A DNA stretch of 64,000 nt from an uncultured Armatimonadota bacterium (GTDB lineage Bacteria > Armatimonadota > Fimbriimonadia > Fimbriimonadales > Fimbriimonadaceae). Under the pieces are notes generated by a model. That model was given only the letters and a program-made list of their open reading frames with translations. It ran no database searches and was not told the origin of the DNA. Position numbers and translations under genes: made by a program. The stretch lies in the NCBI GenBank assembly GCA_903833215.1, contig CAILEM010000061.1:1-64000 (forward strand). Direction: 5' to 3'. Below, piece by piece: positions 1 to 64,000 of this stretch (within the stretch, counting starts at the first letter, position 1; each line of letters opens with the position of its first letter).

Positions 1-697
1 GACTCAGCTATTCGCCTAAAACAAAGCACCACAAGCAATGCCGCCCGCCAACCTGCCTGGATGCGGCTCAAACCGCGTTTTGGGCCCAAAAAGGCGACCG
101 AAACCAGTCGAAAAACGACGACAACGGCCGCCTCAAGCCCACATCAAAGCGAAATGAACGAGGTGGGACAAACACGATGGCCAAGACAGAGCAAAACCGA
201 CCGGTCACCATCATTCATGAATAATCCGGGTTAGGCGGCTCACTACAACCTATGCGATTCGCACCACGTCACATACCCCAACTCTATCCCAACGGAGAAG
301 GCGCGGGCGTCCCTACGTGTCATGCTCACGGCCATTCGCGAAGGACTCAATGATCTTGAGGCAATTGAAGAGTGCCTTCTGCGGGCCGTTCGCACAAGAC
401 GGTGAGTCAGAATTCACTCGCAGGGCGGATCGCGCCGGTGCGCAATTTCCATCCACGCCGATTCTAAATCAAAAGGTTTCACAAGAGTGCCGACTCTTTC
501 CGATTGCTTTCTCTCAGAGCCACTCGCGTAATTTGTTGCGGCATTGGTGAGACCCCTCGGCGTTCAGAAATCGGGAAGATCGCCAAACACACTTTCAAGT
601 GTAGCAATGGGATGGCTAAAGAATTCACTGTGTGATGTGCAGTGCTGCAACCGAATGCCCCTTCAATTGAGTCGAGGCATCCGGTGACATTAACTCC
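1..697. other. Left-edge region without an intact gene
   Basis: No convincing complete gene is seen in either strand of the first 697 bases. The only coding-like signal is a possible degraded C-terminal protein tail around 270-405, listed separately. Bases 406-697 hold no supported feature. The end at 698 is the stop of the leftward GH106 gene, so part of this stretch is its 3' flank. I see no clear terminator hairpin there. Confidence 0.5.
270..405 (+). pseudogene. Possible frameshifted remnant of a DUF4091-type protein tail
   Basis: One frame reads LYPNGEGAGVP (from about 279). After a frame change at about 312 another frame reads SLRVMLTAIREGLNDLEAIEE and ends at TGA 403-405. Joined, these resemble the C-terminal signature of DUF4091-containing glycosidase-like proteins: a YPG-x-G-x-VPS-x-R stretch followed by an LR-x-G-(L/I)-x-D helix. 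No single reading frame carries both halves, and upstream frames are full of stops, so this would be a decayed relic. The resemblance is from memory of the family and is short; it may be chance. The neighbouring gene is also a glycosidase. Confidence 0.3.
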
Positions 698-3600
698 TTA
701 GTAGCTGATGGTGACTTTCTTTGCCGCCTGCAAGGTGACGGGGCCGATGAGGCCGGATTCTAGTAGGGGAGCGTCCTTTTCGTAGAACTTCCAAGTCTCG
801 AAGGTGACTCGACCCGTCTTCGGGCGAGGTTTGCCTTGGATGAGCCAGTCGGGCCATTTTAACAGGTGCCCTCCGTTCCATTCCACATCGGCCGGAAGTT
901 GCTCGTCACCAATGATTCGGTTGGGCCACAGATTCGTGACTTTCACTTGAAGTCGATTGACGCCTTTGTGTACGAATGCAGTCACATCCAGCGCGAAAGG
1001 AGGTTTCCACATGACCGCGACTTCTTTACCGTTAATGGTTACCGTGGCGAAGTTCTTCACGTCACCAAGGCTTAGACGAACGGCGTTTCCAGAACTGACA
1101 AACGAAGCGGGAACCGTAATGTCCTTGGTATACGTGGCGCTTCCGGAGAAGTACTTGATGCCAGGAGTCTTATGCTCGGGCCAAGAGATCAACTTATCGA
1201 ATGTGGTCGACGCGGGGGCACCAAGGTTCGGAGGAAAACTCAATTTCCAAGGTCCCGTAACTGTGATCGGCTTGAAGTTATTCACCACCGAGATGTGGTG
1301 CAGTTTGCCCTTGGAATCCAGACCGTCAAACTTTGCCGTCTTCCAGGACGTGACTTCAACTTCATGCTCTGACTTGTGTCTTAGCGTATAAAGCTTTGGT
1401 CCAGTGCCTCCGCCAGGTTCGCTCATGAGTTCGACAGCTTCGTTCTCTGCCGCTTTCTTCTTCATTGGCTTTCCGTTGATTAAGTAGTTCACTTCCAAGT
1501 GCTTGACCACATTCACAACTGGGTCACCAAAGAGCGAATTGTTAGCAGGGATGGCAAGCGCGCCTCCTTGAACCATGGACCTAACCTGATCGGTAACATC
1601 CGCACCGCGGCCATCCTCAGATCCGTAGCGAGCTGATATCACCTTGATGGTCGGCAGTTTCACCCGCGCGGCCGGATTCACAGCGGGTGCCATTGATGCG
1701 AGGTGCACCTTTGAGGCTGGCTTTCGGAAGATAACGAAAACTGATTCTGCCGAATCGAAACTGAGCGGAACCGTTGTTTCATTGGCGGTCTGGTGGTACG
1801 CAGGAGCATCTTCGATGACACCGGTTTCCGGATGCCACAGTTCCGGTGTTCGACCAGATACTCGGAAAGTGCAGGTACCCGAGAACGAGTGGTTCTTCTG
1901 GTTCGAGACGAAATACACGTCGGCACTACCGACCTTTCGGTGCATGTCGACCAGCTTGTTGCTAAAGAACTGGGGGCCGTAGTTGAAATCTCGGTTGACA
2001 TGAAGCACGGCGGTCAGAGCATTACCAATGGCAATGTTTGACATCACGCGTCCCTTGCCAACCTTTCGATTGATGTCTGCCTTGGCATCGCCCGTCCCCC
2101 ATAGCTCGTCGGCAATCTTCTTAACCTCGCTATCGCAGGCGGGGAAGCCTGTCAAGCTTGGCGACTGACTTGGCTTCGGACCATACACGGCGCCGCCAGC
2201 CAAGACCAACTCCTTGACTTTCCTCGCGACATGCGGAGTCATGAACTTAGTGTTTGGAAGGATCAGAAGACTGTAAGACATACCGCTTGGAAGCACGATC
2301 TTGCCGTTCTTCACACTCATCAGCTTTAGTGCGCCCGCATCGCAGCCATCGTAATCGTAGCCAGGCGGCAACTGAGGCTTCATCGCCGCGCCATACGGCA
2401 AGTCGTTTGGAGCGTCTTCGCCATAGAAGTAACAGGCATCGGCCTGGAACGTGCCAGCTTGAAGGAGGTACTGGCACCGAGCCACATACTTCAACCAAGT
2501 AGCCGCTTCTGTCCACCATGTTTGTGTCCGCTCCAAGTGGGTGCCCCATGGACCCATGGTCATGCCGGGTTTCAAATTCTGCCACGGCTGCATCGCGTAC
2601 CGGTGGAAGATGTATCGATTCACGCCGTTGGCAAATGCCAAGTCTCCGAGAGCCTTCATCGTGTATGGCTCTTCACGCCAGCGGCTAGGACCGACATCAC
2701 CGGTGAAGGACTCTGCGCCAATGATCGGCCGACCATAAACGTGACCAACTGAAGCGGCCATTTTGGTCGTTTCCATCGTTCCGCCACCAAGCCAGAACTC
2801 GGCCATAGGAATGTCGGAGCGTGAGCCGGCTTGAATATTGTCGAAGTTGCCGTTTCCGTAGGGCTCGGTCGAGAACATCATTCCGTTCTTGTGAGCAAGG
2901 TCGGCGAGGCCGCTGTAGTAGTTATCGGCATAGAGGTCGGCGATCGTCCTTCGGAGGTCCCACAAGAAGCGCTCGCTCTTCTCTTTGTTGTCGATGGTCT
3001 TGCCGGTGATGACGGGTAAGAAGGGAAGCGGATCATAGCCTCGTCGATTCCGAAAAGCTTCGCGGAATTGCGGACTCCAATTCTGGCTTCCGACTTCGTA
3101 GCTATCGATCAAGACATTGTTGAGGGTTTTCACACCGTTCGGTCCAATGTCGGAGATAACTTTCGCGAGCAGTCCGGACCAGAAGTGATCAAGCGCGGTT
3201 CGACTGAGCTTGTCAACTTCCAGACCTTCGCCTTCGGGTGGGGCTGGATGGTTATGCACTCCCGTTGGCACGTGGCCAACGCGCAAAATCGTCCAATTCC
3301 CGGCGGGAACACTCCAGGTGAGGCGGCCATTTGAATCCAATTTCTTGGTGAGGACTTGCAACTCCGACGCGGGGATTGCCAACCCAGCTGGCTCTGGCGA
3401 TTGGTCAATTTCAATGTGATCGCCTCGTTCAACACCCGTCCGCTGAAGAAAGTCCGCCTGCGGATGACCGGCGATATCGCCTTCACTGCGTGTTGGGTAT
3501 GCGTAAACGGCTATGTCGCGGTAGTACGGCACGAACGAATCGACTCTTGGGGCTTTCGCGGGTGGAAGCACCTCAGAGAACTCCATTGGCCCTTGCACTT

Positions 3601-3997
3601 TCTTCTCGGACCAGGCGATGACTTGCATCGCGTCTTCTGGTTTCACCCACGGTGCACCACTGCTCGACCAGCCGGCGCTGTTGTGGATGCATAGTTCGAT
3701 CCCCAGCCGAGCAGCCTCTTTGACCGCGTGCGCCGTCATTTCTCGCCAGAGCTTGCTGCCGTATTTGGCGGGTCCTGGGGGAATGTCTTGCGAGACAGTG
3801 AACATCTGGGCTCCGCCGATTCCGACCTGCTTCATTGCTTCGAGGTCGGCTGTGATGCCGGATTTGGTCACGTTTCCGTCCATCCAATGCCACCATGTAT
3901 GGGGCCGAACGGAGGGTGGCGGATTCTGGAACCCGGCAGCGAGTGGGTCTGACTTGGCAGTACCCGTTGAAACCAAGAGAATGAGTGCCGTTAACAT
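698..3997 (-). CDS. Secreted GH106-type alpha-L-rhamnosidase-like glycoside hydrolase
   Basis: Large exported glycosidase (1099 aa) expected to remove alpha-L-rhamnose from plant or microbial polysaccharides. The N terminus is a short signal peptide (MLTALILLVSTGTAKS). Residues 35-66 carry the family hallmark WWHWMDGNVTKSGI followed by DLEAMKQVGIGGAQMF, typical of GH106 proteins. Further conserved-looking acidic stretches include FSTEPYGNGNF and IIGAESFTGD. The C-terminal 180 residues look like a beta-sandwich, galactose-binding-like module. The start at 3997 is chosen over an in-frame ATG at 4033 because AGGAG lies 7 bases upstream and the signal peptide then begins directly. Length suits GH106. 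The divergent gene at 4086 starts only 89 bases away. Specificity for rhamnose is family inference. Confidence 0.85.
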   Translation of the reverse strand: MLTALILLVSTGTAKSDPLAAGFQNPPPSVRPHTWWHWMDGNVTKSGITADLEAMKQVGIGGAQMFTVSQDIPPGPAKYGSKLWREMTAHAVKEAARLGIELCIHNSAGWSSSGAPWVKPEDAMQVIAWSEKKVQGPMEFSEVLPPAKAPRVDSFVPYYRDIAVYAYPTRSEGDIAGHPQADFLQRTGVERGDHIEIDQSPEPAGLAIPASELQVLTKKLDSNGRLTWSVPAGNWTILRVGHVPTGVHNHPAPPEGEGLEVDKLSRTALDHFWSGLLAKVISDIGPNGVKTLNNVLIDSYEVGSQNWSPQFREAFRNRRGYDPLPFLPVITGKTIDNKEKSERFLWDLRRTIADLYADNYYSGLADLAHKNGMMFSTEPYGNGNFDNIQAGSRSDIPMAEFWLGGGTMETTKMAASVGHVYGRPIIGAESFTGDVGPSRWREEPYTMKALGDLAFANGVNRYIFHRYAMQPWQNLKPGMTMGPWGTHLERTQTWWTEAATWLKYVARCQYLLQAGTFQADACYFYGEDAPNDLPYGAAMKPQLPPGYDYDGCDAGALKLMSVKNGKIVLPSGMSYSLLILPNTKFMTPHVARKVKELVLAGGAVYGPKPSQSPSLTGFPACDSEVKKIADELWGTGDAKADINRKVGKGRVMSNIAIGNALTAVLHVNRDFNYGPQFFSNKLVDMHRKVGSADVYFVSNQKNHSFSGTCTFRVSGRTPELWHPETGVIEDAPAYHQTANETTVPLSFDSAESVFVIFRKPASKVHLASMAPAVNPAARVKLPTIKVISARYGSEDGRGADVTDQVRSMVQGGALAIPANNSLFGDPVVNVVKHLEVNYLINGKPMKKKAAENEAVELMSEPGGGTGPKLYTLRHKSEHEVEVTSWKTAKFDGLDSKGKLHHISVVNNFKPITVTGPWKLSFPPNLGAPASTTFDKLISWPEHKTPGIKYFSGSATYTKDITVPASFVSSGNAVRLSLGDVKNFATVTINGKEVAVMWKPPFALDVTAFVHKGVNRLQVKVTNLWPNRIIGDEQLPADVEWNGGHLLKWPDWLIQGKPRPKTGRVTFETWKFYEKDAPLLESGLIGPVTLQAAKKVTISY

Positions 3998-4085
3998 AAT
4001 GCGCTCCTGAGCGTGCGGACATTTTAGGCACATTGGGACTCTAATTCGCCCGCACTTTTGACGTTCTCGAGCCCGTCATTGCGAC

Positions 4086-6068
4086 ATGCTCTTGTTTGTT
4101 TCCTGGCTTTTGCACACAGCGCAAGCAAACACCCTCACCGTTTCCTTTCCGCCCACTCCGGCACCAAAAGCGGTCGCGATGTTGGGAAAGTTGTCGGGGC
4201 TGAAGTTGGCGGTTGCACCAGTACTTGCAGATGAAGTTGTATTGGCCAGGTTGAAGGATGCAGACGTTGATGTGGCCCTCTCGCACCTTGCCGAAGCACT
4301 TTGCGCAAAGTGGGACCGCTCCAAGGACGGCACTCTATGGCTCAACCCAAACCCCAAGGCTAAGCAGGCTCTCGATGACGCTGAAGCCTCCGAGGCGAAC
4401 GGCCATCTCCAAAATTCGTTGAAATACCTCAAAAAGCGACTTGCCGAGCAGCCGCCAGAGCTTGATCAAAAGCAGGTAACGGCATTCCAGAAGAGGAATG
4501 CTGCCGAAATTGAAAGGCGCAAACTTGCGGAGGCCAAGCAGGACTACGACCACATGTTTACGGAGTCCTCTGTGACCGAGGAGGCACCTGGATGGCGTGC
4601 CTTGGCTCAGATTTTGCTGCAACTTGATTCGCGAGATCTCCTGGCGATGCCAAATGATTCTAGAGAGGTCTTGGCGGAGAACCCGACTTCGATGCAACAC
4701 CCATTCTCCCAAGACGCCCAGCACGTTTTGGCCCAGTACCGACGTGAGCTAAGTCTGCTCGACCCCAGCGCCACTCCTACACGCATCATGGTGGTGCTGA
4801 AAAAATGGGAGCACGGCAGCGCATTGAACACAACCCTGACGACAACGGACCACAACGGCAAGACCATCGACAGCGCCTTTGTCCGCATGAACGACGATTC
4901 GGAACGCCTCAAGATTCCGTTCTCCACCCGATCCCGGATCGACCCCAAGCCCAATGAGGCACCACTCACGTATCCGCGAGATACTGACGAAGCTCGCATC
5001 GCGCTCTCGAATAGCTACAAGGGAAAGGATCGTTTGGCGATTCTCAGTGCATGGAGATCCAAATTGATGGATCCGGTGCGGTATGAGCCGACACAGTGGC
5101 ACGATGGGCAAGATCTCGTGTTGGCAGCAGAAGCAACGGATAAGCAGCTCATTGGTACGATCAACGACCTCGTGTCCGCGACCTATTTCGAGGCGAAGAA
5201 GATCACCCCCAGCCAACTATTAGCAAAGAACGCGGCGAATTTTCTTCCAACCCAAGATGGCTGGCTTGTAGTGCGGAGTGGAGAAAGACTCGAACGATCC
5301 TCTCGATCGAAGGGAAAGGCCCTGCTGGCAAAATGTGTTCGGGCCGGCGGTATTGGTGTTGATGACGCAGCAACATGGGTGGCAGCTTCTCACGATCGAT
5401 GGCCATTTACCTGCTGGCTAGGTGACTATCTGCATGTTCTGTTTTCAGGGAGTGGACCCTACAGCGCGCTGTCGACGACGATGGACGACGTCTCGCTGCG
5501 ATTCTGGGCAAGTTTGAATGCTGCAACGCATGAGGCTTTGCGACGTGGCGCAACCGTGGATCTAGGCAAGTTAAGTTCTAGTTCCCAGACTCAGATCTAC
5601 CGAATCGTCTATTGGTTTGAGGGGTTAGATGAGTCAAAGATGGATGTCACCGATCGACTGCCAAATAGCATTTCCGACGGCACGTTGACGATGACAGTGA
5701 AGGAAATTCCAGTGTTCTATGGTTGGTCGGCCATCAACGGTCCGCCACCGTCTCCTGCGCCAATGGATGCCGCAACATTCGGAAAATTCTTGGCGAAGGG
5801 GAACACTTGGAATGAGATTCCGGCAGGAGTCTATCGTCAATACGATCAGTTTAAGGTCGGGCTCAATCGAGCCTATGAGTTGCACTTCCTCTTCAACCCG
5901 GGATCCGTTCCGATGACCATTCGCCTCACCGAAACACTGTTCGTCACCGGCACCTCAGCCATCTCGCAGCTTCCGCCAGAGATCACCAAGTCAGTAGAAA
6001 CCGCCCGCCTCGCCGCCCTCGCTCAACCGGTCGAAAAACAAGACAAACTGGTCATCCCGCCGAGATGA
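4086..6068 (+). CDS. Secreted STN-like domain protein, family of unknown function
   Basis: Predicted exported protein of 660 aa with signal peptide (residues 1-14, cleavage near AQA-N). Residues 16-95 resemble a secretin/TonB short N-terminal (STN) module: a beta-strand with LTVSFPPTPAPKAVAMLGKL, then a strand-helix with DVALSHLAEAL, then TLWLNPN. A helical, charged stretch follows (about 95-150), then a long region with no recognised domain. It is paralogous to the protein at 46239-48341: same N-terminal architecture (xPAPKxVxxLGKxxG), similar mid-protein plan and a similar Pro-rich C-terminal end. The function is unknown. A structural or peptidoglycan/outer-membrane associated role is only a guess from the STN fold. 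Confidence 0.7.
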   Translation: MLLFVSWLLHTAQANTLTVSFPPTPAPKAVAMLGKLSGLKLAVAPVLADEVVLARLKDADVDVALSHLAEALCAKWDRSKDGTLWLNPNPKAKQALDDAEASEANGHLQNSLKYLKKRLAEQPPELDQKQVTAFQKRNAAEIERRKLAEAKQDYDHMFTESSVTEEAPGWRALAQILLQLDSRDLLAMPNDSREVLAENPTSMQHPFSQDAQHVLAQYRRELSLLDPSATPTRIMVVLKKWEHGSALNTTLTTTDHNGKTIDSAFVRMNDDSERLKIPFSTRSRIDPKPNEAPLTYPRDTDEARIALSNSYKGKDRLAILSAWRSKLMDPVRYEPTQWHDGQDLVLAAEATDKQLIGTINDLVSATYFEAKKITPSQLLAKNAANFLPTQDGWLVVRSGERLERSSRSKGKALLAKCVRAGGIGVDDAATWVAASHDRWPFTCWLGDYLHVLFSGSGPYSALSTTMDDVSLRFWASLNAATHEALRRGATVDLGKLSSSSQTQIYRIVYWFEGLDESKMDVTDRLPNSISDGTLTMTVKEIPVFYGWSAINGPPPSPAPMDAATFGKFLAKGNTWNEIPAGVYRQYDQFKVGLNRAYELHFLFNPGSVPMTIRLTETLFVTGTSAISQLPPEITKSVETARLAALAQPVEKQDKLVIPPR

Positions 6069-6082
6069 CAATCGAAGTCCAC

Positions 6083-6190
6083 GAGGGTTGCACCCTTCGC
6101 GATGATAGAACGCACGTTTGGTGCTCCGAAATTGGGGCTGTTCGCAAACTCCTAGGGCGTTGCCCTTAGCTATTATGTGCCGCACCCTTG
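6083..6190. repeat. REP-like palindromic repeat element
   Basis: Two short G+C-rich palindromes lie in one intergenic unit: GAGGGTTGCACCCTTC at 6083-6098 and CTAGGGCGTTGCCCTTAG at 6152-6169, followed by TATTATGTGCCGCACCC. This style of paired palindromes, with a spacer containing GCGTTGCCC, is what I associate with dispersed extragenic repeats in Planctomycetes- and Armatimonadota-like genomes. A related but not identical unit is at 62662-62751. Copy number in the genome cannot be seen from one window. Confidence 0.45.
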
Positions 6191-6194
6191 ATGC

Positions 6195-6630
6195 TTCCGG
6201 ATACGTTGAGGCAGGCGCAAAACAACCCTGCCGACGAGCACCCGCTGGGTTCCGGGAAAGGAAAGTCCAATTCGTCTCCCTCCTTCGCCGAGCTTCGGCG
6301 GACAGGCCCCCCGAGGTCCATAACCGTCGCCGTTCGCTCGTCGCTGGGTATTCAGCACGATCCTGTCTGAGCGCGAAGGCGCGAGTTGATCGTGCGCCCA
6401 GCGATGACGAACGATTAAGCGACGGTTCGGGACATCGGGGAGAGACAGCACCAAGCGGTGTGAGCGTCCAAACCAGATATCGAATAAATCAAAACTCAGG
6501 AACAACCAGGAGCCTATTGGGGGACAACCGAAAATGAGAGCGTGAGCCTGGGAGGTCGCCGCAGAACCATGGCACCGTGGCCGAAGGAGATGAATCGAGG
6601 CTCGATTTCTAGGAAGACCACCACAAACGA
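6195..6630 (+). ncRNA. Strongly folded non-coding stretch, candidate structured RNA
   Basis: About 435 bases without a plausible protein fold into nested helices. AACCGTCGC (6322-6330) pairs with GCGACGGTT (6419-6427), the 6332-6348 strand pairs with 6397-6412 (core GTCGCTGGG), and GCACGATC pairs with GATCGTGC (6355-6362/6388-6395). Smaller hairpins include GGCAGG/CCTGCC, GCACC/GGTGT, CCATG/CGTGG and AATCGA/TCGATT. The sequence GGAAAGTCC at 6260-6268 matches conserved region I of bacterial RNase P RNA, and GATGAAT occurs near the 3' end, as in that RNA. However, the obligatory 3' P4 strand (ACAGAA..GGCTTA) is not recognisable, so I do not call rnpB. Strand is assigned from these motifs and is uncertain. 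Confidence 0.4.
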
Positions 6631-6642
6631 CTACAATAGAGG

Positions 6643-7158
6643 GTGGCCAAACCTATAAAGAATATAACTCCCGCAGATCGCTTCGAGCGCTGGAAGAAAC
6701 TTTGGGGAACTCCACGCTTGATGGATGACAGTGCGGCCGAACTCGCGTTCGAAGAATTTCAGGAAGGCTTTCTTCCTGGCCACATGCGAAAGCTGTTCCT
6801 CAAGTCCTTTGGCGTCCCAAAGGCCAAGTTCGGAAACCGGTTTTTCACCGAAGACGCCCAATACCGCAACTGGGACACCAAGCTGTTCTCGCTGGCGGGT
6901 GAGGGACCGAATGTCGAGACCATCGTCATCTACGGTTCCCCCGACAAGATCGAGGCCCACCTCCTGAAGGGAGAACGACGTCGATCACTCCGCGATATCG
7001 TCCTGGACGATTGGCAGGCAGCATGTGCGATCGTCCGAGCCGGACCGACCACGATCTTCGTGTTCATCGAACCCAAGATGCGAGGGTGCATCGCCCGAGT
7101 CGTACGTGGCGAAGGCGAAGAAGACCCCGAGTTAGTGGAAGCGGAGATGGAAAACTAA
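6643..7158 (+). CDS. Conserved-looking hypothetical protein (171 aa)
   Basis: Soluble protein of 171 aa that I do not recognise. It has no signal peptide or membrane segment. The N-terminal half is helical (PADRFERWKKLWGTPRLMDD). The middle alternates strands and helices (VETIVIYGSPDKIEAHLL), and the C-terminal half contains ACAIVRAGPTTIFVFIEPK followed by an acidic tail. The start is GTG at 6643. A TACAAT hexamer at 6632-6637, five bases upstream, suggests a nearly leaderless transcript, and no Shine-Dalgarno sequence is present. It is followed by a strong bidirectional terminator at 7157-7192. A DNA- or RNA-binding role is not supported by anything specific. Confidence 0.7.
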   Translation: MAKPIKNITPADRFERWKKLWGTPRLMDDSAAELAFEEFQEGFLPGHMRKLFLKSFGVPKAKFGNRFFTEDAQYRNWDTKLFSLAGEGPNVETIVIYGSPDKIEAHLLKGERRRSLRDIVLDDWQAACAIVRAGPTTIFVFIEPKMRGCIARVVRGEGEEDPELVEAEMEN

Positions 7159-7192
7159 AAAAGGGGCCGTCTGTAACAGACGGCCCCTTTTT
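7157..7192. terminator. Bidirectional intrinsic terminator
   Basis: A perfect hairpin with A-tract and T-tract: AAAAAGGGGCCGTCTG, loop TAA, then its complement ending in TTTTT. It sits between two convergent genes (stops at 7158 and 7205), so it can end transcription from both sides. Confidence 0.92.
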
Positions 7193-7204
7193 GCGCTGTA
7201 AAGA

Positions 7205-8308
7205 CTAAACCTGTTCGAAGGTCGTTGTCAGAGCTTGAGCGGTGCCGGTTTCGCTCGATCTTAGGGCTGCTTCGATGATCTCGATAACGTGAGCAGCATG
7301 CTCCGCCGTCGCGATTGGTGTGGCGTTATCGTCGTGAATCCAATCCACGAGCTGCATCATGTCTTCGAACACGTGGTTCTCTTCCATGGTTGCGTGAACG
7401 CCAGTCACGTGAGGTCCCATCTCATGAACGCCCTCTGGAAGCACGATTTGCTCATCATTGTGCTTGGTGCCAATGATCTTGCCCTTTGTGCCGAAGAAGC
7501 TCGGGCCCCAACCTTCGGCAAGGCCACCCGTGAACGTTCCGTAGACGAACGAGAAGACGTTGTTACCGAAGTCGAGCACCATCAAGGTGTTATCCTCGGC
7601 GTCGCACTCGTATGTTTCGCCTTTGAATTCACGCGACTTGACGGCATTGGCCGACATCGCGGTGACTCTCTTGGCTGCGCCTAGCACGCCGGTGAGAGAG
7701 TGAAGTCCATATACGGTCATATCGTAGAGTGGACCGCCGCCCGGCTTGCGCCAGTACCATGCGGGATTGATGTTCGTGAGGACGTCGGTGCCTTGGCGAA
7801 GACCCTCGTGCTCGTGGTAGCTGCCGAATGCAGCTCCTGTGACCGCCCATGCCAACTGCCCGAGCTCACCTTCCTGGATGCGGCGGCGTACCTCGCGCAT
7901 GCCAGGTTTTGTCATCTGGCCAGGAGAGGAAACGATTTTGACGCCAGCTTTGTTTGCTTTCGCTATGAGATCAAGGGACTCCGCGGCAGTAACCGTCATG
8001 GTCTTGTTGAAGTGGATGTGCTTCCCAGCATCGATCGCCTTCAAGCCTTGTTCGTAATGCAGACTGATGGGTGAGCAGATCGTGACGAGATCTACCGATT
8101 TGTCTTCGAGAAGCGCGTCGTACGACTCATAGTGAGTGCCGACTCCGAACTTGGAAGCGGCGGCCTCAGCTCGTCCTGGAACTGGATCGCAAACCGACGC
8201 CAAAACGACTCGATCTTGAACGTCCGTGCAAGAGAAGTGCTGAAGAGCGGCTCGAATACCAATGCTTCCGGCGCCAACGACGCCCATTCCTAATGGTTTG
8301 ATTGACAT
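7205..8308 (-). CDS. Gfo/Idh/MocA family NAD(P)-dependent oxidoreductase
   Basis: Cytosolic sugar or cyclitol dehydrogenase-like enzyme, 367 aa, normal for the family. Residues 5-35 form the Rossmann nucleotide-binding start (GMGVVGAGSIG). Residues 85-105 contain the region that in most members is an EKP motif, but here the sequence is HFNKTMTVTAAE, so the usual Glu-Lys-Pro is Asn-Lys-Thr. The lysine is kept. The C-terminal GFO/IDH/MocA domain follows (GGGPLYDMTVYGLHSLTGVLG). It lies 7 bases after the SDR gene 8316-9077 and is probably co-transcribed with it. AGGAG lies about 13 bases upstream of the start. The substrate is unknown; the SDR partner suggests a two-step carbohydrate oxidation. 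Confidence 0.85.
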   Translation of the reverse strand: MSIKPLGMGVVGAGSIGIRAALQHFSCTDVQDRVVLASVCDPVPGRAEAAASKFGVGTHYESYDALLEDKSVDLVTICSPISLHYEQGLKAIDAGKHIHFNKTMTVTAAESLDLIAKANKAGVKIVSSPGQMTKPGMREVRRRIQEGELGQLAWAVTGAAFGSYHEHEGLRQGTDVLTNINPAWYWRKPGGGPLYDMTVYGLHSLTGVLGAAKRVTAMSANAVKSREFKGETYECDAEDNTLMVLDFGNNVFSFVYGTFTGGLAEGWGPSFFGTKGKIIGTKHNDEQIVLPEGVHEMGPHVTGVHATMEENHVFEDMMQLVDWIHDDNATPIATAEHAAHVIEIIEAALRSSETGTAQALTTTFEQV

Positions 8309-8315
8309 GAAGAAT

Positions 8316-9077
8316 TTATGCTCCTATTTGGGTTACACGCCCGCCCGTAACCGGTAGGTAAGCACCTGTAACGTATCCGGCGAGATCGCTCATAAAGAAA
8401 GCACAGGCGTTACCGATTTCTCGTGCAGACCCGTGCTTTCGAAGTGGAAGAGAGTTGCCGAAGTTCATCGAACCTTCGGAGGCTACGTCGACATTTTCCG
8501 TCACCATCCAGCCGGGAGCGACCATGTTGACGGTGATGCCATCGGGACCCAACTCGTTTGCCAAGGCCCGCGAGATGCCAACCATCGCGCCCTTGCCACC
8601 AAGATAGGCCGACCAGCTTCCCGAGCCCATATTCCATAACTCGGTGACGACGTTTACGATGCGTCCGCCGCCATTTGCCTGCATGGATGGCCGAACGGCG
8701 CGGATGGTGTTGACGGTTGCGATGGCCCCGAAATCCAACATATTCTGGAAATCGGAATCTTCAAGATCGCTTAAGTCGCCATGCTGCCGACCAGAGATCG
8801 CGTTGTTGATGAGGCCATCAATCTTGCCAAACTCCTTGAGGGTTTGCGCGACCATGGCTTCAACTTCCGCCCGTTGACGAACGTCGGCCTGGATCGCAAG
8901 TGATCGAACACCGAGTAGAGATACTTCTTCCGCGACCGATTCCGCTTGGGTTTTTGAGTGAGCGTAATTGATCACGACCGAGCAGCCCTGACTCGCAAGG
9001 ACCCGGCAAATATCTGCCCCAATCCCTCGTGCACCGCCCGTAACGATTGCGACTTTGCCTTCCAACAGTCTATCCAC
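8316..9077 (-). CDS. Short-chain dehydrogenase/reductase (FabG-like)
   Basis: Cytosolic SDR of 253 aa. Cofactor motif TGGARGIG (13-20), structural NNA (91-93), and catalytic Tyr158 and Lys162 in SAYLGGK. The usual catalytic Ser region reads VVTELW, so a Thr may replace Ser. The C-terminal MVAPGWMVT and PVTGGRVTQ fit the family. It starts with GTG at 9077. TAAACT is six bases upstream and there is no Shine-Dalgarno sequence, so the mRNA is probably leaderless. It is the first gene of an operon with the Gfo/Idh/MocA gene downstream (7-base gap). It could be a 3-oxoacyl-ACP reductase, but the partner favours a sugar or polyol substrate. Confidence 0.88.
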   Translation of the reverse strand: MDRLLEGKVAIVTGGARGIGADICRVLASQGCSVVINYAHSKTQAESVAEEVSLLGVRSLAIQADVRQRAEVEAMVAQTLKEFGKIDGLINNAISGRQHGDLSDLEDSDFQNMLDFGAIATVNTIRAVRPSMQANGGGRIVNVVTELWNMGSGSWSAYLGGKGAMVGISRALANELGPDGITVNMVAPGWMVTENVDVASEGSMNFGNSLPLRKHGSAREIGNACAFFMSDLAGYVTGAYLPVTGGRVTQIGA

Positions 9078-9083
9078 GGCGGA

Positions 9084-9089
9084 AGTTTA
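9084..9089 (-). promoter_or_regulatory. -10 box of leaderless SDR operon
   Basis: TAAACT on the minus strand, six bases before the GTG start at 9077, without a ribosome-binding site. It is back to back with the +strand -10 at 9126. Confidence 0.5.
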
Positions 9090-9125
9090 GCGGATGGCCA
9101 CCGTCAATTGCGTTACAACCAGATG

Positions 9126-9131
9126 TACTAT
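9126..9131 (+). promoter_or_regulatory. -10 box of leaderless ferritin-VIT gene
   Basis: TACTAT followed by six bases (GGACGG) and then ATG at 9138. This spacing places the transcription start at or next to the start codon. Confidence 0.5.
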
Positions 9132-9137
9132 GGACGG

Positions 9138-10316
9138 ATGCATCACATTTCTCCGAACGAGCCGGATCCTAACCTCACTCCGGGCGAGCGTCTGGTTCAG
9201 CTTGTGTCTGCTAATTGGGCGCTTGAGATGGATGGAACTGCGATGTATGCCATGTTGGCTGAGCGAGAATCGATCCCTGAAAGACGGTCGATTTTTCAAA
9301 AGCTGAGCCTTCTTGAGAAGAAACATGCGGATATGTGGGCAAAGCGCCTCGCCGAACTGGGGGCTTCTCCACCTGCCGACCGCCCCAAGACGAGCCATTC
9401 GCGAAAAGACTTTTCGCAGATGGAAAGCATGCACGACATCATTCTGGAAGTCGAGTCAGAAGAGCGCCACGACGTTGCCAGTTATCTCAAGCAGATGCGC
9501 GAGGTACACGATGAAGAGACAAAGGCGCTCCTTCGTCAGGTCGTGCTCGATGAGTTCACCCACGCTCACGTTTTGAACCGCCTACTCGCTCAAAGCGGGG
9601 ACCGATCTGCCCTTGAATACCTGCTTCACCGTCAACGGCAAGGAACCGGTAGCTGGATCGGCGATGCGATTTACGGAGTGAACGATGGCCTCGGCGCGAT
9701 CTTTGGGATTGTCAGTGGCGTCTCGGGTGCAACTCTTGGGAACAGCCGATTTGTATTGCTGGCGGGTATCGCAGGCATGATCGCGAGTGCACTATCGATG
9801 GGATCGGGTGCGTACCTTGCCGCTAAGAGCGAACGCGAAATCTTTGAGGCAGAGCTTCATCGGGAGCGCATCCTTTTGAAGGAGAATCCTCACGCAGCGC
9901 AAGAGGAACTTGCTTTGTTCTATGAACTCAAAGGCGTACCACCTGAGGACGCGAAGAAGATCGCCGAATATCTTGCTGCGGACCCCGATCAGTTCCTAAA
10001 GGTGATGACGGCGGAGAAGTTGAACCTGACTGAAGACGGACTTTCGAATCCAATCACTTCGGCATTGTCAGGTTCGATCTCGACCGCAGTTGGAGCATTT
10101 ATCCCGATCATTCCGTTCTTCTTCATGCACGGAATTCCGGCCGTCATAGCTGCTGCGGTGATCTCACTCGTCGCACACTTTGCAGTTGGGGCGGCAAAGA
10201 GCCTCGTCACTGTTCGACCTTGGTGGAGCAGTGGGCTCGAGATGACGTTGGTTGGTGCTGCTGAAGGCATCGTCACCTACATTGTCGGGATTGGACTTGG
10301 TGGCATCGGGGCCTAA
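9138..10316 (+). CDS. Ferritin-like/VIT1 fusion membrane iron or manganese transporter
   Basis: Membrane protein of 392 aa that probably exports or stores Fe2+/Mn2+, like MbfA-type proteins. Residues 1-165 form a rubrerythrin-like four-helix domain with carboxylate/His metal ligands (EMDGTAMYAMLAERE, LEKKHADMW, SEERHDV, DEFTHAHVL). Residues from about 175 on are a CCC1/VIT1 domain: GDAIYGVNDGLGAIFGIVSG, then further hydrophobic segments (GAFIPIIPFFF, VISLVAHFAV and a final Gly-rich helix). I chose ATG 9138 because the TACTAT box is six bases upstream. Longer in-frame readings would overlap the divergent SDR gene and add non-conserved residues. Its stop overlaps the convergent recQ stop by 4 bases. 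Confidence 0.85.
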   Translation: MHHISPNEPDPNLTPGERLVQLVSANWALEMDGTAMYAMLAERESIPERRSIFQKLSLLEKKHADMWAKRLAELGASPPADRPKTSHSRKDFSQMESMHDIILEVESEERHDVASYLKQMREVHDEETKALLRQVVLDEFTHAHVLNRLLAQSGDRSALEYLLHRQRQGTGSWIGDAIYGVNDGLGAIFGIVSGVSGATLGNSRFVLLAGIAGMIASALSMGSGAYLAAKSEREIFEAELHRERILLKENPHAAQEELALFYELKGVPPEDAKKIAEYLAADPDQFLKVMTAEKLNLTEDGLSNPITSALSGSISTAVGAFIPIIPFFFMHGIPAVIAAAVISLVAHFAVGAAKSLVTVRPWWSSGLEMTLVGAAEGIVTYIVGIGLGGIGA

Positions 10317-12100
10317 CCGTTAAGCAAATCGAGGAAGGCTTGCCCAAAGCGGTCGGCCTTCTTCTCTCCGATTCCAGGTACGTGGAGCAAATCGTCTCGA
10401 TTCTTGGGCTTGAGCATCGCCATCTGCCTCAAGGTGTCGTCACCACAAATGATGTAAGCAGGTACTTGTTCCTTGTCCGCCAACTCTCGTCGCAGCGTTC
10501 TTAGGCGTTTGAACAGAGCTTCATCCATATCATCCATGTCGGCGGAAGATCCTTTCTTGCCCTTCTTTGGCTTCTCGACTTTGAGTCGAGGCTTGGCGAG
10601 CATGATTCGCTCTCCTTCTCGAAGAATGCCGCGTGTCGCCGGCGTGAGTTTGAGGATGCCGTAGTTTTCGGCGTCTTGCAGGAGCAAGCCGTGCTGGATG
10701 ACTTGGCGAATGATGCTCATCCACTCGTCAACCGTGTAGTGTTTGCCTTTGTTAAACGAGGGTAGGTCGTCGAAATTCGACTGCATGATCCGTGCGTTCT
10801 TCGATCCTCTTAGCACGTCGACGACCATCATGATTCCGAAGCGTTGGCGCAGTTCATACACGGCCATCAGGGCTAGTTTGACGTCATCAGTGGCGTCGTA
10901 AGTCGCGGGGCTGTCGAGGCAGATATCGCAGTTCATGCACGGACCGAGCATGGTTTCGCCGAAGTAGCTGAGGATCATTCGCCTTCGACAAATCTGGCCC
11001 TGGGCGAATTCCACGATGCTGTTGAGCTTTTTCAGCTCAATCGCGACTTGGGTTGGGTTCTCACCCATGGAAATCAACCGCTTGGCGGCGAGGATGTCAC
11101 CCGCGCTGAACAGAAGCAGCGCCTCGGATGCGAGTCCATCGCGTCCGGCACGACCGGTTTCTTGATAGTAGCCTTCCATGTTCTTGGGAAGGTCGTAGTG
11201 GATCACAAATCGGACATTGGGTTTATCGATGCCCATCCCGAACGCGACGGTGGCAACAACGACTTGAAGTTCGTCTTTTTGGAAGGCGTTTTGAACTCTT
11301 GATCGTTCTTCAGTCGAGTATCCGGCGTGATAGGACGCGGCGTCGATTCCCAACTTCCTAAGGTGCTCACTGACTTCGTCGACTCGCTTTCTACTCAGGC
11401 AGTACACAATGCCGGACTCTCCCTCATGTGCCTTGATGTAGTTGGCGACTTGGGCCTGAGGTTTGCTCTTCTCGACGACCGTGTAGCGGATGTTCGGCCG
11501 GTCGAAGCCGGAGACGAATACGTCCGGAGTTTTGAGTTGAAGGCGAAGGAGGATATCTCCCCTCGTTTGGGTGTCTGCAGTCGCGGTCAGGGCAATGAAG
11601 GGGATGTCAGGAAACTTGGGCCGGAGCTGCCCGAGTTGGACATATTCCGGGCGGAAGTCGTGTCCCCACTGCGACACACAGTGGGCTTCATCGATGGCAA
11701 TCAACCCGACCTTCAGTTTCCGCAGCTTCTCCTGAAACTCCGGCATCATGAGCCTTTCCGGGGCGACGTAAAGCAGGTCCAGCTTGCCTGCCTCAAGAGC
11801 GTTGAGAACGCCGCGAGCTTCTCCAGCAGTCAGTGAAGAGTTATAGAACGCCGCCTCAACCCCGTTCTGCTTGAGCGCGTCCACCTGGTCCTTCATCAGC
11901 GAGATGAGTGGCGAGACGACGATTGCGACTCCATCGCGCAGCAAAGCTGGGATTTGGTAGCAAAGCGATTTGCCCGCGCCGGTAGGCATCAAAACAAAAC
12001 AGTCTCGTCCTGCCAGCACTGATTCGATAATGTTCTGCTGCGGCGCACGAAACGACTCGTAGCCAAAAACCTTTCGAAGCGTATCAAGCGCGGCTTGCAT
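10313..12100 (-). CDS. recQ: ATP-dependent DNA helicase RecQ
   Basis: 3'-5' superfamily 2 helicase for recombination and fork repair, 595 aa. Helicase motifs: Walker A MPTGAGKSLCYQ (about 36-50), DEAH box IDEAHCVSQWGHDFR, ALTATAD and GRAGRDG. The RecQ C-terminal zinc site is visible as QICRRR..CMNCDIC (four Cys). An HRDC domain is at the C terminus (DDLLHVPGIGEKKADRFG). The start at ATG 12100 (MQAALDTLRKVFGYESFR) aligns with the usual RecQ N terminus. An upstream in-frame TTG would add a Trp/Cys-rich tail. It is convergent with the ferritin-VIT gene. Confidence 0.95.
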   Translation of the reverse strand: MQAALDTLRKVFGYESFRAPQQNIIESVLAGRDCFVLMPTGAGKSLCYQIPALLRDGVAIVVSPLISLMKDQVDALKQNGVEAAFYNSSLTAGEARGVLNALEAGKLDLLYVAPERLMMPEFQEKLRKLKVGLIAIDEAHCVSQWGHDFRPEYVQLGQLRPKFPDIPFIALTATADTQTRGDILLRLQLKTPDVFVSGFDRPNIRYTVVEKSKPQAQVANYIKAHEGESGIVYCLSRKRVDEVSEHLRKLGIDAASYHAGYSTEERSRVQNAFQKDELQVVVATVAFGMGIDKPNVRFVIHYDLPKNMEGYYQETGRAGRDGLASEALLLFSAGDILAAKRLISMGENPTQVAIELKKLNSIVEFAQGQICRRRMILSYFGETMLGPCMNCDICLDSPATYDATDDVKLALMAVYELRQRFGIMMVVDVLRGSKNARIMQSNFDDLPSFNKGKHYTVDEWMSIIRQVIQHGLLLQDAENYGILKLTPATRGILREGERIMLAKPRLKVEKPKKGKKGSSADMDDMDEALFKRLRTLRRELADKEQVPAYIICGDDTLRQMAMLKPKNRDDLLHVPGIGEKKADRFGQAFLDLLNG

Positions 12101-12127
12101 GAGGAACCAACAAGGTACCCAAGGCAA

Positions 12128-12416
12128 GGAAGCCTTCCCTGTGGGCCCTTTGGCCCATGGAAAGAATGGACCAAAAAAATACGGCTTTCGCTCCGTGACC
12201 GGAACCGGATGGCATGTGAAGCACGTCTTACGCCCTGGGCATGTGGATATTGAGCCTAAGTTGTCAAGGTAAACGGCTGTCTGACTGGCTTACGTTGCAG
12301 TCGCGTGAATCGGCGAAACGTCCGGAAAATAGCGTCACGGAAAACAGTGACGCATCCCTGTTTTTGGGCGTCCCCATACTGGGAATTGGGCCCTCTCCAA
12401 GGATTGGGACGAAGCC
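12128..12416. promoter_or_regulatory. Intergenic region between recQ and kinase, with hairpins
   Basis: Divergent upstream region of 289 bases. It holds two palindromes near recQ (GGAAGCCTTCC at 12128-12138 and TGGGCC..GGCCCA at 12142-12157). It also has a perfect 7-bp hairpin, GCGTCAC/GTGACGC (12332-12353), followed by TTTTT at 12361-12365, about 50 bases before the kinase start. The last could be an attenuator or leader element. I recognise no known riboswitch consensus. Confidence 0.3.
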
Positions 12417-14135
12417 ATGAGAGCCTCACTTCCGTACAACGAAGCCGATCGCCTCGAAGCACTTCGGAAGTATCAGATTCTCGATACGGCCGATGAGCTT
12501 GTTTACGACGACTTGGTGATGCTCGCGGCTTCGATTTGCGGAACGCCGATGGCCGCGATCTCGTTCCTTGACGAATCACGGATGTGGTTTAAGGCTCGCA
12601 TCGGTCTCCCGTTCCGCGAAGCAGACCGAGACCTGTCGTTTTGTGGGCATGCCATTCTGCGACCCGACCAAGTCTTGGTTGTGCCGGACGCAACGACAGA
12701 TCCGCGATTTGCTGACAACGATCTTGTGCGGGGTCGAACCCAATTTCGGTTCTATGCCGGCGCGCCAATGGTGAATCCGGAGGGGTATCCGCTCGGAACT
12801 CTTTTTGTCATAGATAATCACGCCAGACCCACAACTCCCGCCCAGGTAGAAGCCCTACGGGCGTTGGGCAGGCAGGCTATTTCTCAACTTGAATTGCGGC
12901 GACTGAAAAACACACTTCGGGATCAAACCGATGTGCTGATGAAGGCAAAGGAAGATTCAAAAGCTGCCGAAAAGGCGAAGTCGATCTTTCTTGCCAATAT
13001 CAGCCACGAAATTCGAACTCCGATGAACGGCGTTGTCGGAGTGACCTCTTTGCTGGGTGCCACCCCTCTTTCGGAGAGGCAAAAGCATTATGTTGAGACG
13101 ATCGAGAAGAGCGCAGAAGGTTTGCTGCATGTGCTCTCGAATATCCTCGATTTCTCAAAGAACGAGATGTCTTCGCCGGTGGCAGAGCTTGCACCCATTG
13201 ATTTGCATTCCGTCATCGACAACTTGGCGGACATGATGCGGCCAGTGGCGCTCACGAAGCAGTTGCGCTTTATTGCGAGTGTCGATGAAGAATTGCGACG
13301 CCCCTTGATCGGGGACTCTCTGCGACTCCAACAAATTCTAACGAACCTTATCGGGAATGCCCTGAAGTTCACCCCACAAGGAACCGTAGAGATCAGCGTC
13401 GGGCTTGTCAGGCAGGCTCCCGACAGCATGACGGTGCGATTCCAAATTCAGGATACGGGCATCGGCATCGCGAAGGATCGGCAAGCAGCCATCTTCGACG
13501 AGTTTATTCAAGTTGACCAGGGCACCCAACGCAAATATAGTGGGGCAGGGCTGGGGCTAAGCATTGCACGTCAGCTTGCTCGCGTGGTTGGTACAAAAAT
13601 CGAAATCAAGAGCGAGATTGGCATCGGAAGCACCTTTTGGTTTGACTTGGTCATGCCTTTCGAGATAAAGGAAGAAGCGAATCAAACCGTGCCTGCGGGC
13701 ATTCCTGAAGAACCCATCCATCGGGTTCCTCGCGTGTTGGTAGCGGAAGATAATGAAGTGAATAGCCTCGTGCTATGTTCGATGCTCGAACATCATGGTT
13801 GTGAGGTCGTCAGCGTTGGAGACGGTGACCGCGCCGTAAAAGCGATCGAATCCCAAACGTTCGATCTCGTTTTCATGGATGTGCAGATGCCGACCATGGA
13901 TGGAGTTGAGGCGACGAAACTCATTCGCTCCATGGCAGGGGCAAGACGACGCGTGCCGATCATCGCCCTAACGGCAAGCGTTTTGAAGGAAGACGCTTTG
14001 ATGTGCGAGGCTGCCGGGATGGATGACTTCATCAGCAAACCGGTGAATGAGAAAGTGATCTCCCATGCCCTCAAGCGTTGGGTTGCTCGCGCCGACGCCT
14101 CTATGGGAACGCGCTCCGTTGACCGTCTGTTCTAA
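12417..14135 (+). CDS. GAF-domain hybrid sensor histidine kinase with receiver
   Basis: Soluble hybrid kinase, 572 aa. GAF sensor at about 20-160 (LAASICGTPMAAISFLDESR, with DLSFCGHAI and GTLFVID). A short coiled linker follows. HisKA has phospho-acceptor His197 in ISHEIRTPMNG. HATPase_c shows the N box (NLIGNALKFTPQGT), G1 (DTGIGI) and G2 (GAGLGLSI). The receiver domain has phospho-acceptor Asp488 in MDVQMPTMDG and the conserved Lys in ISKPVN. There is no membrane segment, so the signal is intracellular. There is no output regulator next door. Start ATG 12417 lacks a clear Shine-Dalgarno sequence; GGGACGAAG lies just upstream. Confidence 0.92.
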   Translation: MRASLPYNEADRLEALRKYQILDTADELVYDDLVMLAASICGTPMAAISFLDESRMWFKARIGLPFREADRDLSFCGHAILRPDQVLVVPDATTDPRFADNDLVRGRTQFRFYAGAPMVNPEGYPLGTLFVIDNHARPTTPAQVEALRALGRQAISQLELRRLKNTLRDQTDVLMKAKEDSKAAEKAKSIFLANISHEIRTPMNGVVGVTSLLGATPLSERQKHYVETIEKSAEGLLHVLSNILDFSKNEMSSPVAELAPIDLHSVIDNLADMMRPVALTKQLRFIASVDEELRRPLIGDSLRLQQILTNLIGNALKFTPQGTVEISVGLVRQAPDSMTVRFQIQDTGIGIAKDRQAAIFDEFIQVDQGTQRKYSGAGLGLSIARQLARVVGTKIEIKSEIGIGSTFWFDLVMPFEIKEEANQTVPAGIPEEPIHRVPRVLVAEDNEVNSLVLCSMLEHHGCEVVSVGDGDRAVKAIESQTFDLVFMDVQMPTMDGVEATKLIRSMAGARRRVPIIALTASVLKEDALMCEAAGMDDFISKPVNEKVISHALKRWVARADASMGTRSVDRLF

Positions 14136-14140
14136 CCTGC

Positions 14141-14146
14141 CACAAT
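14141..14146 (+). promoter_or_regulatory. -10 box of leaderless hisS
   Basis: CACAAT, then seven bases (AGAGCCT), then ATG at 14154, with no ribosome-binding site. Confidence 0.45.
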
Positions 14147-14153
14147 AGAGCCT

Positions 14154-15410
14154 ATGCGTTATCAGGCTCCTCGCGGTACAGAGGATGTGCTTCCTACCGA
14201 CTCGTACAAATGGCTGAAGGTCGAATCGACTTTTCGCGAATTAGCGCGTCGGTACGGGTATCTCGAACTTCGAACACCAACTTTTGAAGACACCGATGTG
14301 TTTCTTCGAACCGCTGGTGAAACCAGTGACATCGTCTCAAAGGAGATGTACACCTTCACCGACAAGGGTGGTCGAAGTATCAGCCTGAAGCCGGAAGGAA
14401 CTGCTCCCGCCATGCGGGCGCTCCTTGAGCACAATTTGTGCCCACCGGGTGTCGTGACGAGGATGTCCTACATCATTCCCATTTTCCGTTACGACCGTCC
14501 GCAGAAAGGGCGTTATCGAGAGGCTCACCAGGTCGGACTTGAGTTGGTGGGTTCGCCGTCGGCAACGGCGGATGCGGAAGTCATCGAGATTACGGTTCGC
14601 TTCTACGAGGCATTGGGAATCACCGATTCCGTTGCCAAATTAAACTCCTTGGGGCGAGATGAGTGTCGAGCGAAATTCCGTGAAGCGATCCTACAACACT
14701 CGGCGGCATTTTTGGCTGACCAGACCCAGGAGATGCAGGATAAGGTTCACAAGAATCCGCTTCGATTGCTTGATAGCAAAGATCCGGCTGCACAAGAGGC
14801 GATCAAGTCGATTCCGCCAATCACCGACTACCTTGAGGATGAATCGCGCGCCCGCTTTGACAAGATCCAAGAACTCCTGACCGACGCCGGAGTGAAATTC
14901 GAGGTTGCTCCGGACATCGTCCGCGGGCTGGACTACTACACAGAAACGGTCTTTGAAGTGCTTTCCAATAAGCTTGGAGCACAAAGCTCACTGTGTGGTG
15001 GTGGCCGTTACGATAACTTGGTAAAGGACCTTGGCGGATCGTCAACCCCGAGCGTGGGAGTTGCGATGGGTATCGAACGAGCGATCATCGTCATGGATGA
15101 GGCGGGTCTGTGGGATGGTGGAACGAAGCCAGATGTGTTTGTCGTACAAGCCACCGAGAGTGCTTTCAAGACATGTCAGTCTCTGGTGCGACAGCTTCGC
15201 TCTCAGGGACTCATTACGTTGGTGGATATCGATGGAAAGAGCATGAAGTCTCAGCTTCGGCAAGCTGATAAAAGTGGTGCCGCCATCGCCTTGATTTTGG
15301 GCGACGATGAGCTTGCCAAAGGCTCCGTTCAACTCAAAAAGCTTGGTTCCAGCGAGCAGATTGAGGTTTCAATCGAAGCTGTTTCTCAGAAGGTGCTGGA
15401 ACTGCGGTGA
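14154..15410 (+). CDS. hisS: Histidyl-tRNA synthetase
   Basis: Class II aminoacyl-tRNA synthetase charging tRNA-His, 418 aa, normal length. The N terminus YQAPRGTEDVLP is the family signature. Motif 1 region is near 30-60. Motif 2 begins at FRYDRPQKGRYREAHQVGLE, with its characteristic Arg. The histidine-specific loop is GLDYYTETVFEV, with SSLCGGGRYDNLV and the motif 3 region SVGVAMGIERAI. The anticodon-binding domain is at the C terminus (DVFVVQATESAF to end). The mRNA is probably leaderless. The next gene begins at GTG overlapping the hisS stop (GTGA), so they are translationally coupled. Confidence 0.96.
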   Translation: MRYQAPRGTEDVLPTDSYKWLKVESTFRELARRYGYLELRTPTFEDTDVFLRTAGETSDIVSKEMYTFTDKGGRSISLKPEGTAPAMRALLEHNLCPPGVVTRMSYIIPIFRYDRPQKGRYREAHQVGLELVGSPSATADAEVIEITVRFYEALGITDSVAKLNSLGRDECRAKFREAILQHSAAFLADQTQEMQDKVHKNPLRLLDSKDPAAQEAIKSIPPITDYLEDESRARFDKIQELLTDAGVKFEVAPDIVRGLDYYTETVFEVLSNKLGAQSSLCGGGRYDNLVKDLGGSSTPSVGVAMGIERAIIVMDEAGLWDGGTKPDVFVVQATESAFKTCQSLVRQLRSQGLITLVDIDGKSMKSQLRQADKSGAAIALILGDDELAKGSVQLKKLGSSEQIEVSIEAVSQKVLELR

Positions 15411-16279
15411 AGCGATTGCTGATTTTGGGCGCGTTCGCGGCAAGCAGATTTGCCGTAGCGCAGATTCCCGATATTCAGCTTCATTGCGACTTTACGGGCA
15501 GCCTCCGAGGGTCCAATAACCAGCCTTCGTTGTTCCAGTTTTACGACGTGATGGGGCGGCCGAGTACGGTCAGCCTCTCGTTCTTTACGCAACAGGGCTT
15601 CCGAGTTTACGCGGCAGAGAAGCTACAACACCTTCCGGGAGATCCCGAGGGTGACCCGTTCGATGAATACTATTTTGAGGACGAGGGGATTTGGCGAATT
15701 GGCAAGCAATACCTTCCATTCGGGTCGGGAAGGATCTTTCGCGAAAGTGCCTTGGCTGCGCGGGGTGACACGAACCTGATCGTAGATAGTGTGCCGATTA
15801 CGTTCGCTCTCGCGGATGGTGGCGATGGATACGAGCGGGGTGCTACAGGGCGGATCGGCTCGATGATCGGCGCAAGTTTTGCCGTTGGCCGCCACTTTGG
15901 AATCCCTGCCACGTCGCTTGACAATATTCGACGCCCAGAGGATGCATTGGGAAAGGGAAGGGGTTGGCGCGAGGTTTACGGTGTCGATATTTCGCGGCGC
16001 ATTTCGCATTGGACTCTTCGAGCTGAGGGGATTAGTTTTCAGAAAGGTGAGACCATCCTCGATCCTAACTTGTCGGTTTTGGAACTCTCTGCATCTCTTG
16101 ACCCGAAGCGCGGTGAATCCACGACGATCGCGTGGACCCGCACCGCGCCAAATCGCCAGGATTTCTATCGAATTCAAGGTTCGTTTGCGGTGGTCAAACG
16201 CGTCACTTTCGAACCCATGGTGAGGTTCCGGGATGGGTCGATGTACGACATTGTTCTACAGATGCGAGTTAGGTTCTAG
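15407..16279 (+). CDS. Outer-membrane beta-barrel-like secreted protein
   Basis: Protein of 290 aa with signal peptide (MKRLLILGAFAASRFAVAQ). Most of the sequence alternates short amphipathic strands, many flanked by aromatic residues (HWTLRAEGISFQ, VTFEPMVRFRDGSMY). It ends in VLQMRVRF, a terminal Phe typical of the BAM targeting signal of outer-membrane proteins. A barrel-shaped porin or an envelope structural protein is inferred; no specific family is recognised. It starts with GTG at 15407, overlapping the hisS stop by four bases, so hisS and this gene form a transcriptional unit despite unrelated roles. Confidence 0.65.
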   Translation: MKRLLILGAFAASRFAVAQIPDIQLHCDFTGSLRGSNNQPSLFQFYDVMGRPSTVSLSFFTQQGFRVYAAEKLQHLPGDPEGDPFDEYYFEDEGIWRIGKQYLPFGSGRIFRESALAARGDTNLIVDSVPITFALADGGDGYERGATGRIGSMIGASFAVGRHFGIPATSLDNIRRPEDALGKGRGWREVYGVDISRRISHWTLRAEGISFQKGETILDPNLSVLELSASLDPKRGESTTIAWTRTAPNRQDFYRIQGSFAVVKRVTFEPMVRFRDGSMYDIVLQMRVRF

Positions 16280-16302
16280 AGGCAGAAGCCCATCTCACGG
16301 CT

Positions 16303-16308
16303 TATAAT
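16303..16308 (+). promoter_or_regulatory. -10 box of leaderless DUF1801-APH operon
   Basis: A consensus TATAAT followed by seven bases (GGTCGCC) and ATG 16316. This argues against an in-frame ATG at 16307, which lies inside the box. Confidence 0.6.
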
Positions 16309-16315
16309 GGTCGCC

Positions 16316-16759
16316 ATGACGAGTGGCGCGAAATCGGCAGAGGAGTACTTGGCTGAGCTTCCCGACGACAGACGCGGGGCGTTGACCAAGGTTAGAGAAG
16401 TGATCTTGGCGAACCTTCCCGAGGGGTTCCATGAGGGGATTCTTTATGGCCTGATTGGATATTACGTGCCGCTGGAAATCTATCCCGTCAAGAATGGGGT
16501 GCCGCTGTCCTACATCGGTCTTGCGTCCCAGAAGCACTACATGGCTGTTTACTTGATGCAGAACTGTTATCAAGACAATGACGACGATTGGTTTCGCAAG
16601 GCTTATCTGGCGACAGGCAAGAAACTAGACATGGGTAAGGGATGCGTCCGGTTCAAGAAATTGGAGGACCTGCCACTTGACCTGATTGCCCAGGCCGTTC
16701 GCAACACGACCATGGCTGATTTCGTCGCGGAAGTTGAGCGAGGGAAAAGGGCTAAATGA
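16316..16759 (+). CDS. DUF1801 (YdhG-like) domain protein
   Basis: Small soluble protein of 147 aa from the DUF1801 family. It shows the family layout: helical AEEYLAELPDDRRGALTKVREVILANLPEG, then YGLIGYYVPLEIYP, the core LSYIGLASQKHYMAVYLM, and GKGCVRFKKLEDLPLDLI near the end. Molecular function of the family is not established; a surface with similarity to ligand-binding folds is known only structurally. The start at 16316 is set by the TATAAT box. Its stop overlaps the next gene (ATGA), giving an operon of DUF1801, a second DUF1801-like protein and an APH-type kinase. Confidence 0.8.
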   Translation: MTSGAKSAEEYLAELPDDRRGALTKVREVILANLPEGFHEGILYGLIGYYVPLEIYPVKNGVPLSYIGLASQKHYMAVYLMQNCYQDNDDDWFRKAYLATGKKLDMGKGCVRFKKLEDLPLDLIAQAVRNTTMADFVAEVERGKRAK

Positions 16760-17220
16760 GCCTATCGAAGCGACATCCTCCAGAGGAGCTATTGAGCTTC
16801 CTTACTCGCTATCCGCCACAGATTACAGATCTGTTCTTGGCCGTTCGTGACAATGTGCTGGAGGTTGCCCCCGTGGCAACGGAGATCGTAACCAACGCTT
16901 CCTACACCGTAGCCTCAGGTTTCACTTTTACGCATTCGATCAAGCAAGCGTTTGTCTATGTGGGAGCCTATGCCGGACACGTGAACTTGGGGTTCACGTT
17001 TGGCTCAAGCCTGATTGATCCGGAAATGCGTCTCAAGGGCGATGGGAAATCAATGCGCCATATTTCGATTCGTCAACTGACCGACGCTGATGATCCTTAT
17101 TTGATGGAAATGCTTCAACAGGCAGTGTCTCTGGCGGCCAGGCCGAGCGAACCGCTTGAACCCAAGACGACGATTACCAAAATGAAGTCCGACTCCAATC
17201 CGCCCGAAGGGACCATTTAG
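16756..17220 (+). CDS. Second DUF1801-like protein
   Basis: 154-aa soluble protein. The region NASYTVASGFTFTHSIKQAFVYVGAY followed by HVNLGFTFGSSLIDPEMRLKG and GKSMRHISIRQLTD matches the variant DUF1801 group found in many soil bacteria. The function is unknown. It overlaps the previous gene by 4 bases (ATGA), and its stop TAG overlaps the GTG start of the kinase gene (TAGTG). Tight coupling suggests the three proteins are made together. The C-terminal 25 residues are polar and probably disordered. Confidence 0.72.
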   Translation: MSLSKRHPPEELLSFLTRYPPQITDLFLAVRDNVLEVAPVATEIVTNASYTVASGFTFTHSIKQAFVYVGAYAGHVNLGFTFGSSLIDPEMRLKGDGKSMRHISIRQLTDADDPYLMEMLQQAVSLAARPSEPLEPKTTITKMKSDSNPPEGTI

Positions 17221-18065
17221 TGGCGGAAAACCTCCAACTTAACTGGGTAAATCGCGCGGAAGAGTGTGCGCGTCGATGGAGCCTAACCGACATCATTTGG
17301 CGCCCTGATGTCAGTACGGCTCATGTTGGTCTGTGTGACAGCCCATTGGGTCCTGCGGTGGTGAAGGTGAGTATTGAACCTCGCATGGTCGGACCCGAGG
17401 CACTCGCGCTCTCACACTTCGGAGAATCCTGTCCAAAGGTTTACGGTGTCGCCGAGGACTGTGAATCCTTGCTTCTTGAAAGAATCGATGTTGCAGAGGA
17501 CCTTTCTGCCACCTATCCGTCCGCTCAGGAAGAGATCGAAGTATTCCTCCCCTTTCTGAAATCTGTACTGGCGCATTCGAACGTGCCAACTGGGTTTCCC
17601 ACGCTTCAGGAATATGCCGATGTGTTTTCCAGAGTCAAGGACCGTTCACCCAACTCGCAAGTCACCAAGATTCTCGACATGGGGCACCAACACAAAGCGA
17701 TGCTTATGGGGACTCCTAGCGAGAATCGGCTTCTGCATGGCGATATGCACCACTTCAACATTCTTCGGGATGTCAGCGGAAGGTGGAGGTTGATTGATCC
17801 CCACGGCGTGGTCGGCTACGCGTACTACGAGCTTGGGGCATTTCTTCGAAACCCATGGAAGGCTTGCTACACCGAACCAGGTGTGCTCTCGAGACTTGCG
17901 GAAAGAGTTGCCATGCTAGCCGTGCGATTGGGTATTTCCGAGTCTGAGGTTGCGATGTGGGGATTTTATGGCGCGGCATTCTCCGTTGCTTGGAGCCTGG
18001 AAGATGGTTCGGCGGATCTTGACGGAATGGTTGTCATGGCTGAATCGTGCCTCAGCTTGGCCTAA
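17220..18065 (+). CDS. APH(6)/hydroxyurea-type phosphotransferase
   Basis: Soluble kinase-like protein of 281 aa, related to the aminoglycoside/hydroxyurea resistance kinases (StrB type). ATP phosphate is likely transferred to a hydroxyl of a small molecule. Catalytic loop LLHGDMHHFNIL (Asp175) and the metal-binding Asp193 in RLIDPHGVVG are both present, so the enzyme looks active. The N-terminal lobe carries GPAVVKVS (Lys49). It starts with GTG at 17220, overlapping the preceding stop, and is the third gene of the leaderless operon. The chromosomal setting next to DUF1801 genes and no mobile element argues for a housekeeping or self-protection role, but antibiotic inactivation cannot be excluded. 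Confidence 0.82.
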   Translation: MAENLQLNWVNRAEECARRWSLTDIIWRPDVSTAHVGLCDSPLGPAVVKVSIEPRMVGPEALALSHFGESCPKVYGVAEDCESLLLERIDVAEDLSATYPSAQEEIEVFLPFLKSVLAHSNVPTGFPTLQEYADVFSRVKDRSPNSQVTKILDMGHQHKAMLMGTPSENRLLHGDMHHFNILRDVSGRWRLIDPHGVVGYAYYELGAFLRNPWKACYTEPGVLSRLAERVAMLAVRLGISESEVAMWGFYGAAFSVAWSLEDGSADLDGMVVMAESCLSLA

Positions 18066-18141
18066 TACATTTTTCTTCGGGGGGCATGGCAATTGGAATT
18101 CGAATCACTCACAATGACGTGTCAACGAACAGACGCAAGAG

Positions 18142-19077
18142 ATGGATTCGGTAGCACTTGGAAAGACAGGTTTGACGCCCTCGGTGATGGGTTTGGGTTG
18201 CGGTGGCCACAGTCGGCTCGGGCTAAGTCACGGCAAATCTGAAGCCGAGGCGATCGAGATCGTGGTTGAGGCGGTCGAACTTGGCATCAACTTCTTCGAT
18301 ACCGCTGAGACGTACGGTACCGAGGAAATCGTTGGGATCGGCTTACAGGGCGTGAAAAGGGACAGCGTGATCATCTCCACCAAGGCCGGGGTTCATTGGA
18401 ATGACAGAAGGTGTACTGGCCCAGAACTTCATGACCGCGTCGAGGCAAGTCTCAAGCGACTAAAGACAGACTACATCGACGTTTTTCATCTCCACGGCGT
18501 CATGTTTGAGGACTACGCCTATGCTCGTGAGGAACTCGTGCCAGCACTGCTGCAACTCAAAGAGGCAGGAAAGACCCGCTTCCTTGGCATTACCGAGGCG
18601 TTTGCCCCTGACCCTGGTCATCGAACCCTCTCACAAGCCGTGCAAGATGACTGTTGGGAAGTGATGATGGTGGGATTCAATATCCTGAATCAATCGGCGC
18701 GCCAACGAGTGCTTCCGTTTACGAAGGAGAAGGGAATTGGCACATTGTGCATGTTTGCCGTGAGGCGAGCCCTCAGCAATGATGATGCGCTTCGGGAAGT
18801 TATTGACTTGTTGCTCGACCAGCAGCTAATAAGCGACGTCGACCCAGATAATCCGTTGGAATTCCTCATCGCCAAGGACGTCGCTTACTCGCTGCAAGAT
18901 GCCGCATATCGGTTTTGCAGATGGGAGCCAGGCATGGATATCGTGCTCTCAGGGAGCGGCAACCTCCAGCATTTGCGAGCGAACTTTGAGTCTCTCCGTC
19001 GCCCTCCCCTTCCCGCCGAAATAACTGAACGCTTAACCGCGATCTTTTCTGGGGTCGACACCATCACCGGGAACTAG
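18142..19077 (+). CDS. Aldo/keto reductase
   Basis: NADPH-dependent oxidoreductase with a TIM-barrel fold, 311 aa. The catalytic tetrad can be read as Asp53 and Tyr58 (FFDTAETYG), Lys81 (STKAG) and His118 (VFHLHGV). The N terminus LGKTGLTPSVMGLGCGGHSR and the mid-barrel motif FLGITEAF are family-typical. The cofactor-binding end (DIVLSGSGNLQHLRANFES) is present though slightly unusual. Substrate unknown. It stands alone between the APH operon and the HemG-like gene. CACAAT at about 18110 could be its -10 with a short leader. Confidence 0.88.
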   Translation: MDSVALGKTGLTPSVMGLGCGGHSRLGLSHGKSEAEAIEIVVEAVELGINFFDTAETYGTEEIVGIGLQGVKRDSVIISTKAGVHWNDRRCTGPELHDRVEASLKRLKTDYIDVFHLHGVMFEDYAYAREELVPALLQLKEAGKTRFLGITEAFAPDPGHRTLSQAVQDDCWEVMMVGFNILNQSARQRVLPFTKEKGIGTLCMFAVRRALSNDDALREVIDLLLDQQLISDVDPDNPLEFLIAKDVAYSLQDAAYRFCRWEPGMDIVLSGSGNLQHLRANFESLRRPPLPAEITERLTAIFSGVDTITGN

Positions 19078-19424
19078 GGTGATCGTTTGCATTCTGCTCG
19101 CGAGCGATATTGCGGCTGACCCTCGGTAGGATTGAAATATCCAGAGGGAATCGACCTCTCTCCGTCCAGAAAATGCCTTTATCTCTCTGGAATCCTTAAC
19201 CACCTATCTGCGACGTGTTGGTTAGGGATGAAGCTCAATGTGCCCCTCTACGAGGATAACAGGAGGAACTGCATGCGCTGTTCGAAACCTTGTGCGCCGA
19301 TGGTCCCGGCGGGCCGTCTGAGGAGTGGAAATCGGAGTCACACGAATTGGGGACGGCAAAAGGATGGCTTTGTGAAAGTTCCCCCTTACGTTATCGTTAA
19401 GCATATCCAAAGGATTTATCACCG
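19078..19424. other. Intergenic stretch with coding-like but broken frames
   Basis: A 347-base gap before the HemG-like gene. The bases 19229-19405 look coding in two frames: MKLNVPLYEDN from the ATG at 19229, and, shifted, EELHALFETLCADGPGG continuing to a TAA near 19405. This could be a small gene with a frameshift. The alternative frame with a good ribosome-binding site is listed as a small open frame at 19273. No RNA gene or repeat is evident. Confidence 0.35.
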
Positions 19425-19428
19425 ATGA
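19273..19428 (+). CDS. Possible small leader protein, doubtful (51 aa)
   Basis: ATG 19273 is preceded by a textbook Shine-Dalgarno sequence (CAGGAGGAACTGC then ATG). The frame ends in TGA overlapping the HemG-like start (ATGA at 19425), so translation could be coupled. The product (MRCSKPCAPMVPAG.., Cys- and Arg-rich, basic C terminus) resembles nothing I know. A different frame over the same DNA looks more protein-like. This may be a leader peptide, a relic, or chance. Confidence 0.3.
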   Translation: MRCSKPCAPMVPAGRLRSGNRSHTNWGRQKDGFVKVPPYVIVKHIQRIYHR

Positions 19429-20048
19429 AACGAATCGCAATTGTCATATCGTCCGAGAACGGCCACACGAAGCGGATTGCCAACCAAATGGCAAGCCAAT
19501 TGAATCGACTGGATGCCAACGTTGACCTCGTCAACGTCGCAAGCCAGGATGGGCTTAGCGCAAGCGACCTCGCACAATACGATGCCGTGATCGTAGGCTG
19601 CCCGGTTTATCTGGGTGATTTCCCTCAACTGCTGATGGATTGGACTTGGGAACATCGCGATCAATTGAACATGATGCCTTCAGCATTCTTCACAGTGAGC
19701 TTGAACGCGGCAGACCCTCGACCCAAGGCGCGTGCCATTGACGATAAGGTCCTTCGGAACTATCTCGTTCAGACCGATTTTCGTCCACGGTTTGTGGCAA
19801 GTGTTGGCGGTGCACTTGAGTACACACGATATGGCTTCTTCAAGCGCTGTGTTCTGCAGGGCGTGAGTGCTGCTGCGGGTGGACCGACTGACACGTCGCG
19901 AGATTTCGACCTGACCAACTGGGCTGACGTTGCGCAGTTTGTATCTGCCTTCTTCGAACAAGATATGACTTCCGACTATGCAACTGTCAATCGATTGCCA
20001 GTTGCGCCACACCCGGTGTGGCCGATCGGCTTGCCACGAGTAGCCTAG
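19425..20048 (+). CDS. HemG-like flavodoxin, protoporphyrinogen oxidase type
   Basis: 207-aa flavodoxin-fold FMN protein resembling menaquinone-dependent protoporphyrinogen IX dehydrogenase (HemG). It opens IAIVISSENGHTKRIANQMA, the FMN phosphate-binding loop region, followed by DAVIVGCPVYLGDFPQLLMDW. Later come FFTVSLNAADPR and GGALEYTRYGFFKRCVLQG, both in the positions expected in HemG-type proteins. If correct it links haem synthesis to the quinone pool, consistent with the menaquinone gene mqnE at 29.6 kb. A generic NAD(P)H quinone oxidoreductase role is the alternative. Downstream is an intrinsic terminator at 20082. Confidence 0.75.
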   Translation: MKRIAIVISSENGHTKRIANQMASQLNRLDANVDLVNVASQDGLSASDLAQYDAVIVGCPVYLGDFPQLLMDWTWEHRDQLNMMPSAFFTVSLNAADPRPKARAIDDKVLRNYLVQTDFRPRFVASVGGALEYTRYGFFKRCVLQGVSAAAGGPTDTSRDFDLTNWADVAQFVSAFFEQDMTSDYATVNRLPVAPHPVWPIGLPRVA

Positions 20049-20081
20049 TTCCTCTCAAGTCCCAAGTATTGCCTTGATGAC

Positions 20082-20119
20082 AAATGGCGCAGCATTCGAT
20101 TGCTGCGCCATTTGATTTT
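20082..20119 (+). terminator. Intrinsic terminator after HemG-like gene
   Basis: Perfect 13-bp hairpin AAATGGCGCAGCA, loop TTCGAT, complement ending ATTT, followed by GATTTTC. The A- and T-rich flanks would permit termination in both directions. Confidence 0.85.
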
Positions 20120-20167
20120 CGACACGTGCTGAGTATGATCTTGCATGTCTCTGGGAGTTTGTAGGGC

Positions 20168-21052
20168 ATGAGCAAGAACCCTGAAATCAACGTTTACGAT
20201 AGCCTTACGAGTTTTGCCGAGGCAGTCATGACCACCCTTGAAGAAAATGAAGCTTCCAACAGCTTTATCTTGGGACGAATGGGCGCCATGCTTGCCCTGG
20301 ATCAGCCGAACATCATGCTGATGGCTAGGGTCCATGAGGATGGTGTTACCAAGCTCGCTGCTTTGGGGCTGGGCGATGGACTTGCGATGTCAAAGGGTGA
20401 CCCTTTGGTGGCGGAGCTTATTGCCGAGGAGGTTCAAAGTCGCGGGCTGCCAGTCGCAAGGGCTTTTGGACCAGTTGAAGTGGTCACCAAGTTTGGCGAG
20501 AGGCTATCTGGCCTTCGTGATTGCGCTTGGTCTGAAACGATGTCTCAGAGGGTTTATCAGACCAACCAGATCACAGCTCCATTGAATGTGCCTGGCTCGA
20601 TGCGGGTGGGATCGCAATCCGACCTCGATGTTCTCACCAAATGGATGGTCGCGTTTGTTGACGACGCTAATTTAGGATACGAGCTGTCAGAAGCGGCAGC
20701 GCGAGAGAATATAGAGCCAAAGTTCAAGAGCGGAACAATCTTTGTCTGGGAGCGCGACGGGCAGCCCGTCTCCATGGCGAGCTCCAGTCGCCCAACGAAA
20801 ACAACCATGACGGTAAACGCTGTTTACACGCCGCCAGAAGAGCGAAATCGCGGCTATGCATCCGCTCTCGTGGCAGCAGTGAGCGAGCATATTCTTCGCT
20901 CCGGGAAGCGGTATGCAGTGCTGCTAACAGACCAAAAGAACCCAACTTCGAATTCGATTTACATGAAGATTGGATACGTGCCGGTCTCGGATTCGCTGAG
21001 TATTCAGTTCGCGCCCAAGGTGTCCTCCGGCGCGAATCAAAATGTTACTTGA
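20168..21052 (+). CDS. GNAT-family N-acetyltransferase
   Basis: 294-aa acetyltransferase. The C-terminal GNAT domain (about 155-285) carries the acetyl-CoA pyrophosphate-binding motif A, VYTPPEERNRGYASALVAAV, and the following AVLLTDQKNPTSNSIYMKIGY. The N-terminal half (about 1-150) is a second divergent GNAT-like lobe. This arrangement is common in proteins acting on small amines or peptides. Acceptor unknown. The stop at 21052 overlaps the convergent TlpA-like gene by 8 bases. Confidence 0.85.
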   Translation: MSKNPEINVYDSLTSFAEAVMTTLEENEASNSFILGRMGAMLALDQPNIMLMARVHEDGVTKLAALGLGDGLAMSKGDPLVAELIAEEVQSRGLPVARAFGPVEVVTKFGERLSGLRDCAWSETMSQRVYQTNQITAPLNVPGSMRVGSQSDLDVLTKWMVAFVDDANLGYELSEAAARENIEPKFKSGTIFVWERDGQPVSMASSSRPTKTTMTVNAVYTPPEERNRGYASALVAAVSEHILRSGKRYAVLLTDQKNPTSNSIYMKIGYVPVSDSLSIQFAPKVSSGANQNVT

Positions 21053-21917
21053 GCCCAGCTTTGGCGAGGAGCGAAAGGAACTGGGCTTGCGTGCGCATGT
21101 CGATGGTCTGCTCGATCAACTGCCCTTTGCGATTGTAAAGGAAGCTCTTAGGGATTCCTTGGATGTGATACATCTCGTTGACTTTTCTGCCTGGGTCGAG
21201 CAGGATGGGCCACGTGTACTTGTGATCGGCAATGAACGGCTTAACCTTGTCCATTCCTTCATCTGAAATCGAAAGAACAACGAATCCTTGGGCCTTGAAT
21301 CGATCCGACAGCATTTGGAGATCTGGCATCTCTTTACGGCAAGGAGGGCACCAGGTGGCCCAGAAATTCACCAAAACGACTTTCCCTTTGAGAGAAGACA
21401 GCGTCCACGCATGCCCTTCGATGTCGGTGAGACTGAAATCTACTTTGGCGCGGGCGGAGTCAATCGCATCAAGGTTTGACACAGCCGCTTTGTAGTCCGC
21501 AGAGTTTAGCGACACCTTCATGTGCTCGTACTTGGCGAGTTGAGCGAGCTCGTCGTACCCAGGATGAGGCTGCCCCCCCTGGCCAGCAATGTGAGTTTCC
21601 GTAAGAGACTGAGCCAACGTGGTCGTGACTTCTTGAAGAGTATCGCGCCCGAAATCGCCTTCCGTCGCCAAGTTCGCCAGACTATAGGCGAGAGAAGCTT
21701 TGTTCGCTCCTGCCGGAAGTTTGCGGATCTCCAGCGCTAGGTCCCGAGTCACGCCTGAGCGTTGAGCGTCAGCGATTCCACGCAGGCCACCTAGCTTCTT
21801 GATGATGGCCTTTTCCGCATCGGATCGAATTGCTCCAGCTTGGCAAGCAGCAATGACACAAAGTGAAACCGCAGTGGCAATTCCCAGGGTTTTGAAGGGG
21901 ATGGAGATTCGCGACAT
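21045..21917 (-). CDS. TlpA/ResA-like thiol-disulfide oxidoreductase, probable lipoprotein
   Basis: 290-aa exported thioredoxin-fold protein. The N-terminal hydrophobic segment ends in VIAACQ, a plausible lipobox, so it may be membrane anchored. A helical region covers 45-155. The AhpC/TSA-Redoxin domain covers 150-290, with active site WCPPC (Cys190, Cys193) and the cis-Pro loop GIPKSFLYN. It probably reduces disulfides in the cell envelope, for example during cytochrome c maturation. The start at 21917 has TATCGT seven bases upstream, consistent with the leaderless pattern. It converges with the GNAT gene. Confidence 0.85.
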   Translation of the reverse strand: MSRISIPFKTLGIATAVSLCVIAACQAGAIRSDAEKAIIKKLGGLRGIADAQRSGVTRDLALEIRKLPAGANKASLAYSLANLATEGDFGRDTLQEVTTTLAQSLTETHIAGQGGQPHPGYDELAQLAKYEHMKVSLNSADYKAAVSNLDAIDSARAKVDFSLTDIEGHAWTLSSLKGKVVLVNFWATWCPPCRKEMPDLQMLSDRFKAQGFVVLSISDEGMDKVKPFIADHKYTWPILLDPGRKVNEMYHIQGIPKSFLYNRKGQLIEQTIDMRTQAQFLSLLAKAGLK

Positions 21918-21960
21918 ATCGCAAACGATACCAGGCGAGGATCACTCGCCTGATCTTCGG

Positions 21961-22617
21961 CTATTCCTTTTCAAAGGTGAGAACGAGTTTGGGCCTTAGG
22001 TTCTCTTTTGCCTCGTTCTGCCCATAGACCTTGTACACGCTGGTTCGTCCGTCAACGCTGGGGTCAAGGGATGAGGTGAGAGCCAAGCTCAAAGAATGGC
22101 TCGCAGATGTCTGAGCTGCCGCAAACGCCTTTAGGAACGGGCTATCTTTGGCCGTCAAGTTGATGGATATGGCCACGGGGGATCCTGTCGTAATCACCTT
22201 GGCATAGCCAGACCCGAGAAGACCCGCTTTGGTGCCGTCAGGTCGAATCTTGGTCGCCAAATCAAAGGTCCACTTCTTGGCATCGAAGTCACTGGTTAGG
22301 GCACGCGCTTCAATCGGCGCTTTCTTTGAGCTTGCTACCGAAAACCCAGGGTCGGGAATGTTGTTGAGCTCGATGGTGGCGGAAACGAGCTTTGCGCCCG
22401 CTGGCAAGTCCGAGAGGTCCCACTTTACGAAGCTGTAGGAATAGGCGGCAAGTTCTTCACCTTCGGCAGGACAGGGTTTCCCCTCCACGCCCCACGCTCT
22501 CAGAAACGTCCCGTCACTCGGCGAAGAAGCATTTTCGTAAACCCAGATAGTTTCTTTGGGAATCAAGGAAACCGTCTGCGGTGCCATTGAAACAAGAGCA
22601 GCGAGAGCGAGCAACAT
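21961..22617 (-). CDS. Secreted DNRLRE-domain protein
   Basis: 218-aa exported protein with signal peptide (MLLALAALVSMAPQ). It matches the DNRLRE beta-sandwich: a start with DGTFLRAWG, YSFVKWDLSDLPAGAKLVSATIELNN, then strands ending in LRPKLVLTFEKE. Such modules often bind carbohydrate or occur in surface proteins; here it stands alone. A polysaccharide-binding function is inference. TATACT is six bases before the ATG, so the mRNA is probably leaderless. Divergent from mutS2, with 71 bases between. Confidence 0.75.
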   Translation of the reverse strand: MLLALAALVSMAPQTVSLIPKETIWVYENASSPSDGTFLRAWGVEGKPCPAEGEELAAYSYSFVKWDLSDLPAGAKLVSATIELNNIPDPGFSVASSKKAPIEARALTSDFDAKKWTFDLATKIRPDGTKAGLLGSGYAKVITTGSPVAISINLTAKDSPFLKAFAAAQTSASHSLSLALTSSLDPSVDGRTSVYKVYGQNEAKENLRPKLVLTFEKE

Positions 22618-22623
22618 GTCACA

Positions 22624-22629
22624 AGTATA
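22624..22629 (-). promoter_or_regulatory. -10 box of leaderless DNRLRE gene
   Basis: TATACT on the minus strand, then TGTGAC and ATG at 22617. No ribosome-binding site. Confidence 0.55.
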
Positions 22630-22688
22630 AACGCAGTTTGCCTTGTCGATGACGTGATGAAGCGCAAGGCTGTCAGAATGTCAACTGA

Positions 22689-25025
22689 ATGCATTCGCTT
22701 CAGGTGCTTGAATACGACGCGATCAAAGAACGGCTGCAGAGACACTGCGAGACGGCGCTCGGCGCTGAGCTCGCCGGGGACCTGAAGCCAGCATTTGATG
22801 CGGCGTCGACTTGGAACCTGTTGGCCCTCACTGGCGAGGCTCACGACGCACTTGCGAAGCATCAGGTGCCGTCGCTCGGCGCCATCCGAGATGTTCGACA
22901 GGCGCTCAAAGTGGCGTCAAAAGGTGGAGTCATTGGTGGGCAAGAGCTTTTCCAAATCGCCGATTCGCTGATGGCGATGCGGAACTTCAAAACATTCTTG
23001 GCTGCGCGACGATTGGACATGCCGAAGTTGTCTCCCTACGGCGAGAATCTGCCAGAAGCGAGACGCCTTGAGGAACAGCTGTTCGACAGTCTTGAATCCG
23101 ATGGAACCCTAAAAGACGGGGCAAGCCCTGCGCTGGCGACTCTGCGGCAAAAAAAGAAAAACACCACCGCCAGAATTCAGGAACGGATTCAAAGCTACAC
23201 ATCTGGGAAAACGCGAGAACTACTTAGCGACCCTATCTACACGGTCAGAGACGGACGGTACGTGATTCCGCTGAAGGCGGAAAATCGTGGAAAGATTCGC
23301 GGAATCGTCCACGACACGAGTTCCAGCGGCCAAACGATTTTCGTGGAGCCAGAGGATGTGCTGCAGCTTGGCAATTCGCTGCGGGAAGTACAGGCTGGGG
23401 AGCGAGCCGAAGAACAGAAAATCTTGGGCCAACTCAGCGCCAAGGTCGGGACTGTTGCCACAGAAGCGATTGGTGGAATCGAAGTTTCGGCTAAGCTTGA
23501 CCTCGTTTTCTCAAAGGCACGCTTAGCGTTCCAAATGAAAGGCACGATGCCGGTTCCGCAAGGGGAGCACTGGATCCAGATCCAAGGTGGAAAGCACCCT
23601 TTGCTCAATCCTGAGACCACTGTCCCGCTCGATTTGGCGGTCGGCATCGGCTCAAGTGTGCTTATCACGGGGCCCAATACAGGCGGAAAAACTGTCGCGA
23701 TCAAGACGGTGGGCCTATTCGTGCTAATGGCGCAATCGGGGATGTTGCCTCCAGCCTTGGATATTCGTCTGGGGCCCTTCACGCAGGTGTGGGCTGATAT
23801 CGGCGATGAGCAAAGTTTGGAGCAATCGCTTTCAACCTTTAGTGGGCACATCAAAAATATCGCAGAGGCGATGCGTTTCTTCAAGCGTGGTGCGCTCGTT
23901 TTGCTTGACGAAGTCGGAGCGGGGACGGACCCGGCTGAGGGGGCCGTATTAGCCCAGTCCATCTTGCAGGAACTTTCCGAGCGCGGTGGAGCCATTTTGG
24001 CAAGCACCCACTATGGGGAACTTAAGGCCTTTGCCTACAGCACATCTGGCTTTCAGAACGCGGCCATGGAATTCGACCAGAAGAACTTTCGGCCAACTTA
24101 TCGGTTGCTGATGGGTTCTCCCGGTGCATCTCAGGCTCTGCGAATCGCCGAGAGATACGGTATCCCAAAGAAAATCGTTGAACGCGCCCGAGAGGGGCTG
24201 GGCGTTCAGGCGCTGGATATGGCGACGATGATGGAGCAGCTCGAGCAATCTCAGCGCCAAGCGCGTATCGCTCAAGGGGATGCAGACCGTCGATCGGAGG
24301 AGCTTAGAAAGGCGGAACAGAGGGCGTCGAGAAAGCTCGCTGAAGCCGAAGAAATCCGCAAGAACGCTCACAGTAAGGCTCACGAGATCATCGAGGCAGC
24401 GCTTCGTGAGATACGCCTTGAAGCAACCCGGGTTTTTGAAGATCTTAAAAAAGCTCCCCATGATCAAAAGTCTCTTCAAACTGCGCGAGAGCAGTTAAAG
24501 CAGCTTCAAGAGGTTGGTCAAGAGTTCGCGGACGAATTCCTTCCTCGACAAAAGAAGGCTGGGGTCGCGAATGCAGGTGCCTTCAGTAAAGGTATGTCGG
24601 TGAAGATCGATGGATACTCACAGGTAGGAACCCTCGTCGAGGCCGCGAAGGGCAATTCCGCAACGGTCCAAATGGGACCCATCAAGATAACGGTCCCGAT
24701 TTCACAACTCACGCCGGTTGCGCCGAGCGCTTCGGCAGGATTGAAACCAAGGGCGAGTGTGGGGCTACAGAAGGCACTCCATGCGACGACTGAACTTCAT
24801 TTGCGTCATATGCGAGCGGAAGAGGCACTGCGGGATTTGGAGAAGTTCATCGATGATGCGCTGCTTGCCGGACTCCCGAACGTGAGAATCATTCACGGAA
24901 AAGGTGAGGGCATATTGAGAAAGGTCACTCAGGAATTCCTCCGCAAACATTCCGGTGTCGCGGCGTTCCGAGATGGGGAACCAGCCGAGGGCGGCAGTGG
25001 TGCCACCGTAGTCACTTTCCGATGA
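22689..25025 (+). CDS. mutS2: MutS2 / RqcU ribosome collision and recombination ATPase
   Basis: 778-aa MutS2. Clamp and core domains (about 1-300) are followed by the ABC-type ATPase with Walker A GPNTGGKTVAIKT and the signature EQSLSTFSGH, then Walker B LVLLDEVGAGTDP and STHYGELK. A coiled coil (about 515-600) and a KOW-like segment (SVKIDGYSQVGTL) precede the C-terminal Smr endonuclease domain, with LHLRHMRAEEAL and IIHGKGEGILR. The family suppresses homologous recombination and, in Bacillus, splits collided ribosomes. Complete. It overlaps cdd by 4 bases (ATGA). Confidence 0.95.
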   Translation: MHSLQVLEYDAIKERLQRHCETALGAELAGDLKPAFDAASTWNLLALTGEAHDALAKHQVPSLGAIRDVRQALKVASKGGVIGGQELFQIADSLMAMRNFKTFLAARRLDMPKLSPYGENLPEARRLEEQLFDSLESDGTLKDGASPALATLRQKKKNTTARIQERIQSYTSGKTRELLSDPIYTVRDGRYVIPLKAENRGKIRGIVHDTSSSGQTIFVEPEDVLQLGNSLREVQAGERAEEQKILGQLSAKVGTVATEAIGGIEVSAKLDLVFSKARLAFQMKGTMPVPQGEHWIQIQGGKHPLLNPETTVPLDLAVGIGSSVLITGPNTGGKTVAIKTVGLFVLMAQSGMLPPALDIRLGPFTQVWADIGDEQSLEQSLSTFSGHIKNIAEAMRFFKRGALVLLDEVGAGTDPAEGAVLAQSILQELSERGGAILASTHYGELKAFAYSTSGFQNAAMEFDQKNFRPTYRLLMGSPGASQALRIAERYGIPKKIVERAREGLGVQALDMATMMEQLEQSQRQARIAQGDADRRSEELRKAEQRASRKLAEAEEIRKNAHSKAHEIIEAALREIRLEATRVFEDLKKAPHDQKSLQTAREQLKQLQEVGQEFADEFLPRQKKAGVANAGAFSKGMSVKIDGYSQVGTLVEAAKGNSATVQMGPIKITVPISQLTPVAPSASAGLKPRASVGLQKALHATTELHLRHMRAEEALRDLEKFIDDALLAGLPNVRIIHGKGEGILRKVTQEFLRKHSGVAAFRDGEPAEGGSGATVVTFR

Positions 25026-25435
25026 TAGAGAACACTATGACGGATCAACTTGTTTTAGCTGCTCAAGCGGCTCGACTGTTGGCATACGCGCCCTACAGTG
25101 GCTACCTTGTCGGAGCAGCCATTCTCGACTCCCGTGGAAACATTTGGACGGGCTGCAATGTCGAGAACATATCGTACGGAGTAAGTATCTGTGCCGAGAG
25201 GTCTGCAATTTGCACGATGATCTCGTCAGGCGAACGTGAAATCTGTGCAGTGGCAGTGGCAACACGAGATGGTGGAACTCCTTGCGGACTTTGTCTTCAA
25301 ACTCTCTTAGAGTTTGTCCGCGATCCGCAAAAAGTCCAGGTCGTAACGGTTTCCGATGTCGGGGAGCCGTCCGTGTACGTTTTAGGCGAATTGATCCCAC
25401 ACGGATTCAGTTCTAAGGATTTGCGGCGAACCTAA
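25022..25435 (+). CDS. cdd: Cytidine deaminase
   Basis: 137-aa zinc enzyme converting cytidine or deoxycytidine to uridine for pyrimidine salvage. The zinc ligands are Cys57 with the catalytic Glu59 in CAERSA, and Cys88 and Cys91 in PCGLC. The substrate-binding motif YAPYSGYLVGAA and GCNVENISYG are also present. The start ATG 25022 overlaps the mutS2 stop. An in-frame ATG at 25037 would give a slightly shorter protein. Both are compatible with the family. Confidence 0.93.
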   Translation: MIENTMTDQLVLAAQAARLLAYAPYSGYLVGAAILDSRGNIWTGCNVENISYGVSICAERSAICTMISSGEREICAVAVATRDGGTPCGLCLQTLLEFVRDPQKVQVVTVSDVGEPSVYVLGELIPHGFSSKDLRRT

Positions 25436-25509
25436 TTGCCGCGTTGATTAGTCTTGTAGAGGAGCAGTGTTTCCATGATCGAATTTGCACAAATGGCTGA
25501 GGTTAAGAT

Positions 25510-26277
25510 TTGAAACGGTTCATCGGTCCGCTCGGAGTCATTGCACTCATCGTACTGATCTCGATGAGTGGTGGCTGTGGAGGTGGTGGTGGTACAGGCT
25601 CGGGCACGGGAACAGGTTCGGGACCCTTACACGCCCTTCAAGTGGGTGCCTACAACAACCTCAACCAGATGCTCGACGCCAGGAACATCGTTGTCGGGGA
25701 CGTCGTTCAACTTGACATCACCGCTAGGGATAAAAACAACATCCTAGTCGTGGTGCCAGTTTCTGGGTGGACAACCACAGCTCCAGCAGGAGTCGCCACC
25801 GTCAGTTCGTCAGGACTGGTTCACGCAATTGGTGCCGCAGCAACACCTTACAGGGTCAGCGTCGTGTACGGCGGAGTGCTTTACTCCGCGCCAATCGTAG
25901 TTACTGCATCACAGGATTTGGTAACCGGCCTAGTAAGGAACAGCGCAAATCCTATTCAAGACGTGATTGTCAGATTCTATGACGCTTCCACCCATGTGGT
26001 CGGAGTCGCGTACACCGCAAGAGATGGGACGTTTCGTGCCAGCCTTCCGTCGACAGCAGTAAGGTTTACGATTGATCTCGCGTTGGCAGATGCGAACAAC
26101 GTTTACTATTACCCACAGTTTGCCTACAAGGGCAGCGAGTATTTGGTTGGTACCTCATGCCTAGCAAAGATGCCCACGCCCCTTTCGCCGACGGCGGTAA
26201 CGCCTATGGCGAGTCCGATTGTGCCAGCTATGAAGACCTCAGGTCCTCCTGCTCCGCCCACCGGTTGTCTTGGTTGA
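25510..26277 (+). CDS. Lipoprotein with Ig-like domain, paralog A
   Basis: 255-aa predicted lipoprotein with signal MKRFIGPLGVIALIVLISMSGGC and a lipobox Cys followed by a Gly/Thr-rich linker. Residues 45-130 resemble a bacterial Ig-like fold (VVGDVVQLDITARDKNN, then GVATVSSSGLVHAIG). A second part (about 135-225) resembles a carboxypeptidase-regulatory-like fold (GLVRNSANPIQDVIVRFYD). The tail is Pro/Ala rich and ends in CLG. The protein at 26402 is a clear paralog. It starts with TTG at 25510, with GAGG upstream. Probably surface exposed; function unknown. Confidence 0.68.
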   Translation: MKRFIGPLGVIALIVLISMSGGCGGGGGTGSGTGTGSGPLHALQVGAYNNLNQMLDARNIVVGDVVQLDITARDKNNILVVVPVSGWTTTAPAGVATVSSSGLVHAIGAAATPYRVSVVYGGVLYSAPIVVTASQDLVTGLVRNSANPIQDVIVRFYDASTHVVGVAYTARDGTFRASLPSTAVRFTIDLALADANNVYYYPQFAYKGSEYLVGTSCLAKMPTPLSPTAVTPMASPIVPAMKTSGPPAPPTGCLG

Positions 26278-26387
26278 GATGTCGTTTATGCCCACTTTTC
26301 GCGGTGGGCCCCTCGTGTTATTGAGTTATGGAGATTGATGTTATGATGTTCCGTTCCAACCGACTTCACAAAGGGTGCCGTAACCGG

Positions 26388-26393
26388 CATAAT
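26388..26393 (+). promoter_or_regulatory. -10 box of leaderless paralog B lipoprotein
   Basis: CATAAT followed by eight bases and ATG 26402. Confidence 0.45.
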
Positions 26394-26401
26394 AGAACGC
26401 G

Positions 26402-27283
26402 ATGAAGCACGTTCAGAAGTTTGCGGTCGCTTTCCTTGCCGTAATCGTCGCAGGATGCGGCGGCACGGGAAATCAAGCGGCGTCCAAGACGGTGGTCAAC
26501 GGAACACCACGACTGGAGGCAATCGTCAAGGTCCTCCGGACCAACCTACAGCACCCAACCCAGTGGACGGATGCCCAACTCGTGAATCCACAAACACCAG
26601 GGCTTCAAGCTGACCTATTGGATCCCACTGTGTTCGGCATTGTCGACCCAACAAATATTGAATGTGGCGACAAAATCATATTCCAAGTTGTCTACTACTC
26701 AGCAGATGGGACAAGGCACATCGTTCCTAATGTGAACTTCGCTTCAAGCGACACGTCGGGAACCTACGGCATTCTTGCTGCGAACACGGGTGAGTACATT
26801 GCAAGCGTTGTACCAACAACGACCCCATTGGTCGTTTCCGGTAGCTACGGTGGCTTTGAATACACATCTGAATATGATCTGAAAATTCATCAGGTTCGAG
26901 TGATCGGATCGGTTTTGGCGCAAGGAACCAACGCCAATTCACTTCCTGGCTCGAAAGTCCAGTTCTTTAATGCAGAGGGCGCGGTTGTTGATACCGTCAC
27001 GGTTCAGTCAGACGGAAGTATTCGAGCATCCGTTCCAGTCGTAGCAACTTCTTTCTCGGTTGTTGCGGACTCGGTTCCGGCGACGTTCTATCAATCCTTC
27101 GGTTACCTTGGACTTCAATACGATGCTGGAGTGGTTTCATGCTTCGCACCGCTTCCTTCAGGGTTAACAGTTGGAACGACGAATCTCCCTGGTGCTATCT
27201 ACGTCGCACCTCGATCCGATGCTGGAAAGCCTGCATCAAGTGGATGTTCGGGCCCGGTCGCACGAACCATTAAACACCTGTAA
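26402..27283 (+). CDS. Lipoprotein with Ig-like domain, paralog B
   Basis: 293-aa predicted lipoprotein (MKHVQKFAVAFLAVIVAGC, Cys19). It shares its plan with the upstream protein at 25510: an Ig-like module (CGDKIIFQVVYYSADGTRH, then GEYIASVVPTTTPLVVSGSY), a second module (RVIGSVLAQGTNANSLPGSKVQFFNAEG), then YQSFGYLGLQYDAGVVSCFAPLP and a Cys-Ser-Gly near the end. The paired Cys residues near the C terminus occur at matching places in both proteins. Probably a tandem duplication. It has its own leaderless promoter, and a terminator follows at 27313. Confidence 0.7.
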   Translation: MKHVQKFAVAFLAVIVAGCGGTGNQAASKTVVNGTPRLEAIVKVLRTNLQHPTQWTDAQLVNPQTPGLQADLLDPTVFGIVDPTNIECGDKIIFQVVYYSADGTRHIVPNVNFASSDTSGTYGILAANTGEYIASVVPTTTPLVVSGSYGGFEYTSEYDLKIHQVRVIGSVLAQGTNANSLPGSKVQFFNAEGAVVDTVTVQSDGSIRASVPVVATSFSVVADSVPATFYQSFGYLGLQYDAGVVSCFAPLPSGLTVGTTNLPGAIYVAPRSDAGKPASSGCSGPVARTIKHL

Positions 27284-27312
27284 TCCAGGAAACAAAGCAT
27301 ACGCGTGCTGAA

Positions 27313-27352
27313 AATCAGGGGGCTTGGCAAGAAATTGTCTGGTCCCCTGATT
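27313..27352 (+). terminator. Probable intrinsic terminator
   Basis: AATCAGGGG (27313-27321) is complementary to CCCCTGATT (27344-27352), with a 22-base loop, 30 bases after the lipoprotein stop. The downstream T-tract is weak (GCATTTGG), so this may be a hairpin that stalls rather than a classic terminator. Confidence 0.5.
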
Positions 27353-27447
27353 GCATTTGGGGTTTGACGAGGGGCAAAGGTTTTGGGTTGTGACTGCAAC
27401 GCCTGTGTTCTCAAGTGCGATAGTACAATCGAAATTGGAGTCTCGAA

Positions 27448-28713
27448 TTGGAATTTGACCTGCAGCAGAGTGAGATAGAGATCGGCATGACCGACGATAG
27501 CGTCGAGCAGATGCTTATTCTCGCTGAAAGGTTGCGTGAGGCAAATGGCGGAGAACTTGACGAGAGCGCGATTCTTGCCGTCGCTGAAGCTACGGGAGCG
27601 CCGCTTGAGTACGTCCGACTCGCCGTCCAGATTCGCTCTGAAAAACAGAAAAAGAGCTTCTTGGCGAATATCCGCTCGCAGTACCTGACGCTCGAACAGC
27701 ACACTCGAAGGTATGTCCTGTCTGGCGCTGCCGCAGGATCGGCGGCTCTGCTTCTCACCGCAGATGAATGGAACGCGGTACACACGCGTTACAGCCAAGG
27801 TGCCAATTACGGCATCTTTACGATGTTGGCAACACTGTGCGGACTGTTTGGCCTTTATAACGTCTTCAAAGCACGAGATCTCCGAACTGCAGGAATATCC
27901 GGCGGGCTCTTGATGGGAGGGCTGTACCTCATGCACGCCGTTTTTGAGTTTTTGCTCGGAGTCCCTTCGCGGGTTGATTCTGGATGGTTTTTGCCGATGA
28001 TCGTCCTAGGCGCTGCGGGCGGTGTCGGAGTTCACCAACTAGGAAACAAGTATCGTGTCAAATTGGGGCTAAAAGATCCATTGAAGGAGCGGCAAGACCT
28101 CCTCAAGCAACTCAACCGCCTCCAGGACAAGTTGAGCTCTGGCCTTCAGTTCATGACTTTTCTCAGCATCGATATTGTCGGCTCGACGCGAATGAAGGAG
28201 GTCGCAGATCCTCTTGCTGTCGAGTACACCTTCACCGAGTATCACGAATTTGTCACTCGGATCGTTCAAAAATACGGTGGTCGGCTCCACTCAACTGCGG
28301 GCGATGGAATGATCTGTGCTTTTGATCATCCGCAGCACGCCTTTTCGGCAGCCAAGAACATCCAGGCGAGCCTCATTGAACTGAACATGCTTCGGAATAG
28401 GATCGGTGTGCCAATTGTTCTACGTTGTGGAATTCACTCGGGGCAAGTCATGGCACCGGAGGGTGGCGATGTCAAATCTGTTAACTTTTCTCATGTGATT
28501 GACGTCGCAGCCCATCTTCAGAAAGAGGCTCCTGCTGGCGGAATTGCGGTATCTGATTCAGCGGCCTCGCAGATTATTGGAGGACCGGCTGCTATTGGAC
28601 AGCAGCGCGTCGAAGCAGTGGATGTCAAAGCAGTCGTATGGATGCCAAAGTCGGCTCCCAGCGCTCCTCCGATGAACATGGGATTGCCATCTACTTTGCC
28701 CGAACAAGCGTAG
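27448..28713 (+). CDS. Membrane class III nucleotide cyclase homolog, atypical catalytic site
   Basis: 421 aa. The N-terminal 90 residues contain a helical segment. Four hydrophobic segments follow (about 92-108, 120-140, 148-172, 180-198), then a coiled linker and a cyclase homology domain (236-385). The metal-binding Asp residues are Asp242 (FLSIDIVGST) and Asp286 (STAGDGMICAF). However, the transition-state motif normally N-x-A-A-R reads DVAAH, with Asp352 and His356 in place of Asn and Arg, so cAMP or cGMP synthesis is doubtful. It may be a binding or regulatory pseudocyclase. Start TTG 27448 is backed by GGAG seven bases upstream; an ATG at 27487 is the alternative. Confidence 0.75.
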   Translation: MEFDLQQSEIEIGMTDDSVEQMLILAERLREANGGELDESAILAVAEATGAPLEYVRLAVQIRSEKQKKSFLANIRSQYLTLEQHTRRYVLSGAAAGSAALLLTADEWNAVHTRYSQGANYGIFTMLATLCGLFGLYNVFKARDLRTAGISGGLLMGGLYLMHAVFEFLLGVPSRVDSGWFLPMIVLGAAGGVGVHQLGNKYRVKLGLKDPLKERQDLLKQLNRLQDKLSSGLQFMTFLSIDIVGSTRMKEVADPLAVEYTFTEYHEFVTRIVQKYGGRLHSTAGDGMICAFDHPQHAFSAAKNIQASLIELNMLRNRIGVPIVLRCGIHSGQVMAPEGGDVKSVNFSHVIDVAAHLQKEAPAGGIAVSDSAASQIIGGPAAIGQQRVEAVDVKAVVWMPKSAPSAPPMNMGLPSTLPEQA

Positions 28714-28760
28714 GTCAAGTTGTCGGCCCAATGTGAACATGGAATTTGCCCACCGAAGGT

Positions 28761-28766
28761 TATTTT
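28761..28766 (+). promoter_or_regulatory. -10 box before small gene at 28773
   Basis: TATTTT followed by six bases and a GTG start, matching the leaderless arrangement seen elsewhere in the window. Confidence 0.4.
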
Positions 28767-28772
28767 ATCGAA

Positions 28773-28868
28773 GTGAAGATCTTCGGGCGGCATGGGATGG
28801 CACTCCGTCTCGTCGATGGCAATTGGGCGCATTTCGCGCGGGACAACATCAACCCCGCGAGTCATTGA
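28773..28868 (+). CDS. Small leaderless gene, 31 aa, unknown
   Basis: GTG at 28773 opens a 31-codon frame ending at TGA 28866-28868. The product has balanced charge and pattern (KIFGRHGMALRLVDGNWAHF). Three things support it: a TATTTT -10 box exactly six bases upstream, a TTGA overlap of its stop with the start of the next gene, and an alternative frame over the same DNA that gives an implausible N-terminal extension for that next gene. It might instead be a leader peptide that couples translation of 28865, or the N-terminal piece of that protein after a frameshift. No family is recognised. Confidence 0.45.
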   Translation: MKIFGRHGMALRLVDGNWAHFARDNINPASH

Positions 28869-29515
28869 ATGAGGCAGGTCACTTCATCGGTGGGGCATTG
28901 CTCGATGAAGGCTTTAAGGTCTTCAAAAATGGTGGACTCCCGCTATTGGAGCGTAGACCAGGGAAGTTGATCGAAGAAATCGTCCTCCGATCCAGCCCGA
29001 ATGTAAGAGGCGACGGCTTTGTTCCGGTTCGGGTTTATCTGCATTTGAGTCATGCCGGCTTGCATGAAGTCAGGCAGAGGTATTGGTGCCCTCCAAGCCG
29101 TGCGCCATCGGGGTTGGCATTTCTCGATCTTGGACAGCTTGAATTACCTCCCTGTTGGGTGATTTGGAATGTTGGGATGAGTTACGACTGTCTTGTGGAG
29201 ATGGTGGAGTGGGTTCGACGTCTTGCTCTGCCATGGTTCGACCAATTTGAGAACTCGTTGGAATTGCGATCCAGGCTCTTTCAAGGAACGGTGACTGGCT
29301 TGGACGTCGACCGCTCCCTTGAGTTGATCCTTGCTCAGTTCGGGCCGTTTGAGGCTATTCGCTTCCTTGAAGAATGCGTGATGCCAGATCGCAAACTTGG
29401 ACCACTCGTGAAAGACGCGATGAAACGAATTCGTAGTGCAAACGCCTCGGGGGCTTTTGGCATAGATAAAGCTTGGAATATCGCTACGATTGCGACAGCC
29501 TGTAGGCTCGTCTAG
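28865..29515 (+). CDS. Hypothetical soluble protein (216 aa)
   Basis: No family recognised with confidence. It begins NEAGHFIGGALLDEGFKVFKNGG, then ERRPGKLIEEIVLRSS and VPVRVYLHLSHAGLHEVRQRYW. The order helix, GF, strand, strand is reminiscent of DUF4304-type proteins, which is a weak hint only. The C-terminal half is helical (LVEMVEWVRRLALPWFDQFE, then AIRFLEECVMPDRKL). I chose TTG 28865 because it overlaps the stop of the small upstream frame. A GTG at 28733 would add 44 poorly structured residues. A hairpin follows at 29528. Confidence 0.55.
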   Translation: MNEAGHFIGGALLDEGFKVFKNGGLPLLERRPGKLIEEIVLRSSPNVRGDGFVPVRVYLHLSHAGLHEVRQRYWCPPSRAPSGLAFLDLGQLELPPCWVIWNVGMSYDCLVEMVEWVRRLALPWFDQFENSLELRSRLFQGTVTGLDVDRSLELILAQFGPFEAIRFLEECVMPDRKLGPLVKDAMKRIRSANASGAFGIDKAWNIATIATACRLV

Positions 29516-29527
29516 TGATGGTAGTTA

Positions 29528-29553
29528 GAACTTTCAGTTTCTTGTGAAAGTTC
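29528..29553. terminator. Hairpin between hypothetical gene and mqnE
   Basis: GAACTTTCA, 8-base loop, TGAAAGTTC: a perfect 9-bp stem 12 bases after the stop at 29515 and 22 bases before mqnE. No T-tract follows, so it could act as a weak terminator or a regulatory structure in the mqnE leader. Confidence 0.4.
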
Positions 29554-29575
29554 GTGGTATTCTTAAGTGAAACAC

Positions 29576-30739
29576 ATGGCACTCAACCCTCAGCAGATCG
29601 TTGGTCCGGAACTCTTGACGATATTGGATAAAGTCCAACGAGGAGAGCGGCTGTCTCGGGAAGATGGCATTCTTCTTTACACGACGCCTAACCTGACTGG
29701 CGTTGGCTACTTGGCAAATATAGTCCGAGAGCGATGGCATGGTGGTCGAACGTACTTCGTTCGGAATCAGCACATCAACTACACCAATATTTGTAATAAG
29801 TTCTGTAAATTCTGTAGCTTTTATGCGAAGAAGGGCGGCCCAGCTCCTTACCAAATGACCCTTGAAGAGGTGAAGCACCGGCTGGAATGGCATCGCGATG
29901 TCCCGCTGACCGAGATACACATGGTGGGTGGCATCAATCCTCGGCTGCCATACAGCTATTACATGGACCTCGTCCGAATCGTGAAGGAAGCGCGCCCTGG
30001 CGTGCATGTTAAGGCATTTACGGCTGTGGAAATCGTTGAGATTGCGAGGCAAGGAAAAGTGACTGTCGATCAGGCGCTCGCCGACCTCATCGAAGCAGGT
30101 CTCGATTCACTCCCTGGTGGAGGAATTGAAATCCTCAGCGATCGGGTTCATGCTGAATTGTTCGGCAAGAAGCTCAACGGTGACGAATGGAAAGATGTCG
30201 CCCGCGCCGCATCGAAACTTGGCTTGCGGCAATACGCAACGATGCTCTACGGGCACATTGAAACGGTGGAAGAGCGGGTGGACCACTTGATCCAACTTCG
30301 CGAATTGCAGGATGAGACGAAGCACTTTTTAACGATGACCCCCTTGAGTTTTCATCCCGAAGAGACTGAGCTAGAACATATCGCGGGACCGACGGGTGAC
30401 GACGACCTGCGAAACATCGCCCTATGTCGGCTCATGCTCGACAATTTCGAACATATCAAGAGTTTCTGGATCATGAACACCGTTCCCGTAACTCAAATGT
30501 CGCTGTGGTATGGAGCAGATGACGCGGACGGTCTGGTGCACGAATACGAGATCACCTACAAGTCCGGCGAGTGGGGCAACAAGAGTCAATCCCTGACCTA
30601 TGAGAATATGATCCGCATGATCGAAGAGGCAGGAAGAATTCCGATCGAGCGAGATAGTTTGTATCGCGAAATTTCGAGAGAAGAGCTTGAGGCGACGGTT
30701 CGTCCCAAGCTGACGCCAATTCCAATGGCTTCTGTATAG
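29576..30739 (+). CDS. mqnE: Aminofutalosine synthase (radical SAM) of menaquinone synthesis
   Basis: 387-aa radical SAM enzyme that joins 3-[(1-carboxyvinyl)oxy]benzoate and S-adenosylmethionine to give 6-amino-6-deoxyfutalosine in the futalosine menaquinone pathway. The [4Fe-4S] cluster ligands are Cys73, Cys77 and Cys80 (CNKFCKFC), preceded by INYTNIC. Further family motifs are MVGGINPRLPYSYY, SLPGGGIEILSDRVH, TMLYGHIETVEERVDHL and PLSFHPEETEL. The order and wording fit MqnE better than MqnC. Start ATG 29576 is preferred to the GTG nine bases earlier. Other mqn genes are not in the window. Confidence 0.92.
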   Translation: MALNPQQIVGPELLTILDKVQRGERLSREDGILLYTTPNLTGVGYLANIVRERWHGGRTYFVRNQHINYTNICNKFCKFCSFYAKKGGPAPYQMTLEEVKHRLEWHRDVPLTEIHMVGGINPRLPYSYYMDLVRIVKEARPGVHVKAFTAVEIVEIARQGKVTVDQALADLIEAGLDSLPGGGIEILSDRVHAELFGKKLNGDEWKDVARAASKLGLRQYATMLYGHIETVEERVDHLIQLRELQDETKHFLTMTPLSFHPEETELEHIAGPTGDDDLRNIALCRLMLDNFEHIKSFWIMNTVPVTQMSLWYGADDADGLVHEYEITYKSGEWGNKSQSLTYENMIRMIEEAGRIPIERDSLYREISREELEATVRPKLTPIPMASV

Positions 30740-30821
30740 TCGGAATGAATCTGAGAAATTGAAATGTTGAGATGTGAGATTGCTGCGGAAGTATTCGGAA
30801 GAACTTTCTTGGTGAAATTCG

Positions 30822-30827
30822 CATACT
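30822..30827 (+). promoter_or_regulatory. -10 box of leaderless ada-alkA
   Basis: CATACT, then six bases and GTG 30834. Confidence 0.4.
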
Positions 30828-30833
30828 TGTAGC

Positions 30834-32255
30834 GTGGTGTTGACGCGCGAAGTGATGTTGGATCGGTTGATGGCATCTGACGGATCCTATGATCGTCAGT
30901 TCATCACCGGGGTGCTTAGTACCGGGATCTATTGCCTGCCGTCGTGTCGGGCGCGGAAACCCAAACCCGAAAATGTTGAGTTTTTCCCAACCATCAACGC
31001 TGCCCGTGGAGCTGGGTTGAGGGCGTGTAAAAAGTGCCGTCCAGATGATTACTATGCCGGCACCGATGTTGAACTTGACCGACTTGAGGATGCCGTTGCA
31101 AAGCTCAGAGCCAATCCGAGTGATTTTGCGTCGATCGGTGACTTTGGGACCCAAGCAGAAATGGGCACCTCCAAGCTATTCGAGAGCGTCCGACACCACT
31201 ACCATGTAACACCGGGCGAACTCATTGTTCGAACTCGGGTCGAAAATGCCTGCGCACGATTACTGAATTCGGAAGCAAGCGTATCGGACATCGCCTTTGC
31301 TGTGGGATTTGAAACCCTTTCTACGTTTTACGAGAATTTTGGTAGGTTGGTCGGAATGGCTCCTGTGGCTTACCGAAAATTGGGAAATGCCCAGGCTTTT
31401 TCGGTGACGCTCCCAGAGTCTTTTCGAAGATCCGCAGTGCTGGGTTACTTTGGAAGGGACCCCCTAAGCTTGAGTGAGAAGGTTGAGGGTACCGAACTGT
31501 GGATTTCCACTCAATTTGGGCAAGGCCCAGGATCGGTTCATTTGCGTTTTGACGATACGCTGGTCGAATGTCACGTCGAAGGAGGAACTCCAGTCGAGGC
31601 TCATCGCGGGGTATGCCGGATGATCGGGTTGCGCCAGGATCCCAAAGCCTTCGAACAACTAGCAGCAAAGCTCGGCCATGATTTCCTTTACGAAGGCCGG
31701 TCTGGTCTCCGTGTTCCACTGACATTCTCTGAATTCGACGCCGTTGTTTGGTCGATTCTTGGGCAACAGGTGAATCTCACGTTCGCATACTCGCTCCGCC
31801 GGAAGTTAGTAGAACTGCTTGGAGTGCCGGTCGGGAACGGGCTAATCTCGCCTCCCACCCCCGAGTCAATCGGCCAACTGTCAGTGGAGGATTTGCTGCC
31901 GCTGCAGTTTTCACGTCGCAAAGCGGAGTATCTCATCGATCTATCTCGGCTTATTGCGGCGCGGACCTTGGATCTTTGTGCAATCGGAAACGGGGCTGCA
32001 ACTCGAGCAGAGAAGACGATGCTCGAGATTCGGGGTCTCGGTCCCTGGTCAGTCCACTACCTCATGATGCGAGGGTTTGGGTTTGCCGACTGTTTACCGG
32101 TGGGAGACACCGGCATCACCTCCGCGCTTCAAAAATGCTTTCAACTCGAAATCCGACCGGATGTTGCTGTCACCCGTCAACTCATGGAACCGTTTTCACC
32201 ACAACGGTCCCTGGCATGTCTGCACTTGTGGCAAACATTGAAATTCGAATCATGA
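30834..32255 (+). CDS. Ada-AlkA fusion: methyl-sensing regulator and DNA-3-methyladenine glycosylase
   Basis: 473-aa protein for the adaptive response to DNA alkylation. Residues 1-80 are the Ada zinc domain, with Cys34, Cys38, Cys65 and Cys68 (YCLPSCRARKPKPENV and ACKKCRPDDYY), where a Cys accepts a methyl group from phosphotriesters. Residues 85-180 are an AraC-type DNA-binding domain (ASVSDIAFAVGFETLSTFYENF). Residues 190-473 are an AlkA glycosylase with the helix-hairpin-helix motif (EIRGLGPWSVHYLMMR) and catalytic Asp425 (VGDTG). Start GTG 30834 fits the upstream -10 box. Its stop overlaps the ogt start by four bases, so both repair functions are made together. Confidence 0.92.
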   Translation: MVLTREVMLDRLMASDGSYDRQFITGVLSTGIYCLPSCRARKPKPENVEFFPTINAARGAGLRACKKCRPDDYYAGTDVELDRLEDAVAKLRANPSDFASIGDFGTQAEMGTSKLFESVRHHYHVTPGELIVRTRVENACARLLNSEASVSDIAFAVGFETLSTFYENFGRLVGMAPVAYRKLGNAQAFSVTLPESFRRSAVLGYFGRDPLSLSEKVEGTELWISTQFGQGPGSVHLRFDDTLVECHVEGGTPVEAHRGVCRMIGLRQDPKAFEQLAAKLGHDFLYEGRSGLRVPLTFSEFDAVVWSILGQQVNLTFAYSLRRKLVELLGVPVGNGLISPPTPESIGQLSVEDLLPLQFSRRKAEYLIDLSRLIAARTLDLCAIGNGAATRAEKTMLEIRGLGPWSVHYLMMRGFGFADCLPVGDTGITSALQKCFQLEIRPDVAVTRQLMEPFSPQRSLACLHLWQTLKFES

Positions 32256-32764
32256 TGAGATCACTATATTTTGATTGCTTTGACACAAAAGTTGGGCCGC
32301 TAACTGTCGCGGTGGATGGGGAAGGGGCTGTGGTTGAACTCTGGACCTCGGACGCAACAGATCGCTATATCTCAAAACCGAACAACGAACGGAAACCAGA
32401 CGCAGTTAGGGATGTCAAACGCCAACTCGAAGAGTATGCAGACGGCAGGCGGACGGAATTTGATGTCCGGGTCGCTCCTGACGGCTCAGATTTCCAGCAT
32501 CAAGTTTGGGCCCTTTTGCGGAAGATTCCTTACGGCGAAACGTCAACCTACGGCGAACTAGCGCAGATACTTGGAAACAAGAATGCTTCGCGGGCTGTCG
32601 GTCGTGCAAACGCCACCAATCCGATATCGATTATCGTGCCCTGTCACCGAGTAATCGGTAGCTCGGGGGCGCTGACGGGGTACGCAGGTGGATTGGCAAT
32701 GAAGCAGAGGTTGCTTGAGTTGGAAGGGGTTCTGTCGCGAGACTTGTTTAGTGATGGCCACTAG
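32252..32764 (+). CDS. ogt: Methylated-DNA-protein-cysteine methyltransferase
   Basis: 170-aa suicide repair protein that moves the methyl group from O6-methylguanine to its own Cys131 in the motif IIVPCHRVIG. The DNA-binding helix has RAVGRANATNP, and YGETSTYGELA is also conserved. The N-terminal ribonuclease-like domain is about 1-80. The start ATG 32252 overlaps the TGA of the Ada-AlkA gene. A second ATG follows at once. Complete length for the Ogt type. Probably controlled together with the upstream Ada domain. Confidence 0.95.
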   Translation: MMRSLYFDCFDTKVGPLTVAVDGEGAVVELWTSDATDRYISKPNNERKPDAVRDVKRQLEEYADGRRTEFDVRVAPDGSDFQHQVWALLRKIPYGETSTYGELAQILGNKNASRAVGRANATNPISIIVPCHRVIGSSGALTGYAGGLAMKQRLLELEGVLSRDLFSDGH

Positions 32765-32863
32765 TCCCGCTTCTTAAAATTGTTCCAGATTCGTGAATAC
32801 GTCGGGAACGGATGAAGGGCAAGTTCGTGTTGCTTAAGTCGGGTGGGTAGACTCCCTCGACTA

Positions 32864-33427
32864 ATGCTGTTTGGGAAGCGCGATTTGCGCGAGTCCTTCG
32901 AGAGACAAGCCGAGAAAGTTTTCCCCGCGGTCTTGGGTACGGCGTTGAGACTCACTCGATCTCGCGAAGATGCCGAGGATCTGGCACAGGAAGCGATAGT
33001 TCGGGCCTACGATGCATATGATCGGTTTGATGGCACGAATTTCAAAGCCTGGATGCTGCGTATTGTTACGAATCTGTACATCAATCGGTACAGACAACGG
33101 CAGCGCGGCCCACTGCTAGGTTCTTTGGAGGAAGAAGGCGCGATTGAACCGGTTTCATGTGAATCGGAATTGCCTGATCGGCTTCTGTTTGACAACGCAG
33201 TTGGTGCTGAGATCGAGGATGCACTTGCAAAGGTCCCGGAGGATTTTCGAATGGCAGTGATATTGAGCGATATTGAAGGGCTCAGCTACCAGGAGATCGC
33301 TGACGCGACGAATGTTCCGATCGGGACCGTTCGTTCTCGTCTTGCCCGAGGCAGGTCCATTTTGCGAAGGGCGCTCGAAACATACGCGATCAAGGAAGGG
33401 TATTTGAAACAAGGTGCAGACGAATGA
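32864..33427 (+). CDS. ECF-family RNA polymerase sigma factor
   Basis: 187-aa extracytoplasmic function sigma factor. Region 2 (about 18-85) shows LTRSREDAEDLAQEAIVRAYDAYDRFDG and FKAWMLRIVTNLYINRYR. Region 4 (about 118-175) shows LPxx..VPEDFRMAVILSDIEGLSYQEIADATNVPIGTVRSRLARGR. It directs RNA polymerase to an unknown stress regulon. The start is set at ATG 32864, ten bases after a TAGACT box, rather than a GTG at 32843 that precedes it. It overlaps the downstream anti-sigma gene by four bases (ATGA), the usual arrangement of such pairs. Confidence 0.92.
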   Translation: MLFGKRDLRESFERQAEKVFPAVLGTALRLTRSREDAEDLAQEAIVRAYDAYDRFDGTNFKAWMLRIVTNLYINRYRQRQRGPLLGSLEEEGAIEPVSCESELPDRLLFDNAVGAEIEDALAKVPEDFRMAVILSDIEGLSYQEIADATNVPIGTVRSRLARGRSILRRALETYAIKEGYLKQGADE

Positions 33428-34164
33428 TTGATCCTATGGACCTTCATGCTTTCGTTGACGGAGAATTGAGCTCGAATGAGGCCGATGCCGTTAAAACGAG
33501 TATGGCCACTTCTCCCAGCGTTGCACGGGAAGTGGAAGCGATTCGGAATCTCAAGGTCGGCCTTCGCGCCAATGTCGTGATGCCGGATTCTGCAGACGCT
33601 TGGAAGGCTTGCACACGACGCCTCGATGAGTTGGACAAGACCAAGAGGATCGAATCTCTGGTTGGGCGTTTTGCTCCCGCCATGTGTGCCACGTTATTTG
33701 TGGGAATTCTCCTTGTCGGCCGATTTTCTCACCATTCCGATGGAAGAAACTACTCAGGTCCTGATCTTGCCAGAGCCTTCGGGACGTTGTCGACCCAAAA
33801 AGCAACCCCCAATGGCCTTAGCAAGGACATGGCTCGTTGGGAAGATTGGTTGATCCACCAATCCAAAACGTCGACTCCAGATCACCTTACACTTCGTGGG
33901 GTGAAGACGGGATTTATTGACGGAATTCCTGTGACCCAGCTTTCCGCTCGTGACCAGAACGGTGATTTTAAGATTTACGAAGTTCGTCAGCCCATCGTGC
34001 TTGATGGCATGCAACCCCTTCAAGGGCATGCAGACCTTCAAATGGGAATGCTAAACGGTGAGAACTGCGTGGTGCGCCAACAAGGCCAAAGCACACTTCT
34101 CATCGTCGGGGACCGAAACTTCGAGGATCTGGCCACTGTGGCGGCACAAGTTACGATCCGATGA
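33424..34164 (+). CDS. Membrane anti-sigma factor partner of the ECF sigma factor
   Basis: 246 aa. The N-terminal 70 residues (MDLHAFVDGELSSNEADAVKTSMATSPSVAREVEAI) have the shape of an anti-sigma domain but lack the His-x3-Cys-x2-Cys zinc site of ZAS proteins. A transmembrane segment follows at about 83-101 (FAPAMCATLFVGILLVG). The remaining 140 residues are a periplasmic domain ending in QSTLLIVGDRNFEDLATVAAQ, similar in plan to RsgI/RseA-type sensors. It would hold the upstream sigma factor at the membrane until an envelope signal arrives. The signal is unknown. Its stop lies two bases before the antisense tRNA. Confidence 0.8.
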   Translation: MIDPMDLHAFVDGELSSNEADAVKTSMATSPSVAREVEAIRNLKVGLRANVVMPDSADAWKACTRRLDELDKTKRIESLVGRFAPAMCATLFVGILLVGRFSHHSDGRNYSGPDLARAFGTLSTQKATPNGLSKDMARWEDWLIHQSKTSTPDHLTLRGVKTGFIDGIPVTQLSARDQNGDFKIYEVRQPIVLDGMQPLQGHADLQMGMLNGENCVVRQQGQSTLLIVGDRNFEDLATVAAQVTIR

Positions 34165-34166
34165 AA

Positions 34167-34242
34167 TGGCAGGGGCGACAGGGCTCGAACCCGCGACCTA
34201 AGGTTTTGGAGACCTTCGCTCTACCAACTGAGCTACACCCCT
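34167..34242 (-). tRNA. tRNA-Trp (anticodon CCA)
   Basis: 76 bases on the minus strand fold as a standard tRNA. Acceptor AGGGGTG pairs with CGCCCCT, discriminator G, and a genome-encoded CCA end (TGG at 34167-34169 on the plus strand). D arm TAGCTCAGTTGGTAGAGC, anticodon loop CTCCAAA with anticodon CCA, and T arm with GGTTCGAGC. It lies alone, antisense to its surroundings, between the anti-sigma gene and the BtuF-like gene. Confidence 0.97.
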
Positions 34243-34327
34243 GCTTGGACGATTGATTTTACTTGATTCGATGAGGCCAATGACAACATCTTCAGCACGT
34301 TCGTGGCAAACGATTCGCAGCATACGC

Positions 34328-34333
34328 CACAAT
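34328..34333 (+). promoter_or_regulatory. -10 box of leaderless BtuF-like gene
   Basis: CACAAT, six bases (GCCCCT), ATG 34340. This sets the start at the lipoprotein signal peptide and not at the earlier in-frame ATG at 34253. Confidence 0.5.
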
Positions 34334-34339
34334 GCCCCT

Positions 34340-35203
34340 ATGCGCAGGGCGCTTCCTTTCCTTTTTATACTCATTTCTGTAGCCATGTTTGGCTGCGCCG
34401 ACAAGCAGGCCAAGGTCGAAAGACGTCCTAAGATTTATCGAAGCGTCGTCAGCCTAAGTCCGAGCACCACTGAAATCATAGCTACCGATGCGGATTCAAA
34501 CACGCTTAAGGGGCGAACGCGATCCTGTAACTATCCGCCTAATTTGATGGCCGTTGTTCCTGTGGTTGCAGACGTAAAGCCGGACTACGAGCGGATCATG
34601 GCGATTAAGCCCGATATGATCGTTTACGATAAGGGCCTGTATACCGACCAAGATATAGATAAGCTCAAGGCCTCGGGTGCAGATATTTACGGTATTGATG
34701 CCGTGACAGTGAGTGACTTCATCAAGCAGATGTATGTGCTTGGCGGAAAACTCGGCTGGGAAACTCGATTCAACGACTACCTTGAAAGGGTTTACACCGA
34801 ACAGAAGGCATGCCTCGCCGAGCCAGTGAATCCCAAGCCAAAGGTCGCTGTTGTTCTTCCGGGCCCTGGAGGCGATGACTATATCTGCGGAGCCGATTCG
34901 TTTATTGGCGATGTCATCCGTATTGCGGGTGGTCAGATTGTTGGACCGAAGGGTGCGAAGTTTGAGAAGCTCAATGCAGAGGCGTTTGTTGCTTTGAATC
35001 CTGACGAGATCTTTGTGAACGGAACTCCAACAGATGTTTCAGGACACGGTCTGGTCATGAATGATCCGCGTTTCAAGACGATTACGGCTGTCAAGACTGG
35101 TCACGTAAGCGCTATCCTGTCCGATGTTTTATTGCGACGTGGTCAGCGAGTTGACGAGCTCATGAAGCAACTTCACAACCTTCTAAGGACTCGTTCCAAG
35201 TAG
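34340..35203 (+). CDS. BtuF-like periplasmic substrate-binding lipoprotein
   Basis: 287-aa lipoprotein (MRRALPFLFILISVAMFGC, lipobox Cys19) of the class III substrate-binding type for cobalamin or Fe-siderophores. The N-terminal signature VVSLSPSTTEIIATDADSN is followed by the two-Cys region GRTRSCNYPP. PDYERIMAIKPDMIVYD and the C-terminal lobe LNAEAFVALNPDEIF fit BtuF. It delivers its ligand to an ABC importer, which is not in the window. Vitamin B12 is favoured by overall resemblance; a metal chelate cannot be ruled out. The start is set by the upstream CACAAT box. Confidence 0.82.
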   Translation: MRRALPFLFILISVAMFGCADKQAKVERRPKIYRSVVSLSPSTTEIIATDADSNTLKGRTRSCNYPPNLMAVVPVVADVKPDYERIMAIKPDMIVYDKGLYTDQDIDKLKASGADIYGIDAVTVSDFIKQMYVLGGKLGWETRFNDYLERVYTEQKACLAEPVNPKPKVAVVLPGPGGDDYICGADSFIGDVIRIAGGQIVGPKGAKFEKLNAEAFVALNPDEIFVNGTPTDVSGHGLVMNDPRFKTITAVKTGHVSAILSDVLLRRGQRVDELMKQLHNLLRTRSK

Positions 35204-35217
35204 GCTTAACGAACGAT

Positions 35218-36063
35218 ATGAATTCTGCAGAAATTGGTGTATTCGGCGGCTCGGGTTTCTATAGCCTTTTGGAAGATGTACGTGAGGTTAAGGTTGATAC
35301 CCCTTACGGCGCTCCTAGCGATTCGATTTTCTTGGCCAACGTGAGTGGTCGTAAAGTTGCATTCCTTCCTAGACACGGAAGGAAGCATACGATCCCTCCC
35401 CACAAGATTAATTTCCGGGCCAATGTTTGGGCCATGAGGTCATTGGGATGCCAGTGCATCATCAGTCCGTGCGCGGCGGGATCGCTGCAACTCCACGTAA
35501 AGCCAGGAGATTTCGTCGTTTGTGATCAGTTTGTGGATCGAACAAACGGTCGAGCGGATACGTTCTATGATGGTCCGATCGTTACCCATGTCTCGCCAGC
35601 GGAAACGTATGATCCCATCTTGAGGGATCTGGCCATCCAAACCATCCGAGATCACGGCATTGAGTGTCACCCCACGGGAACGGTTGTGGTCATTCAGGGA
35701 CCGCGTTTTTCCACGAAGTCGGAAAGCAAGTGGTTCCACGATGCAGGTTGGGAAGTCATCAACATGACGCAATATCCTGAGGCTTACCTGTGTCGCGAAC
35801 TTGGAATGGGCGTTGTCAACATTTCGTTGATTACGGACTACGACAGCGGTGTGCATGCAGGTACAGAAGCGGTAACGGCCCATGATGTGCTCGCTGTATT
35901 CAGCTCCAACGCGGAAAAGATCAAAAAAGTCGTCGAAGACCTGATTGGCAGGATTCCACAGGATCTTTCCACCGTAAGTAGTATTGCGAGCTTGGAATTC
36001 ACACGCGGCGACGGTCATGCAACGAGTCCTGACGACATCCGCTTGTTCCGACTTCTCGACTGA
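35218..36063 (+). CDS. mtnP: S-methyl-5'-thioadenosine phosphorylase
   Basis: 281-aa cytosolic purine nucleoside phosphorylase family enzyme. It cleaves methylthioadenosine with phosphate for methionine salvage and polyamine recycling. Family motifs: IGVFGGSGFYSLLED at the N terminus, FLPRHGRKHTIPPHKINFRAN (phosphate site), GPRFSTKSESKWF, EVINMTQYPEAYLCRELG (base and methylthioribose site) and ITDYDSG. Complete. It follows the BtuF-like gene by 14 bases and could be co-transcribed with it. Confidence 0.95.
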   Translation: MNSAEIGVFGGSGFYSLLEDVREVKVDTPYGAPSDSIFLANVSGRKVAFLPRHGRKHTIPPHKINFRANVWAMRSLGCQCIISPCAAGSLQLHVKPGDFVVCDQFVDRTNGRADTFYDGPIVTHVSPAETYDPILRDLAIQTIRDHGIECHPTGTVVVIQGPRFSTKSESKWFHDAGWEVINMTQYPEAYLCRELGMGVVNISLITDYDSGVHAGTEAVTAHDVLAVFSSNAEKIKKVVEDLIGRIPQDLSTVSSIASLEFTRGDGHATSPDDIRLFRLLD

Positions 36064-36077
36064 GACAACCTTAAAAT

Positions 36078-38489
36078 GTGATGATCGTTACGCAAATGCT
36101 TCTGGCATTGTCGCTCCTGCATGGTCAGGTCAACAGCCAGCCCGGATCACTCTTTCCGCCAAAACCACAGGATGCTGTGGTTTCGGCGGATTTTAGTTCG
36201 TGGCATGGCTGGACTTACCTCCAAGGTGCGCCGTCAACATGGCCCAAAATTTACGAAACCTCGGGTGATTGGACTGAAGTCCAAGAACGCTTTTTAGGGA
36301 TCAAACCCGAAAAACCTGCAGTTTGGCGAATGAAGGTCGTTATCTTTACGCGATTGCAATCGGATGGTCGTGATGCAAGTGGCGTTCTTCGCGAGCACCG
36401 TGCAACGATTGAGTCCGTTCAACTCGCCCAAGTGCGTGTGGCACTCCTTCGATTCAATGCGTATGTCGCCGCCAAGTTTAACGGCGCGGTAACGATCAAT
36501 CCGGACATTCAGATCGAAGGCGAGTGGATGCGGGATGCTGGAATCGGCGCGTTTGGTTCTGAATTCGCTCACAAATATTTTGAGCCCCGAATTAACGGCG
36601 GGTCTTATGAAGCCGAAGATAAGGTCTTCAGGGGACCATTCAATTCCGTGGTCTATATTCTTCCGGGGGCCCTGCCTTCTCCCGTCGCCGATACGATTGT
36701 CAACGATACGCCGGTTGCCGCAGTGTCGGCTTCTCCGGTTGGCAAGGACGGTATCACTTCAACCATTGACAAAGCGTTACGTAGTGCATGGTTTCGTCAG
36801 GTTTCAGTGAGGGCGAAGCAGCAGGGATATAAGGATATTTCCGTTGCAGCGCCAAAACCTGACGGCGTTGACGCATGGAATTCGTTGGTTAGTCTTGACG
36901 AAGTTCCTGCGCAAACCTACTTAGGGCGCCATGGCACGGTCTTGGAACTTCACCCCGCAGTTGCAGATCCGACTGAAGTCAAGATTTCCGAACTGGGCTC
37001 ATCCGACGCCAAGATCGTGCCTGATTCTGAAAAGGGACAGGTTCTCAAGTTTACGGAGACATCGGGTTTCCGAGAAGGTGGACTCAGCCTCCCTGCTCGT
37101 GCGGATGGTATGCCGATAGCAAAGTTGGACACAACTCCAACGCTGAATTTCTTCGCGAAGTCCACCAGTAAAGATCCCATTTCAATACGCGTCGAATCTT
37201 CCGAGGGCAAAGTCCTCTGGATTTCATTAGGGCAAGATCCGACACTCGTAACCCCGATGCAAGGAGCGGTTGTTGCCAGCGTTCCGTTTATCACGGATGG
37301 TAAATGGCAAAAGATCTCTGTAGACCTTAAGAGTTTAGGGCAGTCTGCAGGAATATCAGATGTCGCTCGATTGGCAGTTGAGCCAAGTCCCAATGCCAAG
37401 CTGGCAGGAAAGAACCAGCCAGAGCCGATTGAAGTGCAATTGGCCGATTTCAAGTTCTCGGCAGACCCGGCTGGACCAGCGATCGCTCCCACAGCTCCAA
37501 GTGCGACCTCAGATGACCCTGAAGCAAGAGCGCTCTTTGCTGCTAAGGCCAAGCAGCCGAGTGCTGAATTGGCCGTCTTGCTGAAAGATAAAAATCCTTT
37601 GGTTCGGCTCAATGCGACAACGACCTATATCGGATTCAAGGACACTACGGTTGAGGAAGCGCTCATCGCGAACAGCTTGGATTTGGATCCGTCGATTGCG
37701 GGCGCGGCCCTTACCGCACTCCAGGCAGAGGGAAGCGATACGGCGCGAGCCGTCGTCAAGCGATCGATCAGTGTGTCTTTGTCCGATTACGCAAAGATGA
37801 CTGCCGGAAGACTGATCGCCGAAACGAAAGACCCTAAAGCTGCCGAGGACGTTTCGAGACTATTGGCCAACAGGAGTTGGCAGGCTCACGTCTTGGCGGT
37901 GGAGGGGCTTGCCCAGATTGCGACACCGGAATCTCAGACATTCCGCATGGCCTTTATTGGTATGAGTGATCCCGCCGTGAAGTTGGCAGTGACCCGCAAT
38001 GCGGATGTTTCGCTGGATAGGGTCGCTTCGGCGCTCCTCTGGTCCGCTGTAAACGAGCCAAGTGATCGAGTTCGCGCTGAGAGCTACATCAAGTTGATTC
38101 AGTCAAGTGTCGCCACGAATAAATCCGAAGGCTATAAGGGTGTTCGCGACGACAGCAAATTTGTTCGCAAGCTCGTACTGGAATTTCTCGCCACACACCC
38201 TTCTGAAGAACATCGAAATGCTTTACGCACCGCAATCGCCGACCGCTCGGCGTCAGTAAGGGCCGCTTCGCTTGTTGCATTCGCTGCGCTTGAGCAAGCG
38301 GTCAACCTTGATGAAATCGGCAATGTACTCGATGATCTTGACCCAGGAGTGCAGTTGGCCCTTATCAACGTGGCAAAGAAGAAAGGCTTGAAGCTGCCTC
38401 AGAAGACCATTGACTCGATGCTTGCGAGTCCTGACACCGAAGTCAGTACGGCTGCAAAATCCTTAGCAAGCGGTACGACGGCAACTTAA
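36078..38489 (+). CDS. Large secreted protein with C-terminal HEAT-like repeats
   Basis: 803 aa, no family recognised. Signal peptide is within the first 22 residues (MLLALSLLHGQVNSQ). The first 190 residues are beta-rich (VSADFSSWHGWTYLQGAPST). A sandwich-like segment follows near 285-480, resembling a carbohydrate-binding fold (LKFTETSGFREGGLSLPA, then KWQKISVDLKSLG). The last 300 residues are alpha-helical repeats of about 35 residues in HEAT/PBS-lyase style (NPLVRLNATTTYIGFKD, DPSIAGAALTALQAEGSD, DRSASVRAASLVAFAALE). Exported HEAT proteins are often scaffolds. The start is GTG 36078 or the ATG at 36081; TAAAAT lies just before. Confidence 0.68.
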   Translation: MMIVTQMLLALSLLHGQVNSQPGSLFPPKPQDAVVSADFSSWHGWTYLQGAPSTWPKIYETSGDWTEVQERFLGIKPEKPAVWRMKVVIFTRLQSDGRDASGVLREHRATIESVQLAQVRVALLRFNAYVAAKFNGAVTINPDIQIEGEWMRDAGIGAFGSEFAHKYFEPRINGGSYEAEDKVFRGPFNSVVYILPGALPSPVADTIVNDTPVAAVSASPVGKDGITSTIDKALRSAWFRQVSVRAKQQGYKDISVAAPKPDGVDAWNSLVSLDEVPAQTYLGRHGTVLELHPAVADPTEVKISELGSSDAKIVPDSEKGQVLKFTETSGFREGGLSLPARADGMPIAKLDTTPTLNFFAKSTSKDPISIRVESSEGKVLWISLGQDPTLVTPMQGAVVASVPFITDGKWQKISVDLKSLGQSAGISDVARLAVEPSPNAKLAGKNQPEPIEVQLADFKFSADPAGPAIAPTAPSATSDDPEARALFAAKAKQPSAELAVLLKDKNPLVRLNATTTYIGFKDTTVEEALIANSLDLDPSIAGAALTALQAEGSDTARAVVKRSISVSLSDYAKMTAGRLIAETKDPKAAEDVSRLLANRSWQAHVLAVEGLAQIATPESQTFRMAFIGMSDPAVKLAVTRNADVSLDRVASALLWSAVNEPSDRVRAESYIKLIQSSVATNKSEGYKGVRDDSKFVRKLVLEFLATHPSEEHRNALRTAIADRSASVRAASLVAFAALEQAVNLDEIGNVLDDLDPGVQLALINVAKKKGLKLPQKTIDSMLASPDTEVSTAAKSLASGTTAT

Positions 38490-38603
38490 TGCAGGGACGC
38501 ACAACACTAACGCGATGAATGATTGCCTTGATATCACCATATCTTTCGAAGGCTCGCCCACGATTTGGGTGACCCGGCGTAGAATGATGAACCGGTTTCA
38601 CTT

Positions 38604-39908
38604 ATGACTAACACCAGGAATAGCGTTGTTTCGGCGGCAGGCGTGATTGCGTCAGTAGCCGTAATTGTAGTTGGGTTGCTGGCCAGGGAGCGCGCCGATC
38701 TTGGCGTGGTCAAGCCAACGGCAACGGTTGCCTCCATCGACCGACTTTTGGCATCGCGAACGGACGACCTCAATGTTCCTGCTGGCGATTACTTCTACGA
38801 GCTCAGTCAAAAACTCAAAGAGCAGTACGTCGAGCCAGTGACCGATGAGCAGAAGCTTGCATCAGGTGCGGTTCGCGGGATGATCTCAAGCTTGCGGGAT
38901 CCTCAGTCGCTTTACATGGATAAAACTCAGTTCAGCGCGTTCATCAACGCGAGAGAAGGCAAGTTTGAGGGTATCGGGGCTGACTTCGCACTTGTCACAG
39001 GACCGAAGAGCACACAGGCTGAAGCTATCCAGGAAACTCCCGGCGCTGACTCATCACCGGAAGATACGATGGCAACCGTCCGCGATATCCCTCGGCTTCA
39101 AGTAGTGAGTGTGGTTCCGGGTGGTCCGGCTGACAAAGCTGGAGTACAAATTGGTGATACCGTCTATTCAGTGGATGGTCACTGGGTTGTAAATAGCGAC
39201 CTTGTTCGAAAATTCCGAGCAGCCCAAAAAGCATTCCTCGCCAAGAACATGAAGCTCTCAGAGTTAAACGTCCTTAGGAATGAGATTCGAGCTAAAGCAG
39301 ACCATGCGATATTGCCGTTGAAGGCTAAAGATATGCTATTCATGGGCAAATCTGGAGTTGTTTCGGTCGTCTGGGACCGTGCTGGAACTCAGCGAACGAC
39401 AAAGATCGGAAAGGCACCTTCTACCTTGCCTGCATTTGGCGTTCGCGATGGTCAGATCACTTTGCCTTTCATCCCAAGCAGCGTTCAACCTCTGAAGCAT
39501 GAGATTGCCGGTAAGGCAGCCGTCACGATTGACCTTCGAAACAACACGATGGGTGACCTTGCAACGATGAAGCAGTGTTTGGAAATCATCGCTCCGAAAG
39601 GCCAGTACGGCACGTTCAATACGTATCGGCATGAAAGTCCGACCTCACTTGTAGTGAAGAACGGGAATCCAAGTCCACCCAAGATCACCCTCATTACGGA
39701 TAAGAGCACACGTGGTGTTGCGGAGATGTTTGCTCTTGCTCTGTCTTCAAGAGGAGTCGCTCGACTCTCCGGTTCTGAGACAGGCGGTGACCGAGACAAT
39801 CGCACGATTGTTCGGCTTCCAGACGGCTCAGGCTACACGATCGTCACTTCGGTCTACAAACCGACTCTCGGTACGACTACGACGGCTCACAAGGGAGGTG
39901 CCAAATGA
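38604..39908 (+). CDS. S41 C-terminal processing protease homolog without catalytic residues
   Basis: 434 aa with an N-terminal membrane anchor (about 10-28), the helical S41 N-terminal domain (LKEQYVEPVTDEQKLASGAV), a PDZ domain (about 165-210; VVPGGPADKAGVQIGDTVYS) and an S41 peptidase-like domain. At the catalytic Ser position the sequence reads STRGVAEMF, with Gly371 in place of Ser, and the Lys position is Asp396 (SETGGDRDN). Both residues of the Ser/Lys dyad are therefore missing, so it is very probably a pseudoprotease. It overlaps the intact CtpA gene by four bases (ATGA) and may regulate or pair with it. Confidence 0.85.
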   Translation: MTNTRNSVVSAAGVIASVAVIVVGLLARERADLGVVKPTATVASIDRLLASRTDDLNVPAGDYFYELSQKLKEQYVEPVTDEQKLASGAVRGMISSLRDPQSLYMDKTQFSAFINAREGKFEGIGADFALVTGPKSTQAEAIQETPGADSSPEDTMATVRDIPRLQVVSVVPGGPADKAGVQIGDTVYSVDGHWVVNSDLVRKFRAAQKAFLAKNMKLSELNVLRNEIRAKADHAILPLKAKDMLFMGKSGVVSVVWDRAGTQRTTKIGKAPSTLPAFGVRDGQITLPFIPSSVQPLKHEIAGKAAVTIDLRNNTMGDLATMKQCLEIIAPKGQYGTFNTYRHESPTSLVVKNGNPSPPKITLITDKSTRGVAEMFALALSSRGVARLSGSETGGDRDNRTIVRLPDGSGYTIVTSVYKPTLGTTTTAHKGGAK

Positions 39909-41185
39909 AGACCGCTGCTAAAATTTTGTCCTTCTTCGGCCTTTTGGTGTTGTGCTTCCTCTTTGGGTTTAGTTGGCAAGACATCCAGAAGGGCAAAGTA
40001 CCTTCCGTACGAACAATGGGATCGCTATTTGGCGTCAAGTCGGGCGCGGCGGCAACTCCTGAAGTCGAGTTTCAGCATGCCTACAGCGAAATCCTGACGG
40101 ACTACATCAAGCCTGTCAATAAATCAGATCTCAAGTATGCGGGGATGGAGGGCCTCATGGCCTCGCTCGGCGACCCCCACACGATGTTTATGCGTCCGAA
40201 GCTTGCTGAAGCGTTTAACGATGAAACGCGCGCAAACTTCGGCGGAGTTGGTGCTCGTCTTGGCCAAGACTCGATGGGTGCGAAGATCGTGGTTGTGTTT
40301 GAAGACGGTCCTGCGTATGCAGCCGGCATCCGTTCAGGAAACATCATCACGGGCGTCGATGGTAAGTCGGTCGCCGGAAAGGTCGTAGATGATATCGTCG
40401 GGATGGTCAAAGGCAAAGAAGGCACCATCGTGAAACTCACGGTGATTCAAAGCGACAAGCCGAAACCAGTGGTTATTACTGTCAAGCGTGCCCGGATTAT
40501 CGCTCCGACAGTTGATTCGAAGTACCTTGCCAATCACCAGGTTGGCTATATGTCGATTTCGTCCTTCTCCGAGCCCACTGCTGCCCAGTTTGATAAGGAA
40601 CTGTCGAAGCTGGAAGATCACCAGATCAAGGGTCTGGTCATCGACTTGAGGGAAAATCCAGGCGGCCTACTCGAGACGGCGGTTGATATGCTGAGCCGAT
40701 TCTTTGAGAACAAGCTCGTCGTGAAGATGAAGTTTCGTGATGGCCACGAGGAGTCGGCAAAGACCTACCCTGGAGTGATCCACGAGTTCAATTATCCGAT
40801 CGCAGTGCTCATGAATGAAGATTCTGCAAGTGCCGCAGAGATCTTTGCCGGATGTTTACGTGATTACGGCAGAGCCAAATTGGTAGGAACACATAGTTAC
40901 GGAAAGGCGTCAGTGCAAAACGTTTTTCCGCTGGTCGATCGATCGAGCGCAAAGATCACCATCGCGAAGTACTTCTTGCCCGTCACTCCATTTTTTGGTC
41001 GAAAGGTCGATCCCTATGGAGCATTCCTAAGCGGTGGATTGGAGCCTGACCTCAAAGTCGAGCTTTCCACGAGCACTGAAGTCACCTTTGGCGATCCAGC
41101 AACGGACAATCAGCTACTCAAGGCGATTCAGTTGCTGAATCCAACGCCAGGATCGACGGCCGCGTTGAGCGCAAAAAAGAAATAA
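39905..41185 (+). CDS. ctpA: C-terminal processing peptidase (CtpA/Prc, family S41)
   Basis: 426-aa periplasmic protease with an N-terminal membrane anchor (about 6-22). Residues 110-190 hold the PDZ domain (FEDGPAYAAGIRSGNIITGVDG). The S41 catalytic domain has Ser309 in NEDSASAAEIF, Lys334 in SYGKASVQ and Gln338, with the expected 25-residue Ser-Lys spacing. Substrates in the family include proteins tagged or processed at the C terminus and peptidoglycan enzymes. It is second in an operon with the catalytically defective homolog. A terminator follows at 41213. Confidence 0.93.
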   Translation: MKTAAKILSFFGLLVLCFLFGFSWQDIQKGKVPSVRTMGSLFGVKSGAAATPEVEFQHAYSEILTDYIKPVNKSDLKYAGMEGLMASLGDPHTMFMRPKLAEAFNDETRANFGGVGARLGQDSMGAKIVVVFEDGPAYAAGIRSGNIITGVDGKSVAGKVVDDIVGMVKGKEGTIVKLTVIQSDKPKPVVITVKRARIIAPTVDSKYLANHQVGYMSISSFSEPTAAQFDKELSKLEDHQIKGLVIDLRENPGGLLETAVDMLSRFFENKLVVKMKFRDGHEESAKTYPGVIHEFNYPIAVLMNEDSASAAEIFAGCLRDYGRAKLVGTHSYGKASVQNVFPLVDRSSAKITIAKYFLPVTPFFGRKVDPYGAFLSGGLEPDLKVELSTSTEVTFGDPATDNQLLKAIQLLNPTPGSTAALSAKKK

Positions 41186-41212
41186 GCGCGCAACGGCAGG
41201 CAACTCTTGATA

Positions 41213-41253
41213 GCCTTCACATACGTCTAGGGCGTCTTGTGAAGGCTTTTCTT
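41213..41253 (+). terminator. Intrinsic terminator of the S41 protease operon
   Basis: GCCTTCAC (41213-41220), an 18-base loop with internal ACG/CGT pairing, then GTGAAGGC (41239-41246) and TTTTCTT. 27 bases after the ctpA stop. Confidence 0.88.
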
Positions 41254-41419
41254 ATAGCACTGCAGCTTTTGGGGGGAGATCGTCCGCCCAATCGGTCGTC
41301 GATGGAGTCTCGGGTGCATCTCACGCTTGCTACACAAGGTGGCGCGCTTGAATCTTTAGCCCTTCTTTTTGCGGTACAACGAAACGTCAAGGGTTTGGTA
41401 TCTGTAGGGCAATATATTC

Positions 41420-41923
41420 GTGGGTGAATGGTATTACATCGGACACTATGGCCAGTTGGGGCCACTAACCCGCGATCAGATAAATGAGCTGATCGCGGCG
41501 GAAGTTATTGCGCACGATACTTACGTCTGGAAGGTCGGCATGGCCGAATGGATCTATGCAGGGCGAGTCACCGAATTAGCCTCGCATTTCACCAGCTTTG
41601 CTCCGTCGATGAGTCCCCCTCCGCCGCCCGGACCGACCGAGCTACCAAACCCAGACCGATCCTTTGGATCGGCACCTGTCTATGCGGGGTATTCAAGAAC
41701 GCTTGCGCCGATTAGAAGCGATAAAAGTCGATTGATAGCAGGAATTCTGCAACTCGTTATTCCTGGTGTCGGCAGAATGTATTTGGGATACGGAGCTTAT
41801 GGCGTTCTGCAGTTGTTATTCTCAACCTGCGGCGTCGGATATATCTGGTCGGTTATTGATGGCGTTATCATTCTTGCTGGCGGCGTAAAATACGATGGAT
41901 ACGGTCGCCGATTAGGGCAGTAA
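41420..41923 (+). CDS. GYF_2 (DUF4339) and TM2 domain membrane protein
   Basis: 167 aa. Residues 1-52 form a GYF_2 domain (WYYIGHYGQLGPLTRDQINE, then VWKVGMAEWIYA), thought to bind proline-rich peptides. A Pro-rich linker follows (SPPPPPGPTELP). Residues 100-160 form a TM2 domain of two membrane helices (AGILQLVIPGVGRMYLGYGA, then VGYIWSVIDGVIILAGG). It is oriented with the GYF part in the cytoplasm by family rule. Cellular role unknown. It starts with GTG at 41420, with a TATATT box directly before, so the start of transcription is at or near the start codon. Confidence 0.85.
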   Translation: MGEWYYIGHYGQLGPLTRDQINELIAAEVIAHDTYVWKVGMAEWIYAGRVTELASHFTSFAPSMSPPPPPGPTELPNPDRSFGSAPVYAGYSRTLAPIRSDKSRLIAGILQLVIPGVGRMYLGYGAYGVLQLLFSTCGVGYIWSVIDGVIILAGGVKYDGYGRRLGQ

Positions 41924-41962
41924 CGCCCAGCACCACTTTCGACGTACGTAGAACTAACGAGC

Positions 41963-42517
41963 ATGCGAATCTTTTGGAGTTTGGTTTTAGTTCTGCTATC
42001 CCTCACGATTTGTGTGGGCCAGCAATACTCCCCCAAATTGGGCGAGACTGTTCTCAAGATTGAAATTGAGGGACGTGGCAACGTTTACGTCTTGCTACAC
42101 ACTGCTGAAGCCCCAAAGACGACGGCTCATATCTTGTCACTGGCGAAGAGTGGTTTTTACAACAGTCAGCGCTTTCACAAAGTCGAACTGAAGCCAAAGC
42201 CGTTTCTCGTTCAAATCGGCGACCCAACCTCAAAGACGGGAGATATAGCGAATGCCGGAGCAACAGGGAGCGGCGCACGTGTCGCGTATGAGGATACAAA
42301 GTTCAAGAATGTCGTTGGAGCCGTGGGCCTGGTACGAAATACAGACGACAGGAATTCTGGAGACTCCCAGTTCTACATGCTTCTCGACAAATCATCGTTT
42401 CTAGACGGAAACTACACCGTTTTTGGCCAGGTTGTTGTCGGCCTCGATGTGCTTAGGAAGATCCAAAAGGGCGATCGTGTCGTGGCGTTTACGGTTCTTC
42501 GTGGCCCGACACCCTAG
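41963..42517 (+). CDS. Exported cyclophilin-type peptidyl-prolyl isomerase
   Basis: 184-aa protein with signal peptide (MRIFWSLVLVLLSLTICVG). The cyclophilin barrel covers 30-180: VYVLLHTAEAPKTTAHILSL, FYNSQRFHKVE, QIGDPTSKTGD, GAVGLVRNTDDRNSGDSQFYMLL and YTVFGQVVVGLDVLRKIQ. The family catalyses cis-trans isomerisation before proline; here it would act on folding envelope proteins. The catalytic Arg of FHRV-type motifs appears as FHKVE, so activity could be reduced, as in several bacterial cyclophilins. Stands alone. Confidence 0.88.
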   Translation: MRIFWSLVLVLLSLTICVGQQYSPKLGETVLKIEIEGRGNVYVLLHTAEAPKTTAHILSLAKSGFYNSQRFHKVELKPKPFLVQIGDPTSKTGDIANAGATGSGARVAYEDTKFKNVVGAVGLVRNTDDRNSGDSQFYMLLDKSSFLDGNYTVFGQVVVGLDVLRKIQKGDRVVAFTVLRGPTP

Positions 42518-42546
42518 CCGAGCCTGAAATACTTGCGCGCCTTCGG

Positions 42547-42552
42547 TACACT
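42547..42552 (+). promoter_or_regulatory. -10 box of leaderless oppB-like gene
   Basis: TACACT, eight bases, GTG 42561. Confidence 0.45.
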
Positions 42553-42560
42553 GCTTTGCC

Positions 42561-43511
42561 GTGCGGCTCGTTAAGGCCATTCTTCTGAGGCTCCTCTTCG
42601 GGGCATTCAGTTTAGTATTCATTTCGTTCGTGACTTTTGTCGCGGGCGAGTTTTCGCCTGGCGACCCTGCGACCATTCTTGGTGGCGAAAAAGCGAGCAT
42701 TGAGACCGTCCAGCAGATTCGACACAATCTCGGTCTAGATCAGCCTTGGCCCACACGTTACTGTCGGTACGTGGGGCATGCCGTTCAAGGCGACTTCGGA
42801 GTGAGTTACTACAGCACCCACGAGCCAGTCAAAGACATTCTGAAACGTACGGTTCCGATGACAGTCAAATTCGCCAGTCAGGCGATTGTCTTGGCATCCG
42901 CGATTGGAATCTTTTTTGGTGCGATAGCCGCGGTATACCAGCGACGGTTCGCAGATTCCGCGATCCTCACTTTGAGCACATTAGGCGTCACTACGCCTAA
43001 TTTCGTTCTAGCCCCCATTCTGGTTTACATATTTTGCCAGCGACTTGACCAATTGCCGAACAGTTGGGCGACGACGCTTGTCGCGCCTGAATTCTATTAC
43101 TTCATCCTTCCTGTCACGATTTTGGCCGCACGTCCTGCAGCACTCATAACACGTTTGACGAGGGCGAGCATGATCGACACGCTTGATCAAGAGTTCATTC
43201 GCACTGCAACGGCGAAGGGTGTACCAAGAGGTCGATTACTATTCCGTCACGCCTTAAGAAATGCGATTTTGCCAGTCATCACGACGATCGGTACCAGCTT
43301 TGGATTCTTGCTCACCGGTTCATTCGTCTTGGAGCGATATTTCTTAATGCCGGGTCTCGGAAGCACTGTGATTGAGGCGATCCAGCAGATCGATATGCCG
43401 GTCGTTCAAGCAGGCGTGCTGGTTACCGGTGCGATGTTCATTTTTCTCAATCTGATCGTCGATATTCTACTGCCGATTCTTGATCCACGGATACGGGAGT
43501 CGCAAATATGA
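42561..43511 (+). CDS. Dipeptide/oligopeptide ABC transporter permease (DppB/OppB type)
   Basis: 316-aa inner-membrane permease with six helices. The N terminus FGAFSLVFISFVTFVAGEFSPGDP and the next QIRHNLGLDQPWPTRY are typical of OppB. The EAA loop that contacts the ATPase is RTATAKGVPRGRLLFRHALRNAILPVIT. It imports or exports small peptides, sugars or nickel chelates; the cargo cannot be told from permeases alone. It overlaps the OppC-type gene by four bases (ATGA). The solute-binding protein and ATPases are not in the window. Confidence 0.92.
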   Translation: MRLVKAILLRLLFGAFSLVFISFVTFVAGEFSPGDPATILGGEKASIETVQQIRHNLGLDQPWPTRYCRYVGHAVQGDFGVSYYSTHEPVKDILKRTVPMTVKFASQAIVLASAIGIFFGAIAAVYQRRFADSAILTLSTLGVTTPNFVLAPILVYIFCQRLDQLPNSWATTLVAPEFYYFILPVTILAARPAALITRLTRASMIDTLDQEFIRTATAKGVPRGRLLFRHALRNAILPVITTIGTSFGFLLTGSFVLERYFLMPGLGSTVIEAIQQIDMPVVQAGVLVTGAMFIFLNLIVDILLPILDPRIRESQI

Positions 43512-44386
43512 GAGTAGGCGTGAAGCGAAAGACAGATTTCCTGTACCTATTTGGGATGGGATTCTTGGCGTTGCTGGTGCTCTTGGCGGTGTTTGGTCCA
43601 ACCGTCCGGAATGTCATGGTGAAACCGGCTGATCAGCCGAATTTCTACAGTGTCTATGATCCAGTAGGCGTTCCTCACCTTGAACCGGGTGGAAAGTACA
43701 TCTTGGGCACGGACGAGCAAGGAAGAGACGTGTTTTCGCGCCTTGCCGCAGGAGCACGCGTCTCTTTAACGGTTGGATTAATCGTCGAGGTCATAGCCCT
43801 CAGTGTCGGTGTGCTTGTTGGGGTTTTGGGAGTCTATGCGCCGAAGTGGTTCAGCATGATCCTAATGCGTTTTACGGACGGTATGTTCGCCTTCCCAGAT
43901 ATTCTTCTCGCGGTGCTCATTATCGGCACAATGCCGCCTCGGAAGGAAGGCGGGCTGATAGGCAAACTCCTGCCCGTCATTGTTGCGCTCTCAGTCACCT
44001 CTTGGCCGTCCATTGCGCGCTTGGTGAAGGGACAAGTGGCAACGCTGAAGGATCGTGAGTTTGTCATTGGAGCCAAGGCATCTGGCGCTTCCACGTTTTA
44101 TTTGGTCACCCGCCACATCCTTCCCCAACTCACGGGAATCCTACTTGCCGTGAGCATGATCGATATTGCTGGAACCATCCTTGCCGAAAGTACCTTGAGC
44201 TTTCTCGGAATTGGCGTACAGCCTCCCGAAGCGAGTTGGGGCAGCATGATTAATTCCGCTCGGCAAGACATGAGTTCGCACCCAGTGGCGCTCGTGTGGC
44301 CGTGCGTGGTGTTAAGCCTTACCGTCTTCTCGCTGAATTTCGTCGGCGATGGGCTACGCGCCGCCTTTGACCCGAAAGGTAAGTAG
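43508..44386 (+). CDS. Dipeptide/oligopeptide ABC transporter permease (DppC/OppC type)
   Basis: 292-aa partner permease. N-terminal OppC_N segment (YLFGMGFLALLVLLAVFGPTV), then YILGTDEQGRDVFSRLAAGARVSLTVG, a hallmark of OppC. The EAA loop is REFVIGAKASGASTFYLVTRHILPQL, and the end is WPCVVLSLTVFSLNFVGDGLRAAFDPK. It forms a heterodimer with the upstream permease. It is followed on the opposite strand by the DprE2-like gene. Confidence 0.93.
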   Translation: MRVGVKRKTDFLYLFGMGFLALLVLLAVFGPTVRNVMVKPADQPNFYSVYDPVGVPHLEPGGKYILGTDEQGRDVFSRLAAGARVSLTVGLIVEVIALSVGVLVGVLGVYAPKWFSMILMRFTDGMFAFPDILLAVLIIGTMPPRKEGGLIGKLLPVIVALSVTSWPSIARLVKGQVATLKDREFVIGAKASGASTFYLVTRHILPQLTGILLAVSMIDIAGTILAESTLSFLGIGVQPPEASWGSMINSARQDMSSHPVALVWPCVVLSLTVFSLNFVGDGLRAAFDPKGK

Positions 44387-44403
44387 AGAGAGCCGGCTTC
44401 TTC

Positions 44404-45132
44404 CTAGACTTTGAGCTTTCGGAAGAGGCCGCTGGGGAAATTCCGGATGATCGTGAAGGCAATCTTGTGTGTGAACTTGACGAAGTACTCGCCCGACTTA
44501 CGGGACTTCTTCAAGATGATTTCAGCGGTCTTGGACGCGTCCATCATGCCTTTCATATGAAGGTGAGCGGTCATCTCAGTAGCGGTTGGACCGGGCTTAA
44601 TCGTCACAACCCGAACACCCTTTTTGCAGAGGCGGTTGCGTAGAGCTTCCATGTAGGTGGCCAACGCTGCCTTGGTCATGTTGTAAACGGGCTGGGCGTA
44701 CCTTCCGCGCTCACCAGCGACACTGCCAATGCCGACGATGGTGCCTGATTGAGTGTTCTCAAAGCGGATCGAGGCCTGGTTCAGCCAAGCGATCGCTCCG
44801 GACACGTTGACGTCCACCATCTGCTTGTCTTTGGCAAAGTCAAATTCCCGTTCCCCAACGGCGGGCATAACGCCTGCAGCATAGATGACGAGATCGAGTC
44901 CACCTAGTTGTTTCGTGATTTCTTGAAACAACGCGGGTACGGCATCGTAGTCCGTAACGTCGTGAGCAAAGGGAAGTACCTTGCCAGGAAATTCGGCCGC
45001 GAGCGCTTCAAGCCGATCAAGTCTCCGCGCGACAGCGGCAACTTTTGTTCCATCACCTGCCAGGTGTCGAACGAGCTCTTCACCCATCCCTGATGAGGCA
45101 CCGATGACGATCGCGTAACTATAGCCGTACAT
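44404..45132 (-). CDS. SDR resembling decaprenylphosphoryl-2-keto-ribose reductase (DprE2-like)
   Basis: 242-aa short-chain dehydrogenase. Cofactor motif GASSGMGEELV; the catalytic set is in IVGIGSVAGERGRYAQPVYNMTKAAL (Ser, Tyr, Lys). The overall sequence (VIYAAGVMPAV, VTIKPGPTATEM, and a hydrophobic basic end KIAFTIIRNFPSGLFRKLKV) resembles DprE2, which makes decaprenylphosphoryl-arabinose from the 2-keto-ribose intermediate. It lies 6 bases downstream of the UbiA-like gene that would make the first intermediate, which supports this reading. The FAD oxidase DprE1 is not in the window. A generic SDR function is the alternative. Confidence 0.75.
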   Translation of the reverse strand: MYGYSYAIVIGASSGMGEELVRHLAGDGTKVAAVARRLDRLEALAAEFPGKVLPFAHDVTDYDAVPALFQEITKQLGGLDLVIYAAGVMPAVGEREFDFAKDKQMVDVNVSGAIAWLNQASIRFENTQSGTIVGIGSVAGERGRYAQPVYNMTKAALATYMEALRNRLCKKGVRVVTIKPGPTATEMTAHLHMKGMMDASKTAEIILKKSRKSGEYFVKFTHKIAFTIIRNFPSGLFRKLKV

Positions 45133-45138
45133 TTGGTT

Positions 45139-46065
45139 TCATTGCTCCAGAATCGGAATTCGAACTCCGTAGAGTGCGATGACCGCACTGACGAAGAATC
45201 CGACGACACTAAAAATGATATGGGGGTCTTTGAACAAGACGTCCGCGGGTTCCCCTCCTTCGTCGACAGCAAAAACGAGGAAGACGTATCTCGTGATGCC
45301 GTAAAACACGAAGAGGGAGGTCAAGATGATCGCGGGGTACTTGTGAGCCGTTTTGCTATCGACTGTATAGATTGCATAGCAAATAGCTGCGCCAGCTCCA
45401 AACATGGCAACCATGGCGTCAAGCGCGGTGCGGCTATATTGGGCGAGGCTCTCTCGGGTTGCCGAGCGATCTTCGCCCTGCAGAATGAATTCATTGCGTC
45501 TCTTGGCGAAGCCGAGCATCATGGCGAGAGCGCCCGTACAATACAGGAGCCAGCCTGAAATCACCACCTGGATCGCCGCCGCTCCCAAGCACGCACGCAG
45601 GATGAATCCCACCGAAAGCGTAAACACATCTGCGACGGGAGTTCGCTTGAGTCGCCAATTGTAGAGGACCTGTATGAACAGGTAAGTCAAGACAATTGCC
45701 AGGCTCGCTTTTCCGAGAAGACTGGCTAGAAGCAGGCCGCCCACGAAGCAGGCAATTCCCAATACCGTTGCCAACGCCTTTGAAATACTGCCAGAGGCTA
45801 TTGGCCGGAATCGCTTTACCGGGTGCAGTCGGTCGCGCTCAACATCGATCAAATCATTCCAAACATAGGTGCTGGAACTCAGCAGCGACATCGAAAAGAA
45901 CGCCATCAATGTGGGAACAAGATATTGAGGGTGGTGGCTTGGTCCGGCAAAAAGAGGTGCAGCCAGCACGAGCAAGTTCTTAGCCCACTGCTTAACACGA
46001 AGCAGCTTAATGACACTTTTTGGGAACCCTACCGGGGACGTCGCTTGAGCTGATGGTGTGCTCAT
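45139..46065 (-). CDS. UbiA-family decaprenyl-phosphate phosphoribosyltransferase-like
   Basis: 308-aa polytopic membrane protein (about eight or nine helices). It resembles Rv3806c-type enzymes that attach phosphoribose from PRPP to a polyprenyl phosphate. It has LLRVKQWAKNLLVLAAPLFAG near the N terminus and the Mg-binding motif N70-D71-x2-D74-x3-D78 (NDLIDVERDRLHPVKRFRPI). The second motif region (YNWRLKRTPVADVFTLSVGF) is also present. It heads an operon with the DprE2-like SDR. Together they suggest synthesis of a lipid-linked pentose, such as polyprenyl-phospho-arabinose, used by GT-C glycosyltransferases. Confidence 0.85.
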   Translation of the reverse strand: MSTPSAQATSPVGFPKSVIKLLRVKQWAKNLLVLAAPLFAGPSHHPQYLVPTLMAFFSMSLLSSSTYVWNDLIDVERDRLHPVKRFRPIASGSISKALATVLGIACFVGGLLLASLLGKASLAIVLTYLFIQVLYNWRLKRTPVADVFTLSVGFILRACLGAAAIQVVISGWLLYCTGALAMMLGFAKRRNEFILQGEDRSATRESLAQYSRTALDAMVAMFGAGAAICYAIYTVDSKTAHKYPAIILTSLFVFYGITRYVFLVFAVDEGGEPADVLFKDPHIIFSVVGFFVSAVIALYGVRIPILEQ

Positions 46066-46238
46066 ATCAACCGCTCGCTAGAGTGCGAACCTACTCCCAC
46101 AATATCGAGTATACCGTTGGGTTAGAAATAGCCCTTCACCCTTTGGGAGCATTCTCCCGCCTGAGGCGAACTCAATTTGACCCATCACGATAATTAACGA
46201 GATAGGCTGCCTTAAAGTGTCTGTAAGAGAACAGATAG

Positions 46239-48341
46239 TCAGAGCGGTGGGGGCACGCGCTTTTCGATCCCTGTTGTCGGATTATCTTTGGCTTGCTGTT
46301 TTGCACTCAGAATGCGCGTCTGTACGTCCTTTGGCAAGCTGCTAAACGGCGCAGGTTTGGAATCGGACGGCACGACAATGTCATGCAAAGTCGTCTTGTC
46401 CAGCACCGTTGTGCTGTATTTGTAAGTGAGTGCGTAATTTGCGCGCTGGATCTCCTGAAAGCGGTCGAACATTGGGTTTTGGTCTGGAGGAGCGCTCTCG
46501 TAGTAAGCCAACGAGTTGCCCAAGCTCTGCGCGTCGAAGATTCTCACGTACTGGAGCCTAACATTCTTCGCAGTGGAAGAAGCGAGGATCGCTGGTGCGT
46601 TTTGCCGGGAGAGTGACAACTCTCCGTCTGCGGGCAGGCCACCTGGAATGCACTCGGTTGGCTCCATTAGGTGGCGAAAATCCGTGCCTTCTGGAACGTC
46701 AATGGGGCCCGAGAAATGCTTGAACGGCCTATGATATGCCTCTCGTTCGACCAACCCGAGTTGGTCGGCAGTGAGATCTTTAAACAGGATCTTCTGACCA
46801 CTTATGAGGTCACGCCTCTGACCGGCAGTCAAAGAGCCCCAAAGCTTGAGCGAGATCCAATCCTGATCGACGTTCTGCGTGCTGTTTGGGTCGAAAAGCA
46901 TGCCAAATGGCACTCCAAAAGTGTCGTAGTCACTCGGCTGAGCCTTGAGAGCGAACTCGCCCTCCGCATCAAGGCTCGCACGGCCGGAATCTTGAATGCT
47001 CCGCAAATATTTGCCCAAAACAGTTCTGTCGAGCCTAAGGCTTTTCGACGTGAATTCATGACGGCTCTTCACGACAACCCAACCATCCTTCTCAGACATC
47101 TGCAGGTTGCCAAGACCCTCTGCCGTCTCGGCAAAACTGGTCAGGTTCAGAGAACTTGAAGAAGGGAAGAAGTTCAATCCCACTAGGTCATCTGGAAGCG
47201 AGGCAATCAGGTTTAAGTGATTGACTTCGGCGATGGATACAAATCCGTCCGTGGGCACCAGCGAAAGTGGGTCCGTTTCGTCTGGATGGGCCAGAAGATC
47301 AAGAGCAGCTGCGGGCGGGCCAGCGAGTGCACGCTGGTTTGGATTCATCCATCCCTTGGTCGCTTCTAGAACTAACTTCGAGTTTGATCCTAAAGTGATT
47401 TTTGTTCCCGTCGCCGCTGGCGGATTCATCATGGACTTAGAGAAATTTCGAGTGAAGTCATTTCCGACCCAGATGGAAGTAGATCCGAGCGTAGAAGTTC
47501 CTGCAAGGATATAAATCTGGAAATGAGCCAGAGCGGACGAGTTTGACCGATGCGCGATGAGCAGGATGCGATCGGGTGTCTGCGTAATCGTGTCTTTGGC
47601 GTCAAGGGGATCCCCATCAAACCGGTTTTGCGCAGCTTCGGTTCGACCAGAAACCGCGCTCGCCCATGTGTTTTGCTCTTGAGTGAATTTGGCAAGGATG
47701 GCATCGCAGGAGAAGTTCAGTGGACGCTGCGTACGGGTTGGTTTATTGGAAAAGGCAATTCGGTCTCCAGGTTGAAACATAGAGATTTCATTGAGATCAA
47801 GGGCAGCGATGCAGCGAAGAAGGGCGCGACGAACTGGAGTCATGTTCAGCTTATCGCTGAGTTCGGCGTATGGGCTAAAGGCATATTGCGGGTTCTTTTC
47901 CCTTTGCTTTTCAAAGTCGCCAGCAAGTTTTTTCGCCTGTTCCAAACTAAGGGTTGATTCGCGAATTTCTTTGGAGCGGTTGACCTCGGCAAGGATTTGC
48001 GACTTCCGATATTGTTTTTCCCGTTCGAATTCACCACGTTCGGCTGTGGTTGTACGAGAGAGTCGATAGGTGCCATGGTCTTTTTTCCAAACACCATCGG
48101 TAACTTCCGCGATCCGGTTCATGACCTCGTCGAGGGGGCGCGCATGGACGTCCAGAAGAACGATGTCGTCTGACATGCGAGCTGTGGCTGCCATCGGAAT
48201 GCCGGTAGCCTTTCCAAGGGCAGAAACGATTTTAGGAACAGGTGCGGCGGGCAGAATCAATGTGACCGGCTGGTTCGTTGTTCCTTGGCCGGAGGGGAGA
48301 CCAAGGAACGACCAGCCTAAGCAAACTGCAGAAAGGAACAT
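46239..48341 (-). CDS. Secreted STN-like domain protein, paralog of the 4086-6068 gene
   Basis: 700 aa with a signal peptide (MFLSAVCLGWSFLGLPSGQG). Residues 20-100 match the STN-like module of the 4.1-kb protein (PVTLILPAAPVPKIVSALGK, then DVHARPLDEVMNRIAEVTDGVW). A charged helical section follows, then a long region with LISGQKILFKDLT and PSDYDTFGVPFG. The last 25 residues (PKDVQTRILSAKQQAK, ending in RVPPPL) match the paralog's end plan. Function unknown. It starts three bases after the stop of the DUF2142/GT-C gene at 48345, so both are probably one transcript. Confidence 0.7.
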   Translation of the reverse strand: MFLSAVCLGWSFLGLPSGQGTTNQPVTLILPAAPVPKIVSALGKATGIPMAATARMSDDIVLLDVHARPLDEVMNRIAEVTDGVWKKDHGTYRLSRTTTAERGEFEREKQYRKSQILAEVNRSKEIRESTLSLEQAKKLAGDFEKQREKNPQYAFSPYAELSDKLNMTPVRRALLRCIAALDLNEISMFQPGDRIAFSNKPTRTQRPLNFSCDAILAKFTQEQNTWASAVSGRTEAAQNRFDGDPLDAKDTITQTPDRILLIAHRSNSSALAHFQIYILAGTSTLGSTSIWVGNDFTRNFSKSMMNPPAATGTKITLGSNSKLVLEATKGWMNPNQRALAGPPAAALDLLAHPDETDPLSLVPTDGFVSIAEVNHLNLIASLPDDLVGLNFFPSSSSLNLTSFAETAEGLGNLQMSEKDGWVVVKSRHEFTSKSLRLDRTVLGKYLRSIQDSGRASLDAEGEFALKAQPSDYDTFGVPFGMLFDPNSTQNVDQDWISLKLWGSLTAGQRRDLISGQKILFKDLTADQLGLVEREAYHRPFKHFSGPIDVPEGTDFRHLMEPTECIPGGLPADGELSLSRQNAPAILASSTAKNVRLQYVRIFDAQSLGNSLAYYESAPPDQNPMFDRFQEIQRANYALTYKYSTTVLDKTTLHDIVVPSDSKPAPFSSLPKDVQTRILSAKQQAKDNPTTGIEKRVPPPL

Positions 48342-48344
48342 ATG

Positions 48345-49802
48345 CTACGGAAGACGGTTGCCAGCCTCAATCCGTTGAGCAAACGCATCCGGTATTTGCG
48401 ACAAGGCAAAAATGTTTGTCCCAAGGAAAACCAACGCCAACGCTGGGAAGGCAAACCGTTGGAACTTTCCAAGTAGCTGCCAGGCACCTATCGCCAGACC
48501 ACACGCAATTGGGCCGAGTGCCGGGAGGAGATACCGCGCTTGAGCTTGGAAGTACTGCATATTGAATCTCAGGAATAGCAGGAGCACGATCACGCAGAAG
48601 GCAGCATTTACGATCTGAACTGATTTGGTCTCCTTCCACTCTTCTTTGGTCAGAGCTATGATCCATCCCAGAACGCAAAGGACGGTCACAGCCAGGAGCA
48701 TCCTGTAGAGCGTATTGGGTGCGGCGCCTTTGGCGGATACACCGGTAAACGAAGTACCTCGCTCGTTCATCCAGATATCCATGTATCCGAACACGCCGAA
48801 GAAGGATCGCGATGTCCACCAACCCACCCAGTCTTTCCAGTAGGTCATTTCGCCGGAACTTCCGGGATCGGTGGCCTCGATGCCTGCAACCAGGTCGGAC
48901 TTTTGTGCAGAACCCTTAAACGCCGAGTTAAAAGCTTTGATGGCAAGAGGGTCTTTATAGAGCGTCTGGTTTCGAAACCACCAAGGAGCAACGATGACCA
49001 TCGCAATCGCACCGGCAGCGAGAATCATGCGAAAGGCTGGTTGTTTAGGACGCCTCTTTTCAAGTTTTTCCACAGCCACGAGGATCGAGTCGGTGCCTTG
49101 CTCACTCGGCAAATCCTGCTCTTGAGGAAGGAACGCTGCGAGTAGCAGAACCGGAGCAAGACTCAACGCGGTGGTCTTGGTTAGCATCGCAAGTCCAGCC
49201 AGGACCCCTATAACAGCGATCCGTTTCCAACTCCACTCCTCGCGAAGGCACAAGGCCGTTGTCGCGAGGGTCCAGGTGCACAGCAGAATCAGCAGTGGAT
49301 CGTTGCTCACCGCACCACTTAGGGCGGTGAACATCGGCAGAAATGAAGCAAAGGCCGCAGCGGCGAGAGCAACCTCTGGGTTTCGAAATCCCCAAAACGC
49401 AAGGAAGAATACGCCCGCGACGGTGCCTGCCCCTAGAATCACATTCAACGCCCGGAGTTTCAGGCCGTCTCCCTTCTGTGTGAGATCGGAAACCCCCATC
49501 AACTTGCACCACCCCGTTGCCAGGACGTAGAAGGCGGGAGGCTGGTGGCTCTGGTAGGTTTCGTACAGATTGGGATCCGTCGGTGAAAAAACCGGAAATC
49601 CCTTACCGGCCAAGAGGTGATTGACGTAGTTCACATGCTGACGCTCATCGGGCGCCCCAATATCTTGGATTTTTTGCGGCTTTCCGAGCCCAAGCAACGC
49701 CCCCGCCTGACGATAGGGTGTTACAGCAGCGTAATTGGCAGCCAATACGATGTGGCCAAAGATCAATGCGATCAACAGTGCAAGCGTCAAGTTACGAGAC
49801 AT
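48345..49802 (-). CDS. GT-C fold polytopic membrane glycosyltransferase-like protein (DUF2142/PMT type)
   Basis: 485 aa with about ten or eleven membrane helices. After the first helix comes an extracytoplasmic acidic motif PDERQHVNYVNHLLAGKG and then SHQPPAFYVLATGW. This layout is typical of GT-C enzymes, which use polyprenyl-phosphate sugars. Later motifs include SNDPLLILLCTWTLATTA and APWWFRNQTLYKDPLA, as in DUF2142/PMT-like proteins. It could use the lipid-linked sugar made by the nearby UbiA/DprE2-like pair, though acceptor and donor are unknown. It precedes the STN-like gene at 46239 (3-base gap). Confidence 0.78.
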   Translation of the reverse strand: MSRNLTLALLIALIFGHIVLAANYAAVTPYRQAGALLGLGKPQKIQDIGAPDERQHVNYVNHLLAGKGFPVFSPTDPNLYETYQSHQPPAFYVLATGWCKLMGVSDLTQKGDGLKLRALNVILGAGTVAGVFFLAFWGFRNPEVALAAAAFASFLPMFTALSGAVSNDPLLILLCTWTLATTALCLREEWSWKRIAVIGVLAGLAMLTKTTALSLAPVLLLAAFLPQEQDLPSEQGTDSILVAVEKLEKRRPKQPAFRMILAAGAIAMVIVAPWWFRNQTLYKDPLAIKAFNSAFKGSAQKSDLVAGIEATDPGSSGEMTYWKDWVGWWTSRSFFGVFGYMDIWMNERGTSFTGVSAKGAAPNTLYRMLLAVTVLCVLGWIIALTKEEWKETKSVQIVNAAFCVIVLLLFLRFNMQYFQAQARYLLPALGPIACGLAIGAWQLLGKFQRFAFPALALVFLGTNIFALSQIPDAFAQRIEAGNRLP

Positions 49803-49965
49803 TTTTGGCTACGTTACCTCTTTGAAACCGGTGAGGCAGATACAGATACCTTCGCTCTACCCGGTGCAAACCCAACAACAAGCAATAATGCCCCCATCGT
49901 TCCCTTGCGGGTTACTGAATCTGAGTTACAATGAACCCAATCACCGAATGCCCCAGGAGATATTT

Positions 49966-50967
49966 ATGCGTAGACCCATTCTTTTTATTGCAGGCACAGC
50001 ACTCGTCGCTATTGCGGTCGCCCAGAGCGGAACAAGCGCTCTTTTGGCAAGCTTTGGCAAGGCGATGAGTGAAGCGAAAACCGTTTCCTCCAACTACACA
50101 TTTCAAACCATTTCGAAGGGCGGTGCCGATCCCTATACCGTTACTTTGAAGAAGCCGAACATGGTCCGCATAGAGACGCCAACCCAGACCGTCGTTGCCG
50201 ATGGGAAGGAGATCACCACTTATGACAAAGGGGACAAGACGTACTTCAAACAAGCCCAGACCCCAGCTTTGATCAAGTCCTTGTTTGCGCCTGAAGAACT
50301 GCATCTCTTTGCCGGTTTCTTTGATGCGAGTGCTTACAAAGCGGTGCGGTCGAAAGATCTCGGCGCAAAGGCGGTCAAGGGTGGGACGATGAATGCCGTC
50401 GAAGCCGCCTATGACGCCCAGGATCGAAAAGTCGTTACTTATCTCCTTAGCCCAGACGACAAACTTGCTCGCAAGGCCCAGATTGAACTCGACAAGAAGG
50501 ATCCCGAGCACAAGGTGTCAATGGTTTTCGACACGAAGTCGATGACCGTCAATGGCGATATCCCTGACTCGACTTTTGCGTTTCAGCCCCCGGCTGATTC
50601 GCGTGAGTTGTCACTTGCCGAAATCAATGCCGGCAAGTGGTACTACGATCTCGACGAGGCTAAGAAAGTCGCCAAGGCGTCGGGACGAATGATCTTTGTG
50701 GACTTCTTTGCCACTTGGTGCGGTCCATGTAAGATGCTTGAGCGTGAGTGCTTCGGCACCGACGAGTTCAAGAAGTTTGGCAAGAAGCTCGTTTTCTGCC
50801 GAATCGACGTTGACGATCAGAAGAGCGTTGCTGAGGCTTACGGTATCACGGCGATGCCAACTCAGGATGTGATGGACAAGGATGGAAACGTCGTCAAGCA
50901 AATCGTTGGATACGGTGGACCTGAGATGTTCTTCAACTTCCTCACCGGTGCCGTCGGGAATCCTTAG
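49966..50967 (+). CDS. LolA-like domain fused to thioredoxin, exported
   Basis: 333 aa with signal peptide (MRRPILFIAGTALVAIAVAQ). Residues 25-215 resemble the LolA/DUF2092 half-barrel that carries lipids or lipoproteins (SNYTFQTISKGGADPYTVTL, NMVRIETPTQTVVADGKEI). Residues 225-333 form a thioredoxin domain with WCGPC (Cys252, Cys255) and a cis-Pro loop at AMPTQ. The start ATG 49966 follows AGGAGATATTT. Earlier in-frame starts would precede the signal peptide. This domain pairing is unusual and suggests a periplasmic carrier with redox function. A strong terminator follows at 50990. Confidence 0.75.
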   Translation: MRRPILFIAGTALVAIAVAQSGTSALLASFGKAMSEAKTVSSNYTFQTISKGGADPYTVTLKKPNMVRIETPTQTVVADGKEITTYDKGDKTYFKQAQTPALIKSLFAPEELHLFAGFFDASAYKAVRSKDLGAKAVKGGTMNAVEAAYDAQDRKVVTYLLSPDDKLARKAQIELDKKDPEHKVSMVFDTKSMTVNGDIPDSTFAFQPPADSRELSLAEINAGKWYYDLDEAKKVAKASGRMIFVDFFATWCGPCKMLERECFGTDEFKKFGKKLVFCRIDVDDQKSVAEAYGITAMPTQDVMDKDGNVVKQIVGYGGPEMFFNFLTGAVGNP

Positions 50968-50989
50968 TTCTTGCTCTGAAGGTAAAGAA

Positions 50990-51021
50990 GGGAGGCGGAT
51001 CGATGATCCGCCTCCCTTTTT
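50990..51021 (+). terminator. Strong intrinsic terminator
   Basis: 12-bp perfect stem GGGAGGCGGATC, loop GAT, complement, then TTTTT (51017-51021), 23 bases after the stop of the LolA-thioredoxin gene. Confidence 0.95.
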
Positions 51022-51191
51022 GCTGATCCCTTCGCCGATTTCTCGTACTACACAAGTGGAATGTGCAGTGCTGTTATCTCGACGCTTTCAGAATTCACTT
51101 TGCTGGAAGCGCAAGCGGACTTCTTGGACTTGGGGGCGATTCTCGTCGGGTATCCTCTCTCAAGTAAATTTACAAGGACGGAGTACCCCTT

Positions 51192-52325
51192 TTGAGCCGA
51201 GCTTCAGGCACCGCCTCATCCGAAAAGGCGACAACTAGCAGAGATGTTCCGCAATTGAGACCACGCGACCTCCTCTCAAAAGACGATTGCCTTGAGATCT
51301 TCAAGCAGGTCTACCTAGCACGCTACTTTGACGTCCGGTTGATCAAAGAAAAGCGTCGAGGTCGTCTCAAGGGAACTCTATATTCTTCGCACAACCAGGA
51401 AGCGATCCTCGTCGGAGCTCTCTTTGGTTTAGAGTCGAACGACTGGATTTCTCCCATCCACCGCGACATGCCCGCGTTTTTCCTGAAGGACATCAAAGGA
51501 GACTGGCGTCGCCCAGATCGTTTCGGCATGAGTATCAATGAAGTCTGTGCTCAAGTGTGGGGCAAGGCTGATTCTCCAGGCAGAGCGCGCGACAACTGGT
51601 CGCACATCGGCAGCCGAAGCAAGCACATCATTCACTCAACTTCGATGCTTGCTGGAACAATCCCCGTCGCAGCCGGTTTGATGTACGCGGACCGACTGAA
51701 CGGTGGCAATGCCGTATGTGTCACGTTCAACGGAGAAGGATCCACCGCTCAAGGCATTTTTCACGAGGCCATTAACTATGCAGCCGTTCACAAGTTATCG
51801 GTTGTGACGGTCGTAGAGAACAACCAGTGGGCCTACGGCACTCCCATGGAACTCGGATGCCCGACTTCAGATGTCGCGGATCGCGCCAAAGGCTACGGGA
51901 TTCCTGGGTTCATCGCTGACGGACAAGATGTGTTTGATGTGTACGACAAGGTCATGATGGCAGTTGAGCATGCGCGGAAAGGCAATGGGCCCAGCATAGT
52001 CGAATGCAAGACGTTCCGCGCCTATGGACACGGCGATCACGATGACGACCGAGCGAACAAGTACCGTCCCCAAGAGGAAATTGTTAAGGGCAGACAACGG
52101 GACCCTATCGGTGTCTGTCGTCGCACCCTGATGGCGTTGGGATATCTCGGAGATGACGCGGCTGAGCTGTATCACGCGGAAGGTAAGAATGCGACCGAAG
52201 CTACGAACGAAGACTTTCCTCCTGAGGTTGTTGATTTTCTGAACGAGGGAATCGAATTTGCGCTTCAGTCTCCGCTACCGGCCGCCGAGGAAGCGGGACG
52301 CTGGGTCTTTAAGGAGGACAATTGA
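51192..52325 (+). CDS. 2-oxoacid dehydrogenase E1 component, alpha subunit
   Basis: 377-aa thiamine-diphosphate enzyme subunit, of pyruvate, acetoin or branched-chain 2-oxoacid dehydrogenase type. The TPP motif is FNGEGSTAQGIFHEAINYAA ending in VENNQWAYGTP. The N-terminal loop TLYSSHNQEAILVGALFGLE matches the E1-alpha family. The start is TTG at 51192, preceded by AAGGACGGAG. It overlaps the beta subunit by a TTGA junction. E2 and E3 are not in the window. The substrate cannot be told with certainty. Confidence 0.9.
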   Translation: MSRASGTASSEKATTSRDVPQLRPRDLLSKDDCLEIFKQVYLARYFDVRLIKEKRRGRLKGTLYSSHNQEAILVGALFGLESNDWISPIHRDMPAFFLKDIKGDWRRPDRFGMSINEVCAQVWGKADSPGRARDNWSHIGSRSKHIIHSTSMLAGTIPVAAGLMYADRLNGGNAVCVTFNGEGSTAQGIFHEAINYAAVHKLSVVTVVENNQWAYGTPMELGCPTSDVADRAKGYGIPGFIADGQDVFDVYDKVMMAVEHARKGNGPSIVECKTFRAYGHGDHDDDRANKYRPQEEIVKGRQRDPIGVCRRTLMALGYLGDDAAELYHAEGKNATEATNEDFPPEVVDFLNEGIEFALQSPLPAAEEAGRWVFKEDN

Positions 52326-53335
52326 GCGCAGTCGCCAATCCAACTCAGATCGTTAAGAAGAATTACGTAACGGCGATCCGCGAAGCCTTGTTCGAGGAGA
52401 TGGCCCTCAACCCGGACATGATCTGTCAGGGCGAGGATATCGGAATTCTCGGTGGAGCCTTCGGGGTTACGGAAGGTCTTCAAGCCGAATATGGCGCAAG
52501 TCGAGTCATTGACATGCCGATCTCGGAGGCCTGCATCGTTGGGTCCGCTGTCGGAATGGCTCTTGCTGGCAAGACAGTGATGGCCGAGATGCAGTTCATC
52601 GACTTCATCTCCTGCGGTTTTGACCAAATCGTCAACATGATGGCGACGTATTGCTACCGGACCGCAGGTGAGGTTAATATGCCCGTCGTGGTGAGGGGAC
52701 CTGCCGGCGCCTACGGCGGTGGAGCTCTCTACCACAGTCAGATGAACGAGGCTTGGTTCTGCAACTCACCAGGTCTTAAAGTTATTTGCCCAAGCACTCC
52801 GTACGATGCGAAAGGCTTGATGAAGGCAGCACTCCGAGATGGCAATCCTTGCCTCTTCTTTGAGATCAAAGAGCTGTACCGCAAGAGGGAAGTCGAAGAG
52901 CTATTGCCTGAAGAAGACTATGTCATCCAGTTAGGGAAGGCAGCAGTTCGCCGCTCAGGAAAGGACATCACCTTCGTCAGCTACGGTCAGAACGTTTATC
53001 ACTGCCTCCAAGCAGCTGATGAGCTTGCGAAGCTCGGTGTTGACGCTGAAGTCATTGATATTCGAACCCTTGTCCCATTGGACGAGGATACGATCTTCAC
53101 CTCCATTGCTAAGACGAGCCGTTTGATCGTCGTGAATGAAGCTCCGATGACCTGCGGTTTTGCCGGAGAGATCATCGCACGAGTGTCGGAAAAAGCATTT
53201 GAATATCTCGATGCCGCTCCTGTGCGAATCACGCGACTTGATACGCCAGTGCCTTGGGTGAAGCCACTTGAGCTTTACGTACTTCCATCGGTTGAAAAGA
53301 TCGTTGCCGCGGCACTGAAGACCGTCAAATACTGA
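52322..53335 (+). CDS. 2-oxoacid dehydrogenase E1 component, beta subunit
   Basis: 337-aa partner of the alpha subunit, forming the alpha2-beta2 E1. It begins with KKNYVTAIREALFEEMALNP and has the conserved CQGEDIGILGGAFGVTEGL and VIDMPISEACIVGSAVGMA. The C-terminal transketolase domain shows DAEVIDIRTLVPLDEDTIF and VNEAPMTCGFAGEI. TTG start at 52322 overlaps the alpha stop (TTGA), with AAGGAGG just upstream. Decarboxylates a 2-oxoacid and transfers the acyl group to lipoyl-E2. Confidence 0.92.
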   Translation: MSAVANPTQIVKKNYVTAIREALFEEMALNPDMICQGEDIGILGGAFGVTEGLQAEYGASRVIDMPISEACIVGSAVGMALAGKTVMAEMQFIDFISCGFDQIVNMMATYCYRTAGEVNMPVVVRGPAGAYGGGALYHSQMNEAWFCNSPGLKVICPSTPYDAKGLMKAALRDGNPCLFFEIKELYRKREVEELLPEEDYVIQLGKAAVRRSGKDITFVSYGQNVYHCLQAADELAKLGVDAEVIDIRTLVPLDEDTIFTSIAKTSRLIVVNEAPMTCGFAGEIIARVSEKAFEYLDAAPVRITRLDTPVPWVKPLELYVLPSVEKIVAAALKTVKY

Positions 53336-53424
53336 TTTTAGGCTCTGCTCAAACTCTGAATTTGGTGTGTCTGAAAACTTGCTGAACCGATTAAGCGGAA
53401 TCGAATGTACAATTTGAGCCAGCA

Positions 53425-55806
53425 ATGGCGCATTTGGAGAATCGGCGTTTCGTCATCGATGGGAAACCGCAGTTGGTTCTATCGGGCGAGGTTCATTACT
53501 TCCGACTTGACCGAAAGGACTGGCACGATCGGATTCTGAAAACCAAGCAGGCTGGCTGTAATGCCGTCGCCAGCTATATTCCCTGGCTCTTTCACGAAGA
53601 GATTGAGGGTGACATCGATGTCACGGGCCGAAAGCGTCCAGAACACGACTTGGGGGCCTTCATTGACCTTTGCCACCGCGAAGGATTGTGGTTTATTGCT
53701 CGACCGGGTCCGTTTATCATGGCCGAGGTCAAGAACGAAGGAATTCCTGACTGGATTTATCAACGATGTCCAGATGCGATCCCAACAACATGGGGTGGCA
53801 AAAAGGCAACGAGTAAAACCCTGAGTTATCTCAATCCTACGTTCCTCAAGTTTGTGAAGCGTTGGTATTCCGCAGTCATGCCCATTCTTGCGCCACGGCT
53901 TGACTCGAACGGTGGCCCGGTCATTTCGGTGCAGCTCGATAACGAAATTGGCATGCTTCAATGCTGGACCGAGGAAGCAGATCTCAGCGAAGACGTGCTA
54001 TGTGACTTCACGGGGTACGTGCAGAAGAAGTACAGCCACGAGCAGCTCAAGACCCTCTATCCGTTTGACGTTGCAGATCCCGCGAGTCGAGCGAAGCATC
54101 TTGAAGATGCCACTTTCGAGACCGCACGGACGTTCCACTCGGACTACACCGAGGTAACCCGCCAACGATTTTCCAAGTATGCGGCGAAGCTGCGCGAGTT
54201 CGCCGAAGCGGAAGGAGTGAAAGGAATTCCATTCCTCATCAACATCCATGGCAGCGGGGGAGGTCGGGCGACGACGTTCCCCATCGGCATCAGTCAAACC
54301 TTTCGCAGTTACACCCAAGAAGCAGGTTACTGGGGATCCTCCGATCATTATTTGGGAGAACTCACGCGCCAGAACGCAGGAGATCTTTATTTCCTGAATG
54401 CATTTATGGCTTGCGTCAATCGGCCCGAACAACCCTTGAGTTCCGTTGAGTTTGAGGCAGGTACCGGCGACTATGGTGAGAATGGCGCGGTGCGGCAATC
54501 AGGGGCGGCAACTGACTTCAAGGCGCGGTTGAGCGTGGTGCAAGGGAATCGATTGCTAAACCACTACTTGATCGCCGGTGGTCATAACCCTAAGCTTGAG
54601 AAAACCAAGCAAGATGGAAACAGCCGTATTGGTACGACGGGTGGCCGGCACGGATTCGCCGCGCCCATAAGCCCCGAGGGGCGGCTTGATCCGACCTACT
54701 TTGCGCTCAAAGATACGAATCACACTTTATCCGCTGTCGGGCATCTCCTCGCTGACATGGACGAGGAACATGACCCGATCACCCTCGGATTTGTGCCTGA
54801 CTATTACTCCACCGATGTGAAGCGTCCCGGACCCATTCGTGATTTCGTGTCTTCTGTCGAGGGCATCCGTGGCATGAACGAAGGACTGGTTCGTTCGATG
54901 TTGGCGTGTGGCTTCAGTTTTCCGGCTATCAACCTTCAAGCCGCTATTCCAACTGGAACCAAGGCGATCGCGTTCGCTTCAGCGACTTGTCTACACAGCG
55001 ATATCCAGGCATCACTGGTGGATTTCGTTTCGCAAGGAGGACACCTCCTCCTGTATGGAAGGATTCCAGTTGAAGATCTCGAAGGTCATCGTGTAACAAT
55101 CCTCGCTGATGCCCTCCATCTCCACCCAGAGCCGTACAAAAATGGAACCGCCGATTATTTTCCATCCATTACGGGAATTGGTTGGGCGAAAAACGAACCT
55201 GAAATCAGGGCTTGGCAGATTCCTCCCTTCAGGGCAGAGCACGGAGAGCCGTTTCTTCAACTCACGCAAACGGACCTAATGGGTGGGACGACGGTGCGAC
55301 TCGGAAAGGGAACTTGTACGGTGGTGACCGCAGAGTTACCGCTGCATATGTCGTTGTGGCACGGAATCTTTGATCGAATGTCGGTCAAACCCACCCTTCG
55401 GCACGACGCTCAGTTTGGAGGGGTCCTGCTTCATCGAATTCGAAACAGCCGAGGAGAAAGGTTCATCAGCCTCATCAACCTCGATCAGGAGCACAAAGAT
55501 TTGAATATCACCGAAGGAGAAGCAAACCTGTTCGGTGGGAAAGTGTTCTTGGCGGGCCGCACGGCGAAGTTATTGCCGCTCGGGGTTGTGATCCACGGTC
55601 ATCGGATCGTTCGGTCTACCGCTGAAATTGCAGAAGTTGGTAATCATTCGATCTCCTTCAGACAGTCCCTCGAACCAGAGGTAGTTGAAATCGACGGCAC
55701 AGTAGATATCGACACGCAGACGGCACGGTTCTTACAAACAGATGGAAATTCGAGGTTGATCGAGATCCTTCCAGGAAGGGGCCTTACCAAGATTCAGACC
55801 GGTTGA
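53425..55806 (+). CDS. Glycoside hydrolase family 35 beta-galactosidase-like enzyme
   Basis: 793-aa enzyme expected to hydrolyse terminal beta-galactosides. It opens with FVIDGKPQLVLSGEVHYFRL and GCNAVASYIPWLFHEE, the family start. The acid/base Glu174 is in VQLDNEIG. The nucleophile Glu is in SSVEFEAGTGDY (Glu342 or Glu344). C-terminal domains (about 450-793) are beta-sandwiches. No signal peptide is seen, so it may act in the cytoplasm on imported oligosaccharides. It follows the E1 genes by 89 bases, with TACAAT at 53408-53413, 11 bases before the start. Confidence 0.88.
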   Translation: MAHLENRRFVIDGKPQLVLSGEVHYFRLDRKDWHDRILKTKQAGCNAVASYIPWLFHEEIEGDIDVTGRKRPEHDLGAFIDLCHREGLWFIARPGPFIMAEVKNEGIPDWIYQRCPDAIPTTWGGKKATSKTLSYLNPTFLKFVKRWYSAVMPILAPRLDSNGGPVISVQLDNEIGMLQCWTEEADLSEDVLCDFTGYVQKKYSHEQLKTLYPFDVADPASRAKHLEDATFETARTFHSDYTEVTRQRFSKYAAKLREFAEAEGVKGIPFLINIHGSGGGRATTFPIGISQTFRSYTQEAGYWGSSDHYLGELTRQNAGDLYFLNAFMACVNRPEQPLSSVEFEAGTGDYGENGAVRQSGAATDFKARLSVVQGNRLLNHYLIAGGHNPKLEKTKQDGNSRIGTTGGRHGFAAPISPEGRLDPTYFALKDTNHTLSAVGHLLADMDEEHDPITLGFVPDYYSTDVKRPGPIRDFVSSVEGIRGMNEGLVRSMLACGFSFPAINLQAAIPTGTKAIAFASATCLHSDIQASLVDFVSQGGHLLLYGRIPVEDLEGHRVTILADALHLHPEPYKNGTADYFPSITGIGWAKNEPEIRAWQIPPFRAEHGEPFLQLTQTDLMGGTTVRLGKGTCTVVTAELPLHMSLWHGIFDRMSVKPTLRHDAQFGGVLLHRIRNSRGERFISLINLDQEHKDLNITEGEANLFGGKVFLAGRTAKLLPLGVVIHGHRIVRSTAEIAEVGNHSISFRQSLEPEVVEIDGTVDIDTQTARFLQTDGNSRLIEILPGRGLTKIQTG

Positions 55807-55812
55807 CCCAAT

Positions 55813-56160
55813 CTAGAAGGCTTTGCTAGCAACCAAGCTTCCTACGATATAGATCACGGCGTAGGCAAGGAAGCCTAGTCGCATCGCGTTCGTCACGAAT
55901 TTCGGTCGAAGTGTTCGGAGAATTTCAAGGAAAATGACGGGGATCATAAAAGTGAGCCCCTTCACAATAAGAAATCTCGCATCAGAATGGTCAATGCTGG
56001 CCTGCAATACCGGATTTTGCTCTCTTGCCAGTCCTGTCCTTACACAATATAGGGTGTAAAGCATGTCCCAAGTGCAGAGCGTGACGATCAATACCGTCTC
56101 GGGCATTACAATGCGCCTTGAAATCGCGTGGGAAAGCCCGTCGTTGTTTTCTGCCACCAT
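55813..56160 (-). CDS. Small polytopic membrane protein (DUF5658-like)
   Basis: 115 aa, three predicted membrane helices (about ETVLIVTLCTWDMLYTLYCV, LIVKGLTFMIPVIFLEIL, LGFLAYAVIYIVGSLVA). Features GLAREQNPVLQASIDHSDARFLIVK resemble DUF5658 proteins, where a Glu-x-N-P motif sits after the first helix. Function unknown. The start is put at ATG 56160; an in-frame ATG at 56235 would add 25 polar residues. It is convergent with the GH35 gene (7-base gap). Confidence 0.6.
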   Translation of the reverse strand: MVAENNDGLSHAISRRIVMPETVLIVTLCTWDMLYTLYCVRTGLAREQNPVLQASIDHSDARFLIVKGLTFMIPVIFLEILRTLRPKFVTNAMRLGFLAYAVIYIVGSLVASKAF

Positions 56161-56257
56161 AGGGAGTATCCCTACTGACTGTAATTCCGTCTGCCCCGTT
56201 TTTATGTGTCCGGTTTTTTGGGACTTTGGGACCAACAGGCGGTTGGGTTTCTCGGTT

Positions 56258-57643
56258 TTAGCTCTTTTCAGGCACCAGCGGCGGGCTATACACCCGAATC
56301 GATTTCAGTGTTGGTCTGGTGCCTGGCTCTGCTTCGAGGACCACCTTATGCGGCCCATTGCTTAACCCTTGGGCAATCGTTACAGAGCTTTCCACGGTTG
56401 GGTTAGTGCCAATCGCAAACTTGACTGAATCCAAGAAGTGAGGCACCACCGTCCATGTGGCCTTTAGGTCTTCTGGGATAGCCGACTTGAAAACTGCCTT
56501 GCAGTAGGCTAGATTCCAGTCTTCGGGCTCGATCGCCACACGTCCCGACTTTGAGACGAACGGAGTGTCACTACGCCCTTCGCCATCGGGGCCGGTTTTG
56601 GAGCCAACAACATCGAAGGCGAAATTTTTGCCATCTTCCGACGCGTTATGGAATCGGACCGTCCAGTCTTCAAGCTGTAGACATTGTTTGGCGGTTGTTC
56701 TGAGAATCAGCGGCCAGTTTGTGCCTGGCCAAGCGCTTGCCCGACTGACTGCGTAAAGACTTGGAATCGAAGAAGGGGTTTTTCCGTCAATGGTCACCTT
56801 GACCTTTTTCCCAACATCGGTTGTCAAAGGAATGAGGTCAATCCGAGTTCCTGTGAATTCCAATTCCAGCCGATTACCTGTCCACTTCGGTGTGAAGTCT
56901 TTTACCTGACGAAATGATTTGGCTTCGTTGGGGTGGTACACGAAGTGCTGTTCGACGAGTTGCGCCATCACCCGGCATCCCCAATCGTTGAGGTGAACCC
57001 CGTCCCTCAAGAGTTGGCTGGGTGTCAAGTGATTTTCGTTGAGATATTGTCGCCACTGCGTCCTCTGGTCGAGGTATTCGATGTGGCCCAGTCGCTTGAC
57101 GAGATCGGGTTGGAATACTTGATTCCACCATGCGCTCCAGTTCGACATGGTTGGGGTTGGGAGAGATGCAGGCTCTGCCAATTCTTCAGGCTTCGTGATG
57201 TGATCCGACTGAAGAAGGACTTCGGCCGTGGTTCGCTCCAATACGTTTCGAATAATCCGTTCGTAGTCGATATGTGAGCCGTACACGTGAAAGATCAGGA
57301 GGTCTGGCTGGAATGGGTAGAGATCTGCTTCTGCTGTTCGCCAAAGTAATTGTGAGGAATGCCCCCCGATCGCTCGGTTCTCAATAATCAAATTCGCATT
57401 TGGATAGTTGGCTCTTAGCCAGTCTGCGACCTGGTTGCTCCACTTCTGTTCCGTGATCGACTGGCCGTAGAACAACACTCGCACGGTGTTGCGATGCTGA
57501 GGTGTGCTTGTCTCCAACAGAGTCATCGTCCGCCGGATACCGAGTCCGAAAAGCTTCCTGTTCGGTGAAACTGGCACTGGGGGTTCAGATTGAGTTTGAG
57601 CCATGGCGAAGGGGATCAAATAAGCAGTAAGAATCGACAGCAC
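56258..57643 (-). CDS. Secreted SGNH/GDSL hydrolase with C-terminal beta domain
   Basis: 461-aa exported esterase-like protein with signal peptide (MLSILTAYLIPFAMAQ). The SGNH domain covers 50-260: nucleophile Ser62 in FYGQSITEQKW, Gly in ENRAIGGHSS, Asn-equivalent region FHVYGSHIDYE and the Asp-His pair in DGVHLNDWG. Residues 265-461 are a beta-sandwich (WTGNRLELEFTGTRIDLIPL). Such proteins often deacetylate polysaccharides, fitting the glycosidases here. Start GTG 57643 gives the signal peptide directly. Confidence 0.82.
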   Translation of the reverse strand: MLSILTAYLIPFAMAQTQSEPPVPVSPNRKLFGLGIRRTMTLLETSTPQHRNTVRVLFYGQSITEQKWSNQVADWLRANYPNANLIIENRAIGGHSSQLLWRTAEADLYPFQPDLLIFHVYGSHIDYERIIRNVLERTTAEVLLQSDHITKPEELAEPASLPTPTMSNWSAWWNQVFQPDLVKRLGHIEYLDQRTQWRQYLNENHLTPSQLLRDGVHLNDWGCRVMAQLVEQHFVYHPNEAKSFRQVKDFTPKWTGNRLELEFTGTRIDLIPLTTDVGKKVKVTIDGKTPSSIPSLYAVSRASAWPGTNWPLILRTTAKQCLQLEDWTVRFHNASEDGKNFAFDVVGSKTGPDGEGRSDTPFVSKSGRVAIEPEDWNLAYCKAVFKSAIPEDLKATWTVVPHFLDSVKFAIGTNPTVESSVTIAQGLSNGPHKVVLEAEPGTRPTLKSIRVYSPPLVPEKS

Positions 57644-57698
57644 ATTAAAATGAACGCGTTCACTGGGTGGAAAGATTCAGTTTATCAATGGATTTAAT

Positions 57699-57721
57699 AA
57701 TGACCATATATAATAGTCATT
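57699..57721 (+). promoter_or_regulatory. vapBC promoter and palindromic operator
   Basis: A perfect TATAAT (57709-57714) lies seven bases before the antitoxin ATG. It is framed by the inverted repeat AATGAC (57699-57704) and GTCATT (57716-57721). This is the expected arrangement for an antitoxin that covers the -10 region to repress its own operon. The mRNA would be leaderless. Confidence 0.7.
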
Positions 57722-57958
57722 ATGAAATCGATCAGTGTGACCGAATTCAAAAGTCATTGCCTGCAATTGCTTGAAGAAGCAAGGTTGACCGGAGAGCCCA
57801 TTGAAATCCTGAAGCATGGAAAGCCACTCGCAACGGTGACGCCTGCAGTCTCTGCAATCCGCTATGAACCTGGAATGTTTCGTGATTCGGCGAAAATAGT
57901 TGGGGAAATTCTTGTGGACGGTGTTGATCTAGGAATCACATGGGAGGCGCTCGAATGA
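57722..57958 (+). CDS. vapB: Type II antitoxin, Phd/YefM family
   Basis: 78-aa DNA-binding antitoxin. The N-terminal half MKSISVTEFKSHCLQLLEEA..GEPIEILKHGKPLATVTP is a textbook Phd/YefM fold that dimerises on DNA. The C-terminal tail (ILVDGVDLGITWEALE) should wrap the toxin. It overlaps the PIN toxin by four bases (ATGA). It sits behind a palindromic operator at 57699-57721. The gene name is by function of the pair; the protein belongs to the Phd/YefM-type antitoxins. Confidence 0.92.
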   Translation: MKSISVTEFKSHCLQLLEEARLTGEPIEILKHGKPLATVTPAVSAIRYEPGMFRDSAKIVGEILVDGVDLGITWEALE

Positions 57959-58332
57959 TCGCCCTGGATACACATTTTTGGATTTGGTTTCATCTGGGTG
58001 ACCCAAGGTTAACAGACAATGTGACTTCTAGGATTGGGCGAGATACTGTTGTTTCGACTGCGACAATTTGGGAGGCAACTCTCTTATTGGAAAAGGGAAG
58101 AATTGTTAGTGAATATTCACCGCAGACCACCGTACAGAGATGGCTCGACGCTGCTCCGATGCGAATCGTGCCGATTGATCGTGAAATCGTCTTTCTGTCT
58201 CGATCTCTGTCATTCCTTCATGAAGATCCTGCCGATCGATTCATTGCGGCAACGGCGTTCTCATGTAACCTCCCGTTAGCAACCTTAGATGGGCGATTAC
58301 GGAGCTTGACATGGCTGAAAACCATCTGCTAG
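57955..58332 (+). CDS. vapC: Type II toxin, PIN-domain ribonuclease VapC
   Basis: 125-aa PIN nuclease that cleaves RNA, often tRNA or rRNA. The acidic site is complete: Asp5 (MIALDTHFWIW), Glu40 (TIWEATLL), Asp94 (DPADRFIAATA) and Asp112 (ATLDGRL). The start at ATG 57955 overlaps the antitoxin stop; an in-frame start 15 bases upstream is less likely. Intact pair. Confidence 0.93.
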   Translation: MIALDTHFWIWFHLGDPRLTDNVTSRIGRDTVVSTATIWEATLLLEKGRIVSEYSPQTTVQRWLDAAPMRIVPIDREIVFLSRSLSFLHEDPADRFIAATAFSCNLPLATLDGRLRSLTWLKTIC

Positions 58333-58446
58333 CTCCAAGCCAAAATGGAGCGATGCACCATTGGGTCTTTTTTCCTCAGTGAACTGAGGTCGCGATTGAA
58401 TCCCCATCTTGCCTGAGTAGTTTCAAATTACGTAAGGAAAATCAAA

Positions 58447-59058
58447 ATGAGCAAATTAAGAAACCTAATGGCCGTGACTGTTCTTAGCGGGCTTTCCGCT
58501 CTTGGATTCGCCCAAAGCGGTAGAGATGTGGCGCTCTATCCTTGGACGTTCACCGATGGCAACAAGACCTCACGACAGATGGTTGTCCTGACTGCCAAGC
58601 GAATTGCCGAGAACCAAGGGCTGCATGTGATTGCACAGGACACCGCTTATGGAAAATTCGACTCGCTCAGGCCGAAGATCTCACTTGATAAAGACCTGCC
58701 AGCAGAGCCGGACCTTGCTCGATTCGCCCGAGCCGTTCACGCAGGGAACCTGATTTTTGGCCATGTGAGTTGGCACACACGAAGCAAGTGGGTAGGAACC
58801 GGGCCCAAGACCATTTCCTCGGCCAAAGTTGACGTGTATGTCTTCAACCTGAAAGAAGGAAAGGTGACGTACAGCAAAGAAGGCATTGAGGCGCGAAGCG
58901 ATGAAAAGGAATCGACGCTCAAGGATGTCGCGGCGATTTTGTTCACACCCATTATTCCGATGATCAGCGGGGGACCAGCAACGCCACGAGAGCAACGTGC
59001 TGTTCAGATTGCGTTGGGTAAAGCGCTACTGGATTGGACGAAGATGATCAACCGGTAG
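58447..59058 (+). CDS. Exported protein of unknown function
   Basis: 203 aa with a clear signal peptide (MSKLRNLMAVTVLSGLSALGFAQ). The mature part has helix KTSRQMVVLTAKRIAENQ, then strands LIFGHVSWHTRSKWVG and SAKVDVYVFNLKEGKVTYSKE, and a C-terminal helix EQRAVQIALGKALLDW. The order of strand-helix units is reminiscent of CsgG/LpoB-like periplasmic folds, which is only a structural impression. AAGGA lies eight bases before ATG. No partner is evident. Confidence 0.68.
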   Translation: MSKLRNLMAVTVLSGLSALGFAQSGRDVALYPWTFTDGNKTSRQMVVLTAKRIAENQGLHVIAQDTAYGKFDSLRPKISLDKDLPAEPDLARFARAVHAGNLIFGHVSWHTRSKWVGTGPKTISSAKVDVYVFNLKEGKVTYSKEGIEARSDEKESTLKDVAAILFTPIIPMISGGPATPREQRAVQIALGKALLDWTKMINR

Positions 59059-59104
59059 CTACAAGGTGCGGTGCTTCTAGTCGCAGTTGCGAATACAGCT
59101 GCGG

Positions 59105-60226
59105 CTAGCTTGCGACTTTCAGACGCGGGCGCATTTCGCCAAGGACTGGATTCAAATAATTCTGAGCGATCCAGTCAATTACGGGAACGCAGACAGCGTC
59201 CCCAAAGCCGAATAGAGCTTGATTGAGGGGCACGGTCACGTTGAAATCATCTGCACCCATAAGCCGAGCACATTCTCGCTCCGTGAGCAATCGAGCCCGG
59301 TAACCACCGTTTCCTGCAACGAATAGAATCTGCCGGGCGCTACCGCCTTTCGGGGTTCGCAAGCAGCCTGCAATAGAGTCACATCGGAGTTCAGCCATTG
59401 ATCGGCCATTTCGGACACGCCGAAACACTGTGCCTACTGAAATCCTCTCAGAATGTATCATTTCATCAGCAACTCTCCGATGGCGCTCGCTCATTTGATT
59501 GAGAAGATATTGTGAACGGTCATTTGTCCACCAATAGTGAGAGTCTCTGGGCAAGTCTTCAAGGATGTCTTCAAGACTTACCGTCCTTTCGGGCAGTCGT
59601 GGTAATTCCCGCAACTTCCACATGATATCTGGAGTTTCGAGGATGAAATTTGCTAGCTGGGGAGGGCGTACTTCAGACTCGAAAAAAGAAAGGCTTCGTC
59701 GATCTGCGGTTGCTAAATCAGCTTGACGGCATCCGACAATGAAAAGTCGCTGTCTCGACTGGGGCACAAAGTGACTTGCGTCAATGATGAACGCATCAAT
59801 GCTATATCCAAGTTCCGTTAACTTGAGAAGAGCCGTTTTTAAATCACCTCCGCCGTTGGAGGTTAGGAACCCAACGACATTTTCTAGCATGATCAAAGGC
59901 GGTCGAAGCCTATCTAGCTTGTTTAGCAGTTCGACAAACGGCCATAGTGCGGAAGAGTGTTCACCTGCAAGCCCTGCTCGTGCTCCAGCCAAGCTGAGGT
60001 CTGTACAAGGAAAGGAGGCCGTTGCAAGGTCAAACTGGGGAATAGTTTCTGGTTTGACAGCTCGAATGTCACCCAATTCAAAGTGGAAGAGTCCATGAGG
60101 GAAGTTTGCCTGATACATTTCCACCTTCTTAGGGTCAATGTCATTGGCGTAGACGCACTCCCAACCTGACTTCTCCAAGCCAAGCCTTACTAGCCCGATC
60201 CCAGCAAAGAACTCAGCAAAGCGCAT
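59105..60226 (-). CDS. DNA (cytosine-5) methyltransferase
   Basis: 373-aa C5 methyltransferase. Motif I FAEFFAGIGLVRLGLE, motif IV SFPCTDLSLAG with catalytic Cys74, motif VI MLENVVGF, motif VIII VPQSRQRLFIVG and motif X ALFGFGDAVCVPVIDWIAQ are all present. The target recognition domain lies between about 180 and 290. Start ATG 60226 is set by a TACAAT box six bases upstream. It lies downstream of a DUF4928 gene in the same direction and likely protects against that protein's nuclease activity. Confidence 0.94.
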   Translation of the reverse strand: MRFAEFFAGIGLVRLGLEKSGWECVYANDIDPKKVEMYQANFPHGLFHFELGDIRAVKPETIPQFDLATASFPCTDLSLAGARAGLAGEHSSALWPFVELLNKLDRLRPPLIMLENVVGFLTSNGGGDLKTALLKLTELGYSIDAFIIDASHFVPQSRQRLFIVGCRQADLATADRRSLSFFESEVRPPQLANFILETPDIMWKLRELPRLPERTVSLEDILEDLPRDSHYWWTNDRSQYLLNQMSERHRRVADEMIHSERISVGTVFRRVRNGRSMAELRCDSIAGCLRTPKGGSARQILFVAGNGGYRARLLTERECARLMGADDFNVTVPLNQALFGFGDAVCVPVIDWIAQNYLNPVLGEMRPRLKVAS

Positions 60227-60232
60227 TTGATT

Positions 60233-60238
60233 ATTGTA
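60233..60238 (-). promoter_or_regulatory. -10 box of leaderless methyltransferase gene
   Basis: TACAAT on the minus strand, six bases (AATCAA), ATG 60226. It gives the methyltransferase its own promoter inside the restriction-modification unit. Confidence 0.55.
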
Positions 60239-60306
60239 GACGAACGTCAACTCAAATGTGAATCAGATTTTGAGTTCCTCGACGAGTTCTTGAGACCTTA
60301 AATTGA

Positions 60307-61248
60307 TCAGCGTTGGATTGTCATTTCGATCCGTAGACTTGGATCAGTCTCTACCTCGTCGACGATTTCGTTGTAACGTTCGATCAACCCGGTAAGTGCG
60401 TCTCTGCGACCGTCGGCGGAGAATTTGCCCCATTCGTACAGGTTTGTAGTTACAAATTGTTCGACTTCGAAGACATCCAGCCTGTCAGCTATGCCTTGAT
60501 TACCTGCGAGTCCTCTGACAACGGCAACTTGCTGGGAAATAGTTACCACGACGGGGCGAACATTATTTGAGAGGTTGTGTTCACAACGTCGAACAAGCGC
60601 TTCGCCGGGGGCCGTTGTGACATGGATAGCGACATCTCCGACCGAAAAGTCGCCGACTCTTCCCGTTTGAGCGTCGGAGGTCGAGTAACTGTGATGTGTA
60701 ATCCTCTGGGGGCTCAATATACAATCCAGCTTTGCACCGACAATGTGTTGCAGAACAATACCAAGATAGTGAAGGCCGGGAGTTTCTTTCTGTCGGGTCT
60801 CGGCTTGGGCTACCAAGTCCGCAATGGCATTGCGAAGACTCTTCGACGAATCCATCTTAATACGAAATGGTTTTGCTGAGAAGTATGCCAGAACACGAGA
60901 AATCCAAAAGCGCTCGATCGCGTTAAGATCAAAGTCGGGCGATTCTGCTAGCGAGTTAAGAAACTCTACATAGCGTTCCATATTTCCTAGGCTCCCGCGG
61001 CTCGTTCGTCCACCTTCCTCAGCGAGCACGCGCACGATACCATGCCTCTTTAAGATCGCTTGCACCGCAGATTTCCCCAGGCCCTGCACCTGACCCCTTC
61101 CATCGGTGACGAGTGAGCCTGGATCAAGGGGCAAGCCTTTCTCGCGAGCGTGTTCGGTCACGATGAGAGCAACGCACAGTGGCCCTTTTGTCTTGAACTG
61201 GTTTGAACTTACGAATTCTGCCAGGCGGCTCTCTAACGGTTCAATCAT
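60307..61248 (-). CDS. DUF4928-type protein, candidate type II restriction endonuclease
   Basis: 313-aa soluble protein. The N-terminal half is helical (KGPLCVALIVTEHAREKGLPLDPGSL, then GQGLGKSAVQAILKRHG-like text in VQGLGKSAVQAILKRHG). The C-terminal half has HHSYSTSDAQTGRVGDFSVGDVAIHVTTAPGEALVRRCEHNL, where Asp and Glu residues could form a nuclease site. I associate this sequence plan with DUF4928 proteins next to C5 methyltransferases. The neighbouring methyltransferase supports a restriction role, but no motif proves cleavage. Start ATG 61248 is preferred because TATACC is six bases upstream; an in-frame TTG lies at 61284. Confidence 0.65.
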   Translation of the reverse strand: MIEPLESRLAEFVSSNQFKTKGPLCVALIVTEHAREKGLPLDPGSLVTDGRGQVQGLGKSAVQAILKRHGIVRVLAEEGGRTSRGSLGNMERYVEFLNSLAESPDFDLNAIERFWISRVLAYFSAKPFRIKMDSSKSLRNAIADLVAQAETRQKETPGLHYLGIVLQHIVGAKLDCILSPQRITHHSYSTSDAQTGRVGDFSVGDVAIHVTTAPGEALVRRCEHNLSNNVRPVVVTISQQVAVVRGLAGNQGIADRLDVFEVEQFVTTNLYEWGKFSADGRRDALTGLIERYNEIVDEVETDPSLRIEMTIQR

Positions 61249-61254
61249 GATTTG

Positions 61255-61260
61255 GGTATA
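61255..61260 (-). promoter_or_regulatory. -10 box of leaderless DUF4928 gene
   Basis: TATACC on the minus strand, six bases, ATG 61248. Confidence 0.45.
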
Positions 61261-61340
61261 TGTTGTAGCATCGTATGCCTTCAATCCAATTTCACCCGAA
61301 TTAGAATGCGAAAATTGTCAAATTCATCGACTGCGAAATC

Positions 61341-61970
61341 ATGTTGTTTGCACACGTACTCACGATAGTTCTAACTCCTGCCTGCAAACTTGAAGATCGA
61401 AGATTTTCGGATTACGGCAAACTGCCCGCAATTGCGAAAGAGATCATTGCTCGGACGAAGAAGGATCAGGATGGGCGCTTTCACTTGATGAGCCTCAAGG
61501 ATCAGAAGGCGCTGATGGCGGCGATCCCGGCGATGCAGGCGATGGACGCTGATAATACGGCGTGGATGCACAAGGTGGTTGACAAGGTTGGTTGGCCATC
61601 TCGTTCGCTAGTCGGCGCCAAGGCAAGTGATGATGCCTGGTTGCTCGTTCAGCATGCTGATGCCGACAAGGCCTTTCAGCGGCGCTGCCTTGCGTTGATT
61701 TTGCCTTTTATGGACAAAGGAGAAGTCAAGAAGCAGAATGTGGCCCTACTGATTGATCGCGTCATGGTTGGAGAAGGCAAGCCTCAGGTTTATGGCTCGC
61801 AGTGGAAGTTCGTGAACGGAGACATTGTGCCTTCTACACCGATCGCCGACGAGAAGCGTGTTGACTCGCGCCGAAAAGCGATGAATCTAGATACCCTCGC
61901 CGAGTACAAAGAGATCCTCAAGAAGGTGTATGGAAATGCACTGGCGAGTTCCAAGAAAAGTGGTAACTAG
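61341..61970 (+). CDS. DUF6624-like exported protein
   Basis: 209 aa. A short hydrophobic N terminus (MLFAHVLTIVLTPA) may be a signal peptide. The body contains MHKVVDKVGWPSRSLVGAKASDDAWLLVQHAD and CLALILPFMDKGEVKKQNVALLIDRVMVGEGKPQVYGSQ, the DUF6624 core. Function of the family is unknown. Divergent from the DUF4928 gene, with 92 bases between. Confidence 0.78.
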   Translation: MLFAHVLTIVLTPACKLEDRRFSDYGKLPAIAKEIIARTKKDQDGRFHLMSLKDQKALMAAIPAMQAMDADNTAWMHKVVDKVGWPSRSLVGAKASDDAWLLVQHADADKAFQRRCLALILPFMDKGEVKKQNVALLIDRVMVGEGKPQVYGSQWKFVNGDIVPSTPIADEKRVDSRRKAMNLDTLAEYKEILKKVYGNALASSKKSGN

Positions 61971-62011
61971 GGCCAATCAGAGTGGGACGTGCCTTTGGAA
62001 TCTCCCCGTTT

Positions 62012-62524
62012 TCAAGCATATTCGTCAGCGGCCCAAATCTTGAGTTCCATGAGGTCACGGTTCCGCTTTTGAAGGGCGAGATCGAGTTGATTATTGAGTC
62101 GCTCCAGTCGCTTATTCATCTTCTGGAGATTGTCGGCGTGCTCTTGGGATATTTCGTAACGGCGTTGGTGCAGTCCGCCAATGCCAATGATGGAAATGCC
62201 GAGAATCAAGTAGATCACGATGCAAATGGTGTCTTCTGTGTTGGCGATTGCCAGTGAATGCCTCGGTGGAAGGTAGAAGTAAGCGGCGATGATTGTAGAA
62301 ATTCCTAGCGAAATCAGACCCGCTTTCCAACCACCACGCCACACGCTGTAGCTGGTTCCAACCTGAAGCATGAAAAGCCAGTAGCGTTCAGGCACGTGTC
62401 CAGCCATGGGACGGTGGATGAGTACCAAGGCTAACACAATGGTCAGCGTTTCGCAAAATGGCAGCGCACGGGCATAGCCGCGCCTAAGGTCGAATCCCTT
62501 TGAGGCGAATAGGTTCTGTCTCAT
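62012..62524 (-). CDS. DUF4118 (KdpD-like) membrane sensor fragment without kinase
   Basis: 170 aa. Four hydrophobic segments form a DUF4118 module (SVWRGGWKAGLISLGISTIIAAYFYLPPRHSLAIANTED, then ICIVIYLILGISIIGIGGL), as in KdpD-type histidine kinases. A cytoplasmic coiled coil follows (EHADNLQKMNKRLERLNNQ). There is no HisKA or ATPase domain, and the protein ends naturally at 62012, so it is a stand-alone sensor or a truncated relic. Start ATG 62524 has GAGGG upstream; a GTG at 62542 is the alternative. Confidence 0.65.
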   Translation of the reverse strand: MRQNLFASKGFDLRRGYARALPFCETLTIVLALVLIHRPMAGHVPERYWLFMLQVGTSYSVWRGGWKAGLISLGISTIIAAYFYLPPRHSLAIANTEDTICIVIYLILGISIIGIGGLHQRRYEISQEHADNLQKMNKRLERLNNQLDLALQKRNRDLMELKIWAADEYA

Positions 62525-62661
62525 GTGGCCCTCAGCGTTCACAACGCATCTCCGTTCGTTACTTGTACGAATTGAAGAACGGAGTTAGGCGGTGATTACT
62601 AACAGGCGGAGGAAGTGTTCGCGCTAATTTCGCAGGTTTTGGACTGCTCGCGTTGGGCGAG

Positions 62662-62751
62662 GTCGGTGGGTGCTACCCACCGACGCGATAGGTCGCCCTT
62701 TCAGGGCTAGAGTGTTCGGACGTCTACAACCAGCCTTTCAGCCTGGGCTGG
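62662..62751. repeat. REP-like palindromic repeat element
   Basis: Three hairpins in a row: GTCGGTGGGT/ACCCACCGAC (62662-62684), CGCCCTTTCAGGGC (62694-62707) and CCAGCCTTTCAGCCTGGGCTGG (62730-62751). The wording (GGGTGCTACCC, CCCTTTCAGGGC) is typical of dispersed extragenic palindromes in related phyla. It lies in the 278-base gap between the DUF4118 and STN genes. Similar in design to the element at 6083. Confidence 0.5.
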
Positions 62752-62802
62752 TATAGGGACGCACCCCCGGCGCTCCATTTAGCGATCTTGGCAAAGCGAA
62801 AA

Positions 62803-63483
62803 CTAGCCTGAGAAGCCGCCGTGGTTGCCGGAGCCGAGGTTAGATCCTCCGCCGTTGCCTCCAAAGCCTCCAGTGCTGCCGCCGAAACCACCTGAGCCTC
62901 CTCCGAAGCCACCACCGTTGCCGCGACCGCCTGCGGAGCCACTACCGCCGCCTAGACCCCCTTGACCGCCTCCGTGTGGTGTTTTGTCGATCGTGCTCTT
63001 CTCAGGTGCCAGTTGGAAGTTCTGGTTACCCTTTGAGGCACCGAGCAAGATTGCGATGGTTTCGGGGTCGCCGTGTCGGAACTTGATTCGGCGGATATAT
63101 GTATCGCGGATCATGACTGGGTGTGGGTCAACATTTCCACCGACCAAAATGTCTTCTGCCTGTTTCTTTAGGATCTCGTAGACTCCAGCCTCAATTCGGT
63201 AAGTTGCGTCGACTTGCCTGAGGATATTTTGTAGAGCGACCTCGAGAGTGACGTTTTTCAGACTCACCGTCACCGTCCCCTGAACCTCGGGGGCAATGCT
63301 GTAAGAGACGTTCACATTCTTGAACACTGATCGAAGAGCTTCCCTAACGTCGGCTTGGTTGAGTTCCAGCGAGGACACTTGCTTCTGCGAAACGTCTTCT
63401 TGGGCAGCCGCACTCGTAGGCATTCCAGCGAGCATCGAGATGCCAAAGGCAAGGCTTAGAGCGAGCTTGATCGTGGTGTTCAT
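62803..63483 (-). CDS. Secretin-type STN protein with glycine-rich tail
   Basis: 226 aa with a signal peptide (about 1-27, ending AAAQ). Residues 38-110 form an STN/N0 domain as in secretins: LELNQADVREALRSVFKNVN, VSYSIAPEVQGTVTVSLKNV and TLEVALQNILRQVDATYRIE. Residues 110-165 continue with YIRRIKFRHGDPETIAILL, resembling an N1-like segment. The last 50 residues are almost only Gly, Ser and Asn. The secretin pore domain is absent, so this cannot form a pore alone; it may be an assembly partner or a cut-down PilQ relative. Confidence 0.75.
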   Translation of the reverse strand: MNTTIKLALSLAFGISMLAGMPTSAAAQEDVSQKQVSSLELNQADVREALRSVFKNVNVSYSIAPEVQGTVTVSLKNVTLEVALQNILRQVDATYRIEAGVYEILKKQAEDILVGGNVDPHPVMIRDTYIRRIKFRHGDPETIAILLGASKGNQNFQLAPEKSTIDKTPHGGGQGGLGGGSGSAGGRGNGGGFGGGSGGFGGSTGGFGGNGGGSNLGSGNHGGFSG

Positions 63484-63540
63484 ACGAGGTCAAACGCACG
63501 AGACTCCTCAACGTATCCACGATTTTTGAAGAATATCGAC

Positions 63541-63576
63541 AAAAAATGACGGTCGATTTCTCGGCCGCCATTTTTG
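63541..63576 (-). terminator. Probable intrinsic terminator of the LivG-like gene
   Basis: AAAAAATGACGGTCG (63541-63555) is nearly complementary to CGGCCGCCATTTTT (63562-63575), with loop ATTTCT; one mismatch and a G-U pair. It lies 12 bases beyond the stop at 63588 on the minus strand. Confidence 0.7.
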
Positions 63577-63587
63577 TTGCTGCGAAA

Positions 63588-64000
63588 CTAGACTGCTTCG
63601 CCCAGATATGCGGCAATAACCTTCGGGTCATTGCGGATCGCACTGGGTGGCCCTTGAGCAATCTCTTCACCGTGGTCCAGAACCACGATTCGCTCGCATA
63701 GGTTCATGACGAAGCGCATGTCGTGCTCAATCAAAAGCACCGTCATGCCATGTTCGTCACGGATTTTGCGCACCATCTTGAGAAGTTCTTCCTTCTCAAG
63801 GGGGTTCATTCCGGCGGCAGGCTCATCGAGAAGCAGAAGCTCTGGACCCGTTGCCATCGCACGAGCAATCTCCAAGCGTCGCTGCATTCCGTAAGAAAGA
63901 TCGGCGCTTCGAACGTGCGCGACCTGCTCCAGATTCACGACCTTCAATAGCTCCATTGCATCCGCACGAAGCTTTTCGGTTTCCTTAATGGAACCCGGCA
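63588..64000 (-). CDS. ABC transporter ATPase, branched-chain amino acid type (LivG-like), partial
   Basis: Only the C-terminal part is inside the window; the reading frame runs off the right edge with PGSIKETEKLRADAMELLK. The visible residues carry the ABC signature (LSYGMQRRLEIARAM), Walker B LLLLDEPAAGMNP, the switch His in LLIEHDM and the C-terminal BCA-type end (AIRNDPKVIAAYLGEAV). These fit LivG, the ATPase of the branched-chain amino acid or urea transporter. The remaining subunits would lie to the right. Confidence 0.9.
   Translation of the reverse strand, partial: PGSIKETEKLRADAMELLKVVNLEQVAHVRSADLSYGMQRRLEIARAMATGPELLLLDEPAAGMNPLEKEELLKMVRKIRDEHGMTVLLIEHDMRFVMNLCERIVVLDHGEEIAQGPPSAIRNDPKVIAAYLGEAV

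Follow-up and report, generated by a model that had tools for sequence, protein, structure and literature searches.

A putative pseudoprotease paired with a CtpA-like protease in Armatimonadota

Two overlapping S41/PDZ genes

The stretch of DNA analysed here (the window, 64,000 nucleotides) stems from an uncultured Armatimonadota bacterium with a genome of 6.2 Mb. It encodes two neighbouring S41/PDZ proteins, P1 and P2, whose reading frames overlap exactly as an earlier note, made from the letters alone, had described when it called them ATGA-coupled. The following features were identified, all on the forward strand.

36078–38489, +: HEAT-repeat protein, apparently with a signal peptide, upstream of the pair (HEAT_2, 6.5e-9)
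38604–39908, +: P1, putatively dead S41/PDZ (CTP-like) protein of 434 aa, consisting in order of membrane anchor, N-terminal helices, PDZ domain with helical insertion and S41 core, lacking a C-terminal dimerisation helix (open reading frame, Pfam, AlphaFold2, PDB matches)
38610–38702, +: N-terminal membrane-anchor helix of P1, residues 3-33 (predicted helix, hydrophobic sequence)
38781–38954, +: dimerisation-type N-terminal helices of P1, residues 60-117 (CtpB_N-like Pfam match, predicted helices)
39195–39344, +: P1-specific helical PDZ insertion, about residues 198-247 (helices 198-212, 218-233, 238-246)
39714–39716, +: GGT, Gly371 of P1, at the position of the nucleophile Ser309 (CtpB alignment)
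39789–39791, +: GAC, Asp396 of P1, at the position of the general base Lys334 (CtpB alignment)
39801–39803, +: CGC, Arg400 of P1, at the position of Gln338 (CtpB alignment)
39891–39899, +: Shine-Dalgarno-like AAGGGAGGT serving P2, within the end of P1 (read from the sequence)
39905–39908, +: ATGA stop/start overlap (4 bases) joining P1 and P2 translationally (sequence)
39905–41185, +: P2, predicted active CtpA-like S41 protease of 426 aa with Ser309-Lys334-Gln338 (TIGR00225, CtpB 4c2c match)

The Shine-Dalgarno sequence 5' of the P2 start was graded strong, and each protein carries an N-terminal hydrophobic helix. S41, PDZ and CtpB_N-like N-terminal domains were found in both proteins (P1: S41 2.2e-10, CtpB_N 2.4e-10, PDZ_6 3.7e-8), the CtpB_N-like match of P2 lying below the Pfam cut-off (8e-5); none was detected in P1 of another locus, L152. 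In the N-terminal region of the window's P1, helices are predicted at residues 60-75, 82-96 and 107-117, and the CtpB_N-like match covers residues 71-107.

P1 keeps the CTP fold and lacks the Ser-Lys dyad

Aligned with B. subtilis CtpB (4c2c, E 5e-56), P2 holds its own Ser309, Lys334 and Gln338, and it scores 282.7 bits against TIGR00225 (cut-off 218.6). With the Ser-Lys dyad, the conserved Gln, a PDZ domain and an S41 core, it has the features of an S41A CTP protease. P1 scores 74 bits against the same model, below the cut-off; in its alignment with CtpB (4c2f), Gly371 corresponds to Ser309, Asp396 to Lys334 and Arg400 to Gln338. Its S41 core, PDZ domain and CTP fold are evident from sequence and structure, but the dyad is absent. 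The AlphaFold2 model of P1 (mean pLDDT 83, core >90) matched CTPs in the PDB at Z 20-23 (D1 protease, CtpA/CtpB), and IRBP/RBP3 modules were also among the structural matches. That is, the alignments agree with the earlier reading of an intact site in the second protein and of Gly and Asp at the Ser and Lys positions of the first, and Pfam, AlphaFold2 and the predicted helix 3-33 agree with its view that the first protein keeps fold, PDZ domain and anchor.

Catalytic residues might also have been placed elsewhere in P1, but relocation was rejected, as no other Ser, Lys or His proved conserved among 144 homologues. Two residues before the Ser position, Thr369 is near-invariant (142/146 P1 proteins); its counterpart in the alignment is a Ser/Thr with a structural role in active CTPs.

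The pair is conserved in the order and widespread in the phylum

We searched 113 genomes of the order to which the window belongs (very probably Fimbriimonadales), 88 of them of high quality. The search detected P2 in 88/88 and P1 in 87/88 high-quality genomes, and since the remaining one (G068) encodes a divergent, low-scoring P1 adjoining P2, all 88 have the pair. P1 lies 5' of P2 on the same strand in 97 of the 97 pairs measured, and 68 of these share the same 4-base (-4) overlap. The dyad is missing from all 100 P1 proteins of the order (versus Ser-Lys-Gln in 96 of the 96 P2 proteins that span the site). At the Ser position, P1 has Gly or Asp in family f1, Arg or Lys in f2 and Asn in f3 and f5.

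Searches with a P1 profile revealed the P1 family in many further families of Armatimonadota; counted across the phylum, at least 21 families have the P1/P2 pair. Wherever P1 adjoins P2 in the loci read across the phylum, the dead gene comes first. Ser and Lys occur together in none of the 144 P1 proteins from 21 families: 131 have neither, nine hold Ser with Asp or Glu at the Lys position (f10, f31, f33) and four hold Lys with Gly or Asp at the Ser position. Every P2 spanning the site in this sample has Ser-Lys-Gln. Since the replacement of Lys by Asp is the most frequent change in P1, loss of the base may have preceded the other losses. Thus, the dead/active pairing claimed from the window alone holds in its relatives, and it is older and wider than one genome. 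Both findings that the earlier note had named as refuting its claim, a Ser and Lys at other places of P1 or relatives without the pairing, were looked for and did not turn up.

Ordinary active CTPs, none with an adjoining P1, were found in f6-9, f17-18, f20-23, f25, f28-29 and f35-44 as sampled. In f12, two fairly complete genomes with paired relatives (G137 and G144) lack both P1 and P2. Other tandems exist as well. At L200/L212 of f23 (genome G182), both CTPs have Ser-Lys-Gln, an active/active arrangement. A second S41/PDZ tandem lies on contig C67 of the genome that contains the window (L002 1003-2289 and L003 988-2283); both proteins have GSASE and seemingly Ala at the CTP Lys position (KSAGAV versus SYGKAS), and they possibly represent another S41 subfamily using a different base.

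The genomes of 84,980 species were also scanned with the P1 alignment. The best 80 of more than 500 candidates were ordinary CTPs only, and these loci from other phyla served as a control: each of their 82 S41 proteins has both Ser and Lys, and tandem S41 neighbours occurred at just 2 of the 80 loci. Phage protein families yielded no match.

P1 probably arose once and is under purifying selection

A tree of 118 proteins placed its 39 P1 proteins in a single clade (SH-aLRT 98) beside Armatimonadota CTPs, and therefore duplication and inactivation probably each happened once. P1 branches are long, which makes long-branch attraction a concern for this clade; it is supported apart from the tree by a Trp following the PDZ GD motif and by the insertion between PDZ domain and core. 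In this quick tree, the f1/f2 P2 proteins separated from the remaining P2 proteins, presumably a long-branch effect.

P1 evolves faster than P2, yet under purifying selection: dN/dS was 0.03-0.14 in most close pairs, and one pair, L093/L094, stood at 0.43. These values and the intact reading frames exclude a decaying pseudogene. With a protease fold, lost catalytic residues and a gene under selection, P1 fits the definition of a pseudoprotease as far as sequences can tell.

P1 is remodelled outside the active site

The distance between PDZ domain and S41 core is larger in P1 (medians 127-138 residues) than in active CTPs (102-104), and the inserted segment is modelled as two to three helices. 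A median of 35 residues follows the Lys column in f1/f2 P1 versus 84 in P2. These P1 proteins thus lack the C-terminal helix by which other CtpAs trimerise, and so the CtpA hexamer cannot simply be copied there. The column of the substrate-sensing Arg in the PDZ domain holds R or K in 137/143 P2 proteins, 23/23 single CTPs and 80/81 others, but R in just 13 of 146 P1 proteins, where the insertion makes the alignment less sure.

Gene neighbourhood

In f31, the gene order FtsE, FtsX, PcsB-like M23, P1, P2, polysaccharide deacetylase, LysM protein points to cell-wall remodelling as the likely context. The genome of the window has its FtsE-FtsX-M23 operon elsewhere (L296 803-3905, G000 contig C48), with no CTP pair after it. 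The HEAT-repeat protein (cluster c1) recurs upstream of the pair at about 50 loci in f1 and f2 of the order, where the usual arrangement is MTAP-like phosphorylase, HEAT protein, (RpiB), P1, P2. The known adaptors of CTPs are built of helical repeats, so the HEAT protein, judged by its position, is a candidate third component. In f19 (L145 2116-3826, L146) the pair directly follows the motA-motB flagellar stator genes.

Possible association of P1 and P2

At L146 both genes share one frame. Reading through the TAG and aligning the product with 13 further natural pairs of this kind allowed us to model P1 and P2 as one chain of 944 residues (pLDDT 80.4, pTM 0.72). Because we estimate a pTM of about 0.45-0.5 for two independently placed halves, the model probably positions P1 and P2 confidently relative to each other. 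The heterodimer prediction proposed in the earlier note, run in this fused form, is compatible with a defined heterodimer, although pTM does not score the interface and the joining of two homologues in one chain may by itself favour such a placement.

Covariation between P1 and P2 in 138 pairs was dominated by phylogeny and clade-specific columns, without enrichment of the N-terminal helices. The top scores exceeded those of within-family shuffles, but shared descent can explain this excess, and covariation was dropped as evidence of association.

P1 as a candidate resting subunit

CtpA dimers are known to work asymmetrically. In P. aeruginosa, LbcA activates only one subunit per CtpA dimer (PMC11021448), and in the N-dimer of H. 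pylori CtpA only one subunit can be active at a time, which costs half of the molecules (PMC12749690). P1 fits an always-resting subunit, because it has neither dyad nor sensor Arg, keeps the fold and appears to keep the N-terminal region. Judged by its sequences, P1 is dead, kept and paired with P2; its association with P2, and its part as a resting subunit that deals with substrates or gates P2, we infer. Most likely, selection has maintained P1 ever since a single ancient duplication as that half of a two-part protease which always rests. We give an even chance to the view that P2, a CtpA protease, has P1 as its dedicated non-catalytic subunit, the resting half of an asymmetric N-dimer. The fuller version, a genetically fixed half-of-sites protease in Armatimonadota, that is, an obligate CTP heterodimer in which P1 is permanently resting and handles substrate, falls somewhat short of even in our judgement. 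Against P1 as a dedicated subunit counts that many families, as sampled, manage with a single active CTP.

Under the resting-subunit reading, coupled translation would yield two membrane-anchored proteins whose N-terminal helices pair into an asymmetric N-dimer, with P1 always resting and P2 always active. The asymmetry of homomeric CtpA would have been split over two genes after the single duplication, and P1, no longer needed for catalysis, could have given up dyad and sensor Arg and acquired the helical PDZ insertion. We would expect this insertion to gate P2 and, in addition, to bring in substrates or sense a signal. Cell-wall enzymes are the likely clients, given CtpA biology and the FtsE-FtsX-PcsB/M23 neighbours in related families. 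For f1/f2, a P1-P2:P2-P1 heterotetramer is predicted instead of a hexamer, if P1 cannot trimerise.

The earlier note had offered a regulatory hetero-oligomer or a substrate adaptor. The hetero-oligomer is now best supported, because the N-terminal region appears to be kept, P1 is one co-inherited clade, both genes are jointly absent from two genomes, the fused model reaches a pTM of 0.72 and CtpA dimers have one active subunit; P1 may regulate P2. The adaptor stands as a rival: P1 might be a substrate-binding adaptor or scaffold, an analogue of NlpI or LbcA derived from a CTP, which would grip clients with its PDZ domain and inserted helices and pass them on to homodimers of P2, taking no subunit's place in the N-dimer. 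Known CTPs do use adaptors that bind cell-wall hydrolases (PMC11021448), the P1 PDZ domain is remodelled with a conserved insertion and Trp, and a missing C-terminal helix in f1/f2 would suit such a role. However, the apparent retention of the dimerisation-type region and that of the entire S41 core go beyond what an adaptor needs, and the pTM of the fused model is high. We consider the adaptor possible, if unlikely.

P1 could also be a brake on P2: as an inactive decoy, it would trap P2 monomers or close the P2 tunnel pending a signal. Coupled expression, translation of P1 before P2 and the PDZ autoinhibition of CtpB (discussed in PMC11021448) would agree with this, but we saw no release module or proteolytic removal signal in P1, and no good-quality genome of the order has P2 without P1, as an optional brake would allow; we regard it as improbable. 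Slightly less credit still goes to an independent, non-proteolytic function of P1 as an IRBP-like ligand binder of S41 fold that is merely co-transcribed with P2. Unrelated genes can share operons and IRBP/RBP3 modules resemble P1, but the fixed-order adjacency persists while other neighbours change between families, and the two f12 genomes lack both genes together. We consider it very improbable that P1 still works as a protease through another, or a displaced, nucleophile or base. The near-invariant Thr369 and the nine retained Ser residues could be cited for it, but the former has a structural counterpart in active CTPs, a conserved Lys or His that could act as partner is absent, the Ser is replaced by Gly, Asn, Arg, Lys or Asp lineage by lineage, and in P. 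aeruginosa CtpA the K327A mutation abolishes function in vivo (PMC11021448).

If P1 is indeed the resting subunit, the pair would show by natural example that CtpA dimers can do without catalytic ability in their resting subunit, and the split into two genes would make the question of its role testable. What P1 has apparently kept or changed (N-terminal region, PDZ insertion) versus what it has discarded (Ser, Lys, Gln and sensor Arg, in f1/f2 also the C-terminal helix) would hint at the resting subunit's task. For annotation, P1 genes match S41 peptidase models, yet they should not be counted as proteases.

Comparison with known systems

No dead/active S41 pair was found in the open-access literature, and within it the earlier note's remark of having seen none described for CtpA holds. 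Dead paralogues serving active ones are known in other families. In trypanosome AdoMetDC-prozyme, C. difficile CspC/CspA and the iRhom pseudoproteases, a dead paralogue or relative controls an active enzyme or signalling, but these belong to protein families other than S41. IRBP/RBP3 has S41-fold modules without CTP proteolysis; it is a eukaryotic retinoid binder unpaired with an active CTP, whereas P1 is paired. LbcA-CtpA and NlpI-Prc likewise combine a CTP that degrades cell-wall enzymes with a non-catalytic, envelope-anchored partner, yet LbcA and NlpI, both lipoproteins of the TPR type, have no relation to the protease, while P1 is a protease paralogue. In architecture the pair resembles the S41A proteases B. 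subtilis CtpB, P. aeruginosa CtpA and H. pylori CtpA, which share the fold, PDZ domain and S41 core and probably the N-terminal dimerisation helices, and whose full Ser-Lys-Gln site is found in P2. But CtpB and CtpA are homomers encoded by one gene, whereas the Armatimonadota have an additional gene for a partner that is dead and has diverged. In P. aeruginosa and H. pylori CtpA only one subunit per N-dimer is active at a time, and the Armatimonadota pair resembles this asymmetry fixed in genes.
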